Source of the DNA: Rhodanobacter sp.
GTDB lineage: Bacteria > Pseudomonadota > Gammaproteobacteria > Xanthomonadales > Rhodanobacteraceae
Length of the DNA stretch: 64,000 nt
Direction of reading: 5' to 3'
NCBI GenBank assembly: GCA_004322005.1
Contig: SCRF01000044.1
Coordinates: 1 to 64,000, forward strand
In this document: positions 1 through 64,000 of the stretch, piece after piece
Position numbering within the stretch: the stretch's first letter is position 1
Layout: every line of letters starts with the position of its first letter
Program-made: the position numbers and the translations under genes
The notes under the pieces: model-generated
The model's database searches: none
What the model saw: the letters and a program-made list of their open reading frames with translations, nothing else
What the model was told of the DNA's origin: nothing

Positions 1-13
1 CGCGAAATGCCAT
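1..13 (-). CDS. 5' end of a downstream efflux gene (partial)
   Basis: On the minus strand the stop codon TAA of the adaptor gene overlaps an ATG (TAATG), leaving four codons (M-A-F-R) before the window edge. A start overlapping the previous stop is typical of translational coupling, so this is probably the inner-membrane pump or ABC permease/ATPase that works with the adaptor. Only the overlap is visible; the product is inferred from context. Confidence 0.35.
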
Positions 14-1245
14 TACGGTTTCACTCGCTGCACAGCCGCACCATCGCGCAGGCTGGCCGGCGGCGAAATCACCACGCTGTCGCCCGGCTTCACCGCCGCA
101 GGCAGCAGGCGCAGGTCGCCGTAACTCTGCGCGGCCGGATCGACCGTGCGCTGCCGCGCCTTGCCGTCCTCGACCACGAACACCACGCTGCGACGGTCGC
201 GCTGCACGATCGCCGTGGCCGGCACCAGCACGCCCTGCGGCGCCTGCGCGGAAGCAGAGGGCCTGGCTTCGAGGAAGGACACCCGCACGCCCATGTCGGG
301 CACGATGCGCGCATCCTTGTGTTCCAGCGCCACGCGCACCTTGATGGTCGCCTTGCCGCGATCGGCGGTGGGCACGATGGCGATCACGTGGGCCGGGATC
401 GTCCAGTCCGGATACGCGTCCAGCACCGCCTCGGCCGGCATGTCCGGCACGACCCTGCCGATGTAGGCCTCGTTGACGTCGACGTCGACTTCCAGCGAAT
501 TCATGTCCACGATGGTGCCGACGCCGGTGCGGGTGAAGCCGCCGCCGGCGGACAGCGGCGAAATGATCTCGCCGACCTGCGCATCCTTGGTGGTGACCAC
601 GCCGTCGAACGGTGCACGTACCACGGTGTAGTTGAAATTCACCTGTGCCACCGCGGCCTGGGCATCGGCGGCCCTGGCCTGCTGCTGCTGCGAGGCGAGC
701 TGGGCACGCAGGCTGCCGACCTGGGTGGCAGCCTGCTCGGCAGCCTGCCTCGATACCAGTCCACGAGCTGCAAGAGACTGCTGGCGGACGGCATCATGGA
801 TCGCCTGCGTCAGCTGTGCGCGGTACTGCGCGACCAGCGCATGGGCGGCATCGGCCTGCGCCCTGGCCGCCAGCAGGGTGGCCTTGTAGCCGCTGTCTTC
901 CAGCCGTGCCAGCACCTGCCCTTGCTTGACCCGTTCGCCTTCCTCGATCAGCACCGCGGTCAGGGTGCCGGTGATCTGCGCCGACACCGTGGCCTGCCGT
1001 CGCGCCGTGACGTACCCGGTGGCCTGCAGCACCGCACCGGCCTCGTTGTCGCCGGAGGGAGCAACCGCCTGCGCGGTCTGCACCGGCACGGCACGATGGC
1101 CCAGCCACAGCCAGCCGAAGACACCCGACAGCAACAGCAGCACCGCGACCGCGAGCAGCCACGGCCAGCGGCGCGTGCCGCTGCCGTGATCCTCGCGCTG
1201 GCTGCGGTCGATGCGCAATTCCTTCAACAAATCGGCGTTGTCCAC
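13..1245 (-). CDS. Efflux periplasmic adaptor (HlyD/MacA-like membrane fusion protein)
   Basis: The 410-residue protein has the layout of a membrane fusion protein linking an inner-membrane transporter to an outer-membrane channel. A cytoplasmic N-terminus of about 27 residues is followed by one membrane helix (about 28-48). Next come a lipoyl/barrel-sandwich half (around 75-115, with VSAQITGTLTAVLIEEGERV), a long Ala/Gln-rich coiled-coil hairpin (about 120-195), the second lipoyl half (VRAPFDGVVT), a beta-barrel segment and a membrane-proximal domain. There is no lipobox, so it is helix-anchored. The next gene overlaps its stop codon at the window edge, which suggests a pump operon. The MacA-like/ABC versus RND choice cannot be settled without the partner. 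It is divergent from the FAH gene at 1445. Confidence 0.85.
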   Translation of the reverse strand: MDNADLLKELRIDRSQREDHGSGTRRWPWLLAVAVLLLLSGVFGWLWLGHRAVPVQTAQAVAPSGDNEAGAVLQATGYVTARRQATVSAQITGTLTAVLIEEGERVKQGQVLARLEDSGYKATLLAARAQADAAHALVAQYRAQLTQAIHDAVRQQSLAARGLVSRQAAEQAATQVGSLRAQLASQQQQARAADAQAAVAQVNFNYTVVRAPFDGVVTTKDAQVGEIISPLSAGGGFTRTGVGTIVDMNSLEVDVDVNEAYIGRVVPDMPAEAVLDAYPDWTIPAHVIAIVPTADRGKATIKVRVALEHKDARIVPDMGVRVSFLEARPSASAQAPQGVLVPATAIVQRDRRSVVFVVEDGKARQRTVDPAAQSYGDLRLLPAAVKPGDSVVISPPASLRDGAAVQRVKP

Positions 1246-1444
1246 CCTTGCTCCCTGCCCGGCCCTGCCGGCTGCGTGATGCGTGGAAGATTGGCTGATC
1301 GGCTGCCATGCGATCAGGGTGCAGCATCAGCCATCCTCGATGACAGGTGTCATCCGTGCAAGTCATGCTCTTGCGAGCCAACCGCCGCCCGGATCGAGAT
1401 GCCGGCGATCCCGGATCGCACCGGGTTTTGCTACGCTTGCCGGC

Positions 1445-2131
1445 ATGGACTTCATCATCCCCCTGCCTGTACCGCCCAGCCTGCCGATCATCGGCAGCGA
1501 CCTGCGCTTTCCGATCCGTCGGGTGTTCTGCATCGGGCGCAACTATGCCGAGCATGCGCGCGAAATGGGCGCCAGCGTGGACAAGTCCGCGCCGATGTTT
1601 TTCTGCAAGCCAGCCGATGCGGTGGTCAGCGACGGTGCCGACGTACCGTATCCGCAGGCCACCGCCGACCTGCACCACGAGGTGGAAATGGTGGTGGCGC
1701 TGGGCAGCGGCGGCAGCGACCTGACGCCGGAACGGGCCGGGGCGCTGGTCTGGGGTCATGGCGTGGGCCTGGACCTGACCCGCCGCGACCTGCAGGCGCA
1801 GGCCAAGGCGAAGGGCCATCCGTGGGACGTGGCCAAGGCGTTCGATCATTCCGCGCCGGTGTCCGCCCTGCGCCCGGCAAGCGAGCGGATGCCGGATGCC
1901 GACACCATGCTGCGGCTCAACGTCAACGGCCAGTTGCGCCAGCAGACCCGGCTTGGCGAGATGGTGCACAGCGTGCCGGAGATCATCGCCGCGCTGTCGC
2001 GGCTGTTCGCGCTGAAGCCCGGCGACCTGATCTTCACCGGCACCCCGGCCGGGGTGGCCGCGCTGCAGCGCGGCGATCGCTTCGAGGCCGAACTGGAAGG
2101 CATCGCCCGACTGCAGGGGAAGATCGTCTGA
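1445..2131 (+). CDS. Fumarylacetoacetate hydrolase (FAH) family protein
   Basis: The 228-residue protein belongs to the FAH superfamily, which cleaves or decarboxylates beta-dicarbonyl acids (for example acylpyruvases or oxaloacetate decarboxylases) using a metal ion. Visible family signatures are the N-terminal [15 protein letters not shown], the metal-site region EVEMVVALG, and the C-terminal [13 protein letters not shown] chose the ATG at 1445 because the family begins close to the FCIGRNY motif; the frame is open further upstream but reads as low-complexity Arg/Pro-rich sequence. Length fits the single-domain subfamily. The substrate is not predictable; YcgM-like acylpyruvase is the nearest general class. 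Confidence 0.88.
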
Positions 2132-2201
2132 CCTGCACGCAGGCAGGCCGCTGAGCGGAAGTCCCGCGGCCGACCGTCATCACACGAGAAAGGGGAAAGG
2201 C

Positions 2202-2621
2202 ATGAGCATGCTCACCGAGTTCAAGGAATTCGCCATGCGTGGCAACGTGCTCGACCTGGCGGTCGGCGTGGTCATCGGTGGCGCCTTCGGCAAGATCGTC
2301 ACCTCGCTGGTCAACGACGTGATCATGCCGCCAATCGGCATGCTCACCGGCGGCATGGATTTCTCGCAGCTGAAATGGGTGCTCAAGCCCGCCGATGCCA
2401 GCAACCCGGCACACAAGGTGGCCGAGGTGGCCGTGCAGTACGGGATGTTCGTCAATACCCTGATCCAGTTCCTGATCATCGCCTTCGCGATCTTCCTGAT
2501 GGTGAAGATGATCAACCGGCTCAGCCGCAGGCAGGAAGCGGCGCCGGCCGAACCGGCTGCGCCATCGGCCGATGTGGTGTTGCTGACTGAAATCCGCGAT
2601 CTGCTCAAGGGCAGGCAGTAA
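2202..2621 (+). CDS. mscL: Large-conductance mechanosensitive channel MscL
   Basis: MscL is the pentameric inner-membrane valve that opens under extreme membrane tension to release solutes on hypo-osmotic shock. The 139-residue sequence shows the N-terminal amphipathic helix ([13 protein letters not shown]), TM1 with the pore-lining pattern [17 protein letters not shown], a periplasmic loop, TM2 ([19 protein letters not shown]) and a charged C-terminal bundle helix ending [11 protein letters not shown]. An AGAAAGGGGAAAGG stretch just upstream of the ATG is a good ribosome-binding site. The gene is monocistronic and is followed immediately by a GGGAACG tandem repeat. Confidence 0.97.
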
Positions 2622-2625
2622 CAGC

Positions 2626-2671
2626 GGGAACGGGGAACGGGGAACGGGGAACGGAAAATATCTTGTTCCCC
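2626..2671. repeat. Heptamer repeat (GGGAACG)x4 with short inverted arm
   Basis: Four perfect copies of the 7-mer GGGAACG occupy 2626-2653, directly after the mscL stop. A short inverted copy (GTTCCCC, 2665-2671) can pair with GGGGAAC at 2646-2652 across a 12-base AT-rich loop. It may act as a weak terminator between the convergent mscL and MarR genes. It belongs with the other 7-mer palindromes at 22625, 35232 and 48528. Confidence 0.8.
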
Positions 2672-2690
2672 GGCTGGATCGGTCAAACGC

Positions 2691-3149
2691 TCAGAGGGCG
2701 TCGCCATCCCTTTGCTCGAGCGCCAGCAGGTTGTCCTTGATCCGGTTGATCACTGCCAACGCCTGCTGCAGTTCGTCATGGTCGATGCCGCGGGTGGCGT
2801 CCCGGCGCAGTTCGCGGGCGATCACCTCCATGTCGCTGACGATCCCGCGCGCCTGCTCGGTGGTGTACAGCCGCCACGCGCGGCGATCCTTCGGGTCGGG
2901 CCGGCGCTCGACAAAACCGGCGGCCTGCAGGCGGTCGATCACCCGGCCCACCGCGATCGGCTCCATTTCCAGAAACTCGGCCAGCTCGGTCTGCCGCAGT
3001 CCCTCGCGGTGGTACAACATCTTGGTCGCACGCCACTGCGCGCGGGTCAACCCGAATTTCACCGCACGCCGATCGAAGTGCTTGCGGAACAGCAAGGTCA
3101 CGTCGTTCAGCAGATAGCCAAAGGAAATATCTTCCGTTTTCACCGTCAT
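2691..3149 (-). CDS. MarR-family transcriptional regulator
   Basis: The 152-residue protein is a winged-helix regulator of the MarR/SlyA type, which binds DNA as a homodimer and usually releases it on ligand binding. Helix alpha3/alpha4 and the wing are visible (LRQTELAEFLEMEPIAVGRV, then the wing GFVERRPDPKDRRAWRLYTT with the DxRAxR signature), flanked by N- and C-terminal dimerisation helices. MarR genes often lie beside an efflux system they control; the adaptor at 13-1245 is 1.4 kb away, so that link is only a guess. It is divergent from the macro-domain gene, with a 63-bp spacer. Confidence 0.92.
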   Translation of the reverse strand: MTVKTEDISFGYLLNDVTLLFRKHFDRRAVKFGLTRAQWRATKMLYHREGLRQTELAEFLEMEPIAVGRVIDRLQAAGFVERRPDPKDRRAWRLYTTEQARGIVSDMEVIARELRRDATRGIDHDELQQALAVINRIKDNLLALEQRDGDAL

Positions 3150-3212
3150 CCGTCGCCAGCCTCCCCACCCGTACGCATGTCATCAGCATACGGCGCGGCT
3201 ATCATCGAAGCC

Positions 3213-3734
3213 ATGTCCATCAACGTGATCATCGCCGACATCACCCAGCTGCGCGTGGATGCGATCGTCAACGCGGCCAACCCCACCTTGCTTGGCGGTG
3301 GCGGGGTGGATGGCGCCATTCATCGCGCGGCCGGGCCGGCCTTGCTTGCCGCCTGCCGCGCACTGCCCGAATCCGCGCCGGGAGTGCGCTGCCCGACCGG
3401 CGAGGCCCGCATCACGCCGGGCTTCGCCCTGCCTGCTCGCCATGTCATTCACACCGTGGGGCCGATCTGGCGGGGCGGCGCCCACGATGAACCGGCACTG
3501 CTCGAAAGCTGCTACCGCAACGCGCTGCAGCTGCTGTGCACCTGTCGATTGTCCAGCATTGCGTTCCCGGCCATCAGTTGCGGCGTGTACGGCTATCCGC
3601 CGGCACTGGCGGCGGAGGTGGCCATCGCCACGCTGCGCGACGAGCTGGCCCGCTCTGCGTCGATCGACGTGCGGCTGTGCTGTTTCAGCGAGGCGATGCA
3701 CGCGATCTGGCAGCAGGCGCTCATCGCAGCTTGA
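3213..3734 (+). CDS. Macro domain protein (ADP-ribose / O-acetyl-ADP-ribose deacetylase-like)
   Basis: Single macro domain of 173 residues, related to E. coli YmdB, binding ADP-ribose derivatives and often removing acetyl or ADP-ribosyl groups. The signature is complete: DAIVNAANPTLLGGGGVDGA (ligand-contacting Asn and Gly loop), HVIHTVGPIWRGG, and the distal loop FPAISCGVYGYP. I chose the ATG at 3213 because the conserved strand INVIIADITQLRVDAIVNAA begins there; upstream codons in frame belong to the antisense of the marR gene. Its last 14 bases overlap the 3' end of batD on the other strand, a convergent overlap. Confidence 0.94.
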   Translation: MSINVIIADITQLRVDAIVNAANPTLLGGGGVDGAIHRAAGPALLAACRALPESAPGVRCPTGEARITPGFALPARHVIHTVGPIWRGGAHDEPALLESCYRNALQLLCTCRLSSIAFPAISCGVYGYPPALAAEVAIATLRDELARSASIDVRLCCFSEAMHAIWQQALIAA

Positions 3735-5433
3735 ACGGATACAGCGGTGGCAGACCATCCGTATCGGCATCCGCGTGATCGTCCCGGCGCCAGACGAAGC
3801 CATGCTTGAACAACCCGGCCACAGCCGCACCGTCGTCGGCCACCGGCGCACCGGCGTAATGCCGCTGCTGCAGGGCGGCGATGGCCGCGCGTTGTTTGTC
3901 GTCGCCCAGCATCGCCGCCAGTTCGCCCAGATGCTGGATCGCCGGTCGCTCGGCACGCGCCCAAGCCAGCAGGGTACGCACCTGCGCCGCCGTGTCGGCG
4001 CGCATGGCGGCATCGAGGAACGCCTGCTGGCACTGGCGCGCCGACGCCGCGTGCAGCACCGCGGGTATGGCGGCCGACGGCGAGCGGCCATGGCCACGCC
4101 ACCACCACCATCCGAGCAGGCTCAGCAGCCACAAGCCGATGCTGCCCAGCGCCAGCCAGCGCCAGGGCACGGCGCGGGTCGCTACCGTCGTCGCCGGGGG
4201 CGTGGCACCCGGGGCGTTCGTGGCTGCCGCAACGGCCGGGGCGGATGGATGCGCGGCCATCCCGCCGATCGCAGGCAACACGGTCACGCTGTGTGCCGGA
4301 ATCTGCGCCACTTCCATCCGGTCGCTCAGCACGTTCCACCAGTTCAGGGTGATTGCCGGAACCGTCAGCGTGCCGGCTCGCTCGGGCACGATCGCAAAGG
4401 CCTGCTGGCGGTGACTGACGAGCCATGGTCCGGCATCGCGGGTGCCGGTAACCGGCTTGTCCGGATACACCGTGGCGCCATCCAGCGACGGCAGGCTCAG
4501 TGTCGGCAAGGCCTCGAATGGCAGGCCGGTCGCCTGCAGGTTCAGCGTGACGTTCAGCGGCTGTCCCACGCGCACCTGGGCACCTGAGCCCGCGCCCGGC
4601 CAGCCATCCAGTGTCAGGCTCAACTGGCGCGCCGGCAGCCAGGCGGCATTGCCCCAATCGGCCGGGGCCGCGCGCACCTGGACCGTCTGCGCCGGCGCGC
4701 GGGCCGAGACCGGCGTACTGGCGCCGAAGAAACTGTTGGGGTCGTTCGGATCGACCGCGTCGCCCTGGAAATTCAGCGCCGGGATATCGATCTGGCCGGC
4801 ATGCTGCGGCACCAGCGCATAGCGGCGCTCGAGCACGTGATACTGGCGGCCGCCGCGTTCGGCGTCGTAGTTCAGGTCGTTGCCGACCCGGCTGACGTCC
4901 ATGCCGTCGACCTGTGGCGTATCCAGCGACCCGCCGCTGATATTGACCGCGTAATACAGCCGCACGACATAGCTCAATTGCTGGCCGACGTAAGCCTGGC
5001 GCGGCTCGACCTGCGCTTCCATGAAGACATCCGCGCCGGCGGATGCCGCCGCCGTCGGACTGGCTGCCGTCACATGCAACTGCAACGGCGCAGTCTGACT
5101 GCCAGCGACGGTGAGCGCAGGAATCTGCAGCACTCCCTCGTGCCGGGGACGCAGCGCGACGCCGAAGGTCAGGGTCGAGGTCGCGGTGCCGTTGACGATG
5201 CTGAGACTGCTGTTCTGGGACGTGCCGAGTATCTCGAAATCCTTGTTCAACGCACCGAGATCGGGTGCCTGGACGTTCCCGCTGGAATGGTTCACGCGCA
5301 CGTTCAGCGTCACCGTGTCGCCCAGCTGCACGCTGTCGCGATCCAGCGTGGCCTGCACGTCGGCGGCCCGACCGAGCGCCGGAAGCAGCAGCAGGGCCAG
5401 CAACCCGCATCGGATGATTCGTCGAAACATCAC
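3721..5433 (-). CDS. batD: BatD-like protein (oxygen tolerance / Bat operon)
   Basis: BatD is the membrane-anchored periplasmic member of Bat operons. The 570-residue protein has a signal peptide (CGLLALLLLPALGRA), an Ig-like repeat region typical of BatD (ATLDRDSVQLGDTVTLNVRV near residue 30; later LDTPQVDGMDVSRVGNDLNY and PAITLNWWNVLSDRMEV), an Ala/Pro/Thr-rich linker, one membrane helix around 420-440 (WLALGSIGLWLLSLLGWWWW) and a cytoplasmic tail. Its ATG overlaps the stop of the upstream VWA-TPR gene by four bases. It is the last gene of the operon; its end overlaps the macro-domain gene. Biochemical function is unknown for the family; Bat proteins are linked to stress and aerotolerance. 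Confidence 0.9.
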   Translation of the reverse strand: MMFRRIIRCGLLALLLLPALGRAADVQATLDRDSVQLGDTVTLNVRVNHSSGNVQAPDLGALNKDFEILGTSQNSSLSIVNGTATSTLTFGVALRPRHEGVLQIPALTVAGSQTAPLQLHVTAASPTAAASAGADVFMEAQVEPRQAYVGQQLSYVVRLYYAVNISGGSLDTPQVDGMDVSRVGNDLNYDAERGGRQYHVLERRYALVPQHAGQIDIPALNFQGDAVDPNDPNSFFGASTPVSARAPAQTVQVRAAPADWGNAAWLPARQLSLTLDGWPGAGSGAQVRVGQPLNVTLNLQATGLPFEALPTLSLPSLDGATVYPDKPVTGTRDAGPWLVSHRQQAFAIVPERAGTLTVPAITLNWWNVLSDRMEVAQIPAHSVTVLPAIGGMAAHPSAPAVAAATNAPGATPPATTVATRAVPWRWLALGSIGLWLLSLLGWWWWRGHGRSPSAAIPAVLHAASARQCQQAFLDAAMRADTAAQVRTLLAWARAERPAIQHLGELAAMLGDDKQRAAIAALQQRHYAGAPVADDGAAVAGLFKHGFVWRRDDHADADTDGLPPLYPFKLR

Positions 5434-7331
5434 GGCTGTTCGTCCCCGGTGGGTGCGCCGCCATGGCGCTGCAGGTATTCCAGTTCGAACTTGCGCCGCA
5501 ACAGCGCCCCCGGATCGTCCGGTACCCGCTGCAATGCCTGGCGCAGGTCGGCGGGCAGCTTCGCTTGCGGGTCGTCCCCGGCCATCACGCCGAGCTGATG
5601 CGGCGCTTGCGCGGCGCGGTCCGGTTTCTTTTGCTGCGCCGCCAGCGCCTGGTCCATCTGCTGCTTCAGGGCCTGCTGTGCCTTCTGCGCTTGCGCTTTC
5701 TGCTCCGCCTGCTGCTGCGCTGTCTGCGGCTTCGGCTGACCGCCGGCCTGGCCCTGCGCGGAAGGGTTGTTCGCATCGTGTGCGGCGGATTTGCCGTCCT
5801 TGTCCGGGGGATTCTTGCCGTTCGCGCCGGACGACTGCGGCTGGCCCTGCTGCTGGCCGGACTTGCCGGGCTTGCCGGACTTGCCGGACGGCGAGGGCTG
5901 CCCCTTGCCGTCACCCTTGCCCTGCTGCTTTTGCTGCTTCGACTGCTCCTGCTTGGGTTTCTGCTGTTGCTGCCGGTGCAACCAGTCCTCGACCGCCTTG
6001 CGGTTGGCGACGGCATCGGCATTGGCCGGATCGAGTTTCAACGCCTTGTCGTAAGCCTCGATGGCCGGCTGATATTGACCCTGCCGGGCCAGCGCATTGC
6101 CCAGGTTGTAGGCCGCGTCGGTACCGGGAACCTGCTTCAGCGCTTGTGCCGCGGCGACGTAGTCGCCCACTCGATAGTCCGCCGCACCACGCCACGCCGG
6201 GTCGCGTGCCAGCTGCTGCGCCTGCTTCGCCTGGCCGTGCCGCAAGGCCTGCGCGGCCTGCTGGTCGGGCCGTTGCCAGAGGTCGTTCCAGCTCATCGCA
6301 CTGGCGCGTCCGGGCAGGGCCGGCAGCAGCACCAGCGCCACCAGCAGCAGCCAGCCGCGGCGGAAAGCCGCGGCCACCACCAGCAGCAGGGGCAGCAGCA
6401 GCCACGGCCCGCGATCCTGCCACTGTTCGTTCAGCTGTCCTTTCACCGCACTGGCCGAGCCGCTGCGCAGCTGCGCCCGCAGCGCATCGATATCGCTCTG
6501 GTCGGCGGTCATCGGCACATAGCGGCCGCCGCCGGCTGCTGCCACGGCAGCCAGTTCGGCATCGTCGCGCCCCGCCAGCACCATGTGCCCCTGTGGGTCG
6601 TGCAGAAAGCCGCCATCGGCTTGCGGTATCGGGGCACCCTGCGAGGTTCCCACGCCCAGCACCGATACCCGCACGCCCGCGGCAGCGGCCGTGCGCGCGG
6701 CGGCGACCGCGGAGCTGTCCGCCTGATCGGTGATCAGCACCAGCGAACCACCCCTTACGTTGGCATCGTGGATCAGCGCCATGCCGCGCTGGATCGCCTG
6801 CGCGGCATCGTTGCCGTCCACCGGCATGGTGTCGGGCGCCATCGCATCGAGCAGATCGCCGAGGCTGTTCGCGTCGGAGGTCAACGGTGCCACCACGAAC
6901 GCTTCACCGGCATAGCCGATCAAGGCATTGAGACCGTCACGATTGCTGTCCAGCAGATCGTGCGCCTTGTAGATCGCGCGGCTGAGCCGGTCCGGCGCCA
7001 CGTCACGCGCCAGCATGTGCCGCGACAGCGAAACGGCCACCACCTGCGCGGCACGGCTGGCATACCACGGTTGCGCGATGCGGTTCCAGCTCGGGCCGGC
7101 CAGCGCCAGTGCCGACAGCGTCCAACCCAGCAGGAACAATCCCGCCGGCAGCCGTCGACTGCCGGCTTTCCCGCGCAGCAGATGCGGCAGCAGTTCGGCA
7201 TCGACCAGCCGCGACAACTCCGCCTGCACCTGGCTGCGCCGGGTGCCCAGCCACCACCACACCGGCAGCAGCGCCAGCAGCACCAGCCACCACGGCTGCA
7301 GGAAATGAAACTGCGCGATGGCCTGCTTCAT
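5430..7331 (-). CDS. BatB/BatC-type fusion: VWA domain plus TPR protein
   Basis: The 633-residue protein joins what are two genes in many Bat operons. The BatB part has two N-terminal membrane helices, a VWA domain (about 85-290) and a further membrane segment pair (about 300-345). The BatC part is a TPR block (AAYNLGNALARQGQYQPAIE, AYDKALKLDPANADAVANRK), then a long Gln/Lys/Gly-rich low-complexity region (about 445-570) and a charged C-terminal helix. The expected metal-site motif of the VWA domain, DxSxS, reads VSLSRHM here, lacking the Asp and the second Ser, so metal binding is probably weakened. It overlaps batA upstream and batD downstream by four bases each. Confidence 0.9.
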   Translation of the reverse strand: MKQAIAQFHFLQPWWLVLLALLPVWWWLGTRRSQVQAELSRLVDAELLPHLLRGKAGSRRLPAGLFLLGWTLSALALAGPSWNRIAQPWYASRAAQVVAVSLSRHMLARDVAPDRLSRAIYKAHDLLDSNRDGLNALIGYAGEAFVVAPLTSDANSLGDLLDAMAPDTMPVDGNDAAQAIQRGMALIHDANVRGGSLVLITDQADSSAVAAARTAAAAGVRVSVLGVGTSQGAPIPQADGGFLHDPQGHMVLAGRDDAELAAVAAAGGGRYVPMTADQSDIDALRAQLRSGSASAVKGQLNEQWQDRGPWLLLPLLLVVAAAFRRGWLLLVALVLLPALPGRASAMSWNDLWQRPDQQAAQALRHGQAKQAQQLARDPAWRGAADYRVGDYVAAAQALKQVPGTDAAYNLGNALARQGQYQPAIEAYDKALKLDPANADAVANRKAVEDWLHRQQQQKPKQEQSKQQKQQGKGDGKGQPSPSGKSGKPGKSGQQQGQPQSSGANGKNPPDKDGKSAAHDANNPSAQGQAGGQPKPQTAQQQAEQKAQAQKAQQALKQQMDQALAAQQKKPDRAAQAPHQLGVMAGDDPQAKLPADLRQALQRVPDDPGALLRRKFELEYLQRHGGAPTGDEQP

Positions 7332-8314
7332 GTCGACGGCTCCGGTCGGGGGCCGAATTGACGCGGTGCGACCAGCAACAGCAACAACGCCAGCGCGGCA
7401 GCCAGCGGCCAGCGGAACAGTTCGTGGCGTGGCCGCAATGTCGGACCCCGCTGCGGCATCGGCTCCAGCGCATCGATCGCCCGATAGGCGGCAGCCAGTT
7501 CGCGGCTGTCGGTGGCACGGAAGAAGCGTCCGCCGGTTTCCTTGGCGATGTGGGTGAGCATGTCCGCATCCAGATCCGCCGAGGGGTTGACCAGCTGACT
7601 GCCGAAGAACCCCGGCACGCGCATCCGCGTGGCGCCGATGCCGATGGTGTAGATGCGCACGCCGGCCGCCTTGGCCGCCCGTGCCGCCTCGCGCGGCGAA
7701 ATGCTGCCGGCGTTGTTGACGCCGTCGGTCAGCAGGATCAGCACGCGCGCCTGCTGCGGCAAGGCCGAGAGCCGTTTCACCGCCACCGCGATCGCGTCGC
7801 CGATCGCCGTTTCGGTGCCGGCCAGACCCACCGCCGCGCCCTGCAGTTGCGCCCGCACCGCCGACAGGTCGTAGGTCAGCGGCGTCACCAGGAAGGCCTG
7901 GCTACCGAACAGGACCAGGCCCATCTCGTCGCCATGGCGCCGATTGATGAAGTCCCCGGCGATCGCCTCGACCGCGCCGAAGCGGCTGACCGGCTGACCG
8001 GCCAGCTGCATGTCGTCGGTGTGCATGCTGCCGGACAGATCCACCGCCAGCATCATCCCACGCCCGCTGCGCTGCTGCGCCTGCGGCGGCCCCACCCACT
8101 GCGGCCGTGCCGCGGCCGCCAGCAGGCACAGCCATGCCAGCACCGACAACCACGATGCGATGCCATGGCCCGCATGGCGGCTGACCGCGGTCAGCTGCAG
8201 GCCCGGTTGCGGCAAGTGCAAGGCCTGTCCCGGTACGGCCGGCTTCAGCCAGCGACGCAGCAACCACGGCAACGGCAACAGCACGACGATCCACGGCCAG
8301 GCAAATTCAGGCAT
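7328..8314 (-). CDS. batA: BatA-like VWA domain membrane protein
   Basis: The 328-residue protein carries the BatA layout: an N-terminal membrane anchor (FAWPWIVVLLPLPWLLRRWL), a second helix (about 58-72), a VWA domain beginning MMLAVDLSGSMHTDD with an intact MIDAS (D-x-S-x-S), the later MIDAS parts (TETAIGDAIAVAVK, ILLTDGVNNAG) and a C-terminal helix near 300-318. VWA domains bind metal-dependent protein ligands; BatA works with a MoxR AAA+ ATPase that is encoded in the same operon. It overlaps the DUF4381 gene by eight bases upstream and the next gene by four. Confidence 0.92.
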   Translation of the reverse strand: MPEFAWPWIVVLLPLPWLLRRWLKPAVPGQALHLPQPGLQLTAVSRHAGHGIASWLSVLAWLCLLAAAARPQWVGPPQAQQRSGRGMMLAVDLSGSMHTDDMQLAGQPVSRFGAVEAIAGDFINRRHGDEMGLVLFGSQAFLVTPLTYDLSAVRAQLQGAAVGLAGTETAIGDAIAVAVKRLSALPQQARVLILLTDGVNNAGSISPREAARAAKAAGVRIYTIGIGATRMRVPGFFGSQLVNPSADLDADMLTHIAKETGGRFFRATDSRELAAAYRAIDALEPMPQRGPTLRPRHELFRWPLAAALALLLLLVAPRQFGPRPEPST

Positions 8315-8843
8315 CGGTGGGCTCCTGCGTCACCGGCTTCCATTTGCCCGGCTGCAACGCCAGACGCAGCCATTGCCGCACCGCCGACGATGCAGCGGCA
8401 TGATCGAACGATGCCGGCGCACGGTAGATCGCCTGATCCAGCGCCAGCAACCGCTCCAGCGTCGCCGCATCGACCGGCACCCGTGCCAGGGTCCGTCGCC
8501 AGGCTTCGCCTCGCTGCTGCGCGGCTGTTGCGTCATGCCGGCGCGCCACCCGTCGCAGCAGCTGATGCAGGCCGCTCGCCAGCGCGGCCTGATCGCCGTC
8601 GTGTTGATGCTGCCGCAGCAGTCGATCCAGTTCGGCCAGCACGTGCCGGCGTTGCCGCTGCGTGCGCCGATGCCGCCGCCACAGCCATGCAGCGGCCAGC
8701 AGTGCCAGCAGCAACAGCGCGCCCAGCAGCCACCAGCCGGGAGCCGGCGGCCACCATGACGGATCGGGAGGCAGATGAATATCGCGCAGGACCGGGCCCT
8801 GCGCCGCGACGGTCGACGCCGGCTGCTGCGCAAACGCCATCAT
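8307..8843 (-). CDS. DUF4381 domain membrane protein of the Bat operon
   Basis: The 178-residue protein has a single membrane helix (WWLLGALLLLALLAAAWLWR) preceded by LRDIHLPPDPSWWPPAPGWW, the hallmark start of DUF4381 proteins, and followed by a basic cytoplasmic helical domain. These proteins occur between the DUF58 gene and batA in MoxR/Bat operons of Gammaproteobacteria, as here. The biochemical role is unknown. Its start overlaps the DUF58 stop by four bases (ATGA), consistent with translational coupling. Confidence 0.88.
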   Translation of the reverse strand: MMAFAQQPASTVAAQGPVLRDIHLPPDPSWWPPAPGWWLLGALLLLALLAAAWLWRRHRRTQRQRRHVLAELDRLLRQHQHDGDQAALASGLHQLLRRVARRHDATAAQQRGEAWRRTLARVPVDAATLERLLALDQAIYRAPASFDHAAASSAVRQWLRLALQPGKWKPVTQEPTDA

Positions 8844-9790
8844 CGTGCCGGCCTCGCGGCGCCGAGCAGGCCCGCCACCGCCTCCAACGGATCCGCGGTG
8901 GTGTCGATGCTGCGCCAGCGCAGGCCCAGTGCCTGCGCCAGTGCGCCGAGTTGCGCCGGACCGGTGCCGAGCGCGCGCTGGAAGTCGCGCCGCTGACGCT
9001 CGGACTGCAGCATCACCTCATTGCGCTCGCCGGCGTGTTCCAGCGGGTAGCGACCCGGCGGTACCAGCGCCAGCTCCAGTGCATCGGCCACCACCAGCAC
9101 GCCGACAGCGGCTCGCCGGGTGACGTCGAGCAACGGCTGTCGCGCCCGGGCATCGCAGCTGAAGCCGTCGCTGATCAGCAGCACGCGGCTTGCGCCATGC
9201 AGCAGGCGTCCCATGCGCGTCAACGCATCGGCAAGCGGTTCGACCTTGCCTGGCTCGACCTTGCCGGACGACAGCTGCGCATCCCAATCGGCCAGCGCCC
9301 CGCAGACGGCCAGCGCACCATGCGAACCGGATTGCGGGCGCAGCAGTCGATCGGCGTGGCCGAAGGCCATCACCCCGACCCGCTCGCCCGCGCGCACCGC
9401 ATACCAGGCGGCGCACGCCGCCGCGCGGGCCGCCTGCACCGACTTGAACCGCAACCGCGTGCCGAACCGCATGCTGGGATGGGTATCGAGCAGGATCAGC
9501 AGACTGCCTTCGCGATCCTCCTGGAACAGCTTGGTGTGAAGCCTCCCGCTGCGCGCGGTGAGCCGCCAATCGAGGCGGCGCACGTCGTCGCCGGGCTGAT
9601 ACACGCGCGACTCGGCATAGTCCATGCCGCGGCCGTAAAGACGGCTGGACTGCTGTCCACTGCGCATGGCCCGGCTGGGCAGCGCCGCCATGCGGGCGCG
9701 TACCACGCGGGCGCGCAAGGCGATCAGCTCGGCCAGCGAGACGCGGCTGCGACCGTCGCCATCGGCACGATGTGGCAGGGCGGCGTTCAC
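8840..9790 (-). CDS. DUF58 domain protein (VWA-like, MoxR partner)
   Basis: The 316-residue protein shows the DUF58 signature (GRGMDYAESRVYQPGDDVRR, then LDWRLTARSGRLHTKLFQED) followed by a VWA-type fold with LLILLDTHPSM and VLLISDGFS. DUF58 proteins are constant partners of MoxR ATPases, and the order MoxR-DUF58-DUF4381-VWA-VWA/TPR-BatD is complete here. The family is thought to help a chaperone-like MoxR complex act on client proteins at the membrane; that is family knowledge, not visible in sequence. It overlaps the moxR stop by four bases. Confidence 0.9.
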   Translation of the reverse strand: MNAALPHRADGDGRSRVSLAELIALRARVVRARMAALPSRAMRSGQQSSRLYGRGMDYAESRVYQPGDDVRRLDWRLTARSGRLHTKLFQEDREGSLLILLDTHPSMRFGTRLRFKSVQAARAAACAAWYAVRAGERVGVMAFGHADRLLRPQSGSHGALAVCGALADWDAQLSSGKVEPGKVEPLADALTRMGRLLHGASRVLLISDGFSCDARARQPLLDVTRRAAVGVLVVADALELALVPPGRYPLEHAGERNEVMLQSERQRRDFQRALGTGPAQLGALAQALGLRWRSIDTTADPLEAVAGLLGAARPAR

Positions 9791-10782
9791 GGCAGCGGCA
9801 CGAGATCCAGCAGGCGATCGACGACCTGATCGGGCCGCACCGCCTCGGCTTCCGCCTCGTAGCTGAGCAGCACCCGATGCCGCAATACTTCATGCACGAT
9901 GCCGTGCACGTCTTCGGGCAGCACGTAATCGCGCCCGGCCAGCCAGGCGTGCGCGCGCGCGCAGCGATCCAGCGCGATGGTGGCGCGCGGGCTGCCGCCC
10001 CAGGCGATCCAGCGCTTCAACTCCGGTCCGTAACGGCCGGCATCGCGGGTGGCCAGCACCAGCTGGGTCAGATATTCCTCCAGCGCCGGCGCCATGTGCA
10101 CCGCCATCGCCGCATCGCGCGCGGCGAATACGTCGTCCTGGCTCAGCAATGCCGGCGCCGTGGCCACCGGATGCGCACGCTGGCCCGCCTGCTCGCGGGC
10201 CAGCCTGAGGATCGCCAGCTCGGCCACGGCATCGGGGTATCCGATCGTCACGTGCATCAGGAAGCGGTCGAGCTGGGCTTCCGGCAGCCTGAACGTGCCT
10301 TCCTGCTCGATCGGATTCTGCGTCGCCATCACCATGAACAGATCGGGCAGGCGCCGGGTGCTGCGGCCGACCGTGATCTGCTGCTCGGCCATCGCCTCCA
10401 GCAGCGCCGATTGCACCTTGGCCGGCGCGCGGTTGATCTCGTCGGCCAGCACGATGTTGTGGAACAGCGGACCGCGCTCGAACTCGAAACTGCCGGTTTG
10501 CGGACGGAATACGTCGGTGCCGGTGAGATCGGCCGGCAACAGGTCGGGGGTGAACTGCACCCGATGGAAATCCGCCTTGATGCGCGCGGCCAGCGCCTTC
10601 ACCGCGGTGGTCTTGGCCAGGCCGGGGGCGCCTTCGACCAGCAGGTGGCCATCGGCCAGCAACGCGATCAACAGGCAGTCGATCAGATGCGGCTGGCCGA
10701 TGATGCAGCGCTGCAGATCTGCGCGCAATTGCGCGAAGGATTGCTGGAGGCGGCTCTGGGGTTGGGCTTCGGGCATATCCAT
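9787..10782 (-). CDS. MoxR-family AAA+ ATPase
   Basis: About 331 residues, a cytoplasmic AAA+ ATPase with chaperone-like function. Walker A is EGAPGLAKT (a MoxR variant of GxxGxxKT), Walker B is IVLADEIN, followed by sensor 1 (VMATQNPIEQEGTF) and the C-terminal lid with WIAWGGSPRATIAL. The start at 10782 (MDMPEAQPQ) is preferred over the in-frame ATG at 10824 because the extra 14 residues look non-conserved; this choice is uncertain. It is the first gene of the six-gene Bat operon, so the promoter should lie between it and the REP element at 10957. Confidence 0.92.
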   Translation of the reverse strand: MDMPEAQPQSRLQQSFAQLRADLQRCIIGQPHLIDCLLIALLADGHLLVEGAPGLAKTTAVKALAARIKADFHRVQFTPDLLPADLTGTDVFRPQTGSFEFERGPLFHNIVLADEINRAPAKVQSALLEAMAEQQITVGRSTRRLPDLFMVMATQNPIEQEGTFRLPEAQLDRFLMHVTIGYPDAVAELAILRLAREQAGQRAHPVATAPALLSQDDVFAARDAAMAVHMAPALEEYLTQLVLATRDAGRYGPELKRWIAWGGSPRATIALDRCARAHAWLAGRDYVLPEDVHGIVHEVLRHRVLLSYEAEAEAVRPDQVVDRLLDLVPLP

Positions 10783-10956
10783 GATCGGTTTCCGTTCGCG
10801 ACGTGATAGCACGGAATCCGCCATGGCGCGACCGCCGGCCGGATTCCGCAGTGCCAGTCAGACCACCATCGACGCCGGAAGTTTAATCGGCCCATCGCCG
10901 GCTCTGCCTGCGCCATCGGGAGCTGGCCTGGACAACCCCGCCCTTCCCCCACTGCC

Positions 10957-11031
10957 GTAGGAGCGCACCCTGTGCGCGAATGCTCTTGCCGATACATCCG
11001 CAAAGCATTCGCGCACAGGGTGCGCTCCTAC
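10957..11031. repeat. GTAG-type REP pair, subtype A
   Basis: Inverted pair starting GTAGGAGCGCACCCTGTGCG and ending with its reverse complement, with AATGCT-type inner edges and a short unpaired centre (about 17 bases). Each half is itself a small hairpin (GCGCACC..GGTGCGC type). This matches the general form of GTAG REP elements described in Stenotrophomonas and Pseudomonas. It lies between the convergence-free 5' end of moxR and the end of pilQ. Confidence 0.9.
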
Positions 11032-11045
11032 AGTCGCACATTATT

Positions 11046-11072
11046 AAAGAGGCGGCCGAAGCCGCCTCTTTT
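11046..11072 (-). terminator. Rho-independent terminator after pilQ
   Basis: Perfect 11-base stem (AAAGAGGCGGC / GCCGCCTCTTT) with a four-base CGAA loop. A-rich and T-rich ends on both sides allow termination in either direction. It lies 20 bases past the pilQ stop codon and would end the pilMNOPQ transcript. Confidence 0.85.
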
Positions 11073-11091
11073 GCATCTGCCGCGACGGAAC

Positions 11092-13305
11092 CTACTGCAA
11101 CGTGTCGCTGAGGATCCGCGGCGTCACGAAGATCAGCAGCTCGGCCTTGGTGTTGTTGCGCGCGGTATTGCGGAACAGCACGCCAATGCCGGGAATGTCG
11201 CCCAGCCCGGGCACCTTGGTCACCGTATTGGACTTGTTGACCTCGTAGATACCACCGAGCACCACGGTCTGCCCGTTGTCCACCAGCACCGAGGTGTTGA
11301 TCTCGCGGGTGTCGATCTGCGGCACCTTGCCATTGGGCGTATCGATGAACGCGGCCAGCGCATCCTTCTTGACGTTGATCGCCAGGTAGACGCGGTTGTC
11401 GGCGGTGATCGTGGGCGTCACCTTGAGCTCCAGCACCGCATCCTTGAACTGCACCGATGCCGTGGGTGCACCGCCGCCGGCGGTACCGCCGTTCTGGAAC
11501 GTGACGTAGCCGATCTCCTGGCCCTGGCGAATCACCGCTTCCTGCTGGTTGGCGGTGATCACCCGCGGGCTGGAAATCACCTCGCCGGTACCCTCGGTCT
11601 GCGCGGCGGCAAGCTCCAGATCGAGCGCGTAATTGGCGCCCAGGATGGCCAGACCGAAACTTCCGGCCGGGTTGCTGACCGGCAGGTTGACGTTGAGTCC
11701 GCCACCGGTGGTGCCGTTGCCGGTGTCGTGCCCGCCGATCGACACCACATTGCCACCGCCCAGGCCAGCGGTCAGGCCCGGTATGGCGGCCGCAGCGTTC
11801 TGGGACTGCGTATTGTTGACCCGCCCGCTGACACCGAACTTCGCCCCCAGCTCGCGGGTGAAGTTGTCGGTGGCGATCACGATCCGCGACTCGATCAGCA
11901 CCTGCTGCACCGGCTTGTCCAGTACCGCGATCAGCGCGCGGATCTGCTTGATCTTCTCCGGCGTGTCGTTGAGCAGCAGCGTGTTGGTGCGTTCGTCGAA
12001 GGAGACGCTGCCGCGCGGCGAAAGGAAGCCGCGGGACGCATTGGCGCCGCCGCTGCCGCCACCGCCCTGCAGGCTGCCGCTGGTCAGCAGCTTGGCGATG
12101 TCCGAGGCCTTGCCGTAGCTGATCGGAATGTAGTCGGCGACCAGCTCGGCGCTGTCCTGCTCCTTCAGCTTGGCGTTGGCAACATCCTCCTCGTACTTGG
12201 CCAGCTCGGCCTGCGGCGCGACCCAGATCACGTTGCCGTTGCGCCGCTTGTCCAGGCTCTTGGCGCGCAGGATCACGTCCAGTGCCTGGTCCCACGGCAC
12301 ATTGACCAGGCGCAGCGTGACGCTGCCGCCGACGCTGTCCGAGGCGACCAGATTGAGCCCGGAGATATCGGCGATCAACTGCAGCGCCGAGCGCACCGGG
12401 ATGTCCTGGAAATTGAAGGTGACCCGCTTGCCGGTGTATTTCGGCTGCTGGTCGAGTTGAGCCAGTCGGTCCACCTTGGTCCCGGCCTTCTTCGGCGCCA
12501 CTTCGACCACGTACTGGTCGGGGGTCTGGTAGGACGAGGTCTCGACGTCGCCCTTGATCGCGATTTCCATTTCGGCGCCGCCGCCGATGCCGGCATGCGT
12601 CACGATGGATTGCACCGGCGTGGCGAAGTCCAGCGTATCCAGACGCTGGGCAAGCCTGGCAGGCAGGCTGGCATGGTCGATATGCACCAGTACCTTGTCG
12701 TCCTGGCGCGTCATCTGCGCATTCGCGCCGCTGCCGCTGAAACTGATCAGTACCCGACCTTCGCCATTCGGGCCGCGGCGGAAATCGATGTTGGAAATGG
12801 CCGGGCCATTCATCGACGAAGGCAATGCCTTGGAGGGATCGATGGTGGCTGCCGTAGTGACGGACTGGTCCGCGGTGCCGTTGTTGACGGTCAGCACCAG
12901 GCTGTTGCCCTCGACCCGCGAGCGATAGCTCGACTCGCGCATCAGTTCGACCACCACCCGCGTACGACCGCCGGCGGACACCGCGGACACGCCGGACGTC
13001 GAGCCCTTGCCGATCTCCTGGTGGCGCGGGGCCGCATTGGCGGTATCGGCGAAATCGACGGCGATGCGCGGCGGATTGCTGGTGGTGAAGATCGTCGGCT
13101 GCGGCACCGGGCCATTGGCGAAGTCCATGTGCAGCTCGACGTTGCCGCCAGGCAACGTGTCGTAGCGGATGTCCTTCAGCGTCGAACTGGCTGCCATCGC
13201 GGCACTGGCCCAGCTCGCACCGGCAAGCAGCAGCAGGCCCACAAGGATGTAACGGCTCGCATGGCGCATGACTCGGCCCCGAACGGATTGAAATTGGTTG
13301 CTCAT
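11092..13305 (-). CDS. pilQ: Type IV pilus secretin PilQ
   Basis: PilQ forms the outer-membrane ring through which type IV pili extend. The 737-residue protein has a signal peptide (ILVGLLLLAGASWASAAMA), two AMIN domains (about 40-150 and 165-275) that bind peptidoglycan, an STN/N0 domain (VTFNFQDIPVRSALQLIADI), an N1 domain with LLNDTPEKIKQIRALIAVLD, and the C-terminal secretin core (VQQVLIESRIVIATDNFTRE; VPGLGDIPGIGVLFRNT). Length and domain order are normal for the family. It is the last gene of pilMNOPQ, 19 bases after pilP, and is followed by a terminator. Confidence 0.97.
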   Translation of the reverse strand: MSNQFQSVRGRVMRHASRYILVGLLLLAGASWASAAMAASSTLKDIRYDTLPGGNVELHMDFANGPVPQPTIFTTSNPPRIAVDFADTANAAPRHQEIGKGSTSGVSAVSAGGRTRVVVELMRESSYRSRVEGNSLVLTVNNGTADQSVTTAATIDPSKALPSSMNGPAISNIDFRRGPNGEGRVLISFSGSGANAQMTRQDDKVLVHIDHASLPARLAQRLDTLDFATPVQSIVTHAGIGGGAEMEIAIKGDVETSSYQTPDQYVVEVAPKKAGTKVDRLAQLDQQPKYTGKRVTFNFQDIPVRSALQLIADISGLNLVASDSVGGSVTLRLVNVPWDQALDVILRAKSLDKRRNGNVIWVAPQAELAKYEEDVANAKLKEQDSAELVADYIPISYGKASDIAKLLTSGSLQGGGGSGGANASRGFLSPRGSVSFDERTNTLLLNDTPEKIKQIRALIAVLDKPVQQVLIESRIVIATDNFTRELGAKFGVSGRVNNTQSQNAAAAIPGLTAGLGGGNVVSIGGHDTGNGTTGGGLNVNLPVSNPAGSFGLAILGANYALDLELAAAQTEGTGEVISSPRVITANQQEAVIRQGQEIGYVTFQNGGTAGGGAPTASVQFKDAVLELKVTPTITADNRVYLAINVKKDALAAFIDTPNGKVPQIDTREINTSVLVDNGQTVVLGGIYEVNKSNTVTKVPGLGDIPGIGVLFRNTARNNTKAELLIFVTPRILSDTLQ

Positions 13306-13324
13306 TGCATCAGCCCCTGTCTAC

Positions 13325-13867
13325 CTATTTCTCGGCGAGCGCGATGCTGGCCGGACGTTCCATCCAGCCACCACTACCGTTGGATATCAACTCGACCAGG
13401 TCTATATGGTCATCGCTGATCGCGGTGACGTGCCCGTAGTTCTGACCCATGTATTCGCCACGGTGGACACGATGAATCACGCCACCAGGATCCTTGATCA
13501 ACACTTCCATGTTGGCGCCGGTACCGACGGTGCCGACCATCTTCAAGCTGTCCAGCGCGAACATTTCCAGTGGCTGCTTGGCTCGGTTGGCATCCGGCCG
13601 CGGACCATTGCCGGCGTTGCTGGGCTGCAATTCGGCGGTGCTCGCACTGAATGGGTCGCGCTTGCCCTGATCGTCGTACTTGAAGGTCTCGAATGTCTTG
13701 ATCACCGGCAATGGCTGGATCGGAGCGCCCCGCTTGGCCTTCTCCTGAGCCACCCAGCTGCGCAGATCCGACATGCCGCGGGTGCAGCCACCCAGGATCA
13801 GCGCGGCACCCAGCATCAGCGATATCCGGACCGCGCGGGCCGGTTTGTTGGCAGCAAGCTTGTTCAT
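13325..13867 (-). CDS. pilP: Type IV pilus assembly lipoprotein PilP
   Basis: PilP is an inner-membrane lipoprotein that links the PilMNO platform to the secretin PilQ. The 180-residue protein has a lipobox-type signal (LMLGAALILGGC, Cys near residue 28), an unstructured linker, and the PilP beta-domain (SLKMVGTVGTGANMEVLIKD, then VHRGEYMGQNYGHVTAISDD). The start overlaps the pilO stop by four bases. Confidence 0.95.
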   Translation of the reverse strand: MNKLAANKPARAVRISLMLGAALILGGCTRGMSDLRSWVAQEKAKRGAPIQPLPVIKTFETFKYDDQGKRDPFSASTAELQPSNAGNGPRPDANRAKQPLEMFALDSLKMVGTVGTGANMEVLIKDPGGVIHRVHRGEYMGQNYGHVTAISDDHIDLVELISNGSGGWMERPASIALAEK

Positions 13868-14529
13868 TTCCGCCCCCCCGCCGCGGCTTTGCCTGACGTC
13901 GCGCCCTGCGCCGCGCTTTCCGCATCGTCCAGGTAGCGGTAGGTTTTTACCGTACCCTGCAGCACGAGCTGGCCGTTCGCGGGGGAACCATCCTTGGTTG
14001 CCGCTACCGGCGTCAGCGATACATCGTGCAGGGTCAGGATGACCACCCGCGGCAACGAAGCCACGCCACTGATGAACGCGCCGAACTGATGGTAGGTACC
14101 GGTCATCCGCAGGGTGATCGGCTTTTCGGCGTAGAAATCCTTGGGTGTTTCCGGGCCGGGCTCGAACAGCTCGGTTTCCAGCCCCGCGGACAACGCGGTC
14201 TGCGAGATGTCGACCAGCAGCTCGGGCATTTCCGTCTTGCTCGGAAGCTGGCGCAGCAACTGGCGCAGCATGTCCTGCATCTCGTCGAGCTGTTTTTGTA
14301 GCGCATCGAGATTGACGGCCTTGGCCTGCTTGGTCACGAACTCCTGCTTGAGCTGATCCTCCTTGCCCGCCAGCGTGGCCAGGCTGTCCTGCTGGTCACT
14401 GATGTAGAAATACCAGCCCAGCAGCACAACGAAAGCGAACAGCAGCGCGAGGAAGAACAGCTTGACCGACTGCGGCCAGCCGCCGACATTGTTGCGATCG
14501 AGATTGCGAATGTCGTCGAGGAACTTCAT
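13864..14529 (-). CDS. pilO: Type IV pilus assembly protein PilO
   Basis: Bitopic inner-membrane protein, 221 residues, that pairs with PilN. It shows a cytoplasmic start (MKFLDDIRNLDRNNVGGWP), one membrane helix (about 23-44, VKLFFLALLFAFVVLLGWYF), a coiled coil (about 50-100) and a ferredoxin-like periplasmic domain with the family pattern FYAEKPITLRMTGTYHQFGA. The C-terminal tail is Ala/Gly/Lys-rich. Overlaps pilN and pilP by four bases. Confidence 0.95.
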   Translation of the reverse strand: MKFLDDIRNLDRNNVGGWPQSVKLFFLALLFAFVVLLGWYFYISDQQDSLATLAGKEDQLKQEFVTKQAKAVNLDALQKQLDEMQDMLRQLLRQLPSKTEMPELLVDISQTALSAGLETELFEPGPETPKDFYAEKPITLRMTGTYHQFGAFISGVASLPRVVILTLHDVSLTPVAATKDGSPANGQLVLQGTVKTYRYLDDAESAAQGATSGKAAAGGRK

Positions 14530-15206
14530 GACCCGGCTCCTCCCGTGGCTGGCGCATTCGCGGGCCTGGCCTGCGGCTTGCCTTGGACCGTGGGGGACTT
14601 CACCGGCATGGCCGTCCTGGCGGCCGGTCCGGGCGAGGCATCGGAGGCAGCATTTTCGTCCGGCTTGGGCTGGCTCAAGGTCACATTCAAACCGAAGCTA
14701 TACGGCATGCGGCCGGCGTTGTGGGTGTTTTCGGTCTTTCTCAGATCGGCATGCCCCATCCACGGCGAGGCCTCGATGTTGCGCATGTACTCGGCCACGC
14801 TGGCGTTGGACTGCGCCACACCATCGAGCGACATGGACTGTCCGCTCTGCTTCAGGCCGGTCAGGCGCACGCTGCTGGGAATCGTCTTCACCAGCTCATC
14901 GAACAGGTGCACCATCTGCGAACGGTCCGACTGCAGCTCCTCGATGATCTGCTTGCGGGCCAGCAGGTGCTCACGCACCTTTTCGAGATCCTTGATCTTG
15001 GCAATGCGCACATCGAGCTGCTTGATCTCGGTTTGCAGATACGCGTTGCGCTCGTTCTGGTTGTCGATGCGCTCGCCCATCCAGAATCCCCACAGCAGCA
15101 GAAACGCCAGGGCCGCCACAAACGCGGCGGCGAGCTGCATGTAGAACTCGCGTTCGCGCTGTTTGCGCCGTTCGGCGCGCCACGGAAGCAAATTGACATG
15201 TGCCAT
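14526..15206 (-). CDS. pilN: Type IV pilus assembly protein PilN
   Basis: Inner-membrane partner of PilO; its short cytoplasmic N-terminus (MAHVNLLPWRAERRKQRERE, with the conserved INLLPW-type motif) docks into PilM. Then come a membrane helix (about 25-43), a coiled coil and a periplasmic PilN domain with LTGLKQSGQSMSLDGVAQSN. I set the start at 15206 because it yields the conserved NLLPWR motif at the N-terminus and its ATG overlaps the pilM stop (ATGA). The C-terminus carries an Ala/Pro-rich extension of about 45 residues that is longer than in typical PilN. Confidence 0.95.
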   Translation of the reverse strand: MAHVNLLPWRAERRKQREREFYMQLAAAFVAALAFLLLWGFWMGERIDNQNERNAYLQTEIKQLDVRIAKIKDLEKVREHLLARKQIIEELQSDRSQMVHLFDELVKTIPSSVRLTGLKQSGQSMSLDGVAQSNASVAEYMRNIEASPWMGHADLRKTENTHNAGRMPYSFGLNVTLSQPKPDENAASDASPGPAARTAMPVKSPTVQGKPQARPANAPATGGAGS

Positions 15207-16264
15207 CAGTCGAAACTCCTCAGAGCGAGGCCGACCGCGATCATCAGCGCGGGCGCATCCTGGGCCAGCGACTGCGCCTGCACCCGGGGCGACAGCGACA
15301 TGCGGGCCAGCGGGTTGGCGACGGCACAAGGCACACCGAGTTGATCCTCCAGCATCGCACCGAGCCCCTCGATCGAGGCGCAGCCACCGGCCAGCACCAC
15401 CTGATCGACCTTGCTGTATTCGCTGCCGGCAAAGAAGAACTGCAGCAGGCGGCTGATCTGCTGGATCAGCGATTCCTTGAACGGTTCCAGCGCCTCGGTT
15501 TCGTAGGATTCGGGCAGACCGCCCTTGCGCTTGGCCCGGCCGGCCTCCTCATAGGAGAGGCCGAACCGGCGCATGATCTCGTCGGTCAGCTGCTTGCCGC
15601 CGAAGACCTGCTCGCGCGAATAGATCGTGCGCTGGCTGCGCAGGACCGACAGGGTGGTCATGGTGGCGCCGATGTCGACCATGGCCACCAGCGCGTCGCG
15701 CCCGACACTGAGCTGGTCCGTCACCATCACGAAAGCGTTCTCCATCGCGAACGCCTCGACGTCGATCACGCTGGCGGTGAGCCCCCCCAGTTCGAGCGCA
15801 GCCACCCGCATGTCGACGTTCTCGGTGCGCGAGGCGGCCAGCAGGATGTTGTTCATGTCCGGGTTGTCGCGCACCGGCCCGACGATCTCGTAATCGAGGC
15901 TGACTTCGTCGATCGGATAAGGGATGTACTGATTTGCCTCGACCTGGATCTGGCCTTCCAGATCATCCTCGGACAGTTCGCTGGACATCGGGATGATGCG
16001 GGTGATGACCGCCGATCCGGCCACGGCCGCCGCCGCATGCTTGAGCTTGGACCCCGAACGCGCCAGCGCGCGACGAATCGCGTCTCCCACCGCCTCGACT
16101 TCGACAATGGTCTTTTCAACCACGGCATTGGGTGGCAACGGCTCGACCGCGTAGTGTTCAACACGGTAACGGCCGCCGGCTTGACTTAGCTGCAGCAGCT
16201 TGACGGCGGTCGAACTTATGTCAACGCCGATCAGCGCTGGCTTCTTGGGTGTAAAGAGCCCCAC
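15206..16264 (-). CDS. pilM: Type IV pilus assembly ATPase-fold protein PilM
   Basis: Actin-like (FtsA/ASKHA fold) cytoplasmic protein of 352 residues that binds PilN and anchors the pilus machine. Visible phosphate-binding elements are LIGVDISSTAVKLLQL (phosphate 1), ALVAMVDIGATMTTLSVLRS (phosphate 2) and the adenosine motif VVLAGGCASIEGLGAML. First gene of pilMNOPQ, divergent from mrcA across a 287-bp spacer, an arrangement conserved in many Gammaproteobacteria. Confidence 0.97.
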   Translation of the reverse strand: MGLFTPKKPALIGVDISSTAVKLLQLSQAGGRYRVEHYAVEPLPPNAVVEKTIVEVEAVGDAIRRALARSGSKLKHAAAAVAGSAVITRIIPMSSELSEDDLEGQIQVEANQYIPYPIDEVSLDYEIVGPVRDNPDMNNILLAASRTENVDMRVAALELGGLTASVIDVEAFAMENAFVMVTDQLSVGRDALVAMVDIGATMTTLSVLRSQRTIYSREQVFGGKQLTDEIMRRFGLSYEEAGRAKRKGGLPESYETEALEPFKESLIQQISRLLQFFFAGSEYSKVDQVVLAGGCASIEGLGAMLEDQLGVPCAVANPLARMSLSPRVQAQSLAQDAPALMIAVGLALRSFD

Positions 16265-16323
16265 GGTGTTTCCCCCTTGCCGCTGACGTCCGCAACCAGG
16301 ATTCTGGCGAGATGCACAGCGGC

Positions 16324-16352
16324 ATTAAATCGAAAAATTAACGTAATGGCAA
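16324..16352 (-). promoter_or_regulatory. Candidate sigma-70 promoter for pilMNOPQ
   Basis: On the minus strand TTGCCA (16352-16347) and TTTAAT (16329-16324) are separated by exactly 17 bases, a fair match to TTGACA-N17-TATAAT. The -10 lies 60 bases upstream of the pilM ATG. Visual assignment only. Confidence 0.45.
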
Positions 16353-16443
16353 CGGCCTACGTGAACTTTCTCAAGTAATTGACGTGAAGTCCACCACATT
16401 TACAAGCTTGGCCCGGATGGCGCGTCCCTTGCTTGCGTCGGCC

Positions 16444-16477
16444 TAGCAGCCTGTCGGGCTTTGGTCGGCCGGGCTGC
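16444..16477 (+). repeat. CAGCCTGTCGGGCTTTGG-family hairpin repeat
   Basis: TAGCAGCCTGTCGGGCTTTG followed by GTCGGCCGGGCTGC; the outer GCAGCC/GGCTGC can pair. The same core occurs at 38856 (minus), 42753 and, truncated, 54362. Confidence 0.7.
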
Positions 16478-16507
16478 GAATCTCATGCTGATGAATACTG
16501 CTGCATC

Positions 16508-16513
16508 TATACT
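16508..16513 (+). promoter_or_regulatory. Candidate -10 element (TATACT) for mrcA
   Basis: TATACT within ATCTATACTC lies 38 bases before the mrcA ATG. No convincing -35 is present at 16-18 bases. The identical ATCTATACTC also precedes pilS at 52681, which supports a shared promoter style. Confidence 0.35.
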
Positions 16514-16551
16514 CTGTCATGTTTTGACTCAGGTCTCGCTATCCCCACACC

Positions 16552-19077
16552 ATGCAAATTCTCAAGCGTTTGTTGCGCTGGGCACTGATCCTGGCCGTTT
16601 CCGGTTTGCTTTTCGCAGTTGTCGCGGTAGGTGTGGCGTACTGGCTGATCGCACCAAGATTGCCGTCGGTCGCAGTCCTCAAGGACTACCACATGCAGGT
16701 GCCGTTGCGCGTCGAGAGCGCCGACGGCAAGCTGATTGCCAGCTTTGGCGAAACGCGGCGCATACCGGTGGCCATCGCCGATGTGCCCGCGCGTCTCAAG
16801 CACGCGGTCCTGTCGGCGGAGGACGCCGACTTCTATCACCATCCCGGATTCGACTGGCGCGGCATCGCCCGCGCCGCCTGGCACGTGATCGTGACTGGCG
16901 GCGACAAGGGTCCCGGCGGATCGACGATCACCCAGCAGGTCGCGCGCAACTTCTTCCTGAGCCCTGAAAAACTCTATTCGCGCAAGCTCACCGAGATCTT
17001 CATCGCCATCAACATCGAGCATGTGCTCACCAAGGACCAGATCCTCGAGCTCTATCTCAACAAGATGTTTCTGGGGCACCGCTCGTACGGCGTGGCGGCG
17101 GCGGCATCCTATTACTACGGCAAGACCCTGGATCAGCTGACGATAGCCGAATGCGCGATGATCGCCTCATCGTTCCAGCTGCCCTCGCTGGTCAATCCGA
17201 TCAACAACCCGAAACGCGGAATGGCCCGGCGCAACTGGGTGATCGGCGAGATGCTCCGGCATGGCTACATCACCAAGGCGCAGTACGAACAGGCCATTGC
17301 CGAACCGAACCATGCCTATCCGCACGAACAGCCGATCCAGGTGGATGCGCCCTATCTGGCGGAGATGGTTCGTCGGCAGGTTCTGGACCGGTTCGGCAAC
17401 GACGCGCTCACCGAAGGCTACGTGGTCAAGACCACCGTTCAAAGCACCCGCCAGCAAGCGGCCGTTGCCGCGCTGCGCGACGGCTTGATCGCCTATGACC
17501 ACCGGCATGGCTGGCGCGGACCCGAAGGCCACCAGGATCTGCCCGCCAACCCCAGCGCACAGTACGATGAACGCCTGCTCTCCAGCTATATCAGCGTCTC
17601 GGGCATGCAACCGGGCCTGGTCACGGACAGCAACAGACAGGAAGCCACCGTCTTTCTGTCCAGCCACCAGAGCGTGAAACTCGATCTGGCCGCGGTGCAC
17701 TGGGCCCGGCCCTACATCAGCGACGACCGCACCGGCGCGGCGCCGGTCAGCGTCGACGGCGTACTCAAACGCGGCGACATCATCCGCGTGTCGCGCGACG
17801 CCAACGGCAAGTGGCAGCTCGACCAGATTCCCGCCGCGCAGGCGGCACTGGCGTCGATCAGCCCGGAGGATGGCTCGATCCAGGCACTGGTCGGCGGCTT
17901 CGACTTCTCGCGCAGCAAGTTCAACCGGGCGGTGATGGCGGCACGCCAGCCCGGCTCGAGTTTCAAGCCCTACTTCTACTCGGCTGCATTCGAACGCGGT
18001 TTCACGCCGGCCTCGATCATCAACGACGCACCGCTGGCGCTGCCCGATCCGTCGCGCCCGAACGGCATCTGGACGCCGTCCAATGACGACGGGAAATTCG
18101 CCGGCCCCATGCGCCTGCGCGAAGCGCTGGTGCAATCGAAGAATCTGGTTTCGATACGCCTGCTCAATGCCATCGGCGTGCCGTATGCACGCGAGTACGC
18201 CACCCGTTTCGGCTTCCCGCTCGACGCCATACCGCCGAACCTGACGATGGCGCTCGGCACGGCCTCGGTATCGCCGATGAGCATGGCCCGTGGCTATGCG
18301 GTATTCGCCAATGGCGGATACCTGGTCACGCCGTATTTCATCCGCGAAATCGATGACCGCAACGGCAAACCGGTATATCTGGCCAACCCGGCACGTGCCT
18401 GCCGCAATTGTCAGGAACGCCTGCTGGACACGCGTCCGCCCGGCCCCCCACCCGCCGAAATGGCCAAGACCCCGGCCAACGGCGTGGCCACCGCGGGTAC
18501 GTCGCCGGCAGCGGCCAGCAGCATCGACGGCGTAGGCGTAGCGGTATTGCCGGCCGATGTCCATGACAACAGCGACCATCCGCCGGTGCTGGCACCCCAG
18601 GTCATCGACACGCGCAACGACTTCCTGATGACCTCGCTGATGAAAGACGTGATCCTGCGCGGCACCGGGTCGGCCGCCCGCGCGCTGAATCGTGCCGATC
18701 TGGCCGGCAAGACCGGTTCGACCAATGACCACCGCGACGCCTGGTTCGTGGGTTTCAACGGCGACCTGTCCACCGCCGTATGGGTCGGCTTCGACGACTA
18801 CGCCTCGCTGGGTCGCGGCGAATTCGGTGCCAAGGCCGCATTGCCGATCTGGATGGACTACATGGGCACGGTGTTGAAGGGCCTGCCGCTGAACACGTTG
18901 CCGATGCCGCCGGGTATCACGACCGTGCTGATCAACCGCGAGAGCGGCCTGCCAACCACATCGAACGATCCGGACAGCATGACCGAATGGTTCAAGGTGG
19001 AGGATGTCGATCGGCTGCGCGCCCAGGCGGCCCAGCAGAAGGAGCAGGAACAGCAGCACGCCTACGACATCTTCTGA
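16552..19077 (+). CDS. mrcA: Penicillin-binding protein 1A (bifunctional transglycosylase/transpeptidase)
   Basis: Class A PBP that polymerises and cross-links peptidoglycan at the inner membrane. The 841-residue protein has an N-terminal membrane helix (about 8-32) and a GT51 transglycosylase domain with catalytic Glu90 in AEDADFYHHPGFDWRGIARA and GGSTITQQVARN. An OB-like insert follows. The transpeptidase has SxxK at Ser469 (PGSSFKP), SxN (QSKN) and KTG(S) at Lys720. An insert of about 50 residues rich in Pro/Ala (roughly 625-680) sits between the SxN and KTG motifs. Divergent from pilM as in Pseudomonas and Xanthomonas. Confidence 0.97.
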   Translation: MQILKRLLRWALILAVSGLLFAVVAVGVAYWLIAPRLPSVAVLKDYHMQVPLRVESADGKLIASFGETRRIPVAIADVPARLKHAVLSAEDADFYHHPGFDWRGIARAAWHVIVTGGDKGPGGSTITQQVARNFFLSPEKLYSRKLTEIFIAINIEHVLTKDQILELYLNKMFLGHRSYGVAAAASYYYGKTLDQLTIAECAMIASSFQLPSLVNPINNPKRGMARRNWVIGEMLRHGYITKAQYEQAIAEPNHAYPHEQPIQVDAPYLAEMVRRQVLDRFGNDALTEGYVVKTTVQSTRQQAAVAALRDGLIAYDHRHGWRGPEGHQDLPANPSAQYDERLLSSYISVSGMQPGLVTDSNRQEATVFLSSHQSVKLDLAAVHWARPYISDDRTGAAPVSVDGVLKRGDIIRVSRDANGKWQLDQIPAAQAALASISPEDGSIQALVGGFDFSRSKFNRAVMAARQPGSSFKPYFYSAAFERGFTPASIINDAPLALPDPSRPNGIWTPSNDDGKFAGPMRLREALVQSKNLVSIRLLNAIGVPYAREYATRFGFPLDAIPPNLTMALGTASVSPMSMARGYAVFANGGYLVTPYFIREIDDRNGKPVYLANPARACRNCQERLLDTRPPGPPPAEMAKTPANGVATAGTSPAAASSIDGVGVAVLPADVHDNSDHPPVLAPQVIDTRNDFLMTSLMKDVILRGTGSAARALNRADLAGKTGSTNDHRDAWFVGFNGDLSTAVWVGFDDYASLGRGEFGAKAALPIWMDYMGTVLKGLPLNTLPMPPGITTVLINRESGLPTTSNDPDSMTEWFKVEDVDRLRAQAAQQKEQEQQHAYDIF

Positions 19078-19196
19078 GCGCCGGATGCGGCGGGCGAGCC
19101 CGGATCATCGACAAAGTCGGTCTGCACGGCGGGTTTCGCCGATGCGAGCCGGTGGTCTATCCTGTGGCAGTGCCAACGATCGATGAGGAAAGCGCC

Positions 19197-19868
19197 ATGT
19201 CCCGAGGCGAGCACCACCGCATCCATGCACATGATCGTCAACAGCGCAATCGTCTGCGCGTCGCCCAGGAAGCCGCACGCCTGATGAGCGAGCACGGGAT
19301 ACGCGATTTCCACCGCGCCAAGCTGAAGGCTGCCGAACGGCTGGGCATTGTCGATACGCAGGCGTTGCCGCGCAATGCCGAGATCGAGCAGGCGCTGCGC
19401 GAACACCAGCACCTGTTTCTCGCCGACAGCCAACCCCGATCACTGCGGGTTCGGCGCGAAGCCGCGATCGAGGCCATGCGCTTTCTCGCCGCATTCGAGC
19501 CGCGACTGGTCGGCGCGGTACTCGAGGGCACCGCCGATGCGCACTCGGCGGTATGCCTGCACGTGTTCAGTGACGACCCCGACGCCGTCGAACTGTTTCT
19601 GCGCGAACAGGGCGTGCCGATCGAAACGGAAACACGCCGGCTGCGCATCAACCGCGACGAGCAGACCGAATACCCGGTGCTGCTGTTTGCCGCCGACCGA
19701 CTGCCGTTCGATCTGACCGTGCTGCCGCGCAACGCCTTGCGCCAGGCCCCGCTGGACCGGATCGACGACAGGCCGATGTGGCGCGCCACGCTGGCGCAGG
19801 TGGAAACCCTGCTGGGGGAAGATCGCGAGGACGCGTTCGAGCAACCGCTGATCGCGGCCTTGTACTGA
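19197..19868 (+). CDS. Conserved protein with nucleotidyltransferase-like fold
   Basis: The 223-residue protein is not a family I can name. The N-terminal third is helical and basic (RLRVAQEAARLMSEHGIRDF). The central part, LVGAVLEGTADAHSAVCLHV, with FSDDPDAVELFL and then LPFDLTVLP, resembles the beta-strand/Asp arrangement of minimal nucleotidyltransferases, but the GSxxxG...DxD motif is degenerate, so catalytic activity is doubtful. The ATG at 19197 is favoured because upstream in-frame sequence overlaps mrcA. Follows mrcA by 119 bases and faces gltA convergently. Confidence 0.7.
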   Translation: MSRGEHHRIHAHDRQQRNRLRVAQEAARLMSEHGIRDFHRAKLKAAERLGIVDTQALPRNAEIEQALREHQHLFLADSQPRSLRVRREAAIEAMRFLAAFEPRLVGAVLEGTADAHSAVCLHVFSDDPDAVELFLREQGVPIETETRRLRINRDEQTEYPVLLFAADRLPFDLTVLPRNALRQAPLDRIDDRPMWRATLAQVETLLGEDREDAFEQPLIAALY

Positions 19869-19909
19869 GTCGCCTGACCCGGCCTGGCCCGCTCGAACAT
19901 CCTGAATCC

Positions 19910-19937
19910 GGACACCCCGGGCCATGCCGGGGCGTCC
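19910..19937. terminator. Hairpin between the convergent genes (possible gltA terminator)
   Basis: GGACACCCCGG and CCGGGGCGTCC pair (one mismatch) across a six-base loop; no T-run follows on either strand. A second GC-rich hairpin (GGCGGGC/GCCCGCC) sits between it and the gltA stop. Likely transcript ends for gltA and the upstream gene. Confidence 0.4.
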
Positions 19938-19980
19938 GATGGCAGGCAGCCGCGGCGGGCGCGCAGCCCGCCCGTCGGGA

Positions 19981-21276
19981 TCAGCGCCTGCCCGCGGGCA
20001 CGTAATCGCGAACGTCGGCGCCCGTATAGATCTGCCGTGGACGGCCGATCCGCGAACCCGACGTTTCGTGCTGCTCGATCCAGTGCGCGATCCAGCCGGC
20101 GGTGCGGGCGATCGCGAACATCACGGTGAACATCTCGGCCGGGATGTTGAGCGCCTTGTAGATGATGCCGGAATAGAAATCGACGTTCGGATACAGCTTG
20201 CGCTCGACGAAGTAATCGTCCTTCAATGCCGCCTCTTCCAGCCGCATGGCCACCTCGAGCAACGGGTCGTTGACGCCCAGTTCGGCCAGCACCTTGTGGC
20301 ACATCTCGCGGATGATCTTCGCGCGCGGGTCGAAATTCTTGTACACCCGATGGCCGAAACCCATCAGGCGGAAGCTGTCGTTCTTGTCCTTGGCGCGCAG
20401 CACGGCCGACGCCACCTTGTCCGGCGTGCCGATCTCCTCCAGTTGCTTGAGCACCGCTTCATTGGCGCCCCCATGGGCCGGTCCCCACAGCGCGGTGATG
20501 CCTGCCGCGATCGAGGCATACGGGTTGGCGCCGGTCGAACCGACCAGCCGCACGGTGGACGTGGAGGCGTTCTGTTCGTGGTCGGCGTGCAGGATGAACA
20601 GCAGGTCGAGCGCCTTGGTCGCGACCGGGCTCAGTTTCAGCGGCTCGCTCGGCACCTCGAACATCATGTGCAGGAAGCGGTCGACATACTCGAGGTTGTT
20701 GCGCGGATAACGGAACGGCCAGCCGATCGAGTAGCGATAGCAGGCCGCGGCGATGGTCGGCATCTTGGCGATCAGGCGGACCGCCGCCATCTTGCGGTCT
20801 TCCGGGTCGTCGACATTCAAGTCATCGTGATAGAACGCCGACAGCGAGGCGACCGAGGCCGCCAGCATCGCCATCGGATGGGCGTCGTAATGGAAGCCGT
20901 GGAAAAAATTGCGCTGAGCTTCGTGGATCATCGTGTGGTGCGTGATCTGATGTTCGAACTGGTCGAACTGCGGCTTGTCCGGAAGCTCGCCATTGAGCAG
21001 CAGATAGGCCACTTCAAGAAAACTGGAATGCTCCGCCAGCTGCTCGATCGGATAGCCGCGATACAGCAGCACTCCCGCATCGCCATCGATGTAGGTGATC
21101 GCGCTCTTGGTGCTGGCGGTGCTGCCGTAACCGGGATCGTAGGTGAAATGGCCGGTGTCCTTGTAAAGCGTGCCGATATCGATGCATGCCGGGCCAAGCG
21201 TGCCGCTGATCAACGGCAGTTCACTGCTGAGGTTGCTCGACGCATCCAACAGCTTGACGGTCTTGGGATCGGACAC
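19981..21276 (-). CDS. gltA: Citrate synthase (type II)
   Basis: Condenses oxaloacetate and acetyl-CoA as the first TCA step. The roughly 431-residue protein matches the hexameric type II enzyme: [20 protein letters not shown] near residue 65, the active-site regions [12 protein letters not shown]-like ([20 protein letters not shown]), [15 protein letters not shown] and [13 protein letters not shown] with catalytic His residues, and a late Asp region. I prefer the GTG at 21276 because AAGGAG lies six bases upstream; the ATG at 21291 is part of that ribosome-binding site's leader and adds only five residues. Monocistronic. Confidence 0.96.
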
Positions 21277-21677
21277 GGAAATCTCCTTCATTTTGATTGA
21301 TCGCTGCCTGGAACCACCGCGATGGACGCGTCGGCCGGCGAGGGGAATGCTTGGCGAAGTACGCCGGGAATGCATGCTTTGCCTCGGACACCGCAGTGTC
21401 TGGCGTCGGCGATTATCGCATAAGGCCCGGCCGACATTCGCTCCGCCTTGCAGCGTCGCCCTTTGTGCGCTTTGCGCATCCTTCGCTACGCTCAGGACCA
21501 GCCTTCGGCTGTTCAAGACCGCTCCTGGCGGTCTTGTCGTCAGGCCAGCGTTTTGCTTCCGGCTTCCTCCAGACGCCCGGTCACCCGAGACGCCCTTGCC
21601 TTCCGCTAATCCTTCCCCTTGCCGGGTGGATAGAGGACTTTCACCTCCAAGCAGGTGCGCCCTGCCGGGCGCACCGT
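21277..21677. other. Gene-free stretch between gltA and tRNA-Lys
   Basis: No coding sequence stands out. It should hold the gltA promoter; GATAAT is present on the minus strand near 21416 but no good -35 pairs with it. The part around 21628-21676 (GATAGAGGACTTTCACCTCC followed by a GCGCC..GGCGC palindrome) looks like a dispersed intergenic motif of this lineage. Confidence 0.5.
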
Positions 21678-21701
21678 AAAAAGGGCGCCCGATGGGCGCC
21701 C
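21678..21701 (-). terminator. Terminator of tRNA-Lys
   Basis: On the minus strand a perfect eight-base stem GGGCGCCC/GGGCGCCC with a three-base loop is followed by TTTTT, seven bases past the tRNA CCA end. Classic intrinsic terminator. Confidence 0.92.
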
Positions 21702-21708
21702 CGAAAAC

Positions 21709-21784
21709 TGGTGGGTCGTCCGGGATTCGAACCCGGGACCAATAGATTAAAAGTCTACTGCTCTACCAACTGAGCTAACGACCC
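21709..21784 (-). tRNA. tRNA-Lys (anticodon UUU)
   Basis: 76 bases on the minus strand, with the 3' CCA encoded. The acceptor stem GGGTCGT/ACGACCC, D stem GCTC/GAGC, anticodon loop CTTTTAA (anticodon TTT), and T arm CCGGG-TTCGAAT-CCCGG all fit. The anticodon stem has one G-T pair. Downstream of queC in the same direction. Confidence 0.98.
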
Positions 21785-21851
21785 ATCGATGGCTGAAGCC
21801 AAGCGAGCAATTTTACGGTCTGCACGGCAGCGGCACAAGCAACGACAAGCT

Positions 21852-22538
21852 TCAGGCATAGCGGGTGGGATCGGGCAGCCCCGCTTCGCGAAAGCCCTGC
21901 GCGCGCAGCCGGCACGCGTCGCAATGACCACAGGCGCGGCCTTCGGCATCGGCCTGGTAGCAACTCACCGTGACCGAAAAATCGACGCCGAGGCGTCGGC
22001 CCTCGCGGGCGATATCGGCCTTGCTCATGCGCATCAGCGGCGTGTGGATGCGGATGCCGGCACCCTCGACGCCCGCCTTGGTCGCCACGTTGGCCAGGAT
22101 CTCGAAGGCTTCGATGAAGGCTGGCCGGCAATCCGGGTAACCCGAGTAATCGACCGCATTGACGCCGCACCAGATGTCGCTGGAACCGAGCACCTCGGCC
22201 CAACCCAGCGCGATCGACAGCATGATGGTGTTGCGCGCCGGCACATAGGTCACCGGGATGTCGCTGCCGCCGTCGCGGGTATCGACCGGCACATCGATGT
22301 CGGCCGTCAACGCGGAGCCTCCGATGCTGCGCAGATCGATGCCAACCGTTTTGTGCTCCACCGCACCGAGCATCCGCGACACGCGGTCCGAAGCCGCCAG
22401 TTCCGAGCTGTGGCGCTGGCCGTAGGCCACGCTCAACGCATGCACCTGATAACCCTGCTCGCGCGCCAATGCGATCGTGACGGCCGAATCCATGCCGCCA
22501 GAAACAAGCACGACGGCCTTGCGGATAAGAGTTGCCAT
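21852..22538 (-). CDS. queC: 7-cyano-7-deazaguanine synthase QueC
   Basis: Converts 7-carboxy-7-deazaguanine to preQ0 with ATP and ammonia in queuosine synthesis. About 228 residues: the PP-loop ATPase motif [20 protein letters not shown] at the N-terminus, [40 protein letters not shown], and the C-terminal zinc site [20 protein letters not shown]. The start at 22538 ([10 protein letters not shown]) is chosen by family length; an in-frame ATG three codons earlier is equally possible. Separated from queE by a large inverted repeat. Confidence 0.96.
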
Positions 22539-22624
22539 GGCTTTCATCCAGTAAAGACGGCCGGTCACCGGCCAGGAAAAGCGCGTGCGGCAACACGGGC
22601 CACGGCGCGTGAAACAGGAGCGAG

Positions 22625-22724
22625 GAGCGAGGAGCGAGTGAAGAGGAGTGAGAAGTGAGAGAAGAGCTTCGGGCTGGGCACTCTCACTCCTCACTTCTCA
22701 CTCCTCTTCACTCACTCCTCGCTC
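22625..22724. repeat. 35-base inverted repeat built on GGAGCGA 7-mers, between queE and queC
   Basis: Arms 22625-22659 and 22690-22724 are reverse complements with one mismatch in 35, enclosing a 30-base loop. The outer edge begins as tandem GGAGCGA units (three copies from 22618). The right arm directly abuts the queE stop codon. In a queE-queC transcript it would form a very stable stem and could attenuate or stabilise the mRNA. Confidence 0.9.
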
Positions 22725-23422
22725 TAGTGCCCGGCCGCGTCGTTCCACAGCAGCTTGTGCAACTGCAGTTGAAAGCGCACCGGCAGCTTGTCGGCAAGGA
22801 TCCACTCGGCCAGTTCCCGCGGCTGCACTGCGCCATGCACCGGCGAGAACAGCACCATGCAGCGCTCGGCCAGCGCGTGCTCGACCAGCCTCGCGCACGC
22901 CCATTCGTAATCGGCACGGCTGGCGATCACGATCTTGATCTGGTCGTGCGCCAGCAGATGGTCGAGATTCGACCACAGGTTGCGCGCGCTCTCGCCGGAA
23001 CCGGGCGCCTTCAGATCCATCACCTTGCGCACGCGCGGATCGACGACGCCGACATCCAGCGCACCGGAGGTTTCCAGCGACACGTCGTAGCCGGCATCGC
23101 ACAGTTTTTGCAGCAGGATCAGGCAGCGCTTCTGCGCCAGCGGTTCGCCGCCGGTGACGCAGACATGCCGCGCGCCGTGCAACGCAACCTCGGCGAGAAT
23201 GTCGTCGATCGCGCGCCAGTCGCCGCCATGAAACGCATATTCGGTATCGCACCAGACGCAGCGCAACGGACAACCGGTCAGCCGCACGAAGACGGTGCGC
23301 CAGCCGATCGCGTCGGCCTCGCCCTGGATCGAGTGGAAGATTTCGCTGACCCGCAACCGGCCGGCCGTGCCCGTGACAGGCGTAGTGGACGCCACGCGTG
23401 CGCTGCCGCCGCTCGCTGCCAC
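22724..23422 (-). CDS. queE: 7-carboxy-7-deazaguanine synthase QueE (radical SAM)
   Basis: Radical SAM enzyme converting 6-carboxy-tetrahydropterin to 7-carboxy-7-deazaguanine. The 232-residue protein has VSEIFHSIQGEADAIGWRTV near the start and the SAM iron-sulfur cluster motif CPLRCVWCDTEYAF (Cx3Cx2C), then the glycine-rich HVCVTGGEPLAQKR. Compact size is normal for QueE. It begins 10 bases after cpoB ends, so it is probably part of the tol-pal transcript. The N-terminal 20 residues are weakly conserved and the start could be a little further in. Confidence 0.95.
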   Translation of the reverse strand: MAASGGSARVASTTPVTGTAGRLRVSEIFHSIQGEADAIGWRTVFVRLTGCPLRCVWCDTEYAFHGGDWRAIDDILAEVALHGARHVCVTGGEPLAQKRCLILLQKLCDAGYDVSLETSGALDVGVVDPRVRKVMDLKAPGSGESARNLWSNLDHLLAHDQIKIVIASRADYEWACARLVEHALAERCMVLFSPVHGAVQPRELAEWILADKLPVRFQLQLHKLLWNDAAGH

Positions 23423-23432
23423 GACCCTCGCC

Positions 23433-24290
23433 TCAGTTGACCGACTGCAACTGGATGCGATGCAGACGTTCCTTGGCCAGACTGGCCGCGGGGGAACCGG
23501 GGTAGCGGGTGGTCACCGCCGTCAGCGTGGTCTGCGCTTGCTTCAAGTGCTTCAGCTCGAACTGGCAGTAGCCGACCTTGAGCAGGGCGTCGGGCACTTT
23601 CTCGCTCTGTGGAAACTGGCTGAGCAGGTGCTGGAAGGATTCAAGCGCCACCGGGTAGTTCATCGTGACGTAGTACGACTCGCCCAGCCAGTACCAGGCG
23701 TTGGGCGTGAGCGTTTGATTCGGATATTGCTGGATGAAACTGCGAAATTCGCGCGATGCCTGCACGTAATCGCCGGACTGCAGTGCCTTGAAAGCCACAT
23801 CGTAGGCAGCCTGGACGGCGGCCGGATCGGCGACGCTGCCGGGTGTGCCTGCCGAAGAGGCGAGCGCGGTACCGGACGCTGCCGCACTGGATGCGGATGC
23901 GGGTGCCGCCGGATTGTTGGACGAGGATTTGCCGGCCTGTGCCTTGGCTGCCGCAGCACCTGCGCCACTGCCTTCCAGTCGCCCGAGGCGGGCATCGAGG
24001 TCGGTATATTGCGCCTTGCTCTTGTCGTCGAGTTCCTGCAGATGATGCTGCAACTCCTCGATCCGACCTTGCTGCTGCCGTATCTGTGCCTGCAGTTGCT
24101 GTATCTGGTTGACCATGCCGATGCCGGCCTGGTCCCTGTTTTGCGCCCGCTGCTCCAGTTGTGCGACGCGGTCGGCAAGGCTCAGCCGCGAATCCTGCGC
24201 CCGCACCGGAAACGCGAACAGCATGGCGGACGCGATCGCGCCCGCCATGCCGATCCTGGCTACAAAGCTGTTAGCCAGTCGCTTCATCAT
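23433..24290 (-). CDS. cpoB: Tol-Pal system periplasmic coordinator CpoB (YbgF)
   Basis: Periplasmic protein that links PBP1B activity with the Tol machine during cell division. 285 residues: signal peptide (MMKRLANSFVARIGMAGAIA up to AFPVRAQ), an N-terminal trimerising coiled coil (about 35-105), an Ala/Ser-rich linker (about 115-165) and a C-terminal TPR domain (QAAYDVAFKALQSGDYVQAS, NAWYWLGESYYVTMNYPVAL, ASLAKERLHRIQ). The ATG overlaps the pal stop (TAATG). The linker is longer than in E. coli YbgF. Confidence 0.95.
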   Translation of the reverse strand: MMKRLANSFVARIGMAGAIASAMLFAFPVRAQDSRLSLADRVAQLEQRAQNRDQAGIGMVNQIQQLQAQIRQQQGRIEELQHHLQELDDKSKAQYTDLDARLGRLEGSGAGAAAAKAQAGKSSSNNPAAPASASSAAASGTALASSAGTPGSVADPAAVQAAYDVAFKALQSGDYVQASREFRSFIQQYPNQTLTPNAWYWLGESYYVTMNYPVALESFQHLLSQFPQSEKVPDALLKVGYCQFELKHLKQAQTTLTAVTTRYPGSPAASLAKERLHRIQLQSVN

Positions 24291-24802
24291 TACTGCGCCG
24301 TGTAGACGATGTCGACGCGACGATTCTTGCTCCAGCAATCCTCGTTGTGCTCACGGCACACCGGCTTCTCCTTGCCGTAGCTGATCACCTCGAGCTGGCT
24401 GGCCGAACCACCGGCGGCCTGCAGCGCGCTGGACACGGCATTGCCACGACGCTCGCCGAGGCCCAGGTTGTACTCGCGCGTGCCGCGCTCGTCGGCGTTG
24501 CCTTCGAGACGGATGTGCGCGGTCGGGCGATCCTGCAGATACTTGGCGTGGCAGGCGATGATCTTCTGGAACTCCGGCTTGATCTCGCTCTTGTCGAAAT
24601 CGAAGTACACGACGCGCTGGCGCAGGCAGGCATCGGTATCGAGATCGGCGGGGGTGTACTTGCCATTGGAAACAGGAGCCTCTGCTGGCGGCTGGGCGGC
24701 CGGCGCTGGAGCTGGCGGCTGCGGCTTGACTTCCTTCTTGCTGCAAGCGGCCGCGCCAATGCAGAGCAGGGCGACCAGGGCGACGCGAACGGTCTTATTC
24801 AT
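24290..24802 (-). CDS. pal: Peptidoglycan-associated lipoprotein Pal
   Basis: Outer-membrane lipoprotein binding peptidoglycan and TolB. 170 residues: lipobox ALLCIGAAAC (Cys near 21), Pro/Ala linker, and an OmpA-like domain with VVYFDFDKSEIKPEFQKIIA, LEGNADERGTREYNLGLGER and KNRRVDIVY, containing the Asp/Arg diaminopimelate-binding residues. I start at 24802 (MNKTVRVALV) because the signal peptide begins there. A Cys pair near the end (VCREHNEDC) may form a disulphide, a feature of Xanthomonadales Pal. Confidence 0.96.
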   Translation of the reverse strand: MNKTVRVALVALLCIGAAACSKKEVKPQPPAPAPAAQPPAEAPVSNGKYTPADLDTDACLRQRVVYFDFDKSEIKPEFQKIIACHAKYLQDRPTAHIRLEGNADERGTREYNLGLGERRGNAVSSALQAAGGSASQLEVISYGKEKPVCREHNEDCWSKNRRVDIVYTAQ

Positions 24803-24900
24803 GGTAACGATCCTTACGAACGGGTTGAGTTCCAAACAAACGATGACGATGACGGGACAAACGCGCCGGTGGTCCGGCTGTTATATGCACTATGAAAGAC

Positions 24901-24927
24901 CGAAAGTGCGGTCGGACCGCACTTTCG
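24901..24927. repeat. 27-base perfect palindrome between tolB and pal
   Basis: CGAAAGTGCGGTC, one central base, then GACCGCACTTTCG: 13-base arms. It lies in the 249-bp gap that separates tolB from pal. It could be a regulator dyad or, as RNA, a hairpin ending part of the tolB transcript. Confidence 0.75.
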
Positions 24928-25051
24928 ACCTGACTGGCCACGACGCGGCAAAGCGCCATGGCCGGAAACCGAAACACGCCAAAGGCGCTGTTCGGGCCCG
25001 ATCCCTGGGCACCATGCTGTTGCACTTGCGCGCAACAGCATGGAAAAAAAA

Positions 25052-26386
25052 TCAACGTTGCCGGTACGGACCCCAGGAAGGTTCGCGCACATCGCCATCG
25101 GATAGAACGAGGCGCTGACGAACCAGTCCGTCGGCCGAAACGGCATACAGCACGCCGCGAGGTCCCGCGTTGGAGGCATACAGCAGCATGCTGGCATTTG
25201 GAGCAAAACTGGGAGATTCGTCGAGCGGACCCGGCGAAATGAACCGCACCTGATCACCCAGACTCCTATCCATTATCGCAATACGATACACGTTCCCGTT
25301 GCCCTGCACCATCGCGATCTGCTTGCCGTCATAGCTGACCGCGGCGTCGAGATTGGTCTGCCCCTGGAAGCTGATTCGCTGGGCCTCGCCCCCGGTCGCC
25401 GGGATCTGGTAGATCTGCGCCTGGCCCGAACGATCCGAAGTGAAATAGATGCTCTTGCCATCCGGCGCCCAGACCGGCTCGGTGTCGATCGCCAGGTTGT
25501 GGGTCAGCCGGGTTTCCTTGTGTGTGGCCAGGTCGAGCACGAACAGTTCAAGGTTGCCGACGTACGACAGCGCGACGGCCAGCTTGGTGCCGTCCGGCGA
25601 CCAGGCCGGAGCGCCGTTGATGCCCTTGGCATGCGCCTCCACCAGTTGCCGCGAGCCGGTGGTGATGTCCTGCACGTAGATCGCGGAATTGCCGCTCTCG
25701 AAGGAGACGTACGCAATTTTATTGCCGTCGGGCGACCACCTCGGCGTGAGCAGGGATTCCTTGGAGCGGGCGACCACCTGCGGGTTGAAGCCGTCCGAAT
25801 CGGCCACAATCAGTGAATACGTGGTGTGGTTGCCGAGGCCGACCGCGGTGATGTAGGCGATGCGGGTCCAGAAAGCGCCGCGCACGCCGGTGATCTTCTG
25901 GTAGATGATGTCGGCAATCTGGTGGGCCAGACCGCGCATGTCGCCCACCGGTGCCGGCGGCATCGCCTGGTGCAGCAGGCTCTGCTGCTTGTTGACGTCC
26001 CACAGCTCGTATTCGACCTGCACCATGCCGTTGCCGGCATCCTTGACCCGGCCCACCACGATGTAGTCCTGCTTGAGCAGGCGCCAGGTGGCGAACTTGA
26101 TGTCCGAACCCTGGGCAGGAAACTCCACGATGTCGCTCTTGGCCAGCGCACGGAACTTGCCGGAGCGATTGAAATCGTTGCGGATCACGTCGGCGATATC
26201 GGTCGGCAGCGGCGTGCCGCCCTGCTGTGCGAACGGCACCACCACGATCGGAGTGGCGGTCTTGACGCCGCCGACGATGTCGACATTGAGCGACTGGGCG
26301 GCGACGGGGCCGGGGCCGACGAACAGTCCGGCCAGCAGCAGGATCAGGGCGAAGGTTGAGCTGAATTTGCGCATGGGCTTGATCAT
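25052..26386 (-). CDS. tolB: Tol-Pal system periplasmic protein TolB
   Basis: Periplasmic beta-propeller that binds Pal and TolA. 444 residues: signal peptide (FALILLLAGLFVGPGPVAA), an N-terminal TolB_N domain (PIVVVPFAQQGGTPLPTDIA) and a six-bladed propeller with WD40-like repeats (SLLTPRWSPDGNKIAYVSFE, APAWSPDGTKLAVALS, EPVWAPDGKSIYFTSDRSGQ). The ATG at 26386 overlaps the tolA stop (ATGA). Confidence 0.97.
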   Translation of the reverse strand: MIKPMRKFSSTFALILLLAGLFVGPGPVAAQSLNVDIVGGVKTATPIVVVPFAQQGGTPLPTDIADVIRNDFNRSGKFRALAKSDIVEFPAQGSDIKFATWRLLKQDYIVVGRVKDAGNGMVQVEYELWDVNKQQSLLHQAMPPAPVGDMRGLAHQIADIIYQKITGVRGAFWTRIAYITAVGLGNHTTYSLIVADSDGFNPQVVARSKESLLTPRWSPDGNKIAYVSFESGNSAIYVQDITTGSRQLVEAHAKGINGAPAWSPDGTKLAVALSYVGNLELFVLDLATHKETRLTHNLAIDTEPVWAPDGKSIYFTSDRSGQAQIYQIPATGGEAQRISFQGQTNLDAAVSYDGKQIAMVQGNGNVYRIAIMDRSLGDQVRFISPGPLDESPSFAPNASMLLYASNAGPRGVLYAVSADGLVRQRLVLSDGDVREPSWGPYRQR

Positions 26387-27330
26387 TGCGGTCTGAAAGT
26401 GAAGGTGAGGTGGCGCTGGAACACGCTTTCAAAGCCCTTGTAGGGCAAGGTCCTGGTGCGCAGCACCGCATTTTCGACCGAACGCCGGCCGGCATCGTCA
26501 TAGGGGCAACTGGAATCGACGGTAGCGCTCAACACGTCACCGCCAGGTGACTGCACGATATGTACCTCGCACGGAAGATTGGGCATGTTATCCGGACGCA
26601 GCCAGTTCGGTGTGACCGCATTCTGAATGGCCGCCGTATATTCGTCGGCCAGACTGCTGTCGGGACTGTTGTTGCCGCTCTGGCGTTGCTTGGCGACAGG
26701 CAGATTCGGTTGACCATCATCCTGCGCGTTCTTCAGATCCTCCATTTGCTGCCTGGCCTGCCTGGCCTTGCTGTCGAGTTTTTTCGTCTGCGCCGCCGCC
26801 GCGTCCATCTTGGCAAACAGTGCGTCGAGCTGCTTCTGCTTTTCCGCTTTCCGCTTGGCCGCGGCCGCATCCAGCTCGGACTGACGCTGGCGCTGCTTCT
26901 CCTCCTGCAGTTTCTTGGCATGCTCGGCTTGCTGCATGGCATCGGCGACCACCCGCTCCTGGTCCACCACGTCGGGGTGGATGGGCGGCGGCGGCAAAGT
27001 CTTCACCGGCAGCTTTATCGGTGCCGGCGGTATCGGTGGCGGGGCCACCGTCGGCGGCGGTGGCGTGCTGTGGGGCACGGGTCTGGCCTTGACCGCCTTG
27101 GGCGGCGGACTGCCGGTCGGGCCGATCAGGGTTGCCTCGATGATCGGGCCCTGCAGCTGGAGCGGCCTGGAACAGGTGATCGGATTCATCGACGCGGGCA
27201 GACCCAGCGAGTTGAAGAACTGCTCGTAGCTGGAACACGGCAGGATCGCGAGGAACAGAAACCCCACGATGCCGATGTGCAGGATGGCGGAGAGAACGAC
27301 CGCCCTCGGCGTCGCCTTACTTTCGTCCAT
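26383..27330 (-). CDS. tolA: Tol-Pal system protein TolA
   Basis: Inner-membrane protein that spans the periplasm and transmits proton-motive-force energy from TolQR. About 315 residues: short N-terminus, one membrane helix with a conserved Ser-His pattern (VVLSAILHIGIVGFLFLAIL), a Pro-rich stretch, a long Lys/Ala/Gln-rich helical domain (about 120-215) and a C-terminal TolA/TonB-like domain (ADEYTAAIQNAVTPNWLRPD, CEVHIVQSPGGDVLSATVDS). The start at 27330 (MDESKATPR) is set by the helix position; it overlaps tolR by 14 bases. Confidence 0.95.
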   Translation of the reverse strand: MDESKATPRAVVLSAILHIGIVGFLFLAILPCSSYEQFFNSLGLPASMNPITCSRPLQLQGPIIEATLIGPTGSPPPKAVKARPVPHSTPPPPTVAPPPIPPAPIKLPVKTLPPPPIHPDVVDQERVVADAMQQAEHAKKLQEEKQRQRQSELDAAAAKRKAEKQKQLDALFAKMDAAAAQTKKLDSKARQARQQMEDLKNAQDDGQPNLPVAKQRQSGNNSPDSSLADEYTAAIQNAVTPNWLRPDNMPNLPCEVHIVQSPGGDVLSATVDSSCPYDDAGRRSVENAVLRTRTLPYKGFESVFQRHLTFTFRPQ

Positions 27331-27784
27331 TGGACGTGCTCTTGCCCTGGTTCTGCGGCTCACCCGGCTGGCCCATCAGGCCCACCTTGGCGACCCCGGC
27401 CTGCTGCAGATCGGCCAGCACCTTGAACACGCCGCCATAGCTGCCGCGCTCGTCGCCGCCGACCAGCACGCTGACCTCGGGATTCACACGCACGAACGCG
27501 CCCACCTTGGCCTTGAGCGCATCCTCGTCGACCAGCTCTTTCTTGGCGCCGCTCAGGGTGAGATAGAGCTGGCCGTTCTGCAGCACCGACACCAGCACCG
27601 GGTTCTTCTTCTGCTGCAGCGACTTGGCGTTGGCCTGCGGCAGCTGCACGTCGACACTGGAGTTCATCATCGGCGTGGTGACCATGAAGATGATCAACAG
27701 CACCAGCATCACGTCGATGTACGGCACGACGTTGATTTCGGATTTCAGCTTGTAGCGCTTCTGGCGGCGGTTGGGAGTTCGCAT
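27317..27784 (-). CDS. tolR: Tol-Pal system proton channel subunit TolR
   Basis: ExbD/TolR family, 155 residues, one membrane helix (VPYIDVMLVLLIIFMVTTPM) with the essential proton-carrying Asp near residue 24, and a periplasmic domain ending with GDERGSYGGVFKVLADLQQA. Pairs with TolQ to drive TolA. Start at 27784 fits the family (MRTPNRRQKRYKLKSEINVV). 14 bases after tolQ. Confidence 0.96.
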   Translation of the reverse strand: MRTPNRRQKRYKLKSEINVVPYIDVMLVLLIIFMVTTPMMNSSVDVQLPQANAKSLQQKKNPVLVSVLQNGQLYLTLSGAKKELVDEDALKAKVGAFVRVNPEVSVLVGGDERGSYGGVFKVLADLQQAGVAKVGLMGQPGEPQNQGKSTSNGRK

Positions 27785-27798
27785 GGCGGCAATCTCGC

Positions 27799-28485
27799 TC
27801 AGGCCACGTCGTCGGTCTGGATCTGCCGCTGCAGCACGGAGGAGAACTCTTCCTGGAACACGTCGTAGCGCGATGCGACGCGCTCGACCTTGTTGGCGTA
27901 GCGGTTGTAGGCCCACTGCGCCGGGATCGCCGCGAACAGACCCATCGCGGTGGCGATCAGCGCCTCGGAAATGTGCGGCGCGACCACTGCGATGGTCACG
28001 TCCTTCATCTCGCCCAGTCCCTGGAACGCGCCCATGATGCCCCACACGGTACCGAACAGACCCACGTACGGGCTGATCGAACCGACATTGGCGAGAAACT
28101 CCAGATTGCGCTCGAGCAGGCCGATCTCGCGGGTGCCGGTGACCCGCATGGCGCGCTCGGCGCCTTCGATCACGCTGCGCACGTCATGCGTCTTGCGCTG
28201 GCGCTGGCGGGCAAACTCGCGAAAACCCGACTCGAAGATGTTCTCGATGCCGCCATTGTCGCCGGCACGGTTGCTGACCTCGCGGAACAACTGCGCCAGA
28301 TCGCCACCGGACCAGAAGCGCTCCTCGAATTCCTCGGCGTTTTCCATCGCCGCCTTGGTCTGCGAGTATTTGCGGATGATGATCACCCACGACAGGAACG
28401 AGAACGCCAGCAGCACCAGCAGCACCAGCTTCACCGGCCAGCTCGAATCCGCGATCAGCGAGAAAATGTTCAATCCACCGTTCAT
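27799..28485 (-). CDS. tolQ: Tol-Pal system proton channel subunit TolQ
   Basis: MotA/TolQ/ExbB family, 228 residues, three membrane helices: about 15-35 (LVLLVLLAFSFLSWVIII), about 130-155 (EFLANVGSISPYVGLFGTVW) and about 165-190. The conserved TM2/TM3 signature GLFGTVWGIMGAF is present. The ATG at 28485 is chosen by homology. The reading frame stays open upstream through a Pro/Gln-rich repeat, but that part is not typical of TolQ. Confidence 0.96.
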   Translation of the reverse strand: MNGGLNIFSLIADSSWPVKLVLLVLLAFSFLSWVIIIRKYSQTKAAMENAEEFEERFWSGGDLAQLFREVSNRAGDNGGIENIFESGFREFARQRQRKTHDVRSVIEGAERAMRVTGTREIGLLERNLEFLANVGSISPYVGLFGTVWGIMGAFQGLGEMKDVTIAVVAPHISEALIATAMGLFAAIPAQWAYNRYANKVERVASRYDVFQEEFSSVLQRQIQTDDVA

Positions 28486-28504
28486 TGCTTGAAGGTTCTC
28501 CGCC

Positions 28505-28594
28505 TGTCGGTTTGGTTGTATCGGGGCCGGCTGTCTTGAGGCCGGCGGCCCTGGAGCTGGTTGTCTTGGGACCGGCTGTCGTTGAGCCGGTTGT
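28505..28594 (-). repeat. Degenerate 15-base tandem repeats upstream of tolQ
   Basis: On the minus strand about five copies of a GACARCCGGCYCMAN-like 15-mer fill the spacer between ybgC and tolQ. The unit is five codons long and, read in the tolQ frame, gives [15 protein letters not shown] type pentapeptides. Probably non-coding, but the frame is open into tolQ. Confidence 0.65.
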
Positions 28595-29014
28595 CTATAT
28601 GGCAGGCGCTGGGAACAGATCGCCCGGGATCGATGCCGGCTGCATGCGCCGGACGTCGACGCAGGCCACGCGCACCGCGGCGCGAACCAGATTGCCGCCA
28701 TCCGCCCGCACGATCGTCTGTGCGAACAGGATACTGGCTGCGCGCCGCTCTTTGACTTCCACCGTTACCGTCAGTTCATCATCCAGCAGGGCAGGCCGCA
28801 GGAAGTCGATCTGCATGTCGCGCACCATGAACGCCAGTCCGGCGGACTGCTTGAGGCGCGACTGGTCGATGCCGATCGCGCGCAGCCACTCGCTGCGGGC
28901 ACGCTCCATGAAACGCAGATAGCTGGCGTGATAGACCACGCCGCCGGCGTCGGTGTCTTCCCAGTAGACCCGCACCGGCCAGCTGAAAGGCGGTTTTTGC
29001 GCGGAGTCAGACAT
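28595..29014 (-). CDS. ybgC: Acyl-CoA thioesterase YbgC (Tol-Pal associated)
   Basis: Hotdog-fold thioesterase of about 139 residues, the constant first gene of tol-pal clusters. The 4-hydroxybenzoyl-CoA thioesterase-type signature [20 protein letters not shown] carries the catalytic Asp; [13 protein letters not shown] and the later [17 protein letters not shown] follow. The start at 29014 (MSDSAQKPP) is chosen over the ATG nine bases earlier by position; it overlaps ruvB by eight bases. Confidence 0.94.
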
Positions 29015-30056
29015 CGCCGGCATCGTCGTTGAACAGATCGGCCGGCTGGATCTGGCGCGGCGGCGGGGTCAGGCCCAGATGGCGCCAGCCCCTGGCGCTG
29101 GCCATGCGGCCACGCGCGGTACGAATCAGGTAACCCTGCTGGATCAGGTACGGCTCGACCACGTCCTCCAGCGTGCCGCGATCCTCGCTGAGCGCGGCGG
29201 CCAGCGACTCCACCCCGACCGGACCGCCGTCGAAATTCTCGATGATGATGCCGAGCAGGCGCCGATCCAGCTCGTCGAACCCTTCCGGATCGATCTTCAG
29301 CATGTCCAGTGCCGCCTGCGCCACCGGCAGCGTGATCTCGCCGTCGGCACGCACCTCCGCGTAATCGCGCACGCGGCGCAGCAGGCGGTTGGCGATCCGC
29401 GGCGTGCCGCGCGAGCGGCGGGCGATTTCGTGGGCGCCGGACGAGGCGCAGGCAATGCCCAGGATGCGCGCGGCACGCCGCACGATCGCGGCGAGCTCGT
29501 CGACGCTGTAGAACTCCAGCCGTTGCACGATGCCGAACCGGTCGCGCAACGGTGCGGTCAGCATGCCGGCACGGGTGGTCGCGCCGATCAGCGTGAACGG
29601 TGGCAGGTCCAGCTTGATCGAACGGGCGGCCGGGCCCTCGCCGATCATGATGTCGATCTGGAAATCCTCCATCGCCGGATACAGCACTTCCTCGACCACC
29701 GGCGACAGGCGATGGATCTCGTCGACGAACAGCACGTCGTTCGCCTCCAGGTTGGTCAGCAGCGCGGCCAGATCGCCCGCACGTTCCAGCACCGGGCCGG
29801 AAGTGGAGCGCAGGTTGACACCCAGTTCGTTGGCGATGACGTGGCTCAGCGTGGTCTTGCCCAGACCCGGCGGCCCGAAGATCAGCACGTGATCCAGCGC
29901 GCCGCCGCGCTTCCTGGCCGCCTCGATGTAAATCGACAGTTGCTCGCGCACGGCCTGCTGGCCAAGGTACTCGGCCAGCCGCCGGGGGCGGATCGTGGCT
30001 TCCAGCTCGGCGTCGTCCAGTTGGGCGACCGCGGCGATGATGCGGGAATCGGTCAT
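29007..30056 (-). CDS. ruvB: Holliday junction branch migration helicase RuvB
   Basis: AAA+ motor of RuvABC, 349 residues. Walker [21 protein letters not shown], Walker [20 protein letters not shown], sensor 1 [10 protein letters not shown], arginine finger region GIVQRLEFY and a C-terminal winged helix ([20 protein letters not shown]). Separated from ruvA by two kup genes and a REP element, so it probably has its own promoter. Confidence 0.98.
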
Positions 30057-30087
30057 GCCGCCATTATGGCAGGCCCGCAGAGCATGT

Positions 30088-30164
30088 GTAGGAGCGCACC
30101 CTGTGCGCGAATGCTTTTGTCAGGGTTGATGCAAAGAGCATTCGCGCCCAGGGTGCGCTCCTAC
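30088..30164. repeat. GTAG-type REP pair, subtype A
   Basis: Inverted pair with ends GTAGGAGCGCACCCTGTGCG and its complement, between ruvB and the kup gene. Nearly identical to the copies at 10957 and 50046; one base differs in the right arm. Confidence 0.9.
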
Positions 30165-30178
30165 GCACATAACGACTC

Positions 30179-32071
30179 TCAGATCTCCACCTGGGTGCCC
30201 AGCTCGATCAGGCGGTTGCCGGGAATCTGGAAGAATGCCGTCGCCGGCAGCGCATTGCGCGACAGGAAGGCAAACAGCTTGTCGCGCCAAACCGCCATGC
30301 CGGGTCGCCGCTTGTCCGCCACGATGGTCTCGCGCGACAGGAAGAACGTGGTGTCCATCAGGTCGAAGCCGAGACCTTCGCGTACGCACAGGGCCAATGC
30401 CGACGGGATGTTCGGGTCCTCGGCAAAACCGAAGCGCAGCTCCAGACCGTAGAAATTGCCTTCCAGCAGTGTCAGGTGGATGCGCTCGTCCGGCTCGGCC
30501 AATGGCGTCTCCAGCGTTTCCACCGTCAGCAGGACATTGCGCTCATGCAGCACCTTGTTGTGCTTGAGGTTGTGCAGCAAGGCATGCGGCACGGCATGCT
30601 GGTTGGCGGTGAGGAAAACCGCCGTACCCGGCACGCACGGCGGCGGATGCTTGGCAATACTGGCGATAAACGGCGCCAGCGCCAGCCCGCTCTGCTTGAT
30701 CTCGCGCACCACCAGTTCGCGGCCACGGCGCCAGGTGGTCATCAGCACGAACACCCCCAGCCCGAGCACCAGCGGGAACCAGCCACCGGACTCGATCTTG
30801 ATGATGTTGGCGCTGAAAAACCCGATGTCCACCGTGAGCAGGAGGATGCCGACAGCGACGATGGTCGGCATGCGCCAGCGCCATTGATAGCGCGCCACGA
30901 TCAACGCCAGCAGCGTGGTGATCACCATGGTGCCGGTCACCGCGACACCATAAGCCGACGCCAGGTTGTCGGACGAATGGAACCCGAGCACCGCCGCCAG
31001 AATCAGTACCAGCAGGATGCGGTTGATCCAGGGTACGAAGATCTGCCCCGACATCTCCGACGAGGTATGCACCACCCGCATGCGCGGCAGATAGCCGAGC
31101 TGCATCGCCTCGCGGGTCATCGAGAACGCGCCGGAGATCACTGCCTGCGATGCGATCACCGTGGCAGCGGTAGCCAGTGCGATCATCGGAAAAATCAGTG
31201 CCTTCGGCACCAGGTGGTAGAACGGATTGACCACCGCGCCGGGATCGTGCAGCAACAGCGCGCCCTGGCCGAAGTAGTTCAGCACCAGCGCCGGCAGCAC
31301 GAACGCAAACCAGGCCAGCCGAATGGGCTTCCTGCCGAAATGCCCCATGTCGGCATACAGCGCCTCGGTGCCGGTCACCGCCAGCACCACGGAACCCAGC
31401 GCGAAGAAGGCCTCGGCGTGATTGCGCAGGAAGAACGAGACGCCGTAGCCGGGACTGAGCGCCCACAGCACGCCCGGGTAATGCACGATGCCGCGAATGC
31501 CGAGTGCCGCAATGCTCAGGAACCAGATCACGCAGACCGGCCCGAATACCGCGCCGATCCGATGGGTGCCGTGCTTCTGCAGCCAGAACAGACCGATGAT
31601 GACGCCCAGCGTGATCGGCACGATCCAGCGCCCCAGGCCAGGCGCTGCCACTTCCAGTCCCTCGACGGCCGACAGCACCGAGATGGCGGGCGTGATGACA
31701 CCATCGCCGTAGAAAAGCGCGGCACCGAAAATAGCCAGCAGCGCGATGATCAGGCGCAACCGCGGAATGCCCTGCACGCTGCGCTGGGCCAGCGCCATCA
31801 AAGCCATGATGCCGCCCTCACCCTTGTTGTCGGCGCGCATGATGAACAGCAGATATTTCACCGATACCACGATGATCAGCGCCCAGAAGATCAGGCTGAG
31901 GGCACCGAGCACGTTCTGCGATGTAGGCCCGATGCCCTGCTCGCCGAACACTGCCTTGAGCGTGTACAGCGGACTGGTACCGATGTCGCCGTAAACCACG
32001 CCGATCGCGCCCAGCGCCAGAGCGGCCAGGCGCGATCGCGGTTTTCCGGAAGAGTCTGCGGGAGATGTCAT
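30179..32071 (-). CDS. kup: Low-affinity potassium transporter Kup (copy 1)
   Basis: K+:H+ symporter of the KUP/HAK family, 630 residues. Start ALALGAIGVVYGDIGTSPLY is the family hallmark, followed by 12 predicted membrane helices (first about 15-35; GVITPAISVLSAVEGLEVA near 110) and a C-terminal cytoplasmic domain of about 170 residues. A tandem paralogue lies 57 bases upstream; the two share the hallmark blocks and the ending AFFQIPGNRLIELGTQVEI / GAQVEI. Confidence 0.96.
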   Translation of the reverse strand: MTSPADSSGKPRSRLAALALGAIGVVYGDIGTSPLYTLKAVFGEQGIGPTSQNVLGALSLIFWALIIVVSVKYLLFIMRADNKGEGGIMALMALAQRSVQGIPRLRLIIALLAIFGAALFYGDGVITPAISVLSAVEGLEVAAPGLGRWIVPITLGVIIGLFWLQKHGTHRIGAVFGPVCVIWFLSIAALGIRGIVHYPGVLWALSPGYGVSFFLRNHAEAFFALGSVVLAVTGTEALYADMGHFGRKPIRLAWFAFVLPALVLNYFGQGALLLHDPGAVVNPFYHLVPKALIFPMIALATAATVIASQAVISGAFSMTREAMQLGYLPRMRVVHTSSEMSGQIFVPWINRILLVLILAAVLGFHSSDNLASAYGVAVTGTMVITTLLALIVARYQWRWRMPTIVAVGILLLTVDIGFFSANIIKIESGGWFPLVLGLGVFVLMTTWRRGRELVVREIKQSGLALAPFIASIAKHPPPCVPGTAVFLTANQHAVPHALLHNLKHNKVLHERNVLLTVETLETPLAEPDERIHLTLLEGNFYGLELRFGFAEDPNIPSALALCVREGLGFDLMDTTFFLSRETIVADKRRPGMAVWRDKLFAFLSRNALPATAFFQIPGNRLIELGTQVEI

Positions 32072-32128
32072 GAGTGTGCGATTCCCCGGGGCGGTACGAC
32101 GCGTCGCGTCTACGCCGCGGCTAGAGGG

Positions 32129-34042
32129 TCAAATTTCCACTTGCGCACCCAGCTCGATCAGCCGGTTGCCGGGAATCTGGAAAAAGGCCGTGGCCGGCAG
32201 CGCATTGCGTGCCATGAACGCGAACAGCTTGTCGCGCCAGTGCGCCATGCCGCGGCGCAGGTCGTGGGCCACGATGGTATCGCGCGACAGAAAGAACGTG
32301 GTGTCCATCATGTCGAAGCCTATCCCCTCGCGCTGACATTGCGACAACGCCAGCGGAATGTTCGGATCCTCGGCAAAGCCGAAGTGCAGGATGAGCTTGT
32401 AGAACTCGCCGCCCAGCGGAATGAGCCGGATGCGCTCGTCGGCCTCCGCCACCGGCGTTTCCAGAATGCCTACCGTCAGCAGCACATTGCGCTCGTGCAG
32501 CATCTTGTTGTGCTTGAGGTTGTGCAGCAGGGCTTGCGGCACCAGGTTCTGCTGGGCCGTGAGGAACACCGCGGTGCCGGGCACCCGCAGCGGCGGATGC
32601 TCGGCCATGCTTTCAAGGAACGGGGCCAGCGCCAGGCCATCCTGCTTGATGGCGCGCACCACCAACTCACGGCCACGCCGCCAGGTGGTCATCACCACGA
32701 ACATCAGCAGGCCGAGAACCAGCGGGAACCAGCCGCCCAGCATGATCTTCAGCGTATTGGCGCCGAAGTAGCTCAAGTCGATGCACAGCAGCACGCAGCC
32801 CAGCCCGATGACCAGCGAACGGCTCCATTGCCACACGCGCCGCGCCACGATCATCACCAGCACGGTATCGATCGCCATGGTGCCGGTCACCGCGATGCCG
32901 TAGGCACCGGCCAGCGCATTGGACGAACCGAAGCCGATCACGGTGGCGATCACCATCACCATCAGCGCGCGGTTGACCCATGGCAGAAAAATCTGCCCGA
33001 TCGCTTCGCGCGAGGTATGCACCACCTGCATGCGCGGCAGAAAGCCCAGCTGGATCGCCTGGCGGGTAATCGTGAAGGCGCCCGAGATTACCGCCTGCGA
33101 GGCGATCACCGTCGATGCCGTGGCCAGCCCGATCATCGGGTACAGCGCCCAGCCCGGTACCGAGTGATAGAACGGATTGCCGATCGCCTGCGGATGAACC
33201 AGCAGCAGGCCGCCCTGACCGTAGTAATTGAGCAGCAACGCCGGCATCACGAACCAGAACCAGGCGGTGCGGATCGGAAAGCGGCCGAACTGCCCCATGT
33301 CGGTGTACAGCGCCTCGGCGCCGGTCACGCACAGCACGACCGAACCCAGTGCCAGCGCGGACGCCATGCCATGAGTCGTCAAAAAACGCACCGCATACCA
33401 GGGATTGAACGCATGCAGCACGTCGGGTGCCTGGACGATGTTCCACACGCCGATCACGCCAAGGCTGAGAAACCACAGCACCATCACCGGCCCGAACACC
33501 ACGCCGACCCGGGCCGTCACGCGGTGCTGCATCCAGAACAGGCCCAGCAGCACGGCCACCGTGATCGGCACGACCCAGTGCTCCATGCCCGGCGCGGCCA
33601 CCTTCAGCCCCTCGACCGCGGAAAGTACCGAAATCGATGGGGTGATCACGCCATCGCCGAAAAACAACGCGGCTCCCAGCAGCGCCATCACCACGACTAC
33701 CCGACGCATGCGCACCGATGTGCCGCTGGCGCGCCGGGCCAGTGTCATCAGCGCCATGATGCCGCCCTCGCCCTTGTTGTCGGCACGCATGACGAGGCTC
33801 ACGTATTTCACCGCCACCACCATGATCAACGACCAGGTGATCAGCGAAAGGATGCCCAGCACGGTACGCGGATAGGGATGCAGGCCGTGCCGTGGCAGAA
33901 AAGTCTCGTGCAGGGTGTATAGCGGGCTGGTGCCGATGTCGCCGAACACCACACCGACGGCACCGAGGATCAGCGTGGCCTTGCTGCCGCGGTGCGGGTC
34001 CGCATCGCTGGTTGTCGGCCGTGGCTGCGCGTGCTCGTTCAT
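32129..34042 (-). CDS. kup: Low-affinity potassium transporter Kup (copy 2)
   Basis: The 637-residue paralogue of the gene at 30179, with LILGAVGVVFGDIGTSPLYT, GVITPSISVLSAVEGLKVAA and the same C-terminal domain. Membrane segments are more divergent between copies than the hallmark blocks, so this is not a recent duplication. It starts 16 bases after ruvA, and so likely belongs to the ruvC-ruvA transcript. Xanthomonads usually have one kup at this site. Confidence 0.96.
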   Translation of the reverse strand: MNEHAQPRPTTSDADPHRGSKATLILGAVGVVFGDIGTSPLYTLHETFLPRHGLHPYPRTVLGILSLITWSLIMVVAVKYVSLVMRADNKGEGGIMALMTLARRASGTSVRMRRVVVVMALLGAALFFGDGVITPSISVLSAVEGLKVAAPGMEHWVVPITVAVLLGLFWMQHRVTARVGVVFGPVMVLWFLSLGVIGVWNIVQAPDVLHAFNPWYAVRFLTTHGMASALALGSVVLCVTGAEALYTDMGQFGRFPIRTAWFWFVMPALLLNYYGQGGLLLVHPQAIGNPFYHSVPGWALYPMIGLATASTVIASQAVISGAFTITRQAIQLGFLPRMQVVHTSREAIGQIFLPWVNRALMVMVIATVIGFGSSNALAGAYGIAVTGTMAIDTVLVMIVARRVWQWSRSLVIGLGCVLLCIDLSYFGANTLKIMLGGWFPLVLGLLMFVVMTTWRRGRELVVRAIKQDGLALAPFLESMAEHPPLRVPGTAVFLTAQQNLVPQALLHNLKHNKMLHERNVLLTVGILETPVAEADERIRLIPLGGEFYKLILHFGFAEDPNIPLALSQCQREGIGFDMMDTTFFLSRDTIVAHDLRRGMAHWRDKLFAFMARNALPATAFFQIPGNRLIELGAQVEI

Positions 34043-34057
34043 GACAATCCTGACGGC

Positions 34058-34654
34058 CTAGCCGCCGAGCGCGGCGCGCAGCGCCTTGCGGATGATGGCT
34101 TCGGCGTCGTCGCCGCTGGCGGCGACCTTCTGCACCAGCCGCGTCACCTCGGCCGGCTTGTATCCGAGCTGCAGCAGGGCCACCGTGGCTTCGCCGGCCG
34201 GATCGAGCGGCGCACCGCCGTGCGCGAGGGTACCGGACAGGCTCACACCCGGCGCGTCCAGTCGGTCGCGCAGTTCCACCACGATGCGCTCGGCAGTCTT
34301 CTTGCCGATGCCCGGGATCTTGGTCAGCGCCACCACGTCGCCGGCCTGCACCAGCCGCGCGAAGTCGTTGACGGAGACGCCGGAAAGCACCGCCAGCGCG
34401 ATCTTCGCACCGATGCCGCTGACCTTGAGCAGGTTGCGGAACAGCGCGCGCTCGGCCTCATGCAGAAACCCGTACAGCGCCACGCTGTCTTCCTTCACTG
34501 CGTAATGGGTGAGCAGGATCACTTCCTTGCCCACGCCCGGCAGGTCGTAGATCGTCGACATCGGCGCTTCGAGTTCGTAACCGACCCCGCCGACCTCGAT
34601 CAGCAGCCGTGGCGGTTGCCTGGAGATCAGGGTGCCTCGCAGCCGGCCGATCAT
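34058..34654 (-). CDS. ruvA: Holliday junction DNA helicase subunit RuvA
   Basis: Tetrameric junction-binding protein, 198 residues. Domain I begins [20 protein letters not shown], domain II contains the HhH motifs ([38 protein letters not shown]), and domain III binds RuvB ([20 protein letters not shown]). The ATG overlaps the stop of an 18-codon reading frame that bridges it with ruvC; GGAGG lies 12 bases upstream. Confidence 0.97.
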
Positions 34655-34707
34655 CGGCGGCGCCTCCAGTCCTGTTTCGTCGGCGGCGCCTGCGTACCTG
34701 ATTTCAT
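34651..34707 (-). CDS. Putative 18-residue bridging ORF between ruvC and ruvA
   Basis: The ATG overlaps the ruvC stop (ATGA) and the stop overlaps the ruvA ATG (ATGA). GGAGG precedes both its own start and that of ruvA, because the sequence GGAGGCGCCG(T/C)CGATGA is directly repeated. The peptide would be [18 protein letters not shown], and its last residues resemble the C-terminus of RuvC (AWRRRR). It could simply be a duplicated spacer that preserves translational coupling. Confidence 0.4.
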
Positions 34708-35222
34708 CGACGGCGCCTCCAGGCAGAGCGTGGAATACCCACGCGCGCCAGGCTGGCACGGGTATGCGCGTGGGTCACCGCGACCGCCAGCGCATCGGCT
34801 GCATCGGCCTGCAGCGGCCCTTTCAGGCCCAGCAGGATGCCGATCATGTGCTGCACCTGGACCTTGTCGCTGCGCCCGCTGCCCACCACGGCCTGCTTCA
34901 CTTCGGTTGCGGCATATTCGTGCACCACGATCCCCTGACTGACCACCGCACAAATTGCGGCGCCTCGTGCCTGCCCCAGCTTCAGCGCGGAATCGGGATT
35001 GCGCGCCATGAACACCCGCTCGATGCCGCACTCGGTCGGCCGATGCGCGGCGATGATGCCACACAGCTCGTCGAAGATCCGCTTCAGGCGCAATGGAAAG
35101 GTGGTTTCGCCAGCCACCGCCAGCGCACCGTGAAAGACGTGCACCAGCTTGCCGGCGTCGTCGACGTCGATGATGCCGACGCCGGTACGCTGGCTGCCTG
35201 GGTCGATGCCGAGGATGCGCAT
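34704..35222 (-). CDS. ruvC: Holliday junction resolvase RuvC
   Basis: Dimeric endonuclease of RNase H fold that resolves junctions, 172 residues. Acidic catalytic residues are visible in [20 protein letters not shown] (Asp7), [20 protein letters not shown] (Glu near 68) and [17 protein letters not shown] (Asp pair). The start at 35222 follows the family. The terminal [11 protein letters not shown] arises from the duplicated ruvA ribosome-binding region. Confidence 0.97.
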
Positions 35223-35231
35223 GGCGTCAAC

Positions 35232-35453
35232 GGGGCTCGGGACTCGGGACTTGTTTTTGTCGGGACTCGGGAAACGCACGGTGTACCGTACGCGTAGGAG
35301 CGAGCTTGCTCGCGATGCTTTTCACGAAGGTCATCGCGAGCAAGCTCGCTCCTACATGCCGCGGTCGATACCGCCGGGGGGCGACACGCAGCATGGGTGC
35401 TGCGGGCTGCTGATCGCCGAGTCCCGAGTCCCGAGTCCCGAGTCCCGACAAAA
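35232..35453. repeat. Nested palindrome: GGGACTC 7-mers flanking a REP pair
   Basis: The left side has GGGGCTC-GGGACTC-GGGAC then TTTTGTCGGGACTCGGGA (35255-35272). The right side has four copies of GAGTCCC (35419-35446) and the exact complement of that 18-mer (35436-35453). About 163 bases lie between the 18-base arms, including the REP pair at 35294. Situated between yebC and ruvC. Confidence 0.85.
35294..35355. repeat. GTAG-type REP pair, subtype B
   Basis: Inverted pair with ends GTAGGAGCGAGCTTGCTCGC; inner half-hairpin GCGAGCTTGCTCGC differs from subtype A but the GTAGGAGC end and GATGCT inner part are shared. Nested inside the 7-mer palindrome. Confidence 0.9.
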
Positions 35454-35462
35454 GGATCCCGT

Positions 35463-36194
35463 TCATGACCCTTCCGCTGGCAACAGCGCGTTGTGATAGA
35501 CCTCATGCACGTCGTCGAGTTCTTCGAGCCAGTCGATCAGATCGAGCAGGGTTTCCCGTGCCTCGGCAGGGATCGCCGTGCGGTTCGCCGGCCGCATCAC
35601 CACCTCGGCTCGCGAGGGTTTGAGGCCGGCGTCGGCCAGTGCCCGACTTACCGCATCAAAGTTTTCCGGCGTGCACAGCACGCTGCTCTCGCCCGCCTCG
35701 TTCACCACATCGTCGGCACCGGCCTCCAGCGCCGCCTCGAGGATTTTTTCCTCCAGCGCCGCGTCGCCAGCCGTATCGAACACCAGCTCGCCGCAGCGGT
35801 TGAACTGGAACGCCACCGAGCCGCTGGTGCCCAGATTGCCGCCATGCTTGGCCAAGGCGTGACGCACGTCGGCGACGGTGCGTACCGGATTGTCGGTGAC
35901 GCAGTCGATGATCAGCGCGACACCCGCCGGGCCGTAGCCTTCATAGCGCAGCTCCTGCATGTCGGCGCCGCCATCGGCGCCGGAACCGCGCTTGATCGCG
36001 CGATCGATGGTGTCGCGGGTCATGTTGGCCGCCAACGCCTTTTCCACCGCGGAACGCAGCCGCGGATTGCCGGCCGGATCGGCCACGCCGGAGCGGGTCG
36101 CCACCGTGATCTCGCGAATCAGCTTGGTGAATACCTTGGCGCGCTTGGCGTCTTCGGCATTCTTGCGACCTTCGATGGACGGCCCTCTTCCCAT
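35463..36194 (-). CDS. yebC: YebC/PmpR family protein
   Basis: 243 residues. YebC proteins are DNA/ribosome-associated factors, some annotated as transcription regulators and recently linked to relieving ribosome stalling at proline stretches. The N-terminus MGRGPSIEGRKNAEDAKRAK is the Xanthomonadales variant; KVFTKLIREITVATRSGVAD, KRGSGADG and YEGYGPAGVALIIDCVTDNP are family blocks. Upstream of ruvC as in many proteobacteria. Confidence 0.96.
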   Translation of the reverse strand: MGRGPSIEGRKNAEDAKRAKVFTKLIREITVATRSGVADPAGNPRLRSAVEKALAANMTRDTIDRAIKRGSGADGGADMQELRYEGYGPAGVALIIDCVTDNPVRTVADVRHALAKHGGNLGTSGSVAFQFNRCGELVFDTAGDAALEEKILEAALEAGADDVVNEAGESSVLCTPENFDAVSRALADAGLKPSRAEVVMRPANRTAIPAEARETLLDLIDWLEELDDVHEVYHNALLPAEGS

Positions 36195-36306
36195 GACAAT
36201 GCCTGCACTGTGACAAAGATGAACGAACCGGGAATTTTACCCCATTTCGATCCACGTGCCGGCCGGCAACAATCGGCTCGATTGCCGCAGGGGGTTGATG
36301 GCCCGA

Positions 36307-36942
36307 TCAACCGGCGGGCACGAAATGCCCGTGACGCAGGAACTGTGCCGTCTGCCGCGCCACTTCCGGCGAGAACAGCAGGCCGGTGTGATTCGCCTCG
36401 ACCACGCAATGGTCGGCCAGGCCCGGCAGCCGGGTTTCCTCGACCGCCACGGTGCCGTCATGCTCGCCCTCGAAATGACCCAGCACGGCGCCCAGGCCCA
36501 ACGGCATGCGGCCGGCGATCATGCCCACTTCGCGCGGCCCGTCCCAGCGCGCGAGACCCTGCCGCAGCAATTCATGGTTGTGCCCCAGCAGGACTTCGCT
36601 GCCGCGCCCCCAGCCGGCGAAACCACGCGCCGCCGCGCTGCCCTTCAGCGGCGAACCGAGGCAGACAATACGTCCGGGCGGCAATTCGTTAGCGTCGAGG
36701 CAGGCGCGCAGCGCCAGCAGACCGCCGAGGCTGTGACCGACCAGATGTACCGCGTCGGCTTCCGCCGCCAGCTCGGTCATGCGCGCCCGCAGCCGATCCA
36801 GGATGCTTTGCTGGGTGGCCGCCACACTCATGTAATCGAACCGGTGAACGCGAAATTCCGCTTCGATCAATCGCCGATGCAGCATCGCCAACGCGAAGCC
36901 GCGCATCCACAGACCGTGCAGCAGGATCACATGCTCAGACAT
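36307..36942 (-). CDS. Alpha/beta hydrolase (lipase-like)
   Basis: 211 residues. HVILLHGLWMRGFALAMLHR gives the oxyanion-hole HG motif; the nucleophile elbow is LVGHSLGGLLAL (Ser near 70); Asp in EHDGTVAVEET and a late His in VVEANHTGLLFSPEVARQ complete the triad. Resembles PGAP1/EstA-type small hydrolases. The substrate is unknown. Starts at 36942 where the family begins. Lies 56 bases after aspS. Confidence 0.85.
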   Translation of the reverse strand: MSEHVILLHGLWMRGFALAMLHRRLIEAEFRVHRFDYMSVAATQQSILDRLRARMTELAAEADAVHLVGHSLGGLLALRACLDANELPPGRIVCLGSPLKGSAAARGFAGWGRGSEVLLGHNHELLRQGLARWDGPREVGMIAGRMPLGLGAVLGHFEGEHDGTVAVEETRLPGLADHCVVEANHTGLLFSPEVARQTAQFLRHGHFVPAG

Positions 36943-36998
36943 GGCGCGGATGATGCCTGACGCAACGTGAAGGAATCCCGGGCAGCAACCGCTCCGGC

Positions 36999-38771
<1,773 letters not shown>

Positions 38772-38855
38772 ACGAAAGGGAACTCCGGGCCGCGGGGCGG
38801 CATGAGGTTTGCGGCCTGTCGGACCTTGGGCGGGCAATCGGCAAATTCGACTCGA

Positions 38856-38876
38856 CCGGCAAAGCCCGACAGCTGG
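38856..38876 (-). repeat. CAGC(C)TGTCGGGCTTTG-family repeat
   Basis: On the minus strand CAGCTGTCGGGCTTTGCCGG, one base shorter than the copies at 16444 and 42753. Sits between fmdB-like and aspS genes. Confidence 0.6.
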
Positions 38877-38999
38877 CCGGGAAAGGACGCGAATATTAGC
38901 ACCGCCGCTGCAAGCAGGGCGCCGTGCTGACGCACCGCGCCGCCATGCCGGCTTCGCAAGGCTTCCCCCGCACGGCCGACGACCGGGCCACGACGTCAA

Positions 39000-39335
39000 T
39001 CAGTCGCCGGCGGCAGCCGGAGCCCGCGCTGCGGTCGATCCAGCCGACGCAGGAGCAGGCGCGGCGGTCGTGGCGGCGGGAGCAACCGCAGCGCTCTTGT
39101 CGGCACCGGAGGTACTGCCCGCCTCACCCGCAAGATTGCGTTTCTTGTCGCCATCCTTCTTGAAGTCGGTCTCGTACCAGCCACTGCCGGCGAGGCGGAA
39201 CGAGGGCGCGGTCACTTGACGCGCCAACTCGGGTTTGCCGCACGCGGGACAATCGGACGGGTCCGGGTCGGACAACTTCTGCAGGCGGTCAAAGGCGTGG
39301 CCACAGGCGCGACACGCAAAGGCATAGATCGGCAT
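39000..39335 (-). CDS. FmdB-family zinc ribbon protein
   Basis: 111 residues. The N-terminal zinc ribbon MPIYAFACRACGHAF followed by DCPACGKPEL (two CxxC pairs) and TAPSFRLAGSGWYETDFKK are typical of the FmdB/CxxC family found next to aspS. The C-terminal half is an Ala/Pro/Ser-rich disordered tail. Function is unknown; often called a putative regulatory protein. The start is fixed by the zinc ribbon at 39335. Confidence 0.93.
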   Translation of the reverse strand: MPIYAFACRACGHAFDRLQKLSDPDPSDCPACGKPELARQVTAPSFRLAGSGWYETDFKKDGDKKRNLAGEAGSTSGADKSAAVAPAATTAAPAPASAGSTAARAPAAAGD

Positions 39336-39757
39336 GAACGGATTCTTCCCGGACGCATCTTCAGGCGTCATCGATGCCGCCAAGTATGGTGCCTGCCTTG
39401 CGGATTTCAAGAATGCCGGCGTATCGCCGGCAAGCCATGGCAACGGCGCGGGCCCGGTCATCCGGACCCGGACTGCTGCGGCCGTGATTGTGCGTCGCAA
39501 GAAATAACGGCATTCGCGAGAAACGAGCTATTGTTTCATTTGTATCAATTATTTGCTCGCGCCTATCCGGCTCACATGACAAAACCTTGGCAGCCACATT
39601 TCGCCAAGTTGACGCGAAGCAGCAATTCAATATAGGGTCAAATTGTCGCAGGGGTGAAGTCGATGAACATCCTGTGATCTCGCTGCTGGGATGCAACGTT
39701 CAAATAGACCGATAACTAAATTTTGCGTCAGTCCATTGACTGAATTGGGGAAAATTC
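39336..39757. other. Gene-free stretch upstream of a TonB-dependent receptor
   Basis: No coding sequence is supported. It contains a 19-base hairpin (TGCCGGCG/CGCCGGCA with TAT loop, 39414-39432) and AT-rich DNA from 39520 on that should hold the receptor promoter. GGGGA lies eight bases before the receptor ATG. G+C drops in the last 240 bases compared with the surroundings. Confidence 0.5.
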
Positions 39758-42214
<2,457 letters not shown>

Positions 42215-42250
42215 CCTAGCGGGCAAGACTGCAAAGCCAAGGTACACACC

Positions 42251-42279
42251 CAGAACGCCCCGATAACCGGGGCGTTCTG
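42251..42279. terminator. Strong hairpin after the TonB-dependent receptor
   Basis: 12-base perfect stem CAGAACGCCCCG/CGGGGCGTTCTG with a five-base loop, 37 bases after the stop codon. No T-run follows, so termination is plausible but not classical. Confidence 0.6.
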
Positions 42280-42444
42280 CATTGGGGGCGGCAACGATCC
42301 CGACCGGTGCCGCATCATGAACCGGGACTGGCCATGATCGGCCGCATCGACGCCGCTTGAACCATGTCTGCCATGCATAGATGTTAGCCTCTGGGGTAGA
42401 GGACTTGGACAGTCGAGGCGAGAATCCGGCTCTGCGAGGATAGA

Positions 42445-42714
42445 TTTCTGACTCTGAGCGCGGCAATTCTCGGTGGTGCCGCGCTGCAGTGGCCAGTGGG
42501 CCGCTGGTCCGATCGCCATGACCGCCGCATCGCGCTGGCCCAGGTTTGCGCGCTTGCCAGCGTGCTGGCACTGCTGCAACTGGTCATGCCCCGATGGCAT
42601 GGTGCGATGATCGCGCTGATTTTCCTCTACGGCGGGCTGGCCTTCTCCGTGTATCCGATCGTGGTGGCATTCGAGATGCTGTCCGAAGCAGAGGCACCGA
42701 CCGAGGCGCCGTGA
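42445..42714 (+). pseudogene. Remnant of an MFS transporter (YcaD-like)
   Basis: About 90 codons open in one frame read LTLSAAILGGAALQWPVGRW, then SDRHDRRIALAQVCA and LYGGLAFSVYPIVVAFE: the TM-loop-TM region between two halves of an MFS permease, with the SDRxDRR loop motif. There is no start codon or upstream half (an in-frame stop lies at 42397) and the C-terminal third is replaced by an Ala/Glu tail. A decayed internal fragment. Confidence 0.7.
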
Positions 42715-42752
42715 GTCGTTCGGATCGGCCGGCAACAGCCTGCCCAGGGAGC

Positions 42753-42781
42753 GCCTGTCGGGCTTTGGCCGGCCGACAGGC
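42753..42781 (+). repeat. GCCTGTCGGGCTTTGG-family hairpin after clpB
   Basis: GCCTGTCGG and CCGACAGGC pair around an 11-base loop, with additional GGGAG/CTCCC pairing outside. Lies 9 bases past the clpB stop (minus strand) and may serve as its transcript end. Same family as 16444. Confidence 0.75.
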
Positions 42782-42789
42782 TCCCAGGC

Positions 42790-45387
42790 TCAGCGCTTGC
42801 TGAAATGCAGGCGGCCCTGCTCCAGATCGACTGCAATGGTGTCGCCGGCAGTGAAGTCGCCCGCCAGCAGTTGCTGCGCCAGCGGGTTCTCCAGCTGTTG
42901 CTGGATCGCCCGCTTCAACGGCCGCGCGCCGTAGACCGGATCGAAACCGGCATTGCCCAGCAGCGCCAGCGCGGCGTCGCTGACTTCCAGCTTGAGCTGA
43001 CGCTCGGCCAGACGCTTCTCCAGCCAGGTCAGCTGGATCTTCGCGATCGCGCGGATCTGGGTTTTGTCCAGTGGCCGGAACACCACGATCTCATCGAGCC
43101 GGTTGATGAACTCGGGGCGGAAGTGCGCCTGCACTACGCCCAGCACCGAAGCCTTCATCTGCGTGTACTGCTCTTCGGCATCGCCGCCTTCGCTGTTCTC
43201 GGACGCGTCCTGGATCATCTGCGAGCCGAGATTGGACGTCATCACGATCACCGTGTTGCGGAAATCCACCGTGCGGCCCTGGCCATCGGTGAGGCGCCCG
43301 TCGTCGAGCACCTGCAGCAGCACGTTGAACACGTCCGCATGCGCCTTCTCCACTTCGTCCAGCAGGATCACGCTGTATGGCCGGCGGCGCACCGCCTCGG
43401 TGAGATAGCCGCCCTCCTCGTAACCGACGTAGCCCGGCGGCGCGCCGATCAGCCGGCTCACCGAGTGCTTCTCCATGAACTCGCTCATGTCGATGCGCAC
43501 CATCGCGTCGGTGGTGTCGAACATGAATTCGGCCAGCGCCTTGCACAGCTCGGTCTTGCCCACGCCGGTGGGACCGAGAAACAGGAACGAGCCGCTGGGC
43601 CGGTTCGGGTCGGACAGGCCGGCACGGGCGCGGCGGATCGCATCGGAAACGGCCTTGACCGCCTCGTCCTGGCCGACCACCCGGCGATGCAGAGCGTCCT
43701 CCATGTGCAGCAGCTTCTCGCGTTCGCCCTCGAGCATCTTGGCGACCGGAATGCCGGTCCAGCGGGCCACCACTTCGGCGATTTCCTCGGCCGTGACCTT
43801 GTCCTGCACCAGCTTGAAATCCTGCTGCTCGGCCGCCTGCGCCGCGGCGAGCTGCTTCTCCAGTTCCGGCAACTTGCCGTACTGAAGCTCGCTCATCTTT
43901 GCGTAATCCTGGCGGCGCTGGGCCGACTCCATATCCAGCCGCGCCTGCTCGATCTGCTCCTTGACCCGGGTGGTGCCCTGCAGCGCGGCCTTCTCCGACT
44001 TCCAGATCTCATTCAGATCGGAGAACTCGCGTTCGAGTTTGTCGATGTCGGTTTCCAGATCGGCGAGACGCTGCTTCGACTCGCTGTCCTTCTCCTTCTT
44101 CAGCATCTCGCGCTGGATCTTCAGCTGGATCAGCCGCCGTTCCAGCCGGTCCAGTTCCTCCGGCTTGGAATCGATCTCCATGCGGATGCGCGAGGCGGCC
44201 TCGTCCATCAGGTCGATCGCCTTGTCCGGCAGCTGGCGGTCGGTGATGTAGCGGTGCGACAGCGTGGCCGCCGCGACGATCGCCGGGTCGGTGATTTCCA
44301 CACCGTGATGCACCGCGTAGCGCTCCTTCAGCCCGCGCAAGATCGCGATGGTGTCCTCGACGGAAGGCTCGCCCACGAAGATCTTCTGGAAACGACGTTC
44401 CAGCGCGGCGTCCTTCTCGATGTACTTGCGGTATTCGTCCAGCGTGGTGGCGCCGATGCAGTGCAGCTCGCCGCGCGCCAACGCCGGCTTGAGCATGTTG
44501 CCGGCGTCCATCGCGCCGTCGGCCTTGCCCGCGCCGACCATCGTGTGCAACTCGTCGATGAACAGGATCACCCGGCCTTCCTGCTTGGCCAGGTCGTTGA
44601 GCACGGCCTTCAGGCGCTCCTCGAACTCGCCGCGGAACTTGGCGCCGGCGATCAGCGCGCCCATGTCCAGCGCCAGCACGCGGCGGTCGCGCAGGCCCTC
44701 GGGCACCTCGCCCTTGACGATGCGCTGGGCCAGCCCCTCGACGATCGCGGTCTTGCCCACGCCGGGTTCGCCGATCAGCACCGGATTGTTCTTGGTGCGC
44801 CGCTGCAGTACCTGGATGGTGCGGCGGATCTCCTCGTCGCGACCGATCACCGGATCGAGCTTGCCCTTCTCGGCGCGCTCGGTGAGATCGATGCAGTATT
44901 TCTCCAGCGCCTGGCGCTGTTCTTCTGCGTTTTCGCTCTGCACCTTCTCGCCGCCGCGCAACTTGTCGATCGCCGCCTCCAGATTCGGCCTGGTCGCGCC
45001 GACGGCCTTCAGCGCCGCGCCCAGCTCGCCCTTGTCCTCCAGCGCCGCCAGCACGAACAGCTCGCTGGCGATGAACTGATCGCCGCGCTGCTGCGCCAGC
45101 TTGTCGGTGAGGTTGAGCAGCCGGTTGAGGTCGTTGCCGAGGTTGATGTTGCCTTCCTGTCCGCTGACCCTGGGCAGCCGTTCCAGGATCGCGTTGACGC
45201 GCTGCTGCAGCGCCGGCACGTTGACCTGCGCCTGGGTCAGCATCGGCGCGGTCGAGCCGCCCTGCTGGTTGAGCAGGGCCGCCATCACATGCGCCGGTTC
45301 GAGCATGTTGTGGTCGCGGCCCACGGCCAGCGACTGCGCGTCGGCCAGCGCCTGCTGGAAACGCGAGGTGAGTTTGTCCATCCGCAT
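42790..45387 (-). CDS. clpB: Disaggregase chaperone ClpB
   Basis: Hexameric AAA+ disaggregase acting with DnaK. 865 residues: N-terminal Clp_N repeats (about 1-145), NBD1 Walker [18 protein letters not shown] and Walker [16 protein letters not shown], middle coiled-coil domain (about 410-525), NBD2 Walker [19 protein letters not shown] and Walker [17 protein letters not shown]. The start at 45387 ([10 protein letters not shown]) has GGAGAG seven bases upstream. A heat-shock type promoter lies 47 bases before it. Confidence 0.98.
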
Positions 45388-45433
45388 GAGTCGCTCTCCG
45401 TCAGATAGGAAGGCATCGGCCACACTGTCTGCC

Positions 45434-45461
45434 AAATGCGGACAGGGGCGCATGATTCAAG
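45434..45461 (-). promoter_or_regulatory. Sigma-32-type heat-shock promoter of clpB
   Basis: On the minus strand CTTGAA (45461-45456) and CCGCATTT (45441-45434) are 14 bases apart, one mismatch from CTTGAA-N13-17-CCCCATTT. Predicted start near 45427, about 40 bases before the clpB ATG. ClpB is a standard RpoH target. Confidence 0.65.
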
Positions 45462-45500
45462 TCAACGACGGACGCATCCGATCGCGGCGGCGGCCTGTGC

Positions 45501-46250
45501 TCAGGTCTTTGCCAGCCAGATCAGGCTGGCAAACCGGCCACTGTTCGAGCCCTCCCGGCGATACGAGTAAAAACGCGGGTCGGTCAGCGTATCGAAGCCG
45601 CCACCATGAACGCGGGTAATGCCGGCGGCCGCAAGTCGCTGTCGCGCGAGCGCGGCCAGATCGCACCACCAGTGTCCGGGCCGGGTCGGCGTGAAGCAGT
45701 CTGCGGCCATGGGTTCGTGCTCGACGAACGCTGTACGTACCTCTTCGCCCACTTCATAGGACTGCGCGCCGATGCACGGGCCGAGCCAGGCCAGCTGTCG
45801 CTCCGGCGGGACCTGCAGCTGCTCCGCGGTCGCCTCCAGCACACCGGCGGCCAGCCCGCGCCACCCGGCATGCGCGGCGCCGATCGCGCTGCCGTCGTCG
45901 GCGCAGAACAGGACCGGCAGGCAGTCGGCGCTGAGAATCGCCAGCACGGTACCGGGCAGGCGCGAGACTGCCGCATCCGCCTGCGGCTCGTCGCTGCTCG
46001 GCAGCGGCCCCAGCTCGGCCACGCTGCGGCCGTGCACCTGCCGCAGCCAGCGCGGCGCCGCCGGCAAATCCAGCGCCTGTTGCAGCACGCTGCGATTGCT
46101 GCCGACCGCATCGGGCTGATCGCCATTGCGCAGCCCGAGGTTGAAGCGGCCGAACGGCGGCAGCGAAACGCCCGGTCCGTCGCGCGTGGTGACGGCCGTG
46201 CGCACTTTTTTCGGCGCCGGCCAGTCGGGGAATATCCATGGTTCGGTCAT
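45501..46250 (-). CDS. pgeF: Polyphenol oxidase/laccase-domain protein PgeF (YfiH)
   Basis: 249 residues. The family (formerly multicopper polyphenol oxidase) includes a peptidoglycan editing enzyme that removes wrongly inserted amino acids and purine nucleoside phosphorylase homologues. Signatures: RWLRQVHGRSV (His), AILSADCLPVLFCADDGSAI with metal-site Cys, GAAHAGWRGLAAGVLE and LGPCIGAQSYEVGEEV. The start is at 46250 (MTEPWIFPDWP); it follows rluD by 16 bases as in E. coli. Confidence 0.94.
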   Translation of the reverse strand: MTEPWIFPDWPAPKKVRTAVTTRDGPGVSLPPFGRFNLGLRNGDQPDAVGSNRSVLQQALDLPAAPRWLRQVHGRSVAELGPLPSSDEPQADAAVSRLPGTVLAILSADCLPVLFCADDGSAIGAAHAGWRGLAAGVLEATAEQLQVPPERQLAWLGPCIGAQSYEVGEEVRTAFVEHEPMAADCFTPTRPGHWWCDLAALARQRLAAAGITRVHGGGFDTLTDPRFYSYRREGSNSGRFASLIWLAKT

Positions 46251-46266
46251 CGCCGGCCCGCCCGGT

Positions 46267-47241
46267 TCAGTAGTCGTCCGCGCCATGGACGAGCAGATCC
46301 TGACGCAGCGCCTCGATCAAGGCCTGCTGATCGGCCGGCCGTTCGGCGCTGAAGGACAATGCTTCCCCACTGACCGGGTGGATGAATGAAAGCCGCTCCG
46401 CATGCAGCGCCTGCCGGCGGAATCCGCGCAGCGCGGCGATCAGTTCCGGCGTGGCGCCCCTGGGCAGTTTCAGGCCGCCGCCGTACAGCGGATCGCCCAG
46501 CAGCGGATGCTTGATGTGCGCCATGTGCACGCGGATCTGATGGGTGCGGCCGGTTTCCAGCTGGCACTGCAGCAGGCTGTGGGCCCGGAAGCGTTCGCGC
46601 AGCCGGTAATGGGTGACCGCGTGCCTGCCGTCCTCTTCGTCGCGCACCGCCTGGCGCAGCCGATCGCCCATCGATCGGCCGATCGGCGCGTCTACCGTGC
46701 CGCCGGCCACCATCGTGCCCAGCACTACCGCCTCGTACTGCCGCTCCACCTCGTGGCGCGACAGCAGATCGACCAGCGCGGTGTACGCCGGCAGGGTCCT
46801 GGCCACCACCATCAGGCCGGAGGTGTCCTTGTCGAGCCGATGCACGATGCCGGCACGCGGCAGCTGCGCCAGCTTCGGATCATGATGCAGCAGCGCATTG
46901 AGCAGGGTACCGGCCGGGTTGCCGGCCCCCGGATGCACCACCAGCCCGGCCGGCTTGTTCAGCACCAGCAGGTGCGCATCCTCGTGCACGATCTGAAGCG
47001 CGATCGCCTCGGGCGCACTGCTCACCTCCGCCGCCAGCTCGACTTGCAGCCGCACCAGCTCGCCACCGTGCAGCAGCTGGCGGGGCGGCACCTGCATGCC
47101 ATCCAGCGTCACCGCGCCGGACTTGATCCAGCCAGTGAGCCGCGAGCGCGAGTAATCCGGGAACATCTCGGCCAGCGACTGGTCGAACCTGCGTCCTGCC
47201 GCCGTCAGCGGCACTGCCGCCTCGTGCCGGATCACGGTCAT
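46267..47241 (-). CDS. rluD: 23S rRNA pseudouridine synthase RluD
   Basis: Forms pseudouridines in helix 69 of 23S rRNA. 324 residues: an S4 RNA-binding domain ([20 protein letters not shown]), catalytic Asp in [20 protein letters not shown] and [20 protein letters not shown]. The ATG at 47241 ([10 protein letters not shown]) is preferred. It is divergent from bamD with a 70-bp spacer and upstream of pgeF, the conserved bamD-rluD-pgeF(-clpB) cluster. Confidence 0.96.
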
Positions 47242-47311
47242 GCCTTCCCCCACGGGCGGCCGCCGGTTTCGGCTATCATGCCTTTTCGATCAAACATCCG
47301 AATTCATTCCC

Positions 47312-48166
47312 ATGCGTGTTCCCAAGTTGCCGATGCCCAAATTGCCTGCACTGAGGGCGTTCGCCCTGTTCGCGCTCATCGTGTCGATGAGCGCCTGTTC
47401 GATATTCGGCTCCAAACGCAACACCCTCGACACCCTGCCGGTGGATGCGCTGTACAACAAGGCCCACGCGTCACTGGAATATGGCGACTATTCGGCAGCC
47501 ACCAAGCAGTACCAGCGTCTGATCGCACGTTTTCCGTCCGGCAAATACAATCAACAGGCCCAGCTCGATCTGGCGTATTCGCAGTTCAAGGACAACCAGC
47601 CGGACGATGCGTATTCGACCGTCAACCGCTTCATCAAGACCTATCCGGCCAACCAGCATGTTGATTATGCCTACTACTTGCGTGGTCTGATCAATTTCGA
47701 TCGCACCAGCGGCATGATCGAGCGCTTCATCTACCGCGAGAGTTCCGACACGCGCCGCGACCAGAGCTACAGCCTGCAGGCGTTCGACGACTTCTCCGAA
47801 CTGTCGCGCCGCTTTCCCGACAGCGCCTACACGGCCGATGCGCGCCAGCGCATGATCTATCTGCGCAACAATCTGGCGCAGTACGAGATCAACGTGGCCG
47901 AGTTCTACCTGCGCAACAAGATCTATATCGGCGCGGCAGACCGTGCCCAGTACGTGATCGAGCACTATCAGCAGGCGCCGCAGACCGGCGACGCCCTGGC
48001 GATCCTCACCCGCAGCTACCTGGCACTGGACCACAAGGGACTGGCTGCCCAGACCCGCAAGGTGCTGGCGCTGAACTACCCGGATCATCCCTACCTGACC
48101 GATCCGAAGTGGCCGCGCTCGCCGTCCCTCCTGCGCAAGCTGATCCCGTTCTCCGGGCACCACTGA
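47312..48166 (+). CDS. bamD: Outer-membrane assembly lipoprotein BamD
   Basis: Essential lipoprotein of the BAM complex. 284 residues: lipobox ALIVSMSAC (Cys near 27), then five TPR-like repeats (VDALYNKAHASLEYGDYSAA, KQYQRLIARFPSGKYNQQAQ, YYLRGLINFDRTSGMIERF, RRFPDSAYTADARQRMIYLR). The start at 47312 places a basic N-terminus before the hydrophobic signal. Confidence 0.97.
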   Translation: MRVPKLPMPKLPALRAFALFALIVSMSACSIFGSKRNTLDTLPVDALYNKAHASLEYGDYSAATKQYQRLIARFPSGKYNQQAQLDLAYSQFKDNQPDDAYSTVNRFIKTYPANQHVDYAYYLRGLINFDRTSGMIERFIYRESSDTRRDQSYSLQAFDDFSELSRRFPDSAYTADARQRMIYLRNNLAQYEINVAEFYLRNKIYIGAADRAQYVIEHYQQAPQTGDALAILTRSYLALDHKGLAAQTRKVLALNYPDHPYLTDPKWPRSPSLLRKLIPFSGHH

Positions 48167-48218
48167 TCCGCTTCGCCGCCACCGGCAGCAGCCTGCCGGC
48201 GGGCTGCTGCCGTGTTGT

Positions 48219-49925
48219 TCAATGCCAGCCTGACGTGATCGGATAACGCCGCTCGCGCCCGAACGCCCTGGTGGTCACGCGCGGCCCCGGCGCCGACTGT
48301 CGCCGCTTGAACTCGTTCTGCAGTACCAGCCGCACCACCCGGCGCACGGTGTCGACAGGAAAACCCTGTGCCGTGATCTCCGCCTGCGATTGCTCGGCCT
48401 CGATGAAACGGGCAAGGATGGCATCCAGCTGGTCATACGCCGGCAGCGAATCCTGGTCGATCTGGTTGTCGCGCAATTCGGCCGATGGCGCCCGCTCGAT
48501 CACTTCCGGCGGGATGGTCCAGGAGCCGGGACCGGGGACCGGGGACCGGGGACCGGCAAGGCTGTCGGTATCGGTGAGGCATCGCGCTTGCGCTCCGGTC
48601 CCCGGTCCCCGGTCCCCGGTCCCATTGCGCCACCGCGCCAGCTGGTACACCACAGTCTTGTAGACATCCTTCAACGGCGCATAGGCACCGCACATGTCGC
48701 CGTACAGGGTGGCGTAGCCGACGGCCATCTCGCTCTTGTTGCCGGTGGACAGCAGCAGACGACCATGCTTGTTGCTGAGCGCCATCAGCATCACGCCGCG
48801 CGTGCGCGACTGCAGGTTTTCCTCGGTGGTGTCGGCCGCCTTGCCGGCAAACGCCGGGGCCAGCGCCGACAGGAACGACGCGCAGGTCCGCTCGATGTCG
48901 ATGACGTGGTAAGCCACGCCGAGCCGCTCGGCCTGCGCGCGCGCGCCGTCCAGTGACAGCTGCGAGGTATAGCGGGTGGGCATCATCACCGCGGTGACCC
49001 GATCCGCTCCCAGTGCATCGACCGCCAGCGCCAGCGTCAGCGCCGAGTCGATGCCGCCGGACAGGCCCAGCAGCACGCCGGGAAAACCGTTCTTGTCGAT
49101 GTAGTCGCGGATGCCGCGCACCAGTGCGGCGTACAACGTCGCCGCAGGCGAGGCATCGGCGGCCACCGGCCAGTTCTGGGCATGCAGGGTGTGCGTGGCC
49201 GGATCGAACTCGGCCCACAGCAGCGCGTCGACGAAGGCCGGCGCCCGTGCCGCGATCGAGCCGTCGCCATTGACCAGCATCGACGCGCCGTCGTAGACCA
49301 GTTCGTCCTGGCCGCCGACCAGGTTGAGATAGGCGATCGCGCAACCGGTTTCGCGCGCCCGCGCCACCAATACCGCTTCGCGCCTGGCCTGTTTGGCGTC
49401 GTCCCAGGGCGAGGCATTGATCACCACGATCAGCTCGGCGCCGGCCGCCGCCGCCTGTGCCGCCGGCTCCGGCTGCCACACGTCCTCGCAGATCAGCAAA
49501 CCGACCTGTACACCGTCGATCGTCGCCGTGACCGTGCCGCGGCCGGACTGAAAGTAGCGCTTGTCGTCGAATACGCCGTAGTTCGGCAACGCCTGCTTGT
49601 GTGCCGTGACCTCGACCCGCCCCGCGCGCAGCAGGCTGGCGGCGTTGTACACCGCCCCCTCGCCGTGCGGATGGCCGATCAGCGCGGCGATGCCGCTGGT
49701 GCTGCTCGCCAGCGCGGCCAGTTCGCTGTCGCAGGCGGCCAGAAAACTCGGCCGCAACAGCAGATCCTCCGGCGGGTAGCCGCTCAGGGTCAGCTCTGGA
49801 AACAGCACCAGTCCGGCGCCGCCGGCGCGTGCCTGCGCGATCAGGTCGCCTGCCTTCGCGGCATTCGCCGCCACCGCGCCGACCGCAAAATCGAACTGGG
49901 CCAGCGCCAGACGCAGCTTTGCCAT
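48219..49925 (-). CDS. nadE: Glutamine-dependent NAD+ synthetase with in-frame palindromic insertion
   Basis: Two-domain NAD synthetase, 568 residues. The N-terminal nitrilase-like amidase (about 1-260) has Glu (LVLFPELTLSGYPPEDL), Lys (VTAHKQALPNYGVFDDKRYF) and catalytic Cys (VGLLICEDVW). The C-terminal ATP-PPase domain has GVLLGLSGGIDSALTLALAV and STGNKSEMAVGYATLYGDMC. Between LARWRN (434) and IPPEVIERAPSAELR (from about 475) where homologues have a short loop, about 40 residues read GTGDRGPGTGAQARCL... encoded by a 7-mer palindrome. The reading frame is intact, and both flanks are conserved, so the enzyme may tolerate it as a surface loop. Confidence 0.95.
   Translation of the reverse strand: MAKLRLALAQFDFAVGAVAANAAKAGDLIAQARAGGAGLVLFPELTLSGYPPEDLLLRPSFLAACDSELAALASSTSGIAALIGHPHGEGAVYNAASLLRAGRVEVTAHKQALPNYGVFDDKRYFQSGRGTVTATIDGVQVGLLICEDVWQPEPAAQAAAAGAELIVVINASPWDDAKQARREAVLVARARETGCAIAYLNLVGGQDELVYDGASMLVNGDGSIAARAPAFVDALLWAEFDPATHTLHAQNWPVAADASPAATLYAALVRGIRDYIDKNGFPGVLLGLSGGIDSALTLALAVDALGADRVTAVMMPTRYTSQLSLDGARAQAERLGVAYHVIDIERTCASFLSALAPAFAGKAADTTEENLQSRTRGVMLMALSNKHGRLLLSTGNKSEMAVGYATLYGDMCGAYAPLKDVYKTVVYQLARWRNGTGDRGPGTGAQARCLTDTDSLAGPRSPVPGPGSWTIPPEVIERAPSAELRDNQIDQDSLPAYDQLDAILARFIEAEQSQAEITAQGFPVDTVRRVVRLVLQNEFKRRQSAPGPRVTTRAFGRERRYPITSGWH
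48528..48623. repeat. 7-mer palindrome (GGGACCG)x4 inside nadE
   Basis: Four perfect GGGACCG copies (48528-48555), a 40-base centre and four perfect CGGTCCC copies (48596-48623): a 28-base inverted repeat. Total length of 96 bases equals 32 codons, which keeps nadE in frame. Confidence 0.95.
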
Positions 49926-49948
49926 GAACCTGTTGCTCCATAAATGAC

Positions 49949-49977
49949 GAAGGCCGCGACGGGTGGTCGCGGCCTTC
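49949..49977 (-). terminator. Hairpin after sucCD / before nadE
   Basis: 12-base stem GAAGGCCGCGAC/GTCGCGGCCTTC with a five-base loop. On the minus strand it is followed by GTCATTTAT, so it could end the sucCD transcript; on the plus strand CGCATTTT follows. It lies 24 bases upstream of nadE. Confidence 0.6.
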
Positions 49978-50045
49978 GCATTTTAGCGCTCTGTGCGCGA
50001 CTTGCTTCGGACTGGCGACGTCCTCTCGCCGCGCCCCGTTCTGGT

Positions 50046-50159
50046 GTAGGAGCGCACCTTGTGCGCGAATGCTCTTGCTTCACACGCCTCAAGAGCATTC
50101 GCGCACAGGGTGCGCTCCTACATCACCAGAAGCATTCGCGCACTTCGGTGCGCTCCTAC
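50046..50159. repeat. GTAG-type REP cluster (three units), subtype A
   Basis: An inverted pair (50046-50121) plus a third single unit (50129-50159) ending CGCTCCTAC. The third unit's CTAC supplies the sucD stop codon (TAG on the minus strand). Confidence 0.9.
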
Positions 50160-51025
50160 ATCAGCTTGGCGAGCGTCTTGCCCAGGTCGGCCGGCGACTT
50201 CACCGTGGTGACGCCGGCCTTCTCCAGCGCGGCGAACTTCGCCGCGGCGGTGCCCTTGCCCCCGGAGATGATCGCGCCGGCATGTCCCATCCGCTTGCCG
50301 GCCGGGGCCGAAGCGCCGGCGATGAACGACACCACCGGCTTGGTCACGTACTCGCCGATGAACTCGGCGGCGTCTTCCTCGGCGCTGCCGCCGATCTCGC
50401 CGACCATGATGATGCCCTCCGTCTGCGGATCGTCCTGAAACAGCTTGAGGCAATCGATGAAGCTCAGCCCGTTGATCGGATCGCCGCCGATGCCGATGAC
50501 CGTGCTCTGGCCCAGGCCCTCGTTGGTGGTCTGGAACACGGCTTCATAGGTCAGCGTGCCCGAACGCGACACGATGGCGACCCTGCCCGGCATGTGGATG
50601 TGGCCCGGCATGATGCCGATCTTGCACTCGCCCGGGGTGATGATGCCGGGGCAGTTCGGCCCGATCAGCACGGTTTCCGGATGCTGCTGCAGCACGTTCT
50701 TCACGCGCAGCATGTCGAGCACCGGAATGCCCTCGGTGATCGCCACGATCACGCGGATGCCGGCGTCGATCGCTTCCAGAATGGAATCGGCCGCGAACGG
50801 CGGCGGCACGAAGATCACCGACGCGTCGGCACCGGTCTCGAAGACCGCTTCGGACACGCTGTTGAAGACCGGCAGGCCGATGTGCTCGCTGCCGCCCTTG
50901 CCCGGCGTGACGCCGCCCACCACCTGGGTGCCGTAGTCGATCGCCTGTTCGGCGTGGAAGGTACCCTGCTGGCCGGTGAAGCCCTGCACGATCAGCTTGG
51001 TGTTCTTGTTGACCAAAACGCTCAT
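50156..51025 (-). CDS. sucD: Succinyl-CoA synthetase alpha subunit
   Basis: 289 residues. Rossmann CoA-binding domain ([20 protein letters not shown]), active-site phosphohistidine loop with [20 protein letters not shown] (His near 246) and [20 protein letters not shown]. Ends ...LGKTLAKLM, with the stop codon TAG contributed by the adjacent REP unit. Second gene of sucCD, but 107 bases away from sucC because a REP pair lies between. Confidence 0.97.
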
Positions 51026-51045
51026 GAGTTATGTCCTGTGCTCGT

Positions 51046-51125
51046 GTAGGAGCCCGCTTGCGGGCGATGCTCTTGGCTCTGATGCCACATCAAGGCAGAG
51101 GCATCGCCCGCGAGCGGGCTCCTAC
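51046..51125. repeat. GTAG-type REP pair, subtype C, between sucC and sucD
   Basis: Ends GTAGGAGCCCGCTTGCGGGC and near-complement with GCCCGCGAGCGGGC; GATGCT inner edges shared with the other subtypes. Fills the sucC-sucD gap within one operon. Confidence 0.88.
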
Positions 51126-51132
51126 CGGATGA

Positions 51133-52293
<1,161 letters not shown>

Positions 52294-52708
52294 TCGATAC
52301 CTCGAGCGAACGGAAAAAACGTGGCGACCGCACGCGTAAAATCACTAGCGCAGGCCAGGAAGGTCGGACGGCGGAGTAACGCGCTGCCGGCATGCAGTAC
52401 GCGGCCGCCGGAACCGGCGAAACCGCGCAATACGGCCAGCCATTTTCGCGGAAGCGGGCCACGATGAAAAGGGCGGCGTATTTTCCTGCCCTGCAGCCCG
52501 GCCCGGCATGCCCGGATAGTCAACCGGAGCGGGTGCCGGCCAAACCACACGCCAGGTCCCGGCATGCCTGGCGCCACGGTGTCCACGAAGCAGGGAAACC
52601 CGGCAACCGCCACCGCTCCAGCGAATCGCTGCCGACCGGCAGCCTTCCACAGCTGCCCTGGTATACGGTGGATCAGCCCGATCTATACTCATCCGGAACC
52701 GTCATCGG
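52294..52708. other. Intergenic region between sucC and pilS
   Basis: 415 bases without a supported gene. ATCTATACTC (TATACT at 52684-52689) lies 25 bases before the pilS ATG and matches the -10 seen at mrcA; no clear -35. The sucC promoter should lie here too, not resolved by eye. Confidence 0.45.
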
Positions 52709-54364
52709 ATGACCCGCGAAGTGTCAAGCACCGCATCACTGTCCAGCTCGGCAACCGGCGCCGCGACGATCCGTCACGAGCTGTCGTTCCTCAACGTGTT
52801 CCGTCTGGTGCAGGCGCTGGTGTATGTCGGCCTCGCCTACAGTCCCGGCTGGCTGGGCTGGCCCGAGCTGGGGGCGGCGGATTTTGCCCACAGCGTGACC
52901 GGACTGTACCTGCTGTTTGCGCTGGTCTCGCTGCTGTTCAATCGCCGCAGCATGCCGTACGCCAACATGGCGGTCTCGGTCGCCCTGGTGGTGGACATCG
53001 CCGCCGCCGTGCTCACGATTTCCGCCATGCACGATGCACGCATCGGCATCGCGATGATGCTGGCGGTGAACCTCAGCGCCGGTGCGTTGATCCTGCCCTT
53101 GCGGCTGTCCAGTTTCTTTGCCGCACTGGCCACGCTGGGCATGCTCGGACATCTTTTTGTGGGTACCCAGTGGGGCAACAATCCCGGCGATCGCGATCTG
53201 CTGGAAGCCGCCCTGTTCGGTCTGGCGTATTTCGCCAGCACCACCTTGTGCCATGTGCTGGGCCGGCAGTTGCGCGCCACCGAGGCGCTGGCCGAGCAGC
53301 GCAGCACCGACCTGGCCAACCTGGCGCAGGTCAACGAGCTGATCATCCGCCGCATGAAGACCGGCGTGCTGCTGGTCGACGACGCCAACCGCATCCACCA
53401 GATCAACGAATCGGCCTGGATGCTGCTGGGCAACCCGGGCGCCAACCAGCGCGATCTCGGGCAACTGGCGCCGGAGCTGTCGCGCCGGCTTTATCACTGG
53501 ATGACCTCCGGCAAGCTGGACGAAACCGCCACCCAGCTCGCCGACGGCGTGCCCGAAGTGGTGCCGCGCTTCAGCCGCCTGGCGCCCAACGACGACTCGC
53601 ATGTGCTGATCTTCCTGGACGACACCTCGCTGCTGTCGCGCCGAGCCGAGGAACTCACGCTGACCTCGCTGGGCCGCCTGTCCGCCTCGATCGCCCACGA
53701 GATCCGCAATCCACTGGCGGCGATCCGCTATTCGGCACAGCTGCTGGCCGAGTCCCAAAGCATGGACAGTACCGACCAGCGCATGGTCGAGATCATCAAC
53801 AATCACTGCATCCGGCTCAACGAGATCATCGAGAACATCCTGCAGCTGTCGCGACGCGAACGCTCACGGCCCGAGACCCTGGACCTGGGTCACTGGGCGC
53901 AGGATTTCGTCGAGGAATACAGCCAGGGCAATGATCTGGGCGCCGATTCGCTGCGGGTCATCGCCAGCGGCAGCGAACCGGTCGTGGCGATGGCCGACCC
54001 GCAGCAACTGCAGCAAGTGGTGTGGAACCTGGTGCAGAATGCGCTGCGCTACGGCCGCATGCCGGGCGAGCCGGCACGGGTCATGGTGGTGGCCCGGCAG
54101 GGCGAACATGGCGTGCCGATCCTGGAAGTGATCGATCGCGGCCCCGGCATCGCGCCCAAGGTCGCCGCGCAGATCTTCGAACCGTTCTACACCACGCACG
54201 AATACGGCACCGGGCTGGGCCTCTACCTGGCGCGGCAGATGAGCGAAGCGAACCAGGCGGCACTCGATTATGTCCGTGTCGCCGGCGGCGGCAGCTGCTT
54301 CCGCCTGATCCTGACGCCGGCCCACAAGGGCAAGTCCACCGGCGAGGAAGTGTCGGCGGTCTAG
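52709..54364 (+). CDS. pilS: Sensor histidine kinase PilS (orphan)
   Basis: 551 residues. Six membrane helices in the N-terminal part (about 30-195: LVQALVYVGLAYSPGWLGWP, VTGLYLLFALVSLLF, SVALVVDIAAAVLTISAM and others), a cytoplasmic PAS domain (about 215-310), HisKA with His330 in LSASIAHEIRNPLAAIRYSA, and an HATPase domain (VVWNLVQNALRYGR; EVIDRGPGIAPKVAAQIFEP; YGTGLGLYLARQM). This is the PilS type controlling pilA transcription through PilR and sigma-54. In xanthomonads it adjoins sucCD and pilR; here sucCD is present but pilR is not, replaced by a LacI gene on the other strand. Confidence 0.92.
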   Translation: MTREVSSTASLSSSATGAATIRHELSFLNVFRLVQALVYVGLAYSPGWLGWPELGAADFAHSVTGLYLLFALVSLLFNRRSMPYANMAVSVALVVDIAAAVLTISAMHDARIGIAMMLAVNLSAGALILPLRLSSFFAALATLGMLGHLFVGTQWGNNPGDRDLLEAALFGLAYFASTTLCHVLGRQLRATEALAEQRSTDLANLAQVNELIIRRMKTGVLLVDDANRIHQINESAWMLLGNPGANQRDLGQLAPELSRRLYHWMTSGKLDETATQLADGVPEVVPRFSRLAPNDDSHVLIFLDDTSLLSRRAEELTLTSLGRLSASIAHEIRNPLAAIRYSAQLLAESQSMDSTDQRMVEIINNHCIRLNEIIENILQLSRRERSRPETLDLGHWAQDFVEEYSQGNDLGADSLRVIASGSEPVVAMADPQQLQQVVWNLVQNALRYGRMPGEPARVMVVARQGEHGVPILEVIDRGPGIAPKVAAQIFEPFYTTHEYGTGLGLYLARQMSEANQAALDYVRVAGGGSCFRLILTPAHKGKSTGEEVSAV

Positions 54365-54377
54365 CAGCCTGTCGGGC
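54362..54377 (+). repeat. Partial CAGCCTGTCGGGC repeat at the pilS stop
   Basis: TAGCAGCCTGTCGGGC is identical to the first 16 bases of the copy at 16444; its TAG is the pilS stop codon. Marks the junction with the sugar locus. Confidence 0.6.
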
Positions 54378-54383
54378 CGCTCA

Positions 54384-55400
54384 TCAGGTCGAACGCACGA
54401 TCAGCGTGACCGGCAAGGTTTCCGACTTCACCGGTTGCCCGTGGATCAACGCCAGCACCTTGCGTGCCAGTTGAGTGCCGCCTTCCTGCCAATCCTGACG
54501 TACCGAGCTCAGTGGCGGGATGAAGCTTGCCCCCAGCGGCATGTCGTCGTAGCCGACCACCGAAACATCGCCGGGGACGGAACGACCGAGCTCCAGCGTG
54601 GCGCGGATCGCGCCCATCGCCAGCAAATCGCTGCAGGCGAAAATGGCGTCGAAGTCGACCTTGCGTGCATGCAGCGAGTGCACCGCATCCATGCCCGAGT
54701 CCGGCGTGAATTCGTCCCGGCGCATCAGCAAGGGCTTGATGCCGTGCCGGGCCAGCGCATCGACGAAACCGTTCAGTCGCGCGAAGATTTCGGGATGGCT
54801 GGGATTGCCGATGAATACCGGGCGACGACGCCCCAGCGCGACGAAATGATCGGCCACCACGGCACCGCCCAGCCGGTTGTCGCTGCCGACCACCACATGC
54901 GAGTCGCCTGCCGTACCGGCACCCCACACCACCATCGGCAGACCCAGCTTGTCGAACCGCCGCACCGCGTCCTGATGCACGCCCTGACCAAGCAGGATCA
55001 GGCCATCGGCGCCCTGCACCGCGGCGGCGCTGGCACCTTGTCGCGTGGTCAGCAGCACGCTGTAGCCCGCCGCCGTCAGTTCCTGCGAAATGCCGCCGAG
55101 CAGCACCAGCGGATAGGGATCGAACATGGTGCGGTCGGTGGATGGCTTCATTTCCACGATCACCGCCACCGTGTGGCTGCGGCGCAGGCGCAGGTTGCGC
55201 GCGTTCACATTGAGCTTGTAGCCATGCTCGAGGGCAAGCGCCTGGATGCGTTCGCGGGTGGTGACGTTGACCAGCGGACTATCGCTGAGTGCTCTTGAAA
55301 CGGTGATTTTGGAAATTCCGGCCAGATCCGCCAGATCGGCCATGGTCAGGCTCGACTGGCGGGCATCGTCGGCGGCAGGTTTTCTGCTTTTGCGGCTCAA
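54384..55400 (-). CDS. LacI-family transcriptional regulator
   Basis: About 338 residues. The helix-turn-helix is LTMADLADLAGISKITVSRA (preceded by a Lys/Arg-rich start) with the LacI hinge, followed by a periplasmic-binding-protein effector domain (VAVIVEMKPSTDR, GADGLILLGQGV, VSVVGYDDMPLGASFIPPLS). The first ATG in frame after 55400 would cut into the HTH, so I favour TTG at 55400 with GAGG seven bases upstream; an upstream ATG at 55490 is possible but encodes an untypical leader. Divergent from the GH65 gene and probably represses it and itself through the dyad at 55633. Confidence 0.85.
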   Translation of the reverse strand: MSRKSRKPAADDARQSSLTMADLADLAGISKITVSRALSDSPLVNVTTRERIQALALEHGYKLNVNARNLRLRRSHTVAVIVEMKPSTDRTMFDPYPLVLLGGISQELTAAGYSVLLTTRQGASAAAVQGADGLILLGQGVHQDAVRRFDKLGLPMVVWGAGTAGDSHVVVGSDNRLGGAVVADHFVALGRRRPVFIGNPSHPEIFARLNGFVDALARHGIKPLLMRRDEFTPDSGMDAVHSLHARKVDFDAIFACSDLLAMGAIRATLELGRSVPGDVSVVGYDDMPLGASFIPPLSSVRQDWQEGGTQLARKVLALIHGQPVKSETLPVTLIVRST

Positions 55401-55632
55401 GACCGACCTCGGTTGCGGATACTGACGACGGGGGATGGCATCAATCTCGTGAGAGTACAGGTGACACCGCACAAAAAAAAATCCGAGCACTGGCTGACCG
55501 GCATGATTTTTTTGCGCACCTGCAGCAACACAGAGCTTTTTTTCAAGTCATGCGTGCCGACTCGCGGCGCCTGAGCAAATGGCGCCAGCGGGATCCCGCT
55601 GGCGTGCCCGGCGCCAGCGGCAACGATGCACC

Positions 55633-55676
55633 GCAGCAAATGATACCGATGTCTTGTTATCGGTATCATTTGCTGC
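55633..55676. promoter_or_regulatory. 18-base perfect inverted repeat, candidate LacI-type operator pair
   Basis: GCAGCAAATGATACCGAT and its exact complement flank eight bases. The inner TGATACCGAT / ATCGGTATCA halves look like half-sites of LacI-family operators. Located between the divergent regulator and GH65 genes, 84 bases before the GH65 start. It could also form a leader hairpin. Confidence 0.65.
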
Positions 55677-55759
55677 GATGCTTGCGCCCCAGTCCGCTGC
55701 CGGGTGCCGCAAATCGCAGCAGACACGGCACGTCGAAAGAGTCTGAGGGAGGGAGTCGA

Positions 55760-58700
55760 GTGGTCAATCCAGAGGCACTGCTGCCCGTTGCGGCAGCTGT
55801 GAACGCTCCCGTGGAAACGGATATCGACCCGTGGCGACTGGTTCGCCGCGGACACGATCCCGCCGGTTTCGCCCAGGACGAAAGCCTGTTCGCCCTGGCC
55901 AACGGCAGCCTGGGGGTACGCGGCAATCTGGAAGAAGACCCCAGCACCAGTCAGGGCGCTTTCCTGTCCGGTGTGTGGGAGCGCTCGCCGATCGACTACC
56001 ACGAACGTTTTCCGGGCCTGGCGCACCATACCGACACACGCGTCCCGGTCGCCGATGCCGCCCGCATCCAGTTGCGCCTGGGCGACACGCCGGTTCAATT
56101 GAGCCAGGGCGAATGGCAGGCGTTCGAACGCGTGCTGGACCTGCGCAACGGCTGTTACCGACACAGCCTGCGCTGGCGTTCGCCCGGCGGTACCACGCTT
56201 CAGATCGAGGCCGAACGCATCGTGGCGCTGGACGAACCCGGCCTGCTGGCGATCCGTTACCGGGTGCGCTCGATCGACTATTCCGGTCCGATAACTCTGA
56301 CGTCGGCGATCGACACGGCACGCGGAGCCGCCGAACAAGGCAGCGACCCGCGCATCGGCGCACATCTGCAGGGCGGCCTGCAGATGACCGACGCGCAGGC
56401 CGGGGAAACCCTCGCCTGGGTGGCGCAGCGGACCACACACAGTGCCATCCGGCTGGTCTGCGGGCAGCGGCATCGGCTGCTGGATTCCCGGCTGCATTTT
56501 CGCGATGCGCTGAACCTGCCCCACGGCGTGGTGCAGGTCTACGCCGGTATGCTGGCGCCGGGGGAAGATGTGGCCCTGGAAAAACACGTGGCCTACGCAT
56601 GGTCGTCGCCGAACGGCAGCGAATCCGATCACAGCCTGCGCGACACCGTCGAGAACACCCTGGAAGGCGCCGTGGCCGCCGGTTACCCGGCGCTGCTGGC
56701 CCGTCAGGCCCGCAGCCTCGAATGCTTCTGGCGCGAGGCCGACCTGGCCATCGATGCCAATCCGGCGATCGAACAGGCGCTGCGCTTCAACCTGTTCCAT
56801 CTGTTCCAGTCCAGCGGGCGCGACGGCAACGGCAGCACGGCGGCCAAGGGCCTGACCGGCGAGGGTTACGAAGGCCACTACTTCTGGGACGCCGAGGCCT
56901 TCATGCTGCCGGTGCTGGCATCGACGGCACCGGCGCTTGCGCGCAGCATGCTGATCTACCGCTATCGCACACTGGAGCGCGCCCGGCTGCATGCGCGCGA
57001 GATGGATCACCCGCGCGGCGCTCTGTACGCATGGCGCACGATCAGCGGCGACGAGTGCTCGGCCTATTTCCCCAGCGGCTCGGCGCAGTACCATATCAAC
57101 GCCGCGATCGCGTGGGCGATCCGGTTGTATGTCGATGCCAGCGGCGATGAGGCATTCCTGCTGGCGCAGGGCGCGGAGATGTTGTTCGAAACCGCGCGCA
57201 TATGGCTGCAGGTCGGCCACTTCAGCCCACGCCGGCAAGGTGCCTTCTGCATCCATGAGGTGACCGGGCCGGACGAATACTCCGCGCTGGTCGACAACAA
57301 CCATTACACCAATCGCATGGCCCAGCGGCATCTGCACGACGCCGCGGCCGTCGCCGAATGGATGGCCGCGACACACCCCGACGACTACGCCGTGCTGGCC
57401 GCACGCATCGACCTGCAAGCCGACGAGGCAGCCCAATGGCAACGCGCGGCAGAGGCGATGTACCTGCCGGTGGACGCGGCACTGGATATCTTTCCGCAGG
57501 ACGACGGCTTCCTCGAAAAACCGCGCCTGCCGAAAAACATCGCGAACGCGCCAGGCAAGCAGCCGCTGCTGCTGCGCATGCATCCGCTGAGCATCTATCG
57601 CCACCAGGTGTGCAAGCAGGCGGACACGCTGCTTGCGCTGATGCTTGCCGGCGAGCGGGTCGATGTCGGTGCCAAACGCCGCAATTTCGACTACTACGAA
57701 GACGTCACCATCCACGACTCCACCCTGTCGGCGTCGACGTTCGCGGTGATCGCGGCGGAAGTGGGCTACGCGGACAAGGCCTTCGACTATTTTCTCGACA
57801 CCTTGCGGGTCGATCTCGACGACCTGCACGGCAACGCGGCACATGGCGTGCACATGGCTGCGATGGCCGGCAGCTGGCTGGCGCTGACCTGGGGTTTCGG
57901 CGGCCTGCGCGTGATCGATGGCCAGCCCGCGTTCGCACCGCGACTGCCGGGTGGATGGAAAAGCTATCGCTTCGGGCTGCGCTGGCGCGATGCCCATCTG
58001 CGGGTGGAAGTCGACGGCACCGGCGTGCAGTACACCCTGACTGACGGCGAGCGCATGACGTTTCTGCACACCGGCCTGCCGCAGCAGTTGCACGCGGGCG
58101 AATCGATGCGTCTGCAGCGCGCCGATGGCGGCGGTGCCAGGCATGCACTGCCGTACCCCTTCAAGGCGGTCATCTTCGACCTGGATGGCGTGATCGCCGA
58201 CACGGCGGTGGTCCATCACGCGGCATGGAAACAACTGGCCACCGAAATCGGCGTGCCCTTCGACGATGCCCTCGGCGAGCGCCTGAAGGGCGTGGATCGG
58301 CTCGCCTCGCTGGACATCGTGCTCGAAGGCGCGACGCAGCATTATTCGGCCGCCGAAAAACAGGCACTGGCGGCGCGCAAGAACGAGTACTACAAACAGC
58401 AGATCGAACACTTCGGGCCGCAGCATCTGTTGCCCGGCGCCCGCGCCGCGATCGAATCGGCGCGCCGTGTCGGACTCAAGATCGGGCTGGCATCGGCCAG
58501 CCGCAACGCACCGCGGCTGCTGCAGCGGCTGGGTATCGACGGACTGTTCGACCACGTGGTCGACGCCAACCTGATCAACCGATCCAAGCCGGACCCGGAG
58601 ATCTTTCTGGCGGCGGCCAATGCGCTCGGCGTGGCGCCGGGTGAGTGTCTCGGCGTGGAAGACGCCGCCGCTGGCATCGCCAGCATTCATGCCGCGGGGA

Positions 58701-58801
58701 TGGCGGCAATTGGAATCGGCCAGGCGCGAGCACTGGCCGAAGCAGATGTGGTGTTGCCGAACATCGCAGGGCTCGACATAGGCGCTTTTACAACAACCTG
58801 A
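55760..58801 (+). CDS. Fused GH65 glycoside phosphorylase / beta-phosphoglucomutase
   Basis: 1013 residues, cytoplasmic (no signal peptide). Residues about 20-790 form a GH65 enzyme: N-terminal beta-sandwich (LANGSLGVRGNLEED), (alpha/alpha)6 barrel with GYEGHYFWDAEAFMLPVL, GSAQYHINAAIAWAIRLYVD and catalytic acid Glu506 in HEVTGPDEYSALVDNNHYT, and the phosphate-site region HPLSIYRHQVCKQADTLLAL; the C-terminal jelly roll has WGFGGLRV. Residues about 800-1013 are a HAD-type beta-phosphoglucomutase (FDLDGVIADTAVVHHAAWKQ, Asp807/Asp809; LASASRNAPRLLQRLG; SKPDPEIFLAAANALGV). GTG at 55760 follows GGAGGGAG. Inverting phosphorolysis would give beta-glucose-1-phosphate, handed to the mutase to make glucose-6-phosphate. 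Disaccharide (maltose, trehalose, kojibiose, nigerose) unresolved. Confidence 0.93.
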   Translation: MVNPEALLPVAAAVNAPVETDIDPWRLVRRGHDPAGFAQDESLFALANGSLGVRGNLEEDPSTSQGAFLSGVWERSPIDYHERFPGLAHHTDTRVPVADAARIQLRLGDTPVQLSQGEWQAFERVLDLRNGCYRHSLRWRSPGGTTLQIEAERIVALDEPGLLAIRYRVRSIDYSGPITLTSAIDTARGAAEQGSDPRIGAHLQGGLQMTDAQAGETLAWVAQRTTHSAIRLVCGQRHRLLDSRLHFRDALNLPHGVVQVYAGMLAPGEDVALEKHVAYAWSSPNGSESDHSLRDTVENTLEGAVAAGYPALLARQARSLECFWREADLAIDANPAIEQALRFNLFHLFQSSGRDGNGSTAAKGLTGEGYEGHYFWDAEAFMLPVLASTAPALARSMLIYRYRTLERARLHAREMDHPRGALYAWRTISGDECSAYFPSGSAQYHINAAIAWAIRLYVDASGDEAFLLAQGAEMLFETARIWLQVGHFSPRRQGAFCIHEVTGPDEYSALVDNNHYTNRMAQRHLHDAAAVAEWMAATHPDDYAVLAARIDLQADEAAQWQRAAEAMYLPVDAALDIFPQDDGFLEKPRLPKNIANAPGKQPLLLRMHPLSIYRHQVCKQADTLLALMLAGERVDVGAKRRNFDYYEDVTIHDSTLSASTFAVIAAEVGYADKAFDYFLDTLRVDLDDLHGNAAHGVHMAAMAGSWLALTWGFGGLRVIDGQPAFAPRLPGGWKSYRFGLRWRDAHLRVEVDGTGVQYTLTDGERMTFLHTGLPQQLHAGESMRLQRADGGGARHALPYPFKAVIFDLDGVIADTAVVHHAAWKQLATEIGVPFDDALGERLKGVDRLASLDIVLEGATQHYSAAEKQALAARKNEYYKQQIEHFGPQHLLPGARAAIESARRVGLKIGLASASRNAPRLLQRLGIDGLFDHVVDANLINRSKPDPEIFLAAANALGVAPGECLGVEDAAAGIASIHAAGMAAIGIGQARALAEADVVLPNIAGLDIGAFTTT

Positions 58802-58818
58802 CCGGTGAACCGACGTGA

Positions 58819-58836
58819 ACATATCGGTCGATATGT
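58819..58836. promoter_or_regulatory. Dyad ACATATCG-GT-CGATATGT upstream of the receptor
   Basis: Eight-base arms around two bases, 35 bases before the receptor ATG. It shares TATCGGT with the inner half of the dyad at 55633, so it may be a second site for the same regulator. Confidence 0.5.
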
Positions 58837-58871
58837 CGCGATCAAATCCAAATTAATGGGGAGACTCCGAA

Positions 58872-61404
58872 ATGAACAACCGCAAGCATCTAAACCGATT
58901 GGCATTGTCGGCGGCCATCGCTGCCACCCTCATGTCCGGCGCCGCGATGGCGCAGGACAGCGGGCAAGCGCAGGGCGCGAAAACGACGGCCGCGAACAAA
59001 CGCGCGCAGCAGGAAACCGATGCAAAGACCATCAAGAGCCTGCAGCAGGTCGTCGTGACCGGTTCGGCAACCGGCGTGAAGAAGATCGATGCAAGCTACA
59101 CGATCACCACGGCAAATGCCGAGCAGATCAGGGAGGCCAATCCGAAGAGCACGGCAGATCTGCTGAAGATCGCGCCCGGCCTGTGGCCGGAGTCGACTGG
59201 CGGCCAGACCGGCGCGAACATCGAAATCGCCGGCTTTCCGGGTGGCGGCGATGCGCCCTTCAACACTGTTCAGCTGATGGGCTCGCCGCTGTATGGCATG
59301 CCGACCCTGTCGTTCTTCGAGCAGACCTCGATCTTCCGCCTCGACGACACGATCGAACGCGTCGAGATCCTGCAGGGCGGCCCGTCGGTGGTCTTCGCCG
59401 ACGGCCAAATCGGCGCCACCGAGAACTTCATCCTGAAGCAAGGCACCGCCAAGCCCTCCGGAAGCGTCGGCCTCACCTACGGTTCGGAAGGCCTGTGGCG
59501 TGCCGACGGCTTTTACGGCTTCAAGATCGCCGATGACTGGTACGGCAGCATCGGCGGTTTCTGGCGCACTTCTGATGGCGTCCGCAGTCCGCAGTTCAAA
59601 GCCGACGAAGGCGGCCAGCTCACGGCCACGCTGACCCACGACACGGAAAACGGGTCGATGATGTTCTATGCCCGCCGGCTCGACGACAAGAACCAGTTCA
59701 TCACGCCGATCCCGCTGATTCAGACCGGCACCGATCACTTCAGCGCCTATCCCGGCTTCGACCCACTTACCAGCACTTACTACAGCAAGGCCATCCAGCA
59801 TGTGTTCCTGGCCGGCTATCCTGGTGGCGGCACCCGTGCCGATCTCGCCAACGGTCGCGGCGCGAAGATGAATTTCTTCGGCGGCAACTTCGACTACGAC
59901 CTCAGCAACGGCTGGACGCTCAGCGACAAGTTCCTGATCGACGAGGGCGATGTCGACACCAATGCGCTGTTTTCAGGCAGCAACCCGGCCACCCTCAACG
60001 ACGAGCTCTACAACACCCCGACCGGCTTTGGCGGCTTCCAGCTCCCGTCCGGGTCGGCCACGGCCACCTATGTCGGCGGCGGTGCGGTCGATCCCAACCA
60101 GAGCGTGATCCATCAGGGCTGGTGGTTCATCCACAAGCACTTGAAGAACATCAACAACGATTTCCGCCTGAGCAAGGAAATCTTCGACGGCAACACGCTG
60201 ACCGCCGGCCTGTATCTGGCGCACTACACCGATAGCGACCAGTGGGCGCTGGGCAACCAGATGCTGATGACCAACACGCCGAATGCCCGCCCGATCACAG
60301 TGTCCTACGTGAATGGCGGCAACACCTACCAGCTGACCGACAATCAGGGCTTCCTCGACAACGGTGGCTACAACATCACCGAACACGGCGTCGCCACCAA
60401 CAAGGCGTTCTACCTGTCCGATTCGTGGCGCGTCGGCCAGTGGCTGTTCGATGCCTCGGGACGTCTCGAAAACGAGCACGCCAAGAACACCGTATGCAAC
60501 CTCAGCAACGTCGACCTGGACAACAATCCGCTCACGCTCTACAACAATTCCGTGCCGGTCTGCAACGGCACGTTCTCCGTGACCGACTACAACAAGACGC
60601 ACACTTCCTGGACCGTGGGCGCCAACTATGAGCTGGCCGACAACATGAGCGTCTATGTGCGCGCCAACAAGGGCGTCCATTTCGGCGACTTCGACAATGC
60701 GCTGCGCGGCAATACCACCGGCAACACGCCGCCGCTGCAGAAGATCCAGAACCTCGAAGCGGGCTTCAAATACCAGTCGCCCCTGGTCTATGCGGACATC
60801 AGCATCTACCACAAGCAATTCGACGGATTGACCTACCAGCCGACCGACGGTGCGGGCAGGCCTGTCGGCAGCCCGTTGCTGTACGGTTCGGATTCCAAGG
60901 GCATCAACCTGGTCGGCGCCATCACGCCGGTGGAAAACCTGAAGCTGCAAGTCGTCGCGAATTATCTCGATGGCCACTACTCGCACTACTCCGCCTGCAT
61001 CCCGTACGTGAATTCGGTCACAGGCAACGGATGTGCGCTGATTCAACGGCAAGCAGTTGCAGCGTCAGCCGAAATTCCGCTACATGCTGACGCCGAGCTA
61101 CCGGATTCCGTTCAGCTGGGGCGATGTGACCACCTTCGTGACCTACTCGCACGTCGGTCCGCATACCCAGGATCAGTCGGCCCTGCAACAGCTGGGCACG
61201 TACAGCACATGGGATTTCGGCGTGATCGCGAATGTCCAGAAGAACTGGCAGCTGCGTCTGCAGGGCACCAACATCACCAACGAGCTGGGCCTGACCGAGA
61301 GCAACTCGCGCATCTTCGGTGCCGCCGCCGGTGCGGGCGGCGTGATCCTGGCCCGTCCGCTGGAAGGCAGGGAGGTCAATTTCCAGGTCAAGTACGTATT
61401 CTAA
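58872..61404 (+). pseudogene. TonB-dependent receptor with single-base frameshift
   Basis: Begins MNNRKHLNRLALSAAIAATL (signal peptide to AMAQ), then a TonB box region VVVTGSATGVKKIDASY, plug (GPSVVFADGQIGATENFILK) and barrel up to YVNSVTGNGCALI. At 61044 one extra C (ATT-C-AAC) shifts the frame; the other frame resumes NGKQLQRQPKFRYMLTPSYR and ends with the barrel terminus REVNFQVKYVF at 61404. Repairing one base gives about 843 residues, a complete receptor. Either a recent mutation or a sequence error. Sits between the GH65 phosphorylase and the sugar transporter, so its ligand is probably the same glucoside. Confidence 0.88.
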
Positions 61405-61427
61405 GCAAGTTCCAAGCTGTTACCCCC

Positions 61428-61480
61428 GCCGAAGGGCGGTCCGGATCGGCACTCTCCACGATCCGGGCCGCCGCTTCGGC
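61428..61480 (+). terminator. Intercistronic stem-loop after the receptor gene
   Basis: GCCGAAGGGCGGTCCGGATCG pairs imperfectly with CGATCCGGGCCGCCGCTTC.. across a 10-base loop, 24 bases after the receptor stop. It would hinder decay or attenuate transcription into the MFS gene. Confidence 0.55.
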
Positions 61481-61506
61481 ACCTGATGTCACAAGCAGGG
61501 AACACC

Positions 61507-62772
61507 ATGAACCGACTTCGCATGATCGTCGCGCTGGCGCTGATCTACATGATCTTCGCCATCCTGCTCAACAGCGTCGGCACGGTGATCCTGCAATCCA
61601 TCGTCAGCTACGGCATCGGCAAGCCGCAGGCCAGCCTGCTGGAGCTGTTCAAGGATCTGACGATCGCGATTACCTCGTTCCTGGTCGCCTCGTTCCTGCC
61701 GTTGCTCGGCTACCGGCGCGCGATGATGCTGGCGCTGGCGATCGTCGGCAGCGCCTGCATGCTGATGCCGCTGTACCCCGGTTTTCACACCACCGAACTG
61801 CTGTTCACCTGCATCGGCATTTCATTCGCGCTGGCCAAGGTCGCGGTGTATTCCTCGATCGGGCTGCTGACCAGCGACAAGGCCGAACACGGGCGGCTGA
61901 CCAACACCATCGAAGGCCTGTTCATGGTCGGCGTGCTGGCCGGCGGATGGATCTTCAGCGCCTTCATCGACCATGCCGATCCGGCGAACCCGGTCTGGCT
62001 CAACGTTTACTGGCTGCTGGCCGCGATCTGCCTGGCGATCATCGCGCTGCTTGCCACCTCGAAGCTGGACGAATCGGCGGCGCATTCGAAACGGACCAAC
62101 TCGATCCGCGGTTCGTTGATCGAGATGCTGCAGCTGTTCGTGCGGCCGCTGGTCTACGTGTTCCTGATCTCGGCGTTCCTCTACGTGCTGATCGAGCAGA
62201 GCTTCGGCACCTGGCTGCCAACCTTCAACAACGAAATCCTGAAGCTGCCCAATGCAATGAGCATCCAGCTCGCCAGCATCCTGGCCGCCATGACCGCGAT
62301 CGGACGCCTGGGCGCCGGCCAGGTGTTGCGCCGGGTGCCCTGGTACGTGTTGCTGAACATCTGCGTGGTCGGCATGGGGCTGCTGGTGGTGGTCGTGCTG
62401 CCGCTGGCCCGGGAGGTGGTCGCCCGCCCGGACGTGGGCTGGTTCAGCGCACCGATCGCCGCTTACCTGATTCCGCTGATCGGCCTGTTGATGGCGCCGA
62501 TCTATCCGGTGATCAACTCGGTGGCGCTGAGCTCGCTGCCCAAGCCGTCGCATGCGGCCATGACCGGCCTGATCGTGATCTTCTCCGCCCTCGGTGGCAC
62601 CCTCGGATCACGCATCACCGCGATCGTCTTTTCGCGATTCAACGGCATCGACGCCTTCTATTTCTCGCTGGTGCCGATGACGCTGGTGCTGGTCGCGCTG
62701 TTCTTCTTCAAGCGCGAAACCGATCGCATGGAACCGGCCACTCCGGTTGTCGTCAGCCTCGCCACGAAATAG
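61507..62772 (+). CDS. MFS sugar transporter
   Basis: 421 residues with 12 predicted membrane helices (first IVALALIYMIFAILLNSVGT; last MTLVLVALFFFK). The layout resembles the FucP/glucose-galactose branch of the MFS. I start at 61507 (MNRLRMIVAL) because AGGGAAC lies just upstream; an in-frame ATG seven codons earlier is possible. Between the receptor and the secreted GH65 gene, so it is the likely inner-membrane uptake step for the disaccharide or released glucose. Confidence 0.9.
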   Translation: MNRLRMIVALALIYMIFAILLNSVGTVILQSIVSYGIGKPQASLLELFKDLTIAITSFLVASFLPLLGYRRAMMLALAIVGSACMLMPLYPGFHTTELLFTCIGISFALAKVAVYSSIGLLTSDKAEHGRLTNTIEGLFMVGVLAGGWIFSAFIDHADPANPVWLNVYWLLAAICLAIIALLATSKLDESAAHSKRTNSIRGSLIEMLQLFVRPLVYVFLISAFLYVLIEQSFGTWLPTFNNEILKLPNAMSIQLASILAAMTAIGRLGAGQVLRRVPWYVLLNICVVGMGLLVVVVLPLAREVVARPDVGWFSAPIAAYLIPLIGLLMAPIYPVINSVALSSLPKPSHAAMTGLIVIFSALGGTLGSRITAIVFSRFNGIDAFYFSLVPMTLVLVALFFFKRETDRMEPATPVVVSLATK

Positions 62773-62893
62773 CCGTCGCACGCCGCCGGCAACGGCAGCC
62801 CGGATCAAGCGGCAGCCGCGCCCTTCCACCGTCCTTGCTGCGGATGTGCCTGACCCGGACAAAAGGCACGTCGCAACTCCTCCCGGAGCCATC

Positions 62894-64000
62894 ATGACAT
62901 TGCACCGCCTCAGCCTCGCCTGCCTCAGCCTCGCCGCTGCCCTCCTCGCCGCCCCCGCATTCGGCCAGACCGACCCGAGCTTCCTGCTCACCGCGACGGC
63001 GAGGAATTTCGACAGCTACTTCCCGGGTTATCTGGCCAACGGCTATTTCTCGACGATGACCTCGCCACGCGGCACCGAAGCCGTCCCCGGCTACATGGTC
63101 GCGTTCATGGACTACACGAAGGGCGACATTTCGCGCCCCGCGGCGATTCCCGGCTGGAGCGAAATTGACTACAACCCCGGTGGCGGCTGGCTCGATTCGA
63201 CGCGCCTGGACAAGAAAATCTTCGTCGACTACGCGCAGACGCTGAACATGCACGACGGCACGCTGTCGACCAGCTACCGTTTCGTGTACGCCAACAAGGC
63301 GACCGACGTGAAGGTCACCACCTTCGTCAGCCAGGCCGATCATCACCTTGCCGCCACGCAGATCTCGATCACGCCGCATTTCGACGGCAAGGTGCAACTG
63401 ACCTTCCCGATCCGGCTGTGGTCGCGGCACCAGCCGCGCTTTCCGATCGGCAGCATGACCGGCGACGAAATGATCGCCGCGGTGATCGCCAGCGGCCAGA
63501 ATCTGGACAACAAGCCGGTACCGACGCCGGATCGTGCCGCCGTGTGGTATCCGGGCTATACCCGCATCGTATCCAGCGACGGGAATGCCAAGCAGCTGAC
63601 GCTGAGGCTCGACGGCCAGGCGGTGCGGGGCCTGAGCATGGCCGAAGCGGCGGCAATCGGCCTGCCGCCCGGGCTCAAGGCCGAAAGCGTGAAGCTGGAG
63701 AAAGGGCCCTACAAGCTGTCGCTGAACCTCATCGCCAACCTGCGCAAAGACACGACCTACACCTTCACCAAATACATCGCCGCGTCCCGGCAGGACTGGG
63801 GTGGCGACGCGAAAGCCGACCTTGCCCTCGCCGAGACCGCGCGCCGGACCGGCTTCGACCGCCTGCTCGCCCGCCATGTCGCCGCCTGGAACGGCCTGTG
63901 GAAAGCGGACATCGTGATCGACGGCGACCCGAAGGTGCAGCGGGCCGTGCATTCGGATCTGTACTACCTGCTGTCCAACACCACCGTCGGCACCGCCTGG
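62894..64000 (+). CDS. Secreted GH65-type glycoside hydrolase (3' end beyond the window)
   Basis: 369 codons, open at the window edge. A signal peptide (LACLSLAAALLAAPAFGQ) is followed by a GH65 N-terminal domain (FDSYFPGYLANGYFSTMTSP) and, near the end, LARHVAAWNGLWKADIVIDG and SDLYYLLSNTTVGTAW, which match the ATH1-like acid trehalase/GH65 barrel entry. The catalytic Glu lies beyond the window. Export makes it periplasmic, so hydrolysis rather than phosphorolysis is likely. Starts at 62894 with GGAG nine bases upstream. Confidence 0.8.
   Translation, partial: MTLHRLSLACLSLAAALLAAPAFGQTDPSFLLTATARNFDSYFPGYLANGYFSTMTSPRGTEAVPGYMVAFMDYTKGDISRPAAIPGWSEIDYNPGGGWLDSTRLDKKIFVDYAQTLNMHDGTLSTSYRFVYANKATDVKVTTFVSQADHHLAATQISITPHFDGKVQLTFPIRLWSRHQPRFPIGSMTGDEMIAAVIASGQNLDNKPVPTPDRAAVWYPGYTRIVSSDGNAKQLTLRLDGQAVRGLSMAEAAAIGLPPGLKAESVKLEKGPYKLSLNLIANLRKDTTYTFTKYIAASRQDWGGDAKADLALAETARRTGFDRLLARHVAAWNGLWKADIVIDGDPKVQRAVHSDLYYLLSNTTVGTAW

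Follow-up and report, generated by a model that had tools for sequence, protein, structure and literature searches.

Convergent heptamer-array pairs in frame within nadE and other genes of Rhodanobacter and its relatives, spelled in genome-specific dialects

How does a perfect palindrome of tandem 7-base units come to lie in frame within nadE, a normally essential gene, and what has set its spelling there? The question is raised by a 64,000-nt stretch of Rhodanobacter sp. DNA (the window), in which a perfect inverted repeat occupies positions 48528-48623, its 29-nt arms being 100% complementary and its centre 38 nt long. A preliminary description of the same 96 bases had divided them into four GGGACCG units, a 40-base centre and four inverted units (28 + 40 + 28); on recounting they divide as 29 + 38 + 29. 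The features of the locus are given below.

48219..49925, minus strand: nadE, glutamine-dependent NAD+ synthetase, 568 aa (from ORF, Pfam and genome search)
48516..48623, minus strand: variable loop of 36 codons, from LARWRN (N434) to IPPEV (I471), both conserved (from the alignment)
48595..48623, minus strand: arm 1 in the gene's reading direction, GGGACCG x4 + G, coding strand G-rich
48557..48594, no strand assigned: spacer, 38 nt, with inner junctions GGCAAGGC (plus strand) and GGAGCGCAAGC (minus strand)
48528..48556, plus strand: arm 2, the inverted copy, plus strand G-rich
48516..48527, minus strand: 12-nt flank GGCTCCTGGACC (GSWT), 10-11 of its 12 bases common to the relatives L002, L003 and L004

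The nadE ORF stays open across the palindrome for all 568 codons and matches the Pfam families NAD_synthase and CN_hydrolase, in agreement with the earlier placement of the repeat in frame inside this gene. When the 14-mer GGGACCGGGGACCG was searched for with at most one mismatch, six matches were found in the window, all of them inside the nadE element, compared to a mean of 0.02 in 100 shuffles. This nadE is the sole one detected in the genome (96.3% complete): a search returned one full match, and the other matches were one weak match (residues 4-276) and two short ones that correspond to heptamer elements. The idea that the insert is harmless owing to a second nadE copy was rejected, as no such copy was detected in the genome at this completeness. 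Each arm contains four G3 tracts, and RNA folding of the palindrome region gave -100.1 kcal/mol vs. -70.8 kcal/mol for shuffles (z -6.5).

The preliminary description had credited the repeat with adding about 40 residues, a figure that proved too high: the N434-I471 loop totals 36 residues, vs. 5-18 in the 62 relatives that lack a palindrome or remnant. In the solved NadE relatives 5kha (Acinetobacter) and 4f4h (Burkholderia), only 3-4 residues lie between the aligned blocks. A fold search with NadE recovered NAD synthetases, with amidase-family enzymes further down. The AlphaFold model of NadE (32 sequences; mean pLDDT 73.6) gives residues 438-468 pLDDT values below 50; since values below 50 also occur at residues 112-126, 400-421, 479-491 and 537-568, the model goes no further than to suggest that the loop is disordered. 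The three relatives that share the GSWT flank (L002, L003 and L004) have GGGAACG-type arms, and the Trp of this flank may be native, given that a Trp codon is found at the same place in short loops too.

The alignment of NadE that the preliminary description had proposed was made with the own gene and the best 80 of 233 relatives, mostly from Rhodanobacter, Dyella and Frateuria. Heptamer arrays, judged by eye, flank exactly the nadE loop on both sides in 15 of the 81 genes (arm scores 9-29, L018 being the lowest); two further genes have degenerate arrays (L011 and L045), two have remnants (L012 and L032) and the other 62 have none. Altogether, 36 heptamer arrays were found in the 585 kb around the 80 nadE genes, 25 of which were inside the nadE loop. 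On a NadE tree of 546 columns, built by a quick method and with 26 of its 78 inner branches drawn open, the loop state changes at least 11 times when degenerate arrays are scored as present, gains and losses being indistinguishable. Scored in the same way, the insert was present in 16 of 21 heptamer-rich genomes (at least 40 hits) vs. one of 10 poor genomes, in a set of 31 genomes picked partly for having the insert; the single poor genome with it, G009 (L011), has five heptamer hits and degenerate arms. The loop of the nearest NadE relative, L001, consists of 6 residues and holds a GGGGAACGGGG stretch that may be a remnant. It should be noted that L001 and L005, with loops of 6 and 11 residues, are two nadE loci of one metagenome assembly (REEB220), which reflects either a duplication or a mixed bin.

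Heptamer arrays are not confined to nadE. They were found at about 40 places in the own genome (41 places listed, four of them within the window), and a search for further coding 7-mer palindromes, also proposed in the preliminary description, identified in-frame copies between Pfam domains in uvrD (L098:2439-2580, with a further short palindrome at 3290-3318), in icmF (L102:2520-2713) and in the linker of a 2-oxoacid dehydrogenase E2 (L089:2450-2480). Together with single-copy nadE, these copies bear out the earlier view of a repeat that lies within genes, a normally essential one included, while keeping frame. The arrays at L092:7361 (ftsQ frame) and L095:2405 (argG frame) come ahead of any Pfam domain, and the true start may be downstream of them; a Pfam search with fourteen other ORFs overlapping or near heptamer elements returned no matches.

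The arrays are also consistently oriented. Among neighbours within 250 nt there were 25 convergent pairs (8 in the own genome, 12 around nadE and 5 around uvrD), no divergent pair and one same-strand pair, the latter also around uvrD. The inner junctions are frequently GGCAAGAGC, GGAAGAGC or GGAAAGC, at 14 of the 24 ends of 12 own-genome elements vs. 5.6% in shuffles, the elements having been picked by hand and the motif chosen post hoc. At the outer ends, flush direct repeats (within 3 nt) of at least 5 nt were found in one of the 12 elements, vs. 9.3% of random intervals. The main-dialect heptamers are stop-free in all six frames, as are 56 of the 64 GGGANNN sequences and roughly half of heptamers at large (a fraction of 0.51 in a sample of 3,000), a property that would ease their survival inside genes.

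Other repeats were observed in association with the arrays. Arrays enclosed by a pair of inverted GTAG-type REPs (GTAGGAGCCCGCTCGCGGGCGATGCT or a variant of it) are located at L081:2480-2571, L084:2377-2468 and 4895-4988, L088:2399-2526, L090:2450-2535 and L097:2448-2532, and several of the REP-enclosed arrays have an AAAGAGC-like junction similar to the inner ends of the heptamer palindromes. At positions 35231-35448 of the window, convergent GGGACTC-type arrays enclose a GTAG REP dimer (35294-35355), while positions 22616-22724 form a palindrome of another heptamer type (GGAGCGA/GGAGTGA) with 35-nt arms, 34 positions of which match, and a AGAAGAGC junction.

Heptamer pairs occupy two uvrD loops, one near codon 245 and one near codon 490 of the own protein, in several of the 31 genomes; in other genomes the second loop has few residues or an unrelated palindromic repeat, SPLRGEGRGEG...PLPEGEG. 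This unrelated in-frame repeat (CCCTCTCCCC...GGGGAGAGGG and variants) was seen in L105, L110, L111, L114, L116, L132 and L133, being one-sided in L133. IcmF has three variable linkers. Of these, two contain heptamers in a subset of the 25 genomes compared, and two also take other repeats, including a GTAG-REP-like dimer in the own protein. In L102, codons 428-475 and 540-596 hold, in frame, a GTAG-REP-like dimer and a PSPPGRGTEGEG...PLSQGERGE palindromic repeat, and at the second of these places relatives have VIPAKAGIQ...GLRRND or AERSPQGEVEA repeats. The uvrD and icmF linkers accept palindromic repeats of several kinds. The icmF arms enclose a native segment of about 30 residues, which reads 27 in L145 and L147 because the motif used in the search ended three codons too soon. 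The left icmF linker measures 24-26 codons in five of the six filled genes and 34 in L160, vs. 20-28 in the 19 unfilled genes; the right linker measures 10-28 codons in filled genes (motif-corrected) vs. 8 in unfilled ones, with L158 and L159 reading 19 through the same early motif cut.

The heptamer itself varies between genomes. Dialects were counted as double units in the 31 genomes (G000 being the own genome), with classes assigned by eye and in-gene sites counted in, so that self-counting matters for poor genomes such as G001. Double GGGACCR occurred 66 times in G000, once in G001 and never in the 29 others. Double GGGACTC occurred 312 times in G014, 16 times in G000, twice in G024 and never in the remaining 28, and double GGGAACG occurred 83, 62 and 83 times in G002, G003 and G024, respectively, and at most 20 times in any other genome. 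The more widespread GGGATTS and GGGAATS doubles, found in 19 and 22 of the 31 genomes, respectively, vary in their proportions.

At 28 of 36 sites, the arms inside genes were in whichever dialect dominates the genome concerned, compared to a shuffled mean of 10.6 and a maximum of 24 in 50,000 shuffles, a contrast that species kinship inflates and in which the near-private dialects of G000 and G014 carry much weight. By gene, the agreement was 11 of 15 for nadE, 5 of 7 and 6 of 8 for the two uvrD sites and 6 of 6 for icmF, and each of the eight discordant sites has a second dialect that is present in its own genome. The 36 sites leave out nadE of G019 (L045), G009 (L011), G010 (L012) and G016 (L032), the nadE remnant of G001 (L001), uvrD site 2 of G019 (L108) and G004 (L109), and the heptamers of the second icmF linker (L144, L145, L150 and L151). 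In G000, all four sites have GGGACC-type arms, the first uvrD site being the short palindrome, and in G014 all four have GGGACTC, the second icmF arm being eroded. The nadE arms also match their own partner better (mean 21.4) than the arms of other species (mean 15.2; permutation p 1e-5). The own arm is the best match in eight of 17 nadE loci, two of them by ties, and strict arm-to-arm copying as the only process was rejected as insufficient alone. These results suggest that the copies of a genome are rewritten together, each genome in its own version.

Comparison of the spacers, which were picked by hand, is informative as to where this might occur. Spacers from different sites or loci gave a mean z of 0.7-1.1, and those from one site across species gave 2.3-6.5. 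At uvrD site 2, the spacer of G017, whose arms are GGGAAT-type (the second being eroded), is homologous to those of G007 (z 12.4) and G013 (z 10.7), whose arms are both GGGATT-type. In nadE, L052 (GGGAAT) and L054 (GGGATT) have a common spacer (z 5.8), and the L052 spacer matches three of six ATT-class spacers. The right icmF arms of G000 and its nearest genome by NadE, G001, can be aligned over 48 nt ungapped, with equal length and place and a different dialect; the same G/T difference recurs in four of five units, and the stretch is 90.0% identical overall. Given the arms of different dialects around one uvrD spacer and the equal-length icmF arm in G001, some arms, in uvrD, icmF and part of the nadE set, appear from their sequences to have been rewritten in place. 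The case is weaker for the window's own nadE, because its spacer shows no kinship with the spacers of L002, L003 and L004 (z -0.4, 0.5 and 1.4), which are also mutually unrelated, and because the Trp codon of the common flank recurs in the short loops. Orthology of the window's spacer with these three, which was considered, is unsupported by the z scores; the spacer is weakly like two of 12 others (best z 3.1).

Several elements of this system have precedents. In Xanthomonas, GGGAATC / GGGNATC heptamers are dispersed genome-wide with a preference for four units, form convergent pairs (70 in one genome and 75 in another) and are 89-93% intergenic and 7-11% intragenic (Rehm 2015, PMC4692102). 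The arrays described here likewise have 7-base G-rich units of the form GGGANNN in tandem (at least two), are dispersed in the genome and are paired convergently. They differ in that several dialects are found here instead of one main heptamer, that they fill recurrent loops in frame and that there are signs of rewriting; moreover, Rehm's definition needs GGGAATC at least once, whereas the nadE array has GGGACCG, and the parts of that paper covered do not treat the intragenic heptamers as protein inserts. GTAG/CGTC REPs were described in frame in housekeeping and repair genes of bacteria including Xanthomonas and Stenotrophomonas, a UvrD/REP helicase gene among them, and recB of X. campestris and X. 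oryzae has a REP at about the same site (Di Nocera 2013, PMC3733652). To judge from the available parts of these two accounts, the preliminary description overstated the case in calling the nadE repeat new for Xanthomonadales, as both in-frame palindromic REPs and convergent heptamer pairs had been published.

The nadE element is nonetheless distinct from REPs as described there, which are 20-40 bp palindromes, single or in dimers, with a GTAG or CGTC end (PMC3733652): its arms are tandem GGGACCG heptamers and no GTAG/CGTC tag was found at the foot of its hairpin, although GTAG hairpins occur elsewhere in the genome. Nor was the Y1-type transposase expected in carriers of RAYT-mobilised REPs detected in the drafts G017, G020, G021 and G024. 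The earlier comparison with Rickettsia palindromic elements holds for the effect, in-frame decoration of unrelated genes, but not for the structure: as far as they are described in the parts seen, those elements form families of about 150 bp with a conserved peptide (PMC10969869, PMC3733652), while here the peptide shifts with the dialect and the icmF arms enclose about 30 native residues, so that they are no one-piece insertion. MITEs, in turn, have terminal inverted repeats moved as a unit and a target-site duplication; the elements here have inverted ends but gave no signal of flush duplication in 12 elements (within 3 nt of the ends), and in icmF the arms surround native sequence. Among the matches listed in a literature search, of which Rehm 2015 and Di Nocera 2013 were the nearest, none reported dialects of the heptamer or heptamer pairs lying in frame at recurrent coding loops. 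Heptamer arrays, convergent pairing, the four-unit preference and in-frame REPs are known, and the genome dialects and recurrent coding loops are apparently new, not having been found in the literature searched.

At the level of sequence, the presence of the element, its frame, its recurrence in the same loop across species, its convergent polarity and the genome-specific dialects are established, and so is the occurrence, in uvrD, icmF and part of the nadE set, of differing arm dialects around one and the same spacer. We give about an even chance to the reading that the element is a protein-coding, convergent heptamer-array pair of the Xanthomonas-type G-rich family that is recopied by host replication or repair. 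The basic piece is approximately (GGGANNN)4, often with a tail like GGCAAGAGC or GGAAAGC, and such pieces are placed in convergent pairs around a short DNA stretch, filling the NadE, UvrD and IcmF loops or linkers in frame and giving the enzyme an extra low-complexity peptide. A nascent strand might jump to another heptamer array, by ectopic template switching or by snapping back onto the other arm, so that arms would be recopied via host DNA replication or repair with no dedicated transposase, and purifying selection would retain only those outcomes in genes that are in frame and of tolerated length. The loop peptide is probably tolerated rather than useful. The simplest reading left would be that, during host replication and repair, strands switch template or short tracts are converted from one dispersed array to another, with selection keeping the frame.

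Enzymes that might write or move the repeat were also considered. RVT_1 was found in nine of the 31 genomes, and Y1_Tnp in 24 of the 31, the own genome included, but not in the heptamer-rich drafts G017, G020, G021 and G024, absence from a draft being no proof in either case. A reverse transcriptase as the writer, in its simple form, was set aside given the former count, and a REP transposase as the necessary mover was set aside given that it was undetected in those four genomes. A dedicated heptamer writer, akin to telomerase writing telomere repeats, would be an enzyme or RNA with a template of its own; at a small gap it would extend each 3' end by about four GGGANNN units and a short tail, its template setting the dialect and rewriting copies everywhere, essential genes included. 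Such a writer would agree with the convergent polarity and the near-private dialects; with RVT_1 in only nine of the 31 genomes it would be of another kind, and we regard it as quite improbable.

Other explanations were weighed against recopying by the host. A palindrome mobile in one piece, MITE-like with ends of about four heptamers, might insert repeatedly, with the active copy of each lineage displacing older ones and tolerant loops being hit again. This would account for the common junction motif (14 of 24 inner ends, chosen post hoc), the 11 or more state changes on the NadE tree, the mere 6 loop residues of L001 and the unrelated nadE spacers of the window gene, L002, L003 and L004. It is at odds with icmF arms that enclose native protein sequence, with uvrD spacers, and some nadE spacers, that are common to different dialects, with the equal-length icmF arm in G001, with the absence of flush direct repeats at the outer ends of the 12 elements and with the fact that neither RVT_1 nor Y1_Tnp is common to all genomes; we therefore consider it possible but rather doubtful. 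Ordinary mutation might instead be selected towards the preferred heptamer of a species by a sequence-specific binding factor or by quadruplex or hairpin formation, which would agree with the strong RNA hairpin of the nadE region and with the quadruplexes reported, in the parts of the paper covered, for repeat oligonucleotides (Rehm 2015, PMC4692102). Almost every unit at several unlinked coding loci of a lineage would, however, have to acquire the same substitution, a regulatory role within enzymes is hard to picture, and L011 retains degenerate arms in a genome with five heptamer hits, all of which make this explanation unlikely.

That the same loops are filled recurrently could also mean that selection acts on the peptide, as a disordered insert of use to NadE, UvrD and IcmF, with the DNA repeat as a by-product. 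But the peptides vary with the dialect, the same loops of uvrD and icmF are elsewhere short or filled by unrelated repeats, and neither palindrome nor remnant occurs in 62 of the 81 NadE proteins, so we find this very improbable. An assembly or chimera artefact might be suspected in a draft genome of 136 contigs; as the site is filled with the frame open in other assemblies, including those of the named strains L004, L007, L008, L016, L033 and L052, its probability is close to negligible, and the wider pattern does not hinge on the window's copy.

Dispersed bacterial repeats are usually viewed as insertions that later drift apart. In the genomes analysed here, the copies inside genes are spelled as elsewhere in the same genome, and some sites appear to have changed in spelling while keeping their spacer and flanks. 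For annotators, a word of caution is that odd Gly/Arg- or Pro-rich loops in NadE, UvrD and IcmF are DNA repeats. The concerted evolution of very short repeats that these observations suggest, and the tolerance of essential enzymes for them, are directly testable in strains of Rhodanobacter and Frateuria.
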